Below, one piece after another: positions 1-23,103 of a DNA stretch of 23,103 nt. Below the pieces are notes generated by a model that searched no databases, was not told the DNA's origin, and saw only the letters and a list, made by a program, of their open reading frames with translations. The stretch's first letter is position 1. The number at the start of each line of letters is the position of its first letter. Both the position numbers and the translations under genes were made by a program. Source of the DNA: a virus; IMG/VR virus record IMGVR_UViG_3300009085_000089, positions 1 through 23,103 of that record. One strand, given 5' to 3'.

Positions 1-274
1 CTTTAAACCCGTAAAGAGAACCATAAGTAAATTTTCTAATTGTGTACAGCAGAAACAAACGATCTCCAGATAAAAGATCTAAAGGCCGTAAACCTGCTTC
101 CTTCAGTGTCGGAACACAATTATCAATTAGAGTATTCAAAATAGGTATCATATCAAATCTGCCAGCTAATAATTCTTCCTGCACCGTCTTCATCGGCAAG
201 ACTTCTACTTCTCCACCAACTAAATTAGGATACGTAAGTCCTTTTGATGGTAATACAACTCTATTTCCTAGCAT
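1..274 (-). CDS. T4-type baseplate protein (gp26-like), 3' end cut by window edge
   Basis: The ATG at 274 has an AAGGAG ribosome site (plus-strand ctcctt at 284-289) 9 nt upstream, and the frame stays open for 91 codons to the window edge. The protein begins MLGNRVVLPSKGLTYPN and continues with VEVLPMKTVQEELLAG, then IDNCVPTLKEAGLRP, DLLSGDRLFLLYTIRKFTYGS. This matches my memory of the T4_baseplate (gp26-like) family: an LPSxGxxYP start, a V.PMTxxEE..L segment, a conserved ID.C, and a DLL.GDR....IR...YG.Y stretch. Members are baseplate hub or assembly proteins in contractile-tailed phages. It is the last gene of the tail module visible here and follows the run of small helical proteins. Family membership is inferred by eye. 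The C-terminus is outside the window. Confidence 0.72.
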   Translation of the reverse strand, partial: MLGNRVVLPSKGLTYPNLVGGEVEVLPMKTVQEELLAGRFDMIPILNTLIDNCVPTLKEAGLRPLDLLSGDRLFLLYTIRKFTYGSLYGFK

Positions 275-315
275 TAAATTATACTCCTTATGTAATAAAA
301 TAAATAAAAAGATTC

Positions 316-615
316 TTAGAGTTTCTGCAAATCTATAACAACACTTTTTTGAACTCTGCGTAATTCCACAAGCATTTTGGTTAATGCACGATCTACATCA
401 TCTGCGTTCTGTTTTTGCTCTCCTGCTTCAAACAAGTCAATTGACACATCGCGAGCTGTAGTCATGTTATCGACTGCCCCCGTAAATGCATCTACTACTT
501 TTTTAAGGTCTTCTCCAAACGTAGCTTTCACTCTAATCTTCAACCCCAACGCTTTAGCTACTTGCAGTGCAAGCTTAGGGTTCTTTCTGTATAAGGTTTT
601 AAGTTCATTTTTCAT
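316..615 (-). CDS. Small helical protein with shared N-terminal module (paralog A)
   Basis: A 99-aa protein of unknown function. The first ~31 residues (MKNELKTLYRKNPKLALQVA, then KALGLKIRVKA) are almost identical to those of the next two upstream genes, while the remaining ~68 residues are different, acidic and predicted helical (DAFTGAVDNMTTARD, DDVDRALTKMLVELRR). I chose the ATG at 615 because a GGAG lies 8 nt upstream. A GTG three codons earlier is in frame but overlaps that ribosome site. There is no signal peptide or membrane segment. It sits between the tail tube and the baseplate gene, so a structural or assembly role is likely. The conserved module could be a docking, targeting or cleavable tag. 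Function is inferred only from position. Confidence 0.75.
   Translation of the reverse strand: MKNELKTLYRKNPKLALQVAKALGLKIRVKATFGEDLKKVVDAFTGAVDNMTTARDVSIDLFEAGEQKQNADDVDRALTKMLVELRRVQKSVVIDLQKL
531..615 (-). repeat. DNA repeat encoding the shared N-terminal module, copy A
   Basis: This ~85-bp stretch, read from the start codon inward, is nearly identical at the DNA level to 937-1021 and 1219-1303. Conservation includes synonymous positions (the core gctacttgcagtgcaag on the plus strand differs by only single bases), so the three copies reflect recent duplication rather than only protein-level constraint. Similarity stops just after the module, where the three proteins become unrelated. Confidence 0.8.
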
Positions 616-634
616 GTATTGCACTCCGTTTCAC

Positions 635-1021
635 CTACTTCAGAAGCTTACTTAACTCTACCAATTGATGTACCGCTGCTTTCTGTTCATTTGTAAGCGG
701 TGCAGTATTTAACTTAGCAGTTTCTGCAAGTCCAGCAAGGGCTGAGCGTGCTATCCACACATCACTTGTCGCTTTTCCAAGAGCTTGATCCACCAAGTTG
801 CGATATTTTTTTCCTTGATTCTCAAACACCTTCGCTAAATTTCGATTTATCCCCTTAAGTCCGTTAGCAAAAAGATCACAGCACCTTATTGCAGCATTTA
901 ACCCTTCCCACACATCCACTTCTTCAGCACTTTTCACTCTAATTTTCAGCCCTAACACTTTAGCCACTTGCAGTGCAAGTTTCGGGTTCTTTTTGTACAA
1001 AGTTTTAAGTTCATTTTTCAT
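635..1021 (-). CDS. Small helical protein with shared N-terminal module (paralog B)
   Basis: A 128-aa unknown protein. Residues 1-30 (MKNELKTLYKKNPKLALQVA, then KVLGLKIRVK) nearly match paralog A, with conservative changes. The C-terminal ~98 residues are unlike A or C: they begin SAEEVDVWEGLNAAIRCC, continue with basic helical segments and end in VHQLVELSKLLK. The start ATG at 1021 is preceded by an AAAGG site. It overlaps nothing and is 19 nt from paralog A. Predicted to be cytosolic and mostly helical. Its position inside the tail module suggests a virion or assembly component. No domain is recognised outside the N-terminal module. Confidence 0.77.
   Translation of the reverse strand: MKNELKTLYKKNPKLALQVAKVLGLKIRVKSAEEVDVWEGLNAAIRCCDLFANGLKGINRNLAKVFENQGKKYRNLVDQALGKATSDVWIARSALAGLAETAKLNTAPLTNEQKAAVHQLVELSKLLK
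937..1021 (-). repeat. DNA repeat encoding the shared N-terminal module, copy B
   Basis: Second copy of the ~85-bp repeat also seen at 531-615 and 1219-1303. It starts at the ATG and covers the codons for the lysine-rich LYKKNPKLALQVAK segment and the following GLKIRVK. It is collinear with the other two copies without gaps through the KIRVK/KIKAE codons. Confidence 0.8.
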
Positions 1022-1039
1022 TTTTGAACCTTTCTCTAA

Positions 1040-1303
1040 TTACAGCAACCACTCGAGCTGGTCTAGAAAGTCGTAAGAGTCATGAACTATTTGCTGTGCA
1101 GCTGTGCTACCGTTATCTTGAAGTATAGGTACAACCTGTGCTTGAAAAACCTTCAAAGCCTTAATCAGTTGTTTTGTAACCGCTACCGCTTTACTGTCAA
1201 GTGACATGCCTTGCTCTGCTTTAATCTTGTACCCCAATGCTTTGGCTACTTGCAGTGCAAGCTTAGGGTTCTTTTTGTATAAGGTTCTAAGTTCAGTTTT
1301 CAT
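1040..1303 (-). CDS. Small helical protein with shared N-terminal module (paralog C)
   Basis: An 87-aa unknown protein. The start is placed at the ATG at 1303 (MKTELRTLYKKNPKLALQVA), because a GGAAG site precedes it and because the shared module then begins at residue 1 as in A and B. A longer reading from 1369 would run back through the end of the preceding gene. After KALGYKIKAEQG comes a short helical C-terminal part (SKAVAVTKQLIKALKVFQAQ) with an acidic, aromatic end (YDFLDQLEWLL). The ribosome site lies inside the last codons of the upstream gene, suggesting translational coupling. Function is unknown. Confidence 0.75.
   Translation of the reverse strand: MKTELRTLYKKNPKLALQVAKALGYKIKAEQGMSLDSKAVAVTKQLIKALKVFQAQVVPILQDNGSTAAQQIVHDSYDFLDQLEWLL
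1219..1303 (-). repeat. DNA repeat encoding the shared N-terminal module, copy C
   Basis: Third copy of the ~85-bp repeat (others at 531-615 and 937-1021). The first ~65 bp from the start codon are the best conserved. The last ~20 bp, encoding GYKIKAE rather than GLKIRVK, are more diverged. Confidence 0.76.
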
Positions 1304-1307
1304 ATAA

Positions 1308-1694
1308 TTATTCTTCCACTTTAAATTTACCAAATTGTTTGTAAATACGCAAAACATCTTTTGGTGCAATAAATTTAGGTTTATCTCTCCCTTGAATCAC
1401 GTCTCCTAACTGGAATAGAGGCACGTAGCGTCCTTCGTAAGCTGCAAAACGCGTCTCTAAAGGTTCCTTAACTACAACTCTATTTTTTGGATCAGTAATT
1501 ATTACCCAAAAACGCTCCCTATCTTGATTAATGTGATCAACAATCATAGTAAACCCTATATCACTTACAGCTGTAAAAGGGAAACCAAAACCTTGCTTAT
1601 CACGCGACTTACTTGCTTTCACAATAAGGTTAAGCACTCTGCACGCTAAAGCAGCTTGCCCTTGTGTGCGTAATGCTTGTATTAATCTCTGCAT
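1308..1694 (-). CDS. Small protein with diverged N-terminal module and beta-rich C-terminal domain (paralog D)
   Basis: A 128-aa unknown protein. I start it at the ATG at 1694 because a full AAGGAGG site lies 5 nt upstream. An in-frame ATG at 1787 has only a weak site and would add a basic, low-complexity stretch. The first ~25 residues (MQRLIQALRTQGQAALACRV, then LNLIVKAS) align with the shared module, with paralog F (LACKVL and VKAD) as a clear intermediate. The rest is different in kind: an aromatic, strand-rich domain (FGFPFTAVSDIGFTMIVDHI, RFWVIITDP, RYVPLFQLGDVI) ending in a basic helix. It resembles no family I know. It looks like the same tag carrying a folded beta domain. Confidence 0.68.
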   Translation of the reverse strand: MQRLIQALRTQGQAALACRVLNLIVKASKSRDKQGFGFPFTAVSDIGFTMIVDHINQDRERFWVIITDPKNRVVVKEPLETRFAAYEGRYVPLFQLGDVIQGRDKPKFIAPKDVLRIYKQFGKFKVEE

Positions 1695-1699
1695 GCTAG

Positions 1700-1706
1700 C
1701 CTCCTT
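1700..1706 (-). promoter_or_regulatory. Shine-Dalgarno site deciding the start of paralog D
   Basis: Plus-strand cctcctt reads AAGGAGG on the coding strand, 5 nt before the ATG at 1694. It is the strongest ribosome site of this gene cluster and supports the internal start over the longer reading frame. Confidence 0.75.
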
Positions 1707-1805
1707 CACTTTGCTATCCGGGTACCTCCGCACTTTAGTGCTTTGCCTTGTGAGTTGGGAGTTTTGCTGTAAATACTTTGACTTCATTTTTCACATAAAC
1801 TTTCT

Positions 1806-2087
1806 TTACCACTGACCGGCTTCATAACTTTGTAGCTGTTCAAGTAGACTATCAACAAGCTGAGCAACCTCATTTGTAGTAGCTCCGCCTTCACGTCCCT
1901 TTTGCAGTATCAGTAGTTCCTTACTCTTAAACTGCTCTAACGCTTTAATGGTGCGCAAAATACCTTGAGCCGCTTTTTTTAGATTTGCCCCTTTGAGTTC
2001 GGCATGAATTCTATAACCTAGAACTTTAGCCACCCGCTGAGCACGTTTCGGGTCCTTTCTGTACAGCGCTTTGATTGCATTTACCAT
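1806..2087 (-). CDS. Small helical protein with shared N-terminal module (paralog E)
   Basis: A 93-aa unknown protein. The start ATG at 2087 has an AAAGGGG site upstream. The N-terminus MVNAIKALYRKDPKRAQRVA, then KVLGYRIHAELKG, is the shared module in a somewhat diverged form: the KALYRK-DP-RAQRVAKVLGYRI frame is kept, but the DNA is no longer closely similar to copies A-C. The C-terminal part is a lysine- and glutamine-rich helix (LRTIKALEQFKSKELLILQK) followed by VAQLVDSLLEQLQSYE, similar in layout to paralog C (helix ending in DFLDQLEW). C and E may therefore be closer relatives over their full length. Function is unknown. Confidence 0.75.
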   Translation of the reverse strand: MVNAIKALYRKDPKRAQRVAKVLGYRIHAELKGANLKKAAQGILRTIKALEQFKSKELLILQKGREGGATTNEVAQLVDSLLEQLQSYEAGQW

Positions 2088-2101
2088 TACAAAACCCCTT
2101 T

Positions 2102-2404
2102 CTAATCTAATTCAATATCTTTGTACAAAATATCTACAACTATAGAATCAATATCAATCTGTTTGCGCAGTGCTTTGATTACCTGCTCTACATATTGCTT
2201 CTTCACTGCAGGTGTATAATAATTTTTGTACGCAGGTTCTTTAGAAATATCGCTAGCTACTTCATCAACTAAAACTATAGCAATGTGCTTGATTGCTTTC
2301 TCTACTTCCGCATTTACATCTGCTTTAACATACTTTGCCACCGCTAGCACCTTACAAGCTAGAGTGGGGTTCTTTTTTGAAAGCGCTTTAATAATTTTTC
2401 GCAT
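2102..2404 (-). CDS. Small helical protein with shared N-terminal module (paralog F)
   Basis: A 100-aa unknown protein directly downstream of the tail tube gene. The ATG at 2404 follows an AAAGGTG site that overlaps the tube stop codon region. Residues 1-27 (MRKIIKALSKKNPTLACKVL, then AVAKYVKA) keep the KALxKKNPxLAxKV pattern of the module. The C-terminal part is helical and acidic (AEVEKAIKHIAIVLVDEVAS, QYVEQVIKALRKQIDID) and ends ILYKDIELD. It links the near-identical group A-C with the diverged paralog D. No known domain is recognised. Its position argues for a tail or virion-assembly role. Confidence 0.75.
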   Translation of the reverse strand: MRKIIKALSKKNPTLACKVLAVAKYVKADVNAEVEKAIKHIAIVLVDEVASDISKEPAYKNYYTPAVKKQYVEQVIKALRKQIDIDSIVVDILYKDIELD

Positions 2405-2417
2405 CCTAGGTACACCT

Positions 2418-2996
2418 TTATGCTACAACATCAGCACTACTAGATAATAGTTTCGGTATTGCTTTGTCATATCTAATAGTAATCTGAATCTTATTCATTT
2501 CGTTTGAAGACATATCTAGTGTGTCTCCGTACACGACATCCTTCGGCCAGCACCCTCTCAAAATCCACTCTCTCCTATACGTGCCATCCGGAGCAAACAA
2601 AACAACGGAAGCATCTACTTTATAATCTTTAGCTAATCCGATCTTACCTGTTTCAGGATCATACACTTTTTTCCGCCAATCTGAAATTGCTTTCATAACA
2701 GGCTGATCCACATAATCCTTCAATCCAAGGGTGCCTTCATCAAACAATGGTTTACCTGCTACATAAACTTTCTCATTGACGAAATTAATTTCCAACTCCT
2801 CACTATGCTCAGTCGGCAGAAAACCCGTATCCAAAGCTAACTCAATAACTCTTTTAGTATCGTTACTACCCGCTGAGGGAGGAGTAACTTCAAAATACCA
2901 GTTGTTTTGTCTTTGGACTTCATAGTTGCCTTGAATTCTTGAATCATTTGCACGAGAACCCGCACTAATATGTCCTGCTGATAGTTGAACAGCCAT
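2418..2996 (-). CDS. Tail tube protein, T4 gp19 family
   Basis: A 192-aa protein, close to the usual 160-200 aa of gp19-type tube subunits, which stack as hexameric rings inside the contractile sheath. Recognisable features are the NNWYFEV start of the core, LALDTGFLPTEHSEELEI, a strand with KVYVAGKPLF, then YVDQPVMKAISDWRKKVYDP, and the terminal strands RREWILRGCWPKDVVYG and DMSSNEMNKIQITIRYDKAI. The pattern of a W-R helix followed by 'Y(d)p.tG' and a late 'i..ir.d.a' strand is typical of the family. The ATG at 2996 has an AGGAG site 7 nt upstream. It lies downstream of the sheath gene as expected, but two small genes separate them. Confidence in the family is high. Confidence 0.93.
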   Translation of the reverse strand: MAVQLSAGHISAGSRANDSRIQGNYEVQRQNNWYFEVTPPSAGSNDTKRVIELALDTGFLPTEHSEELEINFVNEKVYVAGKPLFDEGTLGLKDYVDQPVMKAISDWRKKVYDPETGKIGLAKDYKVDASVVLFAPDGTYRREWILRGCWPKDVVYGDTLDMSSNEMNKIQITIRYDKAIPKLLSSSADVVA

Positions 2997-3005
2997 GCTA
3001 ATCTC

Positions 3006-3356
3006 CTACATAAATTTTTCTTCGTTTGTGTTAGTATCCTGAGCTACATTCTCCTCAGAGCCTACTTCGTTAGACTTAAATTCGAAATACTCTCCAAGGA
3101 TTTTAGCAAATTTATCCTCTAACCTGTCAAAGTCTCCTTCAAGCAAATCTTCCACATCTGAAATTGTGCCTATTTTTTGCCTGAGGAGCTTTTTTGTGAT
3201 TGTTTCAATCTTATCTCTTATTGTTGCTGCTAGGTTAATTGCTTCAATCTTACCTTTGCGCCGTGTTTCTTTAGTTGCCAGCACTTCTCGCATTTCCTCA
3301 GCTAGAGTAAAGCACCCTTGCACTTCTAAGAGATTTATAATATCTTCATGTTTCAT
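3006..3356 (-). CDS. Small helical protein, sheath-tube interval (paralog G, distant)
   Basis: A 116-aa unknown protein. The start is set at the ATG at 3356 (MKHEDIINLLEVQGCFTLAE), which has a GAGGTG site 3-8 nt upstream. An earlier in-frame codon overlaps the previous gene. The N-terminus has the helix-turn-helix-like layout LLEVQGxFTLAEEMREVL, a looser version of the module in paralogs A-F. It then resembles its upstream neighbour: a basic RRKGK segment, a helix ending TIRDKIETITKKLL and another helix DFDRLEDKFAKILGEYFEF, and a polar acidic tail (EENVAQDTNTNEE). Probably a coiled or helical virion-associated protein. No function can be assigned. Confidence 0.72.
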   Translation of the reverse strand: MKHEDIINLLEVQGCFTLAEEMREVLATKETRRKGKIEAINLAATIRDKIETITKKLLRQKIGTISDVEDLLEGDFDRLEDKFAKILGEYFEFKSNEVGSEENVAQDTNTNEEKFM

Positions 3357-3366
3357 ATGCACCTCT

Positions 3367-3660
3367 TTATGCTTCAGCACTTTCTAACACTTCCTGTAAC
3401 GCTGTATTTAGCTCACTACGCAATGTGTTTAAAGAATTGCTTATGATCTTTTCCACATAAAAGATTGCAGTAGAAAGATCGTTGTCTGCTAACACCTGTG
3501 AAATAGCTTCTTTAATCTTGGAAGTGATTATACCTGCAACCTCTTCACTGCTAGCTTTTTTGTTGTTCCGGCGTGCTGCTTTTACCTGTTTTTTGCGAAG
3601 TTGCTCAGCAGCTACAAACCGGCCTGCACGCTCCAATTTATCTATAGTTCTACTTTGCAT
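3367..3660 (-). CDS. Small helical protein, sheath-tube interval (paralog H, distant)
   Basis: A 97-aa unknown protein directly downstream of the sheath gene, with an AAGGAAGGG site before the ATG at 3660. The N-terminus IDKLERAGRFVAAEQLRKK has the short two-helix pattern (LExxGxFxxAExLR) seen in paralog G, and the same order follows: a basic RRNNKK linker, a helix EEVAGIITSKIKEAISQVLA, and a last amphipathic helix ending LNTALQEVLESAEA. G and H therefore look like a duplicated pair. It is separated from G by 10 nt and the ribosome site of G lies right after its stop. Likely part of tail assembly by position; function unknown. Confidence 0.73.
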   Translation of the reverse strand: MQSRTIDKLERAGRFVAAEQLRKKQVKAARRNNKKASSEEVAGIITSKIKEAISQVLADNDLSTAIFYVEKIISNSLNTLRSELNTALQEVLESAEA

Positions 3661-3674
3661 TCTTGATCCCTTCC

Positions 3675-5837
3675 TTACACTTCATTAAAGCTTACACCCG
3701 TCGGTGTGGAGACAAAATTGACTAAAATAATTTCTGAATATTTGGTGTGTATCATCTCTACTTTAGCTGCTACGGTGTTTTGTGCAATTAAATCTGACGT
3801 GTTTGTAGTAGCATCGCATGTGACTCTATAATCCGTTAAACCTCGCCGATCCTTAATAGCTTCCATAACAGGAGAAATAACCCGCTCAACACGCCGCCAC
3901 GTAATTTCATCATTAGGCTCCCAAGTAGCTTCATCTAAAGCACTCATGATTGTTCGCTCTGCGTACAGTAGCATTCTACGTGTGCCTATACGATCTTTAG
4001 ATGTTGCAGTCCGCTGTAAGGTCTTCTGACCATAAAGCTGAATAACGCCGTTTTTCTCAATAATAGGATTTAAATTGTTTGGAAACCCGTACATTAATTC
4101 AATATCACCTTCAGTTGCATTATATTCAATTTCCAAAGCACTTATCAACCGCCCTCGTTGTGTACCAGCTGGCGGATACCAAGGATCAGCAACATAATCA
4201 GTGTAAGCCATCTGTGCTGCTACAAAACCACTTGGAGGTACCCAACGGTTACCTGAATTGACTGTGGGATTGTATGCATCATAAATTCTAACCCAAGGCC
4301 AGTAGATGCAAGCATAAGATGAACTAAGAGACGCCCGAGCTGAATAGATGCCTTCTCCATTCATAAAATTGACTGCATTTTGAACACTTAACCCATACGG
4401 AGTGTCCAAAATTGTAATGCAATCTCTTCGATCCACTTCACAAACACTAATCATCTTAGTCTGCACTGCTTCTGATGTGACACCAGGTACAATCAAAATA
4501 CTAATATCAATATCGTTTGCATTTGCAAAGATTTCCAACCCTGTTCGAGTCTGATCAGAAATAGTTCCAATATAATCTGCATCAGTCACATCGGACATTC
4601 CATCAGCACCCGCTACAAGAGTGTAATCTCCGTTAACGGGTAACGAAGAAACTGCACCCACATCCACAGATGTGATATAATAGGATTCATTAGCAAATCG
4701 AGTAGTGTGGAAATTTGTACTACTGGAATCCTTACTCAGGTTATCAAACGTTTCTAATCTCACACTATTTGCATCATAGAGGTCTAATTTAAACGTGTTA
4801 GATGCTGTTCCATCACTAATTGTTGCTTTGTAGCTATTAGCCCAAGTACCTTCTGAGGCGGCATAAAGTGTGAGTGTAGTTGAAGCTCCATCTGTACCTG
4901 TGTGAGCCGTGTTGTCCAAACCTAATGTAGTGTCTGCTGTACTATCTGAATGCACTTGCAAACCTTCTGTAGATCCTGTTTGGCTCTTCACTAACTTGAC
5001 TTTACCTAAACTGTCTGCAGATGCTGTAAAGTTAGTAGCAGTATCATTGATATCTTCTGCTACTTGAGCAGCACTTCTTGTTCCAGCAGTCAATGTAAAA
5101 GTTTGCGTTCCTGCACCTGTTCCAGTCAAAACCACCTTTAAATAATCAGTTCCATTAACTCCGGTGTATGTAGCAGCTGTCCAACCAACTGTAGTGTACA
5201 TACTACTTGCAATAACATCAATACTAAAATTATGAGAAGCTCCGGTGTCGTTTTGCGTGATCTTGATTTTACCATTTCCATCATCAACAAATGTAAGTCC
5301 TGTAGTGGCTGCATTCAAAGCGGCAGCAAGAGTGTTAGCTGTGTATGTACCGGTTGCAATTGTGCCAGATTGCGTTACACTATCAACTGTAAATGAATAT
5401 GCGTTATTAGCTCCGGTTAATATAAAATTTTCTACCTCTGTTCCGGTAGTGGTAGCTCCAGTAGCTGCAGTAATCGTAAAGTATTCAGCATTAGTGCCTT
5501 GAACGGTTGCTGCAGATGCGGCACCTGTTACTGCAATACTAGCCTTAGCAGCTGATGTGTAAGGAGAGCCGTTATAGCTTCCGCCACATACTCGAATTAC
5601 CCACAGTCCTTTGCCCCTCTTCAAATACTCGAGAGCTGCATATGCCATATAACTGTTTACGTTAGGTTGACCAAAAGTTTGAATAAACTGATCAGCACTT
5701 GTAATATACGTTGCTGTATTTATTGGACCTTTAGTTGCAGTCCCCACTATACCGCATATGCTAGTTGATAAAGCGGGAGCATATTCTGATAACTCTAACT
5801 CCCTAAATTTGGGTCCTGGCGCGATATAATAAGCCAT
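3675..5837 (-). CDS. Contractile tail sheath protein with tandem beta-rich insertion
   Basis: A 720-aa sheath subunit, longer than T4 gp18 (659 aa). The N-terminus carries the typical sheath opening (GPKFRELELSEYAPALSTSI, then GIVGTATKGP, around residues 8-38), followed by QFIQTFGQP and YAALEYLKRGKGLWVIRV, the core strand and helix pattern of the family. Residues ~100-320 are a threonine/alanine-rich insertion with two tandem similar segments. The C-terminal part resumes the conserved core with CITILDTPYG, YWPWVRIYDAYN, WVPPSGFVAAQMAYTD, PWYPPAGTQRGRL, and the final domain with RRMLLYAERTIMSALDEATW. The ATG at 5837 has a GGAGGAGG site. The sheath contracts around the tube to drive injection. 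Family assignment is secure by motif. Confidence 0.96.
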   Translation of the reverse strand: MAYYIAPGPKFRELELSEYAPALSTSICGIVGTATKGPINTATYITSADQFIQTFGQPNVNSYMAYAALEYLKRGKGLWVIRVCGGSYNGSPYTSAAKASIAVTGAASAATVQGTNAEYFTITAATGATTTGTEVENFILTGANNAYSFTVDSVTQSGTIATGTYTANTLAAALNAATTGLTFVDDGNGKIKITQNDTGASHNFSIDVIASSMYTTVGWTAATYTGVNGTDYLKVVLTGTGAGTQTFTLTAGTRSAAQVAEDINDTATNFTASADSLGKVKLVKSQTGSTEGLQVHSDSTADTTLGLDNTAHTGTDGASTTLTLYAASEGTWANSYKATISDGTASNTFKLDLYDANSVRLETFDNLSKDSSSTNFHTTRFANESYYITSVDVGAVSSLPVNGDYTLVAGADGMSDVTDADYIGTISDQTRTGLEIFANANDIDISILIVPGVTSEAVQTKMISVCEVDRRDCITILDTPYGLSVQNAVNFMNGEGIYSARASLSSSYACIYWPWVRIYDAYNPTVNSGNRWVPPSGFVAAQMAYTDYVADPWYPPAGTQRGRLISALEIEYNATEGDIELMYGFPNNLNPIIEKNGVIQLYGQKTLQRTATSKDRIGTRRMLLYAERTIMSALDEATWEPNDEITWRRVERVISPVMEAIKDRRGLTDYRVTCDATTNTSDLIAQNTVAAKVEMIHTKYSEIILVNFVSTPTGVSFNEV
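4887..5429 (-). repeat. Two tandem repeats inside the sheath insertion
   Basis: At protein level, residues ~137-231 and ~232-317 share one order of elements: a strand ending in FTV/FTLT, a helix-like segment (TANTLAAALNAATTGLTF in the first, SAAQVAEDINDTATNFTA in the second), then GKIKITQNDTGAS against GKVKLVKSQTGST, and an end with TGVNGTD against HTGTDG. This is a degenerate duplication of a ~90-residue beta-rich unit, probably displayed on the outer face of the sheath. Confidence 0.65.
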
Positions 5838-5855
5838 AGATTAAACCTCCTCCAA

Positions 5856-6857
5856 TTAACGGATTTCTAAAAAACCCTTTGCTATTCTTGCACGAATATC
5901 CTCAGACATTTCTTCAGATGCTACCGCTACCATTTGACCAGCTAGAATAGGAATTGTGGTATCTTTTCCGTTACGAACAATATGAACTTCTTGCAGTTGC
6001 GGTAATTTGTTTACTAATTTTTTCTTCATACTTTTGATCTCCTTTGGTGCTTTTTTTGGCACATCTACAGGCCGTTGGAGTGCAAATGTGTTTTGGATAA
6101 CCTCCGTATCTGCAAAGTACCATGCATCTAAACAGTACATTTTAAAGTAATCATAACTTATATAACCGTATCCGTGAGCTCCCCATTCAGTGCCCCAACT
6201 GTTCTTAAACTTAATTAGTTCAGCACTATCATCAAATCCAACAGCACAAATTGCATGCCCACCACGCCTTTTTTCTCCTCTTTTCGGCATAGGCACAACA
6301 CTTTGGTCATTTGGTCTAAAAATACCGTCAAAACAGATCACACCGATAGCTAAAGGCCCTCTAGTTAAAAGCAGCTTAAACTCCTCTAAGGAGGCTATAC
6401 GCCAGTAAGAACCGCATTTGTACCATTGAGCTACATTAGCCGCCCATTTTTCAGGCTCTCCTTTATGTACAGCATCATAACTCCACCCTTGCTCTACGGG
6501 TACACCAGAATCAGTGAGTACCTTCATTGCAAATCTAAATGATGTACCCTCTACACCCGGCCAAACATCAATATCTTTGCATTTATAGTACAACCACTGC
6601 TCGGAGAGATCATACAACTTTGATTGATCAAAAGTCTGCTTAAATTGGGTTTTTTCTTGCCACTCTTTCACAGCTACCACTGCAAAAGCTACACAGCTCC
6701 CTAATTTCCCTTGGTTCTTTACCGGGGTCATATCCAGCTCCCAATCTACTCCAGTTTGCGATACTGCAGGCGTAATTGTATTTTTTAATAAGTTTGACGC
6801 AAGATAATCCCGACTATCCTCTGGATCTTTTTGTGCCCCAAAAAGCACGTTTGGCAT
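5856..6857 (-). CDS. Papain-like (C1A) cysteine protease in the tail module
   Basis: A 333-aa protein with a complete papain-type active site: oxyanion-hole Gln49 and catalytic Cys55 in VKNQGKLGSCVAFA, catalytic His201 in GGHAICAVGFDD, and catalytic Asn219 in FKNSWGTEWGAHGYGYISYD. The catalytic domain covers roughly residues 35-255. About 80 residues follow, including a basic stretch (KKAPKEIKSMKKKLVNK) and a small strand-rich end. There is no clear signal peptide or long propeptide, unlike secreted papains, so it probably acts in the phage-producing cell or in the virion. The ATG overlaps the stop of the previous gene by one base (TAATG) and has an AGGAGGTGG site, so the two are co-translated. 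It lies immediately upstream of the sheath gene, suggesting processing of a structural protein or a tail-associated hydrolase. The substrate is unknown. Confidence 0.9.
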   Translation of the reverse strand: MPNVLFGAQKDPEDSRDYLASNLLKNTITPAVSQTGVDWELDMTPVKNQGKLGSCVAFAVVAVKEWQEKTQFKQTFDQSKLYDLSEQWLYYKCKDIDVWPGVEGTSFRFAMKVLTDSGVPVEQGWSYDAVHKGEPEKWAANVAQWYKCGSYWRIASLEEFKLLLTRGPLAIGVICFDGIFRPNDQSVVPMPKRGEKRRGGHAICAVGFDDSAELIKFKNSWGTEWGAHGYGYISYDYFKMYCLDAWYFADTEVIQNTFALQRPVDVPKKAPKEIKSMKKKLVNKLPQLQEVHIVRNGKDTTIPILAGQMVAVASEEMSEDIRARIAKGFLEIR

Positions 6858-7465
6858 TATGCATCCACCTCCTGCACATCTAAAATATAATCTTCCGGAC
6901 TTTGCATATAAGTTATTAACATTTTTGTGATAACGTTTACATCACTCGCAAGCCGAATCCACACTCCAAGATTAGCATTTAACGTCATATTACAATATCC
7001 AGCACGTTCCTCAAATTGGTTAGCTGATTCTGTGGAAGTTGCTTGAATATCTAAGCTTGTACGGTACGTCATTCGCGTATCTCTACTAAACACATTGACA
7101 ACAGGGGTGTCCAAAACAGCCACTAAAAGAGTTTTCCTTAGAGTGCCTAACCTGTCTTTGTTTTGTGCCCAGAGATCAATAGTGTACGGATGCGTGATTG
7201 GTATAGCCCGAACCCTAGTAGCTGTTTTTGTAGTGCGGTCCGTTACAATTACTTGACCTACACGATGTAAGTAAGCATTATATCTTGTAGTGTCTAATTC
7301 TACATCCCCTGTCATATATACAGTAGCAAATGGAAACGTTACTTTTTTTTGCTCATGATGCCCAGCTACTTGCTCGAATGCAGTATCTCGTTTACCTTCA
7401 ACTACTTCAATATTCAAAGCATCCTTTATATATGTGCAGAGGGCTGTACTAAAATCTTTAACCAT
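6857..7465 (-). CDS. Putative tail terminator/completion protein
   Basis: A 202-aa protein, first gene of the structural transcription unit, with promoter elements and an AGGAG ribosome site directly upstream of the ATG at 7465. I recognise no signature with certainty. The layout is compatible with tail terminator (T4 gp15/gp3-type) or neck-associated proteins that precede the sheath in many myophages: an N-terminal helix (KDFSTALCTYIKDALNIEVV), a strand with VTFPFATVYMTGD, PITHPYTIDLWAQN followed by a helix (DRLGTLRKTLLVAVLDTP), and a strand-rich C-terminal half (YRTSLDIQATSTES, GVWIRLASD). The IDLWA motif followed by a helix is common in that group. The functional call is inference from order and size. 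Confidence 0.45.
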   Translation of the reverse strand: MVKDFSTALCTYIKDALNIEVVEGKRDTAFEQVAGHHEQKKVTFPFATVYMTGDVELDTTRYNAYLHRVGQVIVTDRTTKTATRVRAIPITHPYTIDLWAQNKDRLGTLRKTLLVAVLDTPVVNVFSRDTRMTYRTSLDIQATSTESANQFEERAGYCNMTLNANLGVWIRLASDVNVITKMLITYMQSPEDYILDVQEVDA

Positions 7466-7492
7466 GATTCCACTCCTACAGTTTTAGCTTTT

Positions 7493-7520
7493 ATTATAAA
7501 TAGATTGAAAAATTTGAAAA
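7493..7520 (-). promoter_or_regulatory. Sigma-70/sigma-A-type promoter for the structural operon
   Basis: On the minus strand a perfect -10 box TATAAT (plus attata at 7493-7498) lies 16 nt after TTTTCA (plus tgaaaa at 7515-7520), a 4/6 match to the -35 box. It lies 28 nt upstream of the start codon at 7465, with an AT-rich spacer, and just downstream of the terminator at 7583-7606. It would start a transcript covering the putative terminator protein, protease, sheath and following genes. Confidence 0.6.
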
Positions 7521-7582
7521 ATGATAATGTGTTGTGTGCAGAAATGCTTTACGGTAGGTTAAAAAGGGTTGGATATCAAAAC

Positions 7583-7606
7583 AAAAAAAAACGCGCTTAG
7601 GCGCGT
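7583..7606 (-). terminator. Rho-independent terminator closing the replication/repair transcript
   Basis: A perfect six-pair stem ACGCGC/GCGCGT with a 4-nt loop (7591-7606) is flanked by eight A on the left and five T on the right of the plus strand. Read on the minus strand, it is a GC-rich hairpin followed by a run of U. It is symmetric, so it could also stop plus-strand transcription. It lies between the stop of the TMK-like gene (7654) and the structural promoter, dividing two transcription units. The ~188-bp gap 7466-7653 holds this, the promoter, and nothing else I recognise. Confidence 0.88.
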
Positions 7607-7653
7607 TTTTAGCTTCTCACTATTTTAATTTGTATGCAGCAAATAAATTGCAA

Positions 7654-8310
7654 CTAAACCTCAAAAAACTGAGATAATCGAGTGGTAACCTCTCTAGATA
7701 CTACCTCAAAAGCATACGCTGTATTGATTGCTATGGTAGTTTTCCCTAACCGAAACAGCTCATTGTATGTTTTATACGCTAATTCATTACGCGTATCCGC
7801 TAAATTAAAAAATGTGAATAAAATATCAGGCTGTTTCATACATGCACAACACATCTTTTCTACGTCTCTTGAAGGCTTTAAAGAAATTTCCACTTGACGA
7901 GGTTGCTTCTTTTGCATTTTTGGATTCAACGCATTTTGTTCAGCTTGCATTTGCGCTCGAATTGCAGCAAAGTGCTGCTGCGTTTGAATAAGTAAGGGTA
8001 ACGCCATCTCCGTTTGATAATAACTATCAACGAGCACTACATAATTCTTATCCAACCAAGGCTTAACCTCTAACATGTACCAATCTATACGGCTCTGCAC
8101 AAGCTGCAATACATTAAGATCGTCAATAAGAGGCTTTTGAAAAGAAGAGCACCGATGGTAATCAAGCTTATGCTTTTGCATAAACTGTTCAATAGAATCT
8201 AGATAAGCTAATCTAGATGTATCCCCCTCACACACGATAAGGTGCAACTGCTTTTGTTTTTCTTCAATATCACGTTTTTTAAATAAGCTTCGATTATCTT
8301 TGATTTCCAT
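7654..8310 (-). CDS. Thymidylate-kinase-like protein lacking the P-loop
   Basis: A 218-aa protein whose order of segments follows dTMP kinase: first strand LHLIVCEGD (residues 22-30), helix LDSIEQFMQKHK, RIDWYMLEVKPWLDKNYVVL with VDSYYQTEMAL (residues 74-104, corresponding to the R...PaL..G..Vi.DRYvdSs.AY block), then QPDILFTFFNLADT (160-173, the PDlti.Ldv block) and a C-terminal helix. Key catalytic elements are missing: the GxxGxGK(S/T) P-loop is reduced to EGDTSRL, and the DRY motif reads DSY. A polar, lysine- and glutamine-rich stretch with MCCAC is inserted near residues 115-158. If the reading is right, this is a non-catalytic relative, perhaps regulatory or structural. It overlaps the upstream gene by 17 nt and has a GAGGTG site. 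An unrelated protein with chance similarity is possible. Confidence 0.5.
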   Translation of the reverse strand: MEIKDNRSLFKKRDIEEKQKQLHLIVCEGDTSRLAYLDSIEQFMQKHKLDYHRCSSFQKPLIDDLNVLQLVQSRIDWYMLEVKPWLDKNYVVLVDSYYQTEMALPLLIQTQQHFAAIRAQMQAEQNALNPKMQKKQPRQVEISLKPSRDVEKMCCACMKQPDILFTFFNLADTRNELAYKTYNELFRLGKTTIAINTAYAFEVVSREVTTRLSQFFEV

Positions 8311-8815
8311 CTAACACCTCATTTTTCTCATCACGCTGCATACGATGAGTTACAAAAAGTCTATTTACTTCATTGCTTAAAATTTGAGCTCTTAAATCTG
8401 ATAACCCATAACTTGTAATAAGTTCATTTAACACATAAAGAGCAATGAGTTGGTTTGTATATTGTTGCAATCTTGGAGCTAATAGTGCAGCTTTGATCCC
8501 GTTTGTTTCCAAAAATTGCATGAATTTTGTTATTGCATCCTCCGTGCCTTTTTCTAACCGCATAATATCCAGTAGTGCATTGTGCAGCACACTCTCAATT
8601 GGGTGCTTTTGATTTGAACTTGCCACCTCTTCTTTCGCCTCAAAGCGTGAACATAAAAGATCTTCCCCACAAGCATACTTGCATGCATTACAATTATAAT
8701 TTGGAATAAAAAACTCGCACAAGTAACCTGCTTGAGATTTATTGATATACTTACACGTCTGTGGGTCATGCTCACAAAGCACGCACATGATATGTACTAA
8801 GGATTTACTATGCAT
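8294..8815 (-). CDS. Cys-rich N-terminal, helical C-terminal protein (pair member 1)
   Basis: A 173-aa unknown protein. The first ~60 residues hold nine cysteines (CVLCEHD, QTCKYI, YLCEFF, CNACKYACGEDLLCSRF), spaced like a small metal-binding domain, probably zinc. The remaining ~110 residues are helical and include AALLAPRLQQYTNQLIAL and end FVTHRM plus a charged tail. It resembles the next gene upstream, which also has a Cys-rich start, an A(I)LLAP helix block and an RMQ near the end, so the two are probably ancient paralogs. The stop of the upstream gene lies one base before this ATG, and the end overlaps the TMK-like start by 17 nt, so the three genes are co-translated. Function is unknown; a nucleic-acid-binding or replication-accessory role fits the position. 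Confidence 0.65.
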   Translation of the reverse strand: MHSKSLVHIMCVLCEHDPQTCKYINKSQAGYLCEFFIPNYNCNACKYACGEDLLCSRFEAKEEVASSNQKHPIESVLHNALLDIMRLEKGTEDAITKFMQFLETNGIKAALLAPRLQQYTNQLIALYVLNELITSYGLSDLRAQILSNEVNRLFVTHRMQRDEKNEVLDGNQR

Positions 8816-8816
8816 T

Positions 8817-9521
8817 TTAATCTTGCATCCTAGTGCTGGTTATAAAAGCACACATAGTTTCTTTCACTTCCTTCAGTGTAAAATAAGTATCTTTTAAATT
8901 TTGATACACTAAGTCACTTATCTTTAACAGATGCTCCACTTTAAGCATCTGCGTGTTTAACGGAGCTAATAGAATAGCGCATACGGTATCTCGAATCGTA
9001 CTGGATTTCATCTCCTGTAATTCTTTGTTGTATCTTTCGTACAGGTACTGCTGTCCAAGAGCTTCTTTAGTCTTAAGCTCCGTCATGAGAGACAGAAAAC
9101 CTAATCTTATTGAAAGCACGCGATCTCGAAAAGCTTGTGCTTCAATAAGCAATTGGGCCAACTGGCCCCCTTCCTTTGGCCCATAGGAGCACACCGGCAC
9201 AGTTCTTAATTTCTTGCCGCCCTCTTTTGTTGACAAGCAAAGCACAAAATATTTTTGCAGTTCTACCTCTACACTTGAATCTATAACAAGATGCGGCTCT
9301 AATAGAGATTTTCGAAACGCCTGCAAAAACGCATCCGTCTCCTTTACTCTGGCTACATTAAATGGAGGTTCTAAGAAATCCTTACACGCTACTGAATCGT
9401 AAGCTACCCCGGTATGTTCAGGGCACGTTAATCCAGACTGTCCTTGAGGTGTTACAAACCACACACAAGCACCGCATTGACGCAGTGATGAAACCTCATC
9501 TTCCTTGCTTCTCTTTCTCAT
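8817..9521 (-). CDS. Cys-rich N-terminal, helical C-terminal protein (pair member 2)
   Basis: A 234-aa unknown protein with a strong AAGGAG site 7 nt before the ATG at 9521. It begins with a basic segment (MRKRSKED), then a probable four-cysteine metal site: CGAC near residue 16, TCPEH, and ACKDFLEPP near residue 46, resembling zinc-knuckle starts of phage replication-accessory proteins. The remainder is mostly helical (QLAQLLIEAQAFRDRVLSI, YNKELQEMKSST) and includes ILLAPLNTQMLK and an end FITSTRMQD that parallel the downstream partner. It belongs to the operon running from the clamp gene to the TMK-like gene. I do not recognise the family. Confidence 0.68.
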   Translation of the reverse strand: MRKRSKEDEVSSLRQCGACVWFVTPQGQSGLTCPEHTGVAYDSVACKDFLEPPFNVARVKETDAFLQAFRKSLLEPHLVIDSSVEVELQKYFVLCLSTKEGGKKLRTVPVCSYGPKEGGQLAQLLIEAQAFRDRVLSIRLGFLSLMTELKTKEALGQQYLYERYNKELQEMKSSTIRDTVCAILLAPLNTQMLKVEHLLKISDLVYQNLKDTYFTLKEVKETMCAFITSTRMQD

Positions 9522-9522
9522 A

Positions 9523-9882
9523 TTAGAGCTCCTTAGAGAGAAACAAATGGTTACGTGTGCAAGTTACCACTTTCATATACTTATCTTCATATAAAGTTTT
9601 TAAGGTATGCGGTCTTAAATCCGAAGTTCCAAATAACAGAAAATCAGGGCGCACAACCACCAGGCTAAATTGCGTTAGGTCCACATCAATTTGATAACCT
9701 ACAATTGCTTGAGAGCACTCTACACGATGCACCGCTAATTGTATCCTTTTACATTGGGAGTGGATTATCTCAGCAGGCTCTGTCTCTAACCTTTGAGTAT
9801 TAATTGCTTTGTAAATATAGGAACCTGAATTTGAATGCGTACATTCAAACTCTTTAAGTTTAACATCTTTCCAAGCAACCAT
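9523..9882 (-). CDS. Hypothetical protein downstream of the sliding clamp
   Basis: A 119-aa protein of unknown function. It is predicted to be a mix of strands and helices, with no membrane segment and no known motif. Distinct stretches are QCKRIQLAVHRVECSQAIVG, the hydrophobic strand FSLVVVRPDFLLFGTSD, and a basic C-terminal part YMKVVTCTRNHLFLS. The ATG at 9882 has a TAGG site. The stop of the clamp gene lies 8 nt upstream and the next gene starts 1 nt after this stop, so it is tightly co-transcribed with replication and repair genes. A clamp-associated or replication-accessory role would be speculation. Confidence 0.6.
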   Translation of the reverse strand: MVAWKDVKLKEFECTHSNSGSYIYKAINTQRLETEPAEIIHSQCKRIQLAVHRVECSQAIVGYQIDVDLTQFSLVVVRPDFLLFGTSDLRPHTLKTLYEDKYMKVVTCTRNHLFLSKEL

Positions 9883-9890
9883 TTTTTAAC

Positions 9891-11021
9891 CTAATTTTCT
9901 ATATTTTTTACGCGAGGTAGGAAAAACTGCAAATCATAAGCTAGACTTTTTACAATAAACAGCTTATCATAAAAAGTTAATTCTAGCAAACCGTCCACAT
10001 TTAGTAGATCTTTTACCATTTTGTAAGTAGTCCAAATAGTATCCTCTGAGTGCACCACCGCCTTATCTACAGGCACACTGTAAGCAGTATTAGCTGTTTT
10101 TGTGTTAATCGATACTATGATTTCTGCTTTATTAGATTTTTTTGCTTCAGCAGGCTTCAGTTTAAAACATATCTTGATATCCTTATCCTTTTCTTTATTA
10201 ACACAGCACACAGCTTCAATAGCCCCGGCAAACGCTCGAGAGTCTACACAAAATGCACACACCGGAGCTTGTAATTTAGCAAGTAGTGTATCTACATCTC
10301 TTACACTTCCAGTAAGCTTTGGAAATTGATATTCAAGTGTATCGCACTTTACTTTAACATACTTTCCAGTGGTACCCAATTCAATTTGTTTCGGCTCTTC
10401 TTTTTTACTTTTCTTTTCTTTCTTAAATGTACCGGCACCCAACACCGTCATTAGGGGTGTAAGATCTAACGTTAGCTCAAACGCAGAAGTAGTTGGCATA
10501 ACTGCTTTAAACTTTGCACCCCGATGACTGTCTGATGTTTTAAGCACAAGCTCGGCCTGATCATTTTTCATGTAAACAATGCGTCTTTTTATGCTTGATA
10601 AAATAGGATCAAATGATACTAAATGTAATCCTGTCACAAGCATATCCCTATCAAAAACATGTGTGAGAGGTACATCTTCCAGTAAGCTTTCCTCCGTAAG
10701 AGCTCTACTAACAGGTAAAGCTAACTTACCAATAAAACTTCCAGACTTAAATCGCACAGCATTTGCAAAAAACTCCAGCTCTACACTTTTGCCTGGATAC
10801 TTAAGTTTTGCAAAAAGATCCACCGGCAAACTAAACATACCTTCCATATCTGTTTGAGCTGCTAAGGTTTGTACTAGTTTGCTTCCTCCACTCACACAAA
10901 CCAGTCGTACCGTGCTGGTTCCTAGTACAACTGAAATATTGGTAGTTCCACTTTTATACAAGACCGCTTTAGCTAATTGAACAGCTTTTTTAAACTCATC
11001 AGTACTAACTTGAAATTTCAT
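9891..11021 (-). CDS. DnaN-like sliding clamp
   Basis: A 376-aa protein, near the usual ~370 aa of the bacterial DNA polymerase III beta subunit and much longer than T4 gp45 (228 aa). Visible family features are the start MKFQVSTDEFKKAVQLAKAV, the domain pattern of alternating strands and helices (MFSLPVDLFAKLKYPGKSVE), the middle-domain stretch IKRRIVYMKNDQAELVLKTS plus DSHRGAKF, which corresponds to the 'vATDghRL' region, and a C-terminal YDLQFFLPRVKN matching the end of clamp domain III. A lysine-rich insertion (FKKEKKSKKEEPKQ) sits near residue 200. Two such subunits would form the ring that tethers the polymerase. The gene overlaps the UDG gene by 17 nt. No polymerase gene is in this window. 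Homology is inferred from segments, not from an alignment. Confidence 0.75.
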   Translation of the reverse strand: MKFQVSTDEFKKAVQLAKAVLYKSGTTNISVVLGTSTVRLVCVSGGSKLVQTLAAQTDMEGMFSLPVDLFAKLKYPGKSVELEFFANAVRFKSGSFIGKLALPVSRALTEESLLEDVPLTHVFDRDMLVTGLHLVSFDPILSSIKRRIVYMKNDQAELVLKTSDSHRGAKFKAVMPTTSAFELTLDLTPLMTVLGAGTFKKEKKSKKEEPKQIELGTTGKYVKVKCDTLEYQFPKLTGSVRDVDTLLAKLQAPVCAFCVDSRAFAGAIEAVCCVNKEKDKDIKICFKLKPAEAKKSNKAEIIVSINTKTANTAYSVPVDKAVVHSEDTIWTTYKMVKDLLNVDGLLELTFYDKLFIVKSLAYDLQFFLPRVKNIEN

Positions 11022-11679
11022 TATTGATGTGCTCCAAACTAAAATGCATCTCTAAAAACTCACTGCACGGCATTTGCAACCCGCCAACATCTTTCTTTCT
11101 CATTTTACAGTTTTGCCACCTCTTTATTAATAACTTTTTAGCCTCTGCAAAATCTTTTGGAAAATCCTCTTTAAATTCATTACTATACCGTAAAGATGCT
11201 GGATGCACAGTTAAAAACACTTCATAATCTCTCCACTTATATGCTTTACCACGGAAATGCGTAATTCCAGCATTCGCGATTCCAAAAGCTCGCATCGGAG
11301 TTGTGCCCATGGCCACTACTAGCAATGGTTTACATGCTTCAATGATATTGAAGCAATTTGCGCTGCAAAACATGGAAACATGAGGCTCTGGATTTATTGT
11401 TCTTTTTGTGCTAGGATGTACCGTTAAGCACAACGCAGTATTTGTAATCAAATAATAAGTGTTTGCAAAATAACGATTAAATGGCACCCGGAAAACCTCT
11501 CCAGCAGAACCTACAAGCGGTCTTCCTTCTCGCACCTCATCTTTACCTGGATTTTCTGCAACAAAAACCACCTCTACCTTAGATAGATCATCTAAACAGT
11601 TTGTTTCCAAAATACAGCTAGGGCATCCGTATAAATCGCATTCTTCACAATTTACAAAGGATTTTTTTATACTAAACAT
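11005..11679 (-). CDS. Uracil-DNA glycosylase, family 4-like with Fe-S cysteines
   Basis: A 224-aa protein with the family-4/5 UDG layout. Motif A reads FVAENPGKDEVREGRPLVGS (residues 39-58), matching the GE.PG..E...GRPF.G(R/S)AG pattern. The later YYLITNTALC corresponds to the strand before motif A-side ligands, VVAMGTTPMRAFG to the central helix, and FLTVHPASLRY (155-165) to the second catalytic loop HP(S/A). Cysteines C11 and C14 (CEEC), C84 and C105 or C109 fall where family-4 enzymes hold a [4Fe-4S] cluster. The enzyme removes uracil from DNA to start base-excision repair. The gene overlaps the exonuclease stop by 8 nt and the clamp start by 17 nt. Overlap and lack of a clear ribosome site suggest translational coupling. 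The C-terminus has an unusual ~30-residue extension. Confidence 0.85.
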   Translation of the reverse strand: MFSIKKSFVNCEECDLYGCPSCILETNCLDDLSKVEVVFVAENPGKDEVREGRPLVGSAGEVFRVPFNRYFANTYYLITNTALCLTVHPSTKRTINPEPHVSMFCSANCFNIIEACKPLLVVAMGTTPMRAFGIANAGITHFRGKAYKWRDYEVFLTVHPASLRYSNEFKEDFPKDFAEAKKLLIKRWQNCKMRKKDVGGLQMPCSEFLEMHFSLEHINNEISS

Positions 11680-12595
11680 GCGTGTAGAACAAATCTAGAA
11701 TTGCGGTGTCAAACTTATGAATGCCTACCCCATGCAGAAACTCTAAAAGCTCTGTAGGTTGTTGCACAATATTTGAAGTAAGTGTGTAGGGGATAGTAGT
11801 TTGGAGTTTTGTTAGTTGGTATATTTTCTCCACCCACTCCCGTCCATTCAGAAGATCGGAATGGACACGCTCACTCATTCCGTCTGGCCGAGTTTTAATG
11901 TGAGCATAAAACTCGTGCGGAGTACTAGATGGTAATTGCTCAATACATTTGCAAATTATTTTGTGGTCTAATTTTCCGCTGCCTGGTAATTTCGGAATGT
12001 TGTCCGAAGGATCCCCAAAAATGGCTTTGTATAGAGCTATATTTTTTGGGTTAGTTAACTCAAATTTCTGTGCTACATCAGCTTGAGTAATTGCTGATTT
12101 GTTGTTTGGAATAAACGTAGCTCCCAGATCTAAGATCTGCCATAGATCTTTATCCGCTGATACCACATAGATCTTGTGAGTCTGGTAATAGGTTTGAACG
12201 ATAGACCCAATCACATGATCTGCTTCGGTATCTGGAGCATGAGCAAAAAAACAACAAAATTGATGTAACATTGTTTTAACATCAAACACAGGGTTGAATG
12301 TTTTGGATCTGTTAGCTTTGTAACCTGGATATATTTTATGAGCTTCTGTAGGGTAGTTATCAAAAACAAAAACTAATCCCGTAGTATTAATATCTTTATT
12401 TCCGTGGAGAGCAAAAGCCGCTAAAATTTTAGATAAACTCCCATAAATATGCCCTGTAGGTTTGCCCTCATACTGCATCCAATTAAAAGCTTTCGCGGCT
12501 GCTGCTGCATGAGACACCCAAGAAGTGTCAAAAATAATTAATATATCTTTACTCTCAAGCTCAGTAGGATCATTATCGAAAATTGAATCATACAT
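11672..12595 (-). CDS. 5'-3' exonuclease (FEN/PolI N-terminal type)
   Basis: A 307-aa nuclease. The start is set at the ATG at 12595, which has an AAAGGTG site. The reading frame runs further back but only through the tRNA gene. Metal-binding acidic residues expected for the FEN family are present: FDTS (Asp23), FVFDN (Asp79), YKANR (92-96), the TEADHV block (Glu124, Asp126), VSADKDLWQIL (Asp148, Asp150) and GDPSDNIPKLPG (Asp195, Asp198), followed by the H3TH-like GSGKLDHKIICK. It removes RNA primers or 5' flaps, as does T4 RNase H or the N-terminal domain of PolI. It sits between tRNA-Ser and the UDG gene in a repair cluster. Length fits the family. Confidence 0.9.
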   Translation of the reverse strand: MYDSIFDNDPTELESKDILIIFDTSWVSHAAAAAKAFNWMQYEGKPTGHIYGSLSKILAAFALHGNKDINTTGLVFVFDNYPTEAHKIYPGYKANRSKTFNPVFDVKTMLHQFCCFFAHAPDTEADHVIGSIVQTYYQTHKIYVVSADKDLWQILDLGATFIPNNKSAITQADVAQKFELTNPKNIALYKAIFGDPSDNIPKLPGSGKLDHKIICKCIEQLPSSTPHEFYAHIKTRPDGMSERVHSDLLNGREWVEKIYQLTKLQTTIPYTLTSNIVQQPTELLEFLHGVGIHKFDTAILDLFYTHV

Positions 12596-12618
12596 TATGC
12601 GGCACCTTTTTCTTAAAA

Positions 12619-12707
12619 CGGAGAGAGAAGGATTTGAACCTTCGGGAGATGTTTCCATCTCCACTCGCTTAGCAGGCGAGCGCCTTCAGCCCCTCGGCCA
12701 TCTCTCC
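12619..12707 (-). tRNA. tRNA-Ser, anticodon GCU
   Basis: An 89-nt RNA with acceptor stem GGAGAGA/TCTCTCC, a five-pair anticodon stem CTCGC/GCGAG with loop CTGCTAA (anticodon GCT, plus-strand agc at 12671-12673), a long variable arm with a seven-pair stem GGAGATG/CATCTCC typical of serine tRNA, and a T stem GAAGG/CCTTC with loop TTCAAAT. The discriminator base is G, and no CCA follows, so CCA must be added. It reads AGC and AGU serine codons. It lies between the 101-aa gene and the exonuclease gene on the same strand, so it is probably cut out of a polycistronic transcript. All arms pair well, and it appears functional. Confidence 0.97.
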
Positions 12708-12714
12708 TAGTCTA

Positions 12715-13020
12715 TTACTTAACTTTGTCTTTCTTTTTTAACCCTTTACACATACCAGGGCACCCACAATCCACACTCCACCCATGGGAATCAATTAACT
12801 CTAAATTCGGGCATTTGAGCAGCTCCGCTATTGATCTACCTAGACCAAGCTCTAAAAGAGGATCACTTTTACTGGTAATTACTGAGGCCCAAGCTCCCAG
12901 ACTCCGTTGCCAATAACCCGCTCTAGTAGGTGTAGATACAGCATCCTCTGGAATATCTAGCTTTAATTCAGTACGCAACCGTTCAAAAAAGCGTTGAGAG
13001 TTACGCATACCCTTTCTCAC
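12715..13020 (-). CDS. Hypothetical protein with C-terminal CGCPGMC motif
   Basis: A 101-aa protein of unknown function. A GTG at 13020 gives the full frame; an ATG at 13008 is an alternative start, but its AAAGGG is only about one base upstream, so neither start is well supported. The sequence is basic at the start (NSQRFFERLRTELKLDI), has RAGYWQRSLGAWASVI, LLELGLGRSIAELLKC, and ends DSHGWSVDCGCPGMCKG followed by a lysine-rich tail. The clustered cysteines could bind metal. It ends 7 nt before the tRNA. No family is recognised. Its GAWxW-like and GLGRSIAELL segments may help a profile search. Confidence 0.55.
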   Translation of the reverse strand: MRKGMRNSQRFFERLRTELKLDIPEDAVSTPTRAGYWQRSLGAWASVITSKSDPLLELGLGRSIAELLKCPNLELIDSHGWSVDCGCPGMCKGLKKKDKVK

Positions 13021-13033
13021 ATAGTTTCAATTT

Positions 13034-13285
13034 TCAGTTTTTAAACAAGCGTTTCATCAAGCTACTTACTTTTTTACCCTTACTGTTAAATATACTTCTT
13101 TCCTTGATATTCTCATATGTGCCATTAGATATCCAACCAAGTCGTCCGTCTTCTCGAGCTAAATACTCTTCAATCAGGTTCTCTACAACAGCACTTAGAG
13201 TTGCATAATGATAGCAATCTTTATTTATTGCATCTAAAGCTTGCTGGTGTGCTGTTGAAATACTAAAGGTCCCTTTGTGATTCAT
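13034..13285 (-). CDS. Ribbon-helix-helix-like small protein
   Basis: An 83-aa protein. The N-terminus TFSISTAHQQALDAI followed by ATLSAVVENLIEEYLAR resembles the strand-helix-helix pattern of Arc/CopG-type DNA-binding proteins (fsi....hq.L..i......SavVe.lI.eyl). The C-terminal part is basic (KERSIFNSKGKKVSSLMKRL). Its ATG overlaps the stop of the HTH gene by one base (TAATG), which means coupled translation with that regulator. Two DNA-binding-type proteins in a coupled pair suggest a transcription switch or toxin-antitoxin-like arrangement, but I see no toxin. Assignment is by pattern only. Confidence 0.5.
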   Translation of the reverse strand: MNHKGTFSISTAHQQALDAINKDCYHYATLSAVVENLIEEYLAREDGRLGWISNGTYENIKERSIFNSKGKKVSSLMKRLFKN

Positions 13286-13686
13286 TATTGCTCCAAAAAA
13301 AGTTTATAGCTAACACGCAACACTTTAGCTAATTTCTTAGCTAGCCTCGCATCAAGAGGTTCTTTGTTGTTCTCTAACCGAGAAAGCCGAGTACGGCTAA
13401 TTTGCACAAGATCTGCAACCTGCTGCTGCGTAAGACTTTCCTTATATCGAGCACCACGAAGAAGCGTGCCTATACTATGATTTTTGAAGATAGCTTTCCA
13501 GCTCTTACTTTCTCCAAATATATCTAAAATTTCTGTGATTAATTTTTGCTTATTGCTTTCAGTGTACCCGGTATTCTCTGAGTGTATGGTTACCCACCAG
13601 TAGTCCAGTGTTTTGCTTAAGCGAGCATGCTTCTTAAGTTTTTGAAAGTCTAAAGGAAAACCATTAACAAAATCTGTAGCAATCAT
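13285..13686 (-). CDS. Cro/C1-type helix-turn-helix protein
   Basis: A 133-aa protein whose residues ~73-130 form a classic XRE-family HTH: IGTLLRGARYKESLTQQQVA, then DLVQISRTRLSRLENNKEPL, with the recognition helix around 97-106 and the last helix ending in VLRVSYKLFL. The first ~70 residues are another domain with the aromatic stretch LDYWWVTIHSENTGY and a helix with LITEILDIFGESKSWKAIF. The ATG at 13686 has a GGAGG site and directly follows the stop of the 84-aa gene. It ends in a TAATG overlap with the RHH-like gene. It is likely a sequence-specific repressor or antitoxin-type regulator. The N-terminal domain is unrecognised. Confidence 0.78.
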   Translation of the reverse strand: MIATDFVNGFPLDFQKLKKHARLSKTLDYWWVTIHSENTGYTESNKQKLITEILDIFGESKSWKAIFKNHSIGTLLRGARYKESLTQQQVADLVQISRTRLSRLENNKEPLDARLAKKLAKVLRVSYKLFLEQ

Positions 13687-13941
13687 TTAACTAACCTCCA
13701 CTTCACTCGTTGAAAAAATCCCAGTAAACTCCACTATATAATCTACTCCAAAACACTCCATAAAGTTCAATTCCTCTTCTGTGTATGTGCGGCTAGGATT
13801 ACCAATTAAGTCTTGCACTTTTCGCGCAAGACTCTGTGCTTGAATAAGCTCAGTTTCCTTGAACAGCTTTTCACAGGTATACACCCCGTTGTCACCGCTG
13901 CCTGTATTGTATCTGTAACCCTTGAACTGAACTTTGAACAT
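13687..13941 (-). CDS. Hypothetical small protein, coupled to the HTH gene
   Basis: An 84-aa protein of unknown function. Its ATG at 13941 overlaps the stop of the HNH-RNA ligase gene by one base (TAATG) and its stop directly abuts the HTH start. The sequence starts with a strand MFKVQFKGYRYNT, then GVYTCEKLFKETELIQAQSL, a basic helix around ARKVQDLIG, and the acidic end FGVDYIVEFTGIFSTSEVEV. There is no membrane segment or known motif. The layout of a small strand-rich domain flanked by helices is seen in many phage-encoded inhibitors and toxins, but that is not evidence of function. Confidence 0.6.
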   Translation of the reverse strand: MFKVQFKGYRYNTGSGDNGVYTCEKLFKETELIQAQSLARKVQDLIGNPSRTYTEEELNFMECFGVDYIVEFTGIFSTSEVEVS

Positions 13942-14969
13942 TACCTTACCGTTTTGTTTGGAATAATTTGCTGGTGCTGCCAGTTATGCCTGCCAGTTAT
14001 ATCTCGTCTAAACCTTTCATTTACAAATTTCGCTACACTTTTTCTAAAAGCTCCGTAACTAAAACTATCAGCTAACCGCACAACACAGCCCTCGCACTCA
14101 TCCCCAGCATAGGTTACAGTGTCTTTACATAATGTGCGGATTAGCTTTTCATCCCATGTTCCAACATAGATCACAGGCACCATTGGTACATACAACAACT
14201 CCGCCCAAGTTACAGTGTCTTCCCAAGATAAACACTCATTTCGCTCGTTCCAAATTGAAAATATTAAAAAATAACTTCTCAGATTTTGATACTGGATTGT
14301 GTGTTTTGCATACAAATTTTCTCCACAAACTCTCCACCCTTTAGGTATCTCGTATGCAATAGTGCTATGAAGATTTTTAACCCAATCTCTTGAAGGGTGG
14401 CTTCTTCCATTTAAAGAGCGTGCGTGTAAATAATCTGAATAACAGGACGTGTTCTCTCCGTCCATTTTAATAGTCGCTACAACTTGCTTACCTTCAAAGT
14501 GCTCAGTGCTTGCAAGCACGCGATCATCGTCTGAAACACCCTCGCTCCAGGGTAAGTGATAAGTACGAGGATATTTCACATAAGAACAGAATTCATCTAA
14601 AACTCCGTGTAAAATCTTTTGCACGCTTTCATCAAAAAACAGCTCACCTTTCAACCGCATACCGTTCGGAAGAATTATATTCCCCCACTTGTCGTAGCGA
14701 GAATCAGGGTATAGGTGCGGCGGCAGTACAGGTACCGTTACACTGATGCGCTCTCTTAACTCTTCGCATGTAATAAGCGTCTGCTCCGCTTTTATGTGGC
14801 ACTCACCACACAACGAAGCTCCATTTTCTAAGTAGTACCCGCTGTCCTCCCAGAGTCTTCTTTCTATAATGTGATGTGCATCTTGGGCTGGAGCACTGCA
14901 CACTACACACTTATACTTATCTCGTGCAAAAACTTGCTTTCGAAATTCTTCTCGAGTTAGCAATTGCAT
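13941..14969 (-). CDS. HNH domain-RNA ligase fusion
   Basis: A 342-aa protein. I start it at the ATG at 14969 because an AAAGGAG site is 6 nt upstream. Residues ~1-62 are an HNH-type zinc finger: CVVC (21-24), AHHIIERRLW (31-40), ENGASLCGECHIKAE (49-62). Residues ~80-342 carry the nucleotidyltransferase signature of Rnl2-like RNA ligases: motif I IKMDGEN with candidate adenylated Lys168, GENLYAKHTI (217-225), YFLIFSIWNE (233-242), motif IV EGCVVRL (293-299) and motif V around AKFVNERF with Lys314. RNA ligases join nicked RNA ends and in phages often repair tRNAs cut by the host. The HNH part could bind or cleave nucleic acid. It is the first gene after a strong promoter. Confidence 0.83.
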   Translation of the reverse strand: MQLLTREEFRKQVFARDKYKCVVCSAPAQDAHHIIERRLWEDSGYYLENGASLCGECHIKAEQTLITCEELRERISVTVPVLPPHLYPDSRYDKWGNIILPNGMRLKGELFFDESVQKILHGVLDEFCSYVKYPRTYHLPWSEGVSDDDRVLASTEHFEGKQVVATIKMDGENTSCYSDYLHARSLNGRSHPSRDWVKNLHSTIAYEIPKGWRVCGENLYAKHTIQYQNLRSYFLIFSIWNERNECLSWEDTVTWAELLYVPMVPVIYVGTWDEKLIRTLCKDTVTYAGDECEGCVVRLADSFSYGAFRKSVAKFVNERFRRDITGRHNWQHQQIIPNKTVR

Positions 14970-14975
14970 AGTCGT

Positions 14976-14982
14976 CTCCTTT
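14976..14982 (-). promoter_or_regulatory. Shine-Dalgarno site of the HNH-RNA ligase gene
   Basis: Plus-strand ctccttt reads AAAGGAG on the coding strand, 6 nt before the ATG at 14969. It decides against the GTG six codons earlier, which overlaps this site. Confidence 0.75.
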
Positions 14983-14998
14983 ACCACTAGCTAATCTA

Positions 14999-15027
14999 AT
15001 TATACTATACAATCAGCTAAAAATCAA
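14999..15027 (-). promoter_or_regulatory. Sigma-70/sigma-A-type promoter upstream of the HNH-RNA ligase
   Basis: On the minus strand TTGATT (plus aatcaa, 15022-15027), a 17-nt spacer and a perfect TATAAT (plus attata, 14999-15004) form the best promoter in the window. The -35 box overlaps the stop codon of the 55-aa ORF (15024-15026). It would start a transcript from the ligase gene through tRNA-Ser and the repair cluster to the terminator near 7600. Confidence 0.75.
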
Positions 15028-15191
15028 GTCTCCTCTTGCTTTTGTATCTTGGAAATTGTCTCTTCTACCTGCTGAATACGTTTCTCTAATTCTCGCATCT
15101 TTTTGACAAGCTGCGAGACTGCTATTTCTGTTTGATCTTCCCAGTTCCAAGGTCCATCTGGCATTCTGAGAATTTCCTCCTGATTATACAT
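15024..15191 (-). CDS. 55-aa coiled-coil protein
   Basis: A small protein with an AAAGG site 6 nt before the ATG at 15191. It starts MYNQEEILRMPDGPWNWEDQ and continues as one charged helix, QLVKKMRELEKRIQ and ETISKIQKQEET, with heptad-spaced hydrophobic residues, so a dimeric coiled coil is likely. An internal ATG (MPDGPW) also has an AGGAGG, about 11 nt upstream, so the true start could be nine codons later. It lies between the structured intergenic segment and the promoter. The conserved-looking aromatic PDGPWNWED segment next to a coiled coil suggests a protein-binding peptide. Function is unknown. Confidence 0.62.
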   Translation of the reverse strand: MYNQEEILRMPDGPWNWEDQTEIAVSQLVKKMRELEKRIQQVEETISKIQKQEET

Positions 15192-15215
15192 AATAGACCT
15201 TTCTTAAAGGGTTTT

Positions 15216-15408
15216 GTAAAGCTTTCCACTTTACTTGCTGGTTTGAGCCCGAGCGTGCCGGCTTCGCGTGCCCGACATCCATTACTGGCAAGTGTGCTTT
15301 TCATCGTTAGTCGACTCACTCCAAGCACACCTTTCTTTGGTACCACAGACTATTGGTAAGTAGGCTTGACCACCTGGGGATAATAGCCTCGTACCTCAAT
15401 GTAACCCC
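15216..15408 (-). ncRNA. Candidate structured RNA or untranslated region after the helicase gene
   Basis: The ~240 bp between the helicase stop (15433) and the 55-aa ORF hold no convincing gene but many inverted repeats. Read on the minus strand they are: GGGG (15408-15405) pairing with CCCC (15379-15376), interleaved with AGGCT (15389-15385) pairing with AGCCT (15366-15362), which together would form an H-type pseudoknot; a 10-pair arm AGGTGTGCTT/AAGCACACTT (15323-15332 with 15290-15299, one wobble); and a short hairpin GTAAAG/CTTTAC (15216-15234). A stretch near 15244-15276 is clearly more GC-rich than its surroundings and has a direct repeat ggcacgc. It could be a phage RNA, an origin, a regulatory leader or a relic of a mobile element. 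I do not recognise a known RNA family. Confidence 0.4.
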
Positions 15409-15432
15409 ACATTATTTTTACAAAAATATCAA

Positions 15433-16770
15433 CTAAAATTCTTCCAAAGGTGCATCCATTTTTAGCTCAGTCATACTTTCTCTACCCGTATCCAACAACG
15501 GGTCTACAGCCTCCTCGCAATCAGTCAATGTCATGTAATTAAACTGCTCCTTGACCTTAAATGCAAATCGCTGTTGATTTCTAGCCTTTTGCTGATCTAC
15601 TTCAATAATGTGGCCCGTCTCCTCTGCAATCTCAGCACTATAAACCCAGGACCACATATTGTCCGCATGCTCTTTGATTGCTCTAGAATATCTTACTTTT
15701 TCCTCGTCGTTCACCTGACACAACAACACACTGACCATGTTATAGGGTTTAGCAAACAACTTCATAAAACGAGCCGTTTCACCTAAAGATTTCCACATCT
15801 CCGTTAATTCACTATGTAACAATGAGATATAATCCACTATCAACACATCATACTTAAACCGAGCTAACCCGTAGCACACGTCTTGGATAGTAACATCTTG
15901 CGTTGGGCAATAAATGCTGTATCTGCAATTCTTCTCTCGTCCAATTTTATCAAACTCCTCCCAAGCTTTTGCCATCCGCTCTCTTTCAATAATTGAAGCA
16001 CGGTCACAAAGAATATCCAAAGAATCTACTCTAGAAATGTTTGACAGTATGCGGCACAGCACCTCTTCATGATCCATTTCCAGAGAAACAAGCGCTACAT
16101 TGTAACCTTGGCGATACATGTTTATTAATAGCTGCACCGCCATTGCGCTTTTCCCACCCGACGTACTTGCACCTATAATGATTAACCCCTTACGCCGGAA
16201 CCCCCCATTAATACGATCAAATGTTCTAAAACCCGTCTTTATAAATGCAGTAGTCTTACCCGCAATAATCTCGGATACTAATTTACCCGCATTTCCCTCT
16301 TTCCCAATATGCACCAACTCGTCGTCTGAACCTGATAGTGATCTAGCATCTTGCACAGCTTTCTCATAAAGCTCAATTATCTTTGATGGATTTTCAACAG
16401 TTTTAGCTTGCAAAATGTCTACAGATTCTTTAGAGCACTCATAACAAATTCTAAGCAGTCTGTACTCGTTCAATACAGCTAATAACTGTTTAGCTTCATT
16501 AGTGTTTTTTAATTTATTGCATTTCCGATATCCACCTAAAAAATCTCTAGCTTCCTCAGATAAGCTCATATCCTCCATCAACAGCTCTGCAGAAGGTATA
16601 CCCTTACCTAATTGACCTAGATAAGAAACCCTATTAAAAACCTCTTTAGCGGACGGTACACCAAAATGGGCTTCTCGCAAACTTGCCAATAGTAGCGTTT
16701 TTAAGTCTGCTGCACCATTACATAGATTAGCAATAGCCGTAATTTCACTTGATGCACTAACTGTCTTCAT
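15433..16770 (-). CDS. DnaB-like replicative DNA helicase
   Basis: A 445-aa RecA-fold helicase. Visible elements are an N-terminal helical domain (~1-150), the linker region leading to FIKTGFRTFDRINGGF, Walker A GASTSGGKSA (200-209), VSLEMDHEEVLCRI (228-241), Walker B YDVLIVDYISLL (307-318), the H4-type glutamine in VSVLLCQVN (Gln352), and KARNQQRFAFKVK (395-407) with basic residues in the arginine-finger position. It unwinds DNA at the phage fork as a hexamer, comparable to T4 gp41 or bacterial DnaB. Start ATG 16770 lies 3 nt after the stop of the loader-like gene, so helicase and loader are co-expressed. The C-terminus is acidic. Family assignment is secure. Confidence 0.92.
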   Translation of the reverse strand: MKTVSASSEITAIANLCNGAADLKTLLLASLREAHFGVPSAKEVFNRVSYLGQLGKGIPSAELLMEDMSLSEEARDFLGGYRKCNKLKNTNEAKQLLAVLNEYRLLRICYECSKESVDILQAKTVENPSKIIELYEKAVQDARSLSGSDDELVHIGKEGNAGKLVSEIIAGKTTAFIKTGFRTFDRINGGFRRKGLIIIGASTSGGKSAMAVQLLINMYRQGYNVALVSLEMDHEEVLCRILSNISRVDSLDILCDRASIIERERMAKAWEEFDKIGREKNCRYSIYCPTQDVTIQDVCYGLARFKYDVLIVDYISLLHSELTEMWKSLGETARFMKLFAKPYNMVSVLLCQVNDEEKVRYSRAIKEHADNMWSWVYSAEIAEETGHIIEVDQQKARNQQRFAFKVKEQFNYMTLTDCEEAVDPLLDTGRESMTELKMDAPLEEF

Positions 16771-16773
16771 TCT

Positions 16774-17361
16774 CTACACTTTCTCAGATTTTTTTAAACC
16801 TGCAAATTGTAAGTATGCACCTGTAGTGTGAAGTCTTTGGTTTATGAACTCCACTATGTTTTGGGTAGCAACCGGGACGATTAAAATTGAATTGCGGTAA
16901 GCACTAATGAGAGCTCTTGCATTTTCAATACTATAAGGTAACAAACCACTATCCTCACACAAATCCATAATACACAACACTTCAGGCACCTTATCTCCAA
17001 AACACTTACTAGCTTTTTCTGGACTAAATGTCAAAGCCGAAATAGTAAAAATTTCAAAGCTCTTATTGTTTTCTTTAATTCCATAAAGAAGTTTTGCAGC
17101 GGCTGCATTGCACCCTTTCTCTGTTGGATAAGATCCTATACCTAACAAAAACGGGGTTGTAAGGGTTGAGGAGAGAATCTGCGTAAAAAACTCAAGCTGC
17201 TTTGCTGCAGGAATTGGTTTAACCGTTTTTCCATCTGATGTGTTTAAGGTTTTAAAAGAAAAATCATACTCATAAGCTGAATGGTAGATGTATGGTAAAC
17301 CATTACGCAACAGTGCAGGTTGAGCTACTTTAAACTTTAAATGTTTAGGTAGATTATCCAT
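16774..17361 (-). CDS. DnaC/DnaI-like helicase loader with degenerate P-loop
   Basis: A 195-aa protein directly upstream of the DnaB-like gene, the usual place for its loader. The fold pattern fits an AAA+ loader: FLLGIGSYPTEKGCNAAAAK (71-90) lies where Walker A and its helix should be, FEIFTISALTF is the next strand, VPEVLCIMDLCED (125-137) stands at Walker B, and ARALISAYRNSILIVPVATQ with FINQRLHTT ends the domain. The canonical GxxGxGK(S/T) is absent, so ATP binding is doubtful. Similar CEN/CED and RNS.iiV.at...fi..RL segments occur, as far as I recall, in loader-like proteins of other phages. An alternative is a helicase-binding protein without loading activity. The ribosome site before the ATG at 17361 is weak. 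Confidence 0.55.
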   Translation of the reverse strand: MDNLPKHLKFKVAQPALLRNGLPYIYHSAYEYDFSFKTLNTSDGKTVKPIPAAKQLEFFTQILSSTLTTPFLLGIGSYPTEKGCNAAAAKLLYGIKENNKSFEIFTISALTFSPEKASKCFGDKVPEVLCIMDLCEDSGLLPYSIENARALISAYRNSILIVPVATQNIVEFINQRLHTTGAYLQFAGLKKSEKV

Positions 17362-17455
17362 ATATTCTTTTACTGTTTTTCTTTTTTGGAGAGTAATATA
17401 TTTTTAGGGGGACAAATACAATAGGAATATTTTGCATGCTCATCATCAGGTGTTC

Positions 17456-17803
17456 TTAATCCTTACACTCTAGGCATATATCATCCTCAGGCCTTCCTAC
17501 AGCACAATAGCACCCTGCAATCCCTTTGTGGCAGTAAGGATTCCCATCAGGTGTTTGCAACTTAATTAAATCAATATCCATCTCAACTCCAGTTAGTAAT
17601 TTTTTTCTAGCAATCATCTTAGGTTTTGCGTTCTCTTTTTCAAGGTCAGCTACAGCAGCAGCCACTACCGCTCGTATGCCTTTCAATGCTTCTTCAGGTG
17701 TTTGTGCTAGCCAACTCAAGGATGGAAACTCCGTACAAGTACCTACATACTCAGCATCATCTTTCGACCATAATATATTATAATGATAGGTTTGATCACT
17801 CAC
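17456..17803 (-). CDS. HicB-like protein with Cys-rich C-terminus
   Basis: A 115-aa protein from the GTG at 17803, which has AAAGGTG upstream. An in-frame ATG at 17821 overlaps the end of the helicase gene and has no ribosome site. Residues ~1-55 match the HicB antitoxin fold: YHYNILWSKDDAEYVGTCTE, FPSLSWLAQTPEEALKGIRA and a helix ending in ADLEKEN. This domain normally neutralises the HicA mRNA interferase. No HicA-like gene is adjacent, and instead of a DNA-binding HTH or RHH the C-terminus has a cysteine cluster (YCHKGIAGCYCAVG and ICLECKD), probably a metal site. It may act against a host HicA or have a new role. It lies between the SF2 helicase and the loader. Confidence 0.7.
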   Translation of the reverse strand: MSDQTYHYNILWSKDDAEYVGTCTEFPSLSWLAQTPEEALKGIRAVVAAAVADLEKENAKPKMIARKKLLTGVEMDIDLIKLQTPDGNPYCHKGIAGCYCAVGRPEDDICLECKD

Positions 17804-17814
17804 ACCCTCACCTT

Positions 17815-19275
17815 TTACCATAATTGCTTTTTTGGTTTAGCTTTCTTTTCAGCTTTCTCTCCGGCTTTCACTATAAAATTATGCTCTGCATGTACTTTAT
17901 TTGCAATGTTATAGCACGCATATAGTGCTTTATGCCCTGCATCCGTAAACATTCGAATAATAGGCGTAGGTTTATCCCGGCCTAACTTCTGTTTTAAGCT
18001 CTCCGGGTAGGGTGTGCGTATCCTAGACATTTCCTGGTAATAGTTAGGTGCAAACCCAACAGGAGAAATATAATAATACGTGTCCCAAAGAGGTACATCT
18101 ATACCTAACTTTATCATTTTTCTTATGCCTACCACAACCTGCACTTCCCCAGAACGCACGGATTCCCAAAACTGCTTACGAATATTTTTAGGCACGCGCC
18201 CATCATATGTAGCTACTGTTATGCCTTGTTCTGATAACATACGTGCTAATTCATCTAAATGCTCACGTAACGCACACACTATTAACACATACCGTCCGTG
18301 TTGCACATCCTTGTAAGCTGTGTTGCAAATAAGCTCGTTCCGTTTTTCATCTCTGCATAACTTCTTATGCAAACTAACCCAGTTACGAAAAGATTTAATT
18401 ACAGTGCCCGTATATAAGGGTTCTACTGTGCAGGTTAGCTCCACACTAGTTCCTTGAGACGTAACAGGCCCCATAATATCAAACATAATACACTCATAGC
18501 CATCTTTGCGTTGTGGGGTAGCAGTTAGTCCTAATCTATAGCGGGCATTTAACTTATTGACCACCTTACGGTAACACTCCGCCGCCGAAAGGTGGACCTC
18601 ATCAACGATCACTAACCCAAAAGTGTCTCGCAACTGCTTTAAATACTCAGCTCCCTTATCACTAATAAAAGATTGATAAGTAGATAAGCAAACATCATAC
18701 TTCTCTAAATCGGCACGACAATTCGTCACACCAACTATAGGACTCCCATCACATTGAAGTTCTTTCATATTCGTATGCTGCTCAAATGTTGCTAAAAATT
18801 GATTAAGCAGAGTTATTTCTTGAGCTAATATGAGAGTTTTACACTGCAATGTACATGCAATGTAACACCCCATGACTGTTTTTCCGCTCCGGGGCGCTGA
18901 CTTTATAATACCGTACTTGTACTGTAACCAATTGTTTACTGTTACTTTCTGATTAGGCCACAGTTCTGAGGTAAATTTTAAAGGGTGTGTAAAAGCAGGG
19001 CGCACCATTTGATTTTGAATGTTAAATTTATTGAAAACTCTATAAATTTTCCCTAAATCACCTCTGCAAAAAGCATGCATACCACGCACTTGAACATATG
19101 CAAGAAGCTCCTTAGCTTCACTTAACGGACAATCCAAACATGCATCCGGATTATCTCGTTTCTCCGTGCACCGTGCACATGCAGGATCTTCCACACGATA
19201 TGTGAAAGCTTCAAGGTGACTATCATCTATATGTTGCGATGGAACGTACAAACGTTCTCGTAGAATTGCTTGCAT
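17815..19275 (-). CDS. SF2 DNA helicase, UvsW/XPB-like
   Basis: A 486-aa helicase. It has an N-terminal ~100-residue part with a CARC...CLDC metal-like motif (C33, C36, C46, C49), then the SF2 motifs: Walker A APRSGKT (127-133), VIVDEVHLS (222-230, DEVH box), GLTATPQRKDG (249-259), VLIVCALREHLDEL for motif IV, VATYDGRVP, VVVGIRKMIKLGIDVP for motif V, and a motif VI around YYQEMSRIRTPYP. Family members such as T4 UvsW act on forks and recombination intermediates. The basic, lysine-rich C-terminus could bind nucleic acid. It precedes the HicB-like, loader and helicase genes in one direction. Start ATG 19275 has an AGGA site. Confidence 0.87.
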   Translation of the reverse strand: MQAILRERLYVPSQHIDDSHLEAFTYRVEDPACARCTEKRDNPDACLDCPLSEAKELLAYVQVRGMHAFCRGDLGKIYRVFNKFNIQNQMVRPAFTHPLKFTSELWPNQKVTVNNWLQYKYGIIKSAPRSGKTVMGCYIACTLQCKTLILAQEITLLNQFLATFEQHTNMKELQCDGSPIVGVTNCRADLEKYDVCLSTYQSFISDKGAEYLKQLRDTFGLVIVDEVHLSAAECYRKVVNKLNARYRLGLTATPQRKDGYECIMFDIMGPVTSQGTSVELTCTVEPLYTGTVIKSFRNWVSLHKKLCRDEKRNELICNTAYKDVQHGRYVLIVCALREHLDELARMLSEQGITVATYDGRVPKNIRKQFWESVRSGEVQVVVGIRKMIKLGIDVPLWDTYYYISPVGFAPNYYQEMSRIRTPYPESLKQKLGRDKPTPIIRMFTDAGHKALYACYNIANKVHAEHNFIVKAGEKAEKKAKPKKQLW

Positions 19276-19305
19276 ATTTTCCTAAACTTGAGAGGAGCTA
19301 AAAAC

Positions 19306-19345
19306 AAAGAAAGAAAAGTACACTGATTATTACTCTTCTTTCTTT
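19306..19345. repeat. Imperfect inverted repeat upstream of the SF2 helicase
   Basis: Arms 19306-19320 (aaagaaagaaaagta) and 19331-19345 (tactcttctttcttt) pair over 15 positions with one mismatch around a 10-nt loop. On the minus strand GTTTTT follows, so it could be a weak AU-only terminator for the ligase transcript or an mRNA structure. It occupies most of the 108-bp gap between the RNA-ligase-like and helicase genes. No other signal is seen there. Confidence 0.55.
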
Positions 19346-19383
19346 TACAAAAATGCGATTGATTTTAAATTGGATTCTTTTCT

Positions 19384-19887
19384 TTACAACATATGCCAAC
19401 ACACCCGTTTTATCAAATCCGTGTATTTTCTTTCTTCAAATTCCTGCACGGGCCGCACAACACACCCATCTTCCTGTTCAGAAGAATCGACGGAAATCAT
19501 GGGCAGTTCATGATCTAAACAAAACTCCTCAAACCTATCCCAATGTAATCGAGTTGAACTTACTGAAATATCAAAGAAGCGCACTACTGGTGCTCCAGGT
19601 GCATCATGTACTTTATTGTGCATACCCTTACCGTACACTACACCAAACAGCATTACCGCTTCATTTAACATTGGTGCTAACTTGTATCTACGCACCACTG
19701 TTTCACATATAGTCTTTTCCTTAGGTTTCAAAACAGGGCTGTACATACCTATGCACGGTTTTTCTTCTTTCAGAGTGAATCGTACATAAAGGCCATTGAG
19801 CCTCTTAAAAGCAACCACTCCCTGGCTGCCAATTAGCTCAGGATCAATGGCGTTTCTTATCCCGTCTCTCACGTGTACTTCTATCAC
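19384..19887 (-). CDS. RNA-ligase-like protein with altered catalytic motifs
   Basis: A 167-aa protein from the GTG at 19887, which has a GGGAG site about 6 nt upstream. The last two thirds resemble Rnl2-type ligases: MLFGVVYGKGM (79-89) corresponds to the motif 'l.GE.YG.g', then VRFFDI (102-107) and EDGCVVRP (139-146, motif IV), and a C-terminal KYTDLIKRV. Motif I would be FKRLNGLYVRF (27-37), where the KxDG lysine-aspartate pair is changed (RLNG or a shifted KRLNG), and the motif III glutamate is a valine. If the alignment is right it is probably inactive as a ligase, or uses a variant lysine. A 70-codon longer reading with a TTG start is unlikely. It overlaps the preceding 47-aa ORF in another frame by 44 nt. 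Confidence 0.55.
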   Translation of the reverse strand: MIEVHVRDGIRNAIDPELIGSQGVVAFKRLNGLYVRFTLKEEKPCIGMYSPVLKPKEKTICETVVRRYKLAPMLNEAVMLFGVVYGKGMHNKVHDAPGAPVVRFFDISVSSTRLHWDRFEEFCLDHELPMISVDSSEQEDGCVVRPVQEFEERKYTDLIKRVCWHML

Positions 19888-19987
19888 AGCACTCTCCCTC
19901 TTTTTCCTTCTGATCCTTAGACTCTGCAGGCACAGCAACACCTGTTGCAGGCACAACGTCTCCGGTTACTAATACGGGTTTACCCAT
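19844..19987 (-). CDS. 47-aa protein overlapping the RNA-ligase-like gene
   Basis: The ATG at 19987 has a textbook AAAGGAG site 6 nt upstream (plus ctccttt at 19994-20000), one of the best in the window. The protein has two parts: a hydrophobic, proline/valine-rich start (GKPVLVTGDVVPATGVAVPA) and a strongly charged end (KDQKEKEGE, CCDRSTRERRDKKRH). It lies 24 nt after the DNA ligase stop and ends inside the next gene in a different frame. Function is unknown. Possible roles are a small structural peptide or a leader whose translation opens the start of the RNA-ligase-like gene. Confidence 0.6.
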   Translation of the reverse strand: MGKPVLVTGDVVPATGVAVPAESKDQKEKEGECCDRSTRERRDKKRH

Positions 19988-19993
19988 ACAGTG

Positions 19994-20000
19994 CTCCTTT
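19994..20000 (-). promoter_or_regulatory. Shine-Dalgarno site supporting the 47-aa ORF
   Basis: AAAGGAG on the coding strand, spaced 6 nt from the ATG at 19987. It is the main argument that the short ORF is translated. Confidence 0.65.
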
Positions 20001-20011
20001 CAACCGTTAAA

Positions 20012-20971
20012 TTATATCTTATCTACCCTAAATCTTACAAAAATAGGGCACCTTCGAATGCTTACCGGCGCTTGGTCATCTTGGGATTTTACTTCCACAT
20101 AACATCCCTTTAAAAGCTCTCGAAATTTCCAAATTGTTTCCCGATCACACAACTCTGATACATTTAGAGTGCTAAACTCCTCTGCTGTGCCAGCAAGCTT
20201 ATAAAATTCCCATTGATCTTTTGATGGCTTATCCAAAAATCCTCCGCCCACATGCAACAATCGGCCATCAACCTCCACAACAATTTTACCTAAACGGTTT
20301 TTATTTTTCCCTTGACCTGGTTCAAAAGCAACAATTGGAAACTCTTCCGTCTTGGTTGGTTTCATTTTGAGCCACTTACCTGTGCGTCTATAGTTATCAT
20401 AGGAACCGTTTGGATCCTTTAGCATGATTCCTTCATAACCCCGCTCTAATGATTGCATGTAGTAAGTATTCACTTCTGCAGCATTATGCAAGAGCTGTCC
20501 CTCTAAAAGAGCTACTTTAGACGTTTTCTGTAGAATAGGTAGTAATAACTCTTTTAAACGTGCATACCGCTCTGAGCATGGCGTATTATCTTCATAATAT
20601 GGTTTCTTAAAAATAGATAGATTAACAAAGTCAAACACCACAAAAACTAACTCATGATCTGCTTGAGAAGATGTATTTTTTCCAAACAACATACCCGTCT
20701 TTGCCCAGGGACTTCCATAAATATCACCTTTCTTTAGTATGGTGGTAAGTTCCCCGTCAAATACACCTTCTTGTACCACACTGCTTAACCAATCACATAT
20801 AGTAGGTAATTTTGACGTAACATCTAAACCAGAATGCGTTAATGCAGTGCTTTTACCATCCAGCACTTTAACAAATAACCGTCTCCCATCAATTTTTGGC
20901 TCTCCGAAAATCGGAAAATAAGTCTTGTAATCTTGAGTGTTTGCAGCGCTCATTCCAAGTTGCTTATTCAT
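20012..20971 (-). CDS. ATP-dependent DNA ligase
   Basis: A 319-aa minimal ligase, near the size of small viral and bacterial ATP ligases. Motif I EPKIDGRRL has the adenylated lysine at 26. FDGEL (71-75) is motif III, VFVVFDFV (109-116) motif IIIa, YEGIMLKDP (179-187) motif IV and KWLKMKP (199-205) motif V. From ~210 an OB-fold follows, with IVAFEPGQGKNKNRLGKIVV and ending in PIFVRFRVDKI, which probably holds motif VI (RRCPIFVRFR). It seals nicks at Okazaki fragments and in repair, working with the exonuclease, UDG and clamp in this window. The ATG at 20971 has a GGGGG stretch upstream. An ATG at codon 7 is a possible alternative. Confidence 0.93.
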   Translation of the reverse strand: MNKQLGMSAANTQDYKTYFPIFGEPKIDGRRLFVKVLDGKSTALTHSGLDVTSKLPTICDWLSSVVQEGVFDGELTTILKKGDIYGSPWAKTGMLFGKNTSSQADHELVFVVFDFVNLSIFKKPYYEDNTPCSERYARLKELLLPILQKTSKVALLEGQLLHNAAEVNTYYMQSLERGYEGIMLKDPNGSYDNYRRTGKWLKMKPTKTEEFPIVAFEPGQGKNKNRLGKIVVEVDGRLLHVGGGFLDKPSKDQWEFYKLAGTAEEFSTLNVSELCDRETIWKFRELLKGCYVEVKSQDDQAPVSIRRCPIFVRFRVDKI

Positions 20972-21022
20972 ACCAGCAAGCCCCCTTTCTACAATAAGTA
21001 TACATAGGAGCTTGTAAAAAAT

Positions 21023-21976
21023 CTAGGGCTCCACTGAACCGGCTGGTGTCTTCTCTACAGTTTCTTGCGCTTCCGACGGCTGGGCCCCCTCTACAGGCTC
21101 TTCACCTTTTACCTGTTCAAGTGGTACCTCAATTACTCCAGTACTTTCCAGCAATTTTCGCTTTCTCACTAAGTTTTTAGGCACAGTAACTATATATTCG
21201 TAGTCCTTTTTCGGATCCAGGAGTGCAACTGCAAAATCATAATCTGCACGGTTTGCTCGGGCTTCCGCAATCGCAACACTTGCATCTGTACTATATAGGT
21301 TAACATCCATGTAAGCAACACGTAATGCTTTACCTTTTACATCAGAAGCAAATGCTACAATTTTCAACACTTCTGTTAAATCTAAGCTATAATCTGAGCA
21401 TTGAGCACGAAGCTGACGCTTGGAAAGCATGCCTAAAGTAAATTTTATGAACATCTCTGTAGCTAGATATTTTTCTCGATTACCTAACCCAGCGATCAAG
21501 CTGTTAATAATTTTTCCAAGCTCACTATTACCGTTACCACTTAACGTGTTTCTAATAATTTGTGCTCCAGCTTTCTCAGCTGGTTCCTCCTCCACCTGCA
21601 ATCCACCTGCAGGAATGCCGAAAGTGCAATTCTCAACAGCAATATTTAACATCACTGGAGTGTATGTGGTGACTTGAAATGTGCCCTCTGCATGAATTTG
21701 CACGTCCCGCTCATCTAATTTAAGTACAGCTAAGGTGCGAGCAAGATCAAAAATTATAATCTTAGTCTCTTGAAACTTATACTGCTCAGCAAACTCAGAT
21801 AGAATGGCTACATTTGCAAATAGTAACACTTTTACACGCTCTGAAGATGCACCTAGAAAATCCTCCAATTTACTTCTTAAACTCTCTGATGTGTTTGACA
21901 CTACAAACGGTAAAAATCGAGACCTATCTAGTAATAATGCTACTACTGCAGGTGAATATTGTGCAAAACCTAACAT
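21023..21976 (-). CDS. Unrecognised 317-aa protein with acidic C-terminal tail
   Basis: The ATG at 21976 has a GGAGGTGG site and the gene follows the amidohydrolase by ~50 nt. I recognise no family. The N-terminal part has alternating strands and helices (YSPAVVALLLDRSRFLPFVV, VKVLLFANVAIL, TKIIIFDLARTLAVLKL), then a region with an EEEPAEKAGAQ linker, then a helical and strand-mixed domain (FIKFTLGMLSKRQLRAQ, DYEYIVTVPKNLVRKRK). The last ~35 residues (EQVKGEEPVEGAQPSEAQET) are acidic and proline-rich, typical of disordered tails that bind partner proteins. It could be a replication-accessory or virion protein. There are no membrane segments. Confidence 0.7.
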   Translation of the reverse strand: MLGFAQYSPAVVALLLDRSRFLPFVVSNTSESLRSKLEDFLGASSERVKVLLFANVAILSEFAEQYKFQETKIIIFDLARTLAVLKLDERDVQIHAEGTFQVTTYTPVMLNIAVENCTFGIPAGGLQVEEEPAEKAGAQIIRNTLSGNGNSELGKIINSLIAGLGNREKYLATEMFIKFTLGMLSKRQLRAQCSDYSLDLTEVLKIVAFASDVKGKALRVAYMDVNLYSTDASVAIAEARANRADYDFAVALLDPKKDYEYIVTVPKNLVRKRKLLESTGVIEVPLEQVKGEEPVEGAQPSEAQETVEKTPAGSVEP

Positions 21977-22027
21977 ACTGAACCACCTCCAATTAAAGCA
22001 AATCTCGTCTCTTTAATTATGATTATG

Positions 22028-23103
22028 CTATAATATATTCCAAACAATTCTACCGTCAACAATCGTCAATACACTTGTGGTGCTTGCCATTGTTGGCATG
22101 ACATTTGGATCAAAAATATCTGCAGATAGCACAGCTAAATCAGCAAGCTTGCCGGGCTGTAAGCTACCCTTTATTGCTTCTTGGAACTCTGCATACGCAC
22201 TTCCCAAAGTGTACAGAGTGACTGCAGTAGGCATATCTACACCTTCATTTGCATTTAGTGGATGAGCTACACAAAGCAACAAGTCCAGATATGGGTTCCC
22301 TAAGCCACCAAGTTGATCCGAGGATAACGCCACCTTAGCTCCTCCTAAAACTAACGAGCGTAAGAGCTGCGTTTGCGTAGCAAACCGTTCGGGCCCGACT
22401 CTTCGATAAATGGTTTCTCCCATAATAAACTGACTAGGAGCTTTTACGATAACAACACCCTTAGCAACTAATGCAGGTATTTGATCTGGACGGATCATCA
22501 TCCCATGCTCAATTCGTGGGCGTCTAAGCTTCCATTGCAAATCATAAGAAGATGCCCCACTCATTGCTGATAATAAATGATCTACTGCTCCATCTCCATT
22601 AACATGGAATAGCCGCTGATACGTCCTAAACGGAAATCCATTCAATGCATCTGCTACTAATGTATTAATATCGTTTGGGAAAACTTCTCTCCCATACCAG
22701 GTAGGAGCATCATAATAAGGCTGAGCTAAATACATGCCTGATTCCTGCTCAGTGCCATCCGTAATCCACTTCACACCTGCAGAAAGGACTTTACCGAATG
22801 GATTTTGCCACTCTCGGCCATTATACATACTAAGCGACTCTTCCCTAGTAAATGGGAAGCCTACATTACGCACACGCACAGGTAAATTCATCCCCTTAAG
22901 AATATTTTCGTATCTTAGAGAGTCAATTCCAATTGAGATGTCCTGAATAGATGTGATCCCTTGCTGTGCACAGCCTAGTAACAATTGTGATAACTGTGCT
23001 TGAAATTCAGAATCCGGAATTTGAGATCGCATAATTTGGGCGAACCAATAGATTGCATAATCCTGCATCACACCTGTAGGCTCTCCATTAGCATCCCTAA
23101 CAA
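22028..23103 (-). CDS. YtcJ-like metal-dependent amidohydrolase, 5' end cut by window edge
   Basis: 357 residues are visible to the right edge. The frame continues upstream of the GTG at 23071 as VRDANGEPTG, so the true start is outside. The Amidohydro_3 pattern is clear: VRDANGEPTGVMQDYA, AGVKWITDGTEQES with the lysine expected to bridge metals, PYYD, FHVNGDGAVDHLL (metal histidine), RPRIEHGMMIRPDQIPAL (second histidine), a SSDQLGG end of the barrel (metal aspartate), and GSLQPGKLADLAVLSADIF at the end. The N-terminal HxH lies outside. Enzymes of this group hydrolyse amide or ester bonds in small molecules. Such a gene is unusual in a phage and is probably an acquired metabolic gene. Substrate unknown. 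Confidence 0.85.
   Translation of the reverse strand, partial: VRDANGEPTGVMQDYAIYWFAQIMRSQIPDSEFQAQLSQLLLGCAQQGITSIQDISIGIDSLRYENILKGMNLPVRVRNVGFPFTREESLSMYNGREWQNPFGKVLSAGVKWITDGTEQESGMYLAQPYYDAPTWYGREVFPNDINTLVADALNGFPFRTYQRLFHVNGDGAVDHLLSAMSGASSYDLQWKLRRPRIEHGMMIRPDQIPALVAKGVVIVKAPSQFIMGETIYRRVGPERFATQTQLLRSLVLGGAKVALSSDQLGGLGNPYLDLLLCVAHPLNANEGVDMPTAVTLYTLGSAYAEFQEAIKGSLQPGKLADLAVLSADIFDPNVMPTMASTTSVLTIVDGRIVWNIL

Follow-up and report, generated by a model that had tools for sequence, protein, structure and literature searches.

What do several small genes beside a tail tube gene have in common if they begin with nearly the same residues and end in parts that differ? At the locus described here this question breaks down into how many genes share the N-terminal module, whether the module is a unit of its own, and what it might do for the proteins that carry it.

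The locus and its relatives

The window, that is, the whole stretch of DNA analysed, comprises 23,103 bases of the virus record IMGVR_UViG_3300009085_000089 and is probably a genome fragment. Along its minus strand, the genes for a terminator-like protein, a papain-family peptidase and the sheath protein are followed by H, G, the tube gene, F, E, D, C, B, A and the start of a hub-type gene (Table 1). This tail cluster occupies one side of the window and replication genes the other; the window's own structural genes are tail genes, head genes being visible in relatives only. Judged by the sheath protein, the nearest isolated phages are Listeria phage LIS04, Bacillus phage SP-15 and Streptococcus phage GXN1 (35–37% identity), and the closer relatives are metagenomic contigs only (L005, 73%; G003, 68%; G002, 64%; G004, 48%). 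One more contig, G027, was grouped with this clade via its capsid protein, which is 84% identical to that of G003; searches with the capsid protein and the hub gene yielded no further members. The viruses carrying the module are large contractile-tailed viruses of bacteria.

Table 1. Positions of the module-bearing genes and of the two genes bordering them in the window.
Feature	Positions	Strand	Remarks
Hub-type gene, start	2..274	-	downstream border of the tagged block; position same in relatives
Gene A, 99 aa	316..615	-	tag = codons 1–30, 526–615; true start 615
Gene B, 128 aa	635..1021	-	tag 932–1021
Gene C, 87 aa	1040..1303	-	tag 1214–1303; true start 1303
Gene D, re-started (likely), 128 aa	1308..1694	-	possible diverged tag in first ~21 residues
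Gene E, 93 aa	1806..2087	-	tag 1998–2087; C-terminal part 65% identical to its counterpart at L066:16059-16358
Gene F, 100 aa	2102..2404	-	diverged tag, first ~25 residues
Tail tube gene (T4 gp19-like)	2418..2996	-	upstream border of the tagged block

A 90-nucleotide block at the start of the genes

Within the window, BLASTP aligned the first ~30–50 residues of A with those of B (E = 7e-16), C (3e-14) and E (3e-7), and those of B with those of C (2e-12). In their DNA these four genes share a repeat of exactly 90 nt, namely the first 30 codons, start codon included, with an identity to A of 89% in B, 87% in C and 63% in E. The flanks of A, B and C (45 nt upstream and 90 nt past the module) are identical to a random extent (24–38%), which bears out the sequence-only reading in that the genes diverge after the module; the rows of the module copy G3_m1 were misaligned and were left out of this comparison and of the pN/pS comparison below. 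F carries a diverged copy, detected at an i-E of 0.0027 among 7,534 ORFs by a profile built without F, and scored z values of 5.6–6.9 against A, B, C and E in shuffling tests.

D is less clear. Its start is likely the ATG at 1694, which is preceded by AAGGAGG, and not the one at 1787; with the start at 1694, the stretch resembling F stands at the N-terminus of the protein. This stretch is similar to F (z 4.9) but not to A, B, C or E (z about 0), so that D is a possible carrier of the module as far as its sequence goes. The remainder of D was predicted to be beta-rich at very low confidence (AF2 pLDDT 38, unusable), and no convincing relative of D was found among phages.

G and H, to which a looser version of the module had been ascribed, were rejected as carriers: their similarity to A–F is at or near chance. 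They are alike each other (z 5.1), and in relatives each is one continuous protein beside the tube gene with 40–54% identity to the window copy over ~90–110 residues. The number of genes sharing the module is therefore five, possibly six, and not eight as originally counted.

Between genomes, pN of the module is about 0.13–0.3 and pS about 0.5–0.97, indicating purifying selection. With amino acids conserved against a background of nearly saturated synonymous change, it is the peptide that is under selection; on the same grounds, an RNA or DNA element was rejected as an explanation of the conservation.

By prediction, the module probably forms two short helices of basic character, with a flexible segment (LGxKIxVKA) behind them. 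The AF2 model of E is weak (mean pLDDT 59) and shows helices at residues 2–11 and 13–22, a low-confidence segment at 26–33 and then two long helices. The proposal that the module is cleaved off found no support, because the residue pattern after LGxxI is not conserved: the module copies lack a constant cleavage site past this point, and no gp21-type site (L/I-x-E) closes the module. The end of the module was also compared with the N-terminus of the capsid protein, and no common cleavage motif was found.

The module in related contigs

A profile of the module matched 11 further genes in related contigs, six in G003, three in G027 and one each in G002 and G004. The tagged gene of G002 encodes 42 residues, which is nearly the module alone, and that of G004 a single protein with two modules in tandem. 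The C-terminal parts behind the module are mostly without detectable similarity to one another. Besides the pair of E and its L066 counterpart, only one other clear pair across genomes was found (G003 m5 and G027 m3, 45%), and a small all-against-all comparison gave weak similarity between C and E (E = 0.008) and between G3_m1 and L53_m1 (E = 3e-4). A 151-nt repeat of G003 contains the two copies that follow the tube gene; since this repeat takes in the end of the tube gene, at least one copy stems from a local duplication, the similarity of which ends inside the module. What is copied is thus a sharply bordered piece of DNA, and the C-terminal parts to which it is joined are unrelated.

The N-terminus can change, too. 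A domain with the pattern GWT...FCGSL forms the C-terminal part of the tandem-module protein of G004 and, in G002, stands behind a different N-terminus, MKKIIAELEKRGFKKEAARVRQILAEG; one C-terminal part can therefore take different N-termini. The first 31 residues of this G002 protein are 77% identical to those encoded by the neighbouring gene, the product of which has a HELGH zinc-protease motif, and the clade may thus, by sequence, have a second reusable N-terminus. With unrelated C-terminal parts, other tagged proteins in relatives, a tandem copy and one domain behind two N-termini, the module has the reusable character first attributed to it.

The profile search that had been suggested uncovered additional tagged genes in related contigs. 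At the tblastn level, the module was absent from 50,697 phage records; it was also absent from a set of bacterial and archaeal genomes scanned with exact short peptides, a kind of pattern that distant copies can escape. Pfam and PHROGs gave no meaningful match for A–H or the tagged genes of the relatives, and PDB searches with the module and with D were equally without one. As judged by these searches, the module is specific to one phage clade.

Position of the tagged genes

Structural clusters make up 92 kb of the sequence and contain each of the 16 genes with a secure tag; the other 77 kb contain none (p = 0.004–0.02, with clusters as units). The junction between the tube and hub genes holds tagged genes in the window, G002 and G003; pairs of them lie between the genes for the decoration-like and the major capsid protein in G003 and G027, and a further site is that between the portal and head protease genes in G027. 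Other sites in G003 are behind a gp25-like gene and ahead of a tail-terminator-like gene (position 300), and the tagged gene of G004 is found among baseplate-region genes. Insertion sites and copy number differ even between close relatives. In phages PaBG, BcepSauron, GR7B and Yoloswag, where core protein, decoration-like and capsid genes follow one another in the same order, no gene separates the decoration-like gene from the capsid gene. Such a distribution points to accessory genes, not to core assembly genes.

Since the tagged genes also adjoin head protease and capsid genes, besides the tail tube gene, they do not replace tail-assembly genes, contrary to what had been supposed; the relatives keep the tube, the hub-type protein and the tape measure and have the tagged genes inserted in addition. 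A fixed place and continuous conservation, as expected of tail-assembly or chaperone proteins, are seen in G and H: of the five contigs that cover the region, one being the window, all have G beside the tube gene and four have H there. A–F, in contrast, vary in number and place among relatives, which makes G and H the better candidates for assembly proteins.

Proteins alike only at their N-termini

Sixteen genomes or contig sets were screened for proteins that, within one genome, are alike only at their N-termini. Groups of at least three such proteins were obtained from the window, G003, G002 together with G027, and a further contig, G022. Of the remaining groups, that of Streptococcus phage GXN1 consisted of five large proteins in the size range of tail fibres, LIS04 yielded paralogues encoded side by side, and T4 yielded artefacts of the leader region. 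At the level of pairs the T4 tag, MKTYQEFIAEA, was recovered. N-terminus-only sharing within one genome is thus a simple criterion for screening, by which the T4 tag was picked up and, besides it, a second set of tags resembling the T4 capsid-targeting sequence (CTS), that of G022.

In G022, about ten small, mostly basic genes lie beside the terminase and portal genes (L135:12763-19787). Their tags (MNSYDRIYNILVE, MNWKQRIYESLTE, MSWKNTLLSLLED and others) are 12–14 residues long and have LxE-like ends resembling T4 sites, and G022 has a T4-type protease and capsid protein. From its sequence, the block looks like a T4-style set of tagged internal proteins. In both G022 and the window, small tagged genes stand beside virion genes, and the tail sheaths are related (37%); as far as sequences tell, G022 is the nearest evidence for tagged cargo blocks among phages with a tail of the window type. 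Its tags (MNSYDRIYNILVE and variants, 13 residues) are nevertheless not clearly homologous to the module of the window.

Possible function of the module

We consider it about an even chance (probability roughly 0.5) that the first ~30 residues of A, B, C, E and F, and perhaps D, are a reusable tag for the incorporation of accessory proteins into the virion. Such a tag would dock these proteins onto a common partner during particle assembly, most likely at the prohead core; several small tagged proteins would thereby enter the virion as non-essential cargo, possibly to be delivered to the host. The logic would be that of the T4 CTS or of the 30-residue N-terminus of P1 DarB: as with tags of that type, a short N-terminal peptide stands on otherwise different proteins, and the genes are, by position, among virion (late) genes. 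Confinement to virion genes, however, would also be expected of late virion or assembly proteins of any kind, which counts against the loading of cargo. The wider picture, in which a clade unlike T4 in its head genes has a 30-residue loading tag of its own that spreads as a DNA cassette, with interchangeable cargo, swappable N-termini and delivered effectors (as suggested by the HELGH motif of at least one protein with the other N-terminus), is a tentative one.

Alternatively, the module could be a docking domain by which small accessory proteins are fixed to a component of the tail or of the outside of the particle, without head packaging, comparable to the N-terminal domains shared by tail fibres. 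The largest block in the window does sit between the tube and hub genes, and GXN1 has one N-terminal domain on five otherwise different proteins, which we infer to be tail fibres; these proteins, however, have ~500–700 aa and the domains ~50 residues, and no tagged genes were seen in the GXN1 head clusters. Given that tagged genes of G003 and G027 are also found beside portal, protease and capsid genes, we regard anchoring to the tail as unlikely.

The module has a net charge of +4 to +8 and its second helix is amphipathic in several copies, as would suit a helix pair that binds DNA or membranes; the proteins would then stay on the phage DNA or the inner membrane while infection proceeds and would not enter the particle. 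No tagged gene was found among replication genes, though, and the sequence is conserved beyond the charge pattern, so that binding of this kind appears quite improbable.

That A–F are tail-assembly or chaperone proteins, diverged along their whole length with a slower-evolving N-terminus, is very doubtful despite C-terminal parts that mostly look helical and are of similar length and the weak C-terminal matches mentioned above (C–E, G3_m1–L53_m1), because gradual divergence would not let the DNA identity of A to B and C fall from 89% to about 30–38% at codon 30, because the GWT domain is a C-terminal part of a different type, and because A–F lack the constancy of G and H.

Comparison with known packaging signals

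If the module is indeed a loading tag, its closest parallels would be in T4 and P1. In T4, the first 10 residues suffice for packaging (PMC9026906), and in P1, 30 N-terminal residues of DarB suffice to carry a reporter into the capsid (PMC9024508). Like the module, the T4 CTS is an N-terminal peptide common to small accessory proteins with differing remainders (IPI, IPII, IPIII). It has, however, ~10 residues with a gp21 cleavage site, whereas the module has 30 residues, two predicted helices and no visible cleavage site; the two have no sequence similarity, and the module profile found no match in T4. The DarB signal is of the same length as the module, but loading in P1 is an experimental finding and the module is known from sequence alone. 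Since the head protease of the clade (PHROG 18299) is of the PaBG/Dickeya JA type and not gp21, the parallel to T4 holds by logic only. Within this limit, the comparison drawn by the sequence-only reading is plausible in view of the restriction to virion genes, the pairs between decoration-like and capsid genes, and the T4-CTS-like tags of G022.

Should the tag load proteins, the cargo of an uncultured phage group, mostly without known relatives, would be identifiable by sequence alone, and the strategy of T4 and P1 would have been reached with a different tag. The module would then be a self-contained loading peptide, the partner of which could be sought.

Further observations

The tail region of G002 encodes two HELGH zinc-protease-like proteins (L073:3472-3963 and L073:13205-14032), the second of which shares its N-terminus with the next gene. 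The GWT domain is present in about 20 metagenomic virus contigs (L080-L098, up to 618 kb) and in none of the isolated phage records; several GWT proteins have an ARVAKKW-like motif N-terminal of the domain, which recurs on other proteins of L097.

The terminase and portal ORFs of G003 are unusually long (L067:197-2476, 759 aa; L067:2861-8971, 2036 aa) in comparison with those of G027 (690 and 1127 aa). PHROG families match only parts of the G003 ORFs, and inteins or other inserts are possible.

In the window, the gene between those for the tail-terminator-like and sheath proteins (5859-6857, minus strand) encodes a papain-family (C1) cysteine peptidase (Pfam E 2e-19). A C1 peptidase, which is unusual for a tail operon, is encoded at the same site in three relatives (L005:574-1587, L066:1659-2651, L069:17358-18374). 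The contig ends with an amidohydrolase-family gene of bacterial look (22031-23101, minus strand; Pfam Amidohydro_3, E 2e-34), which may be host-derived, mark a provirus edge or stem from an assembly chimera.
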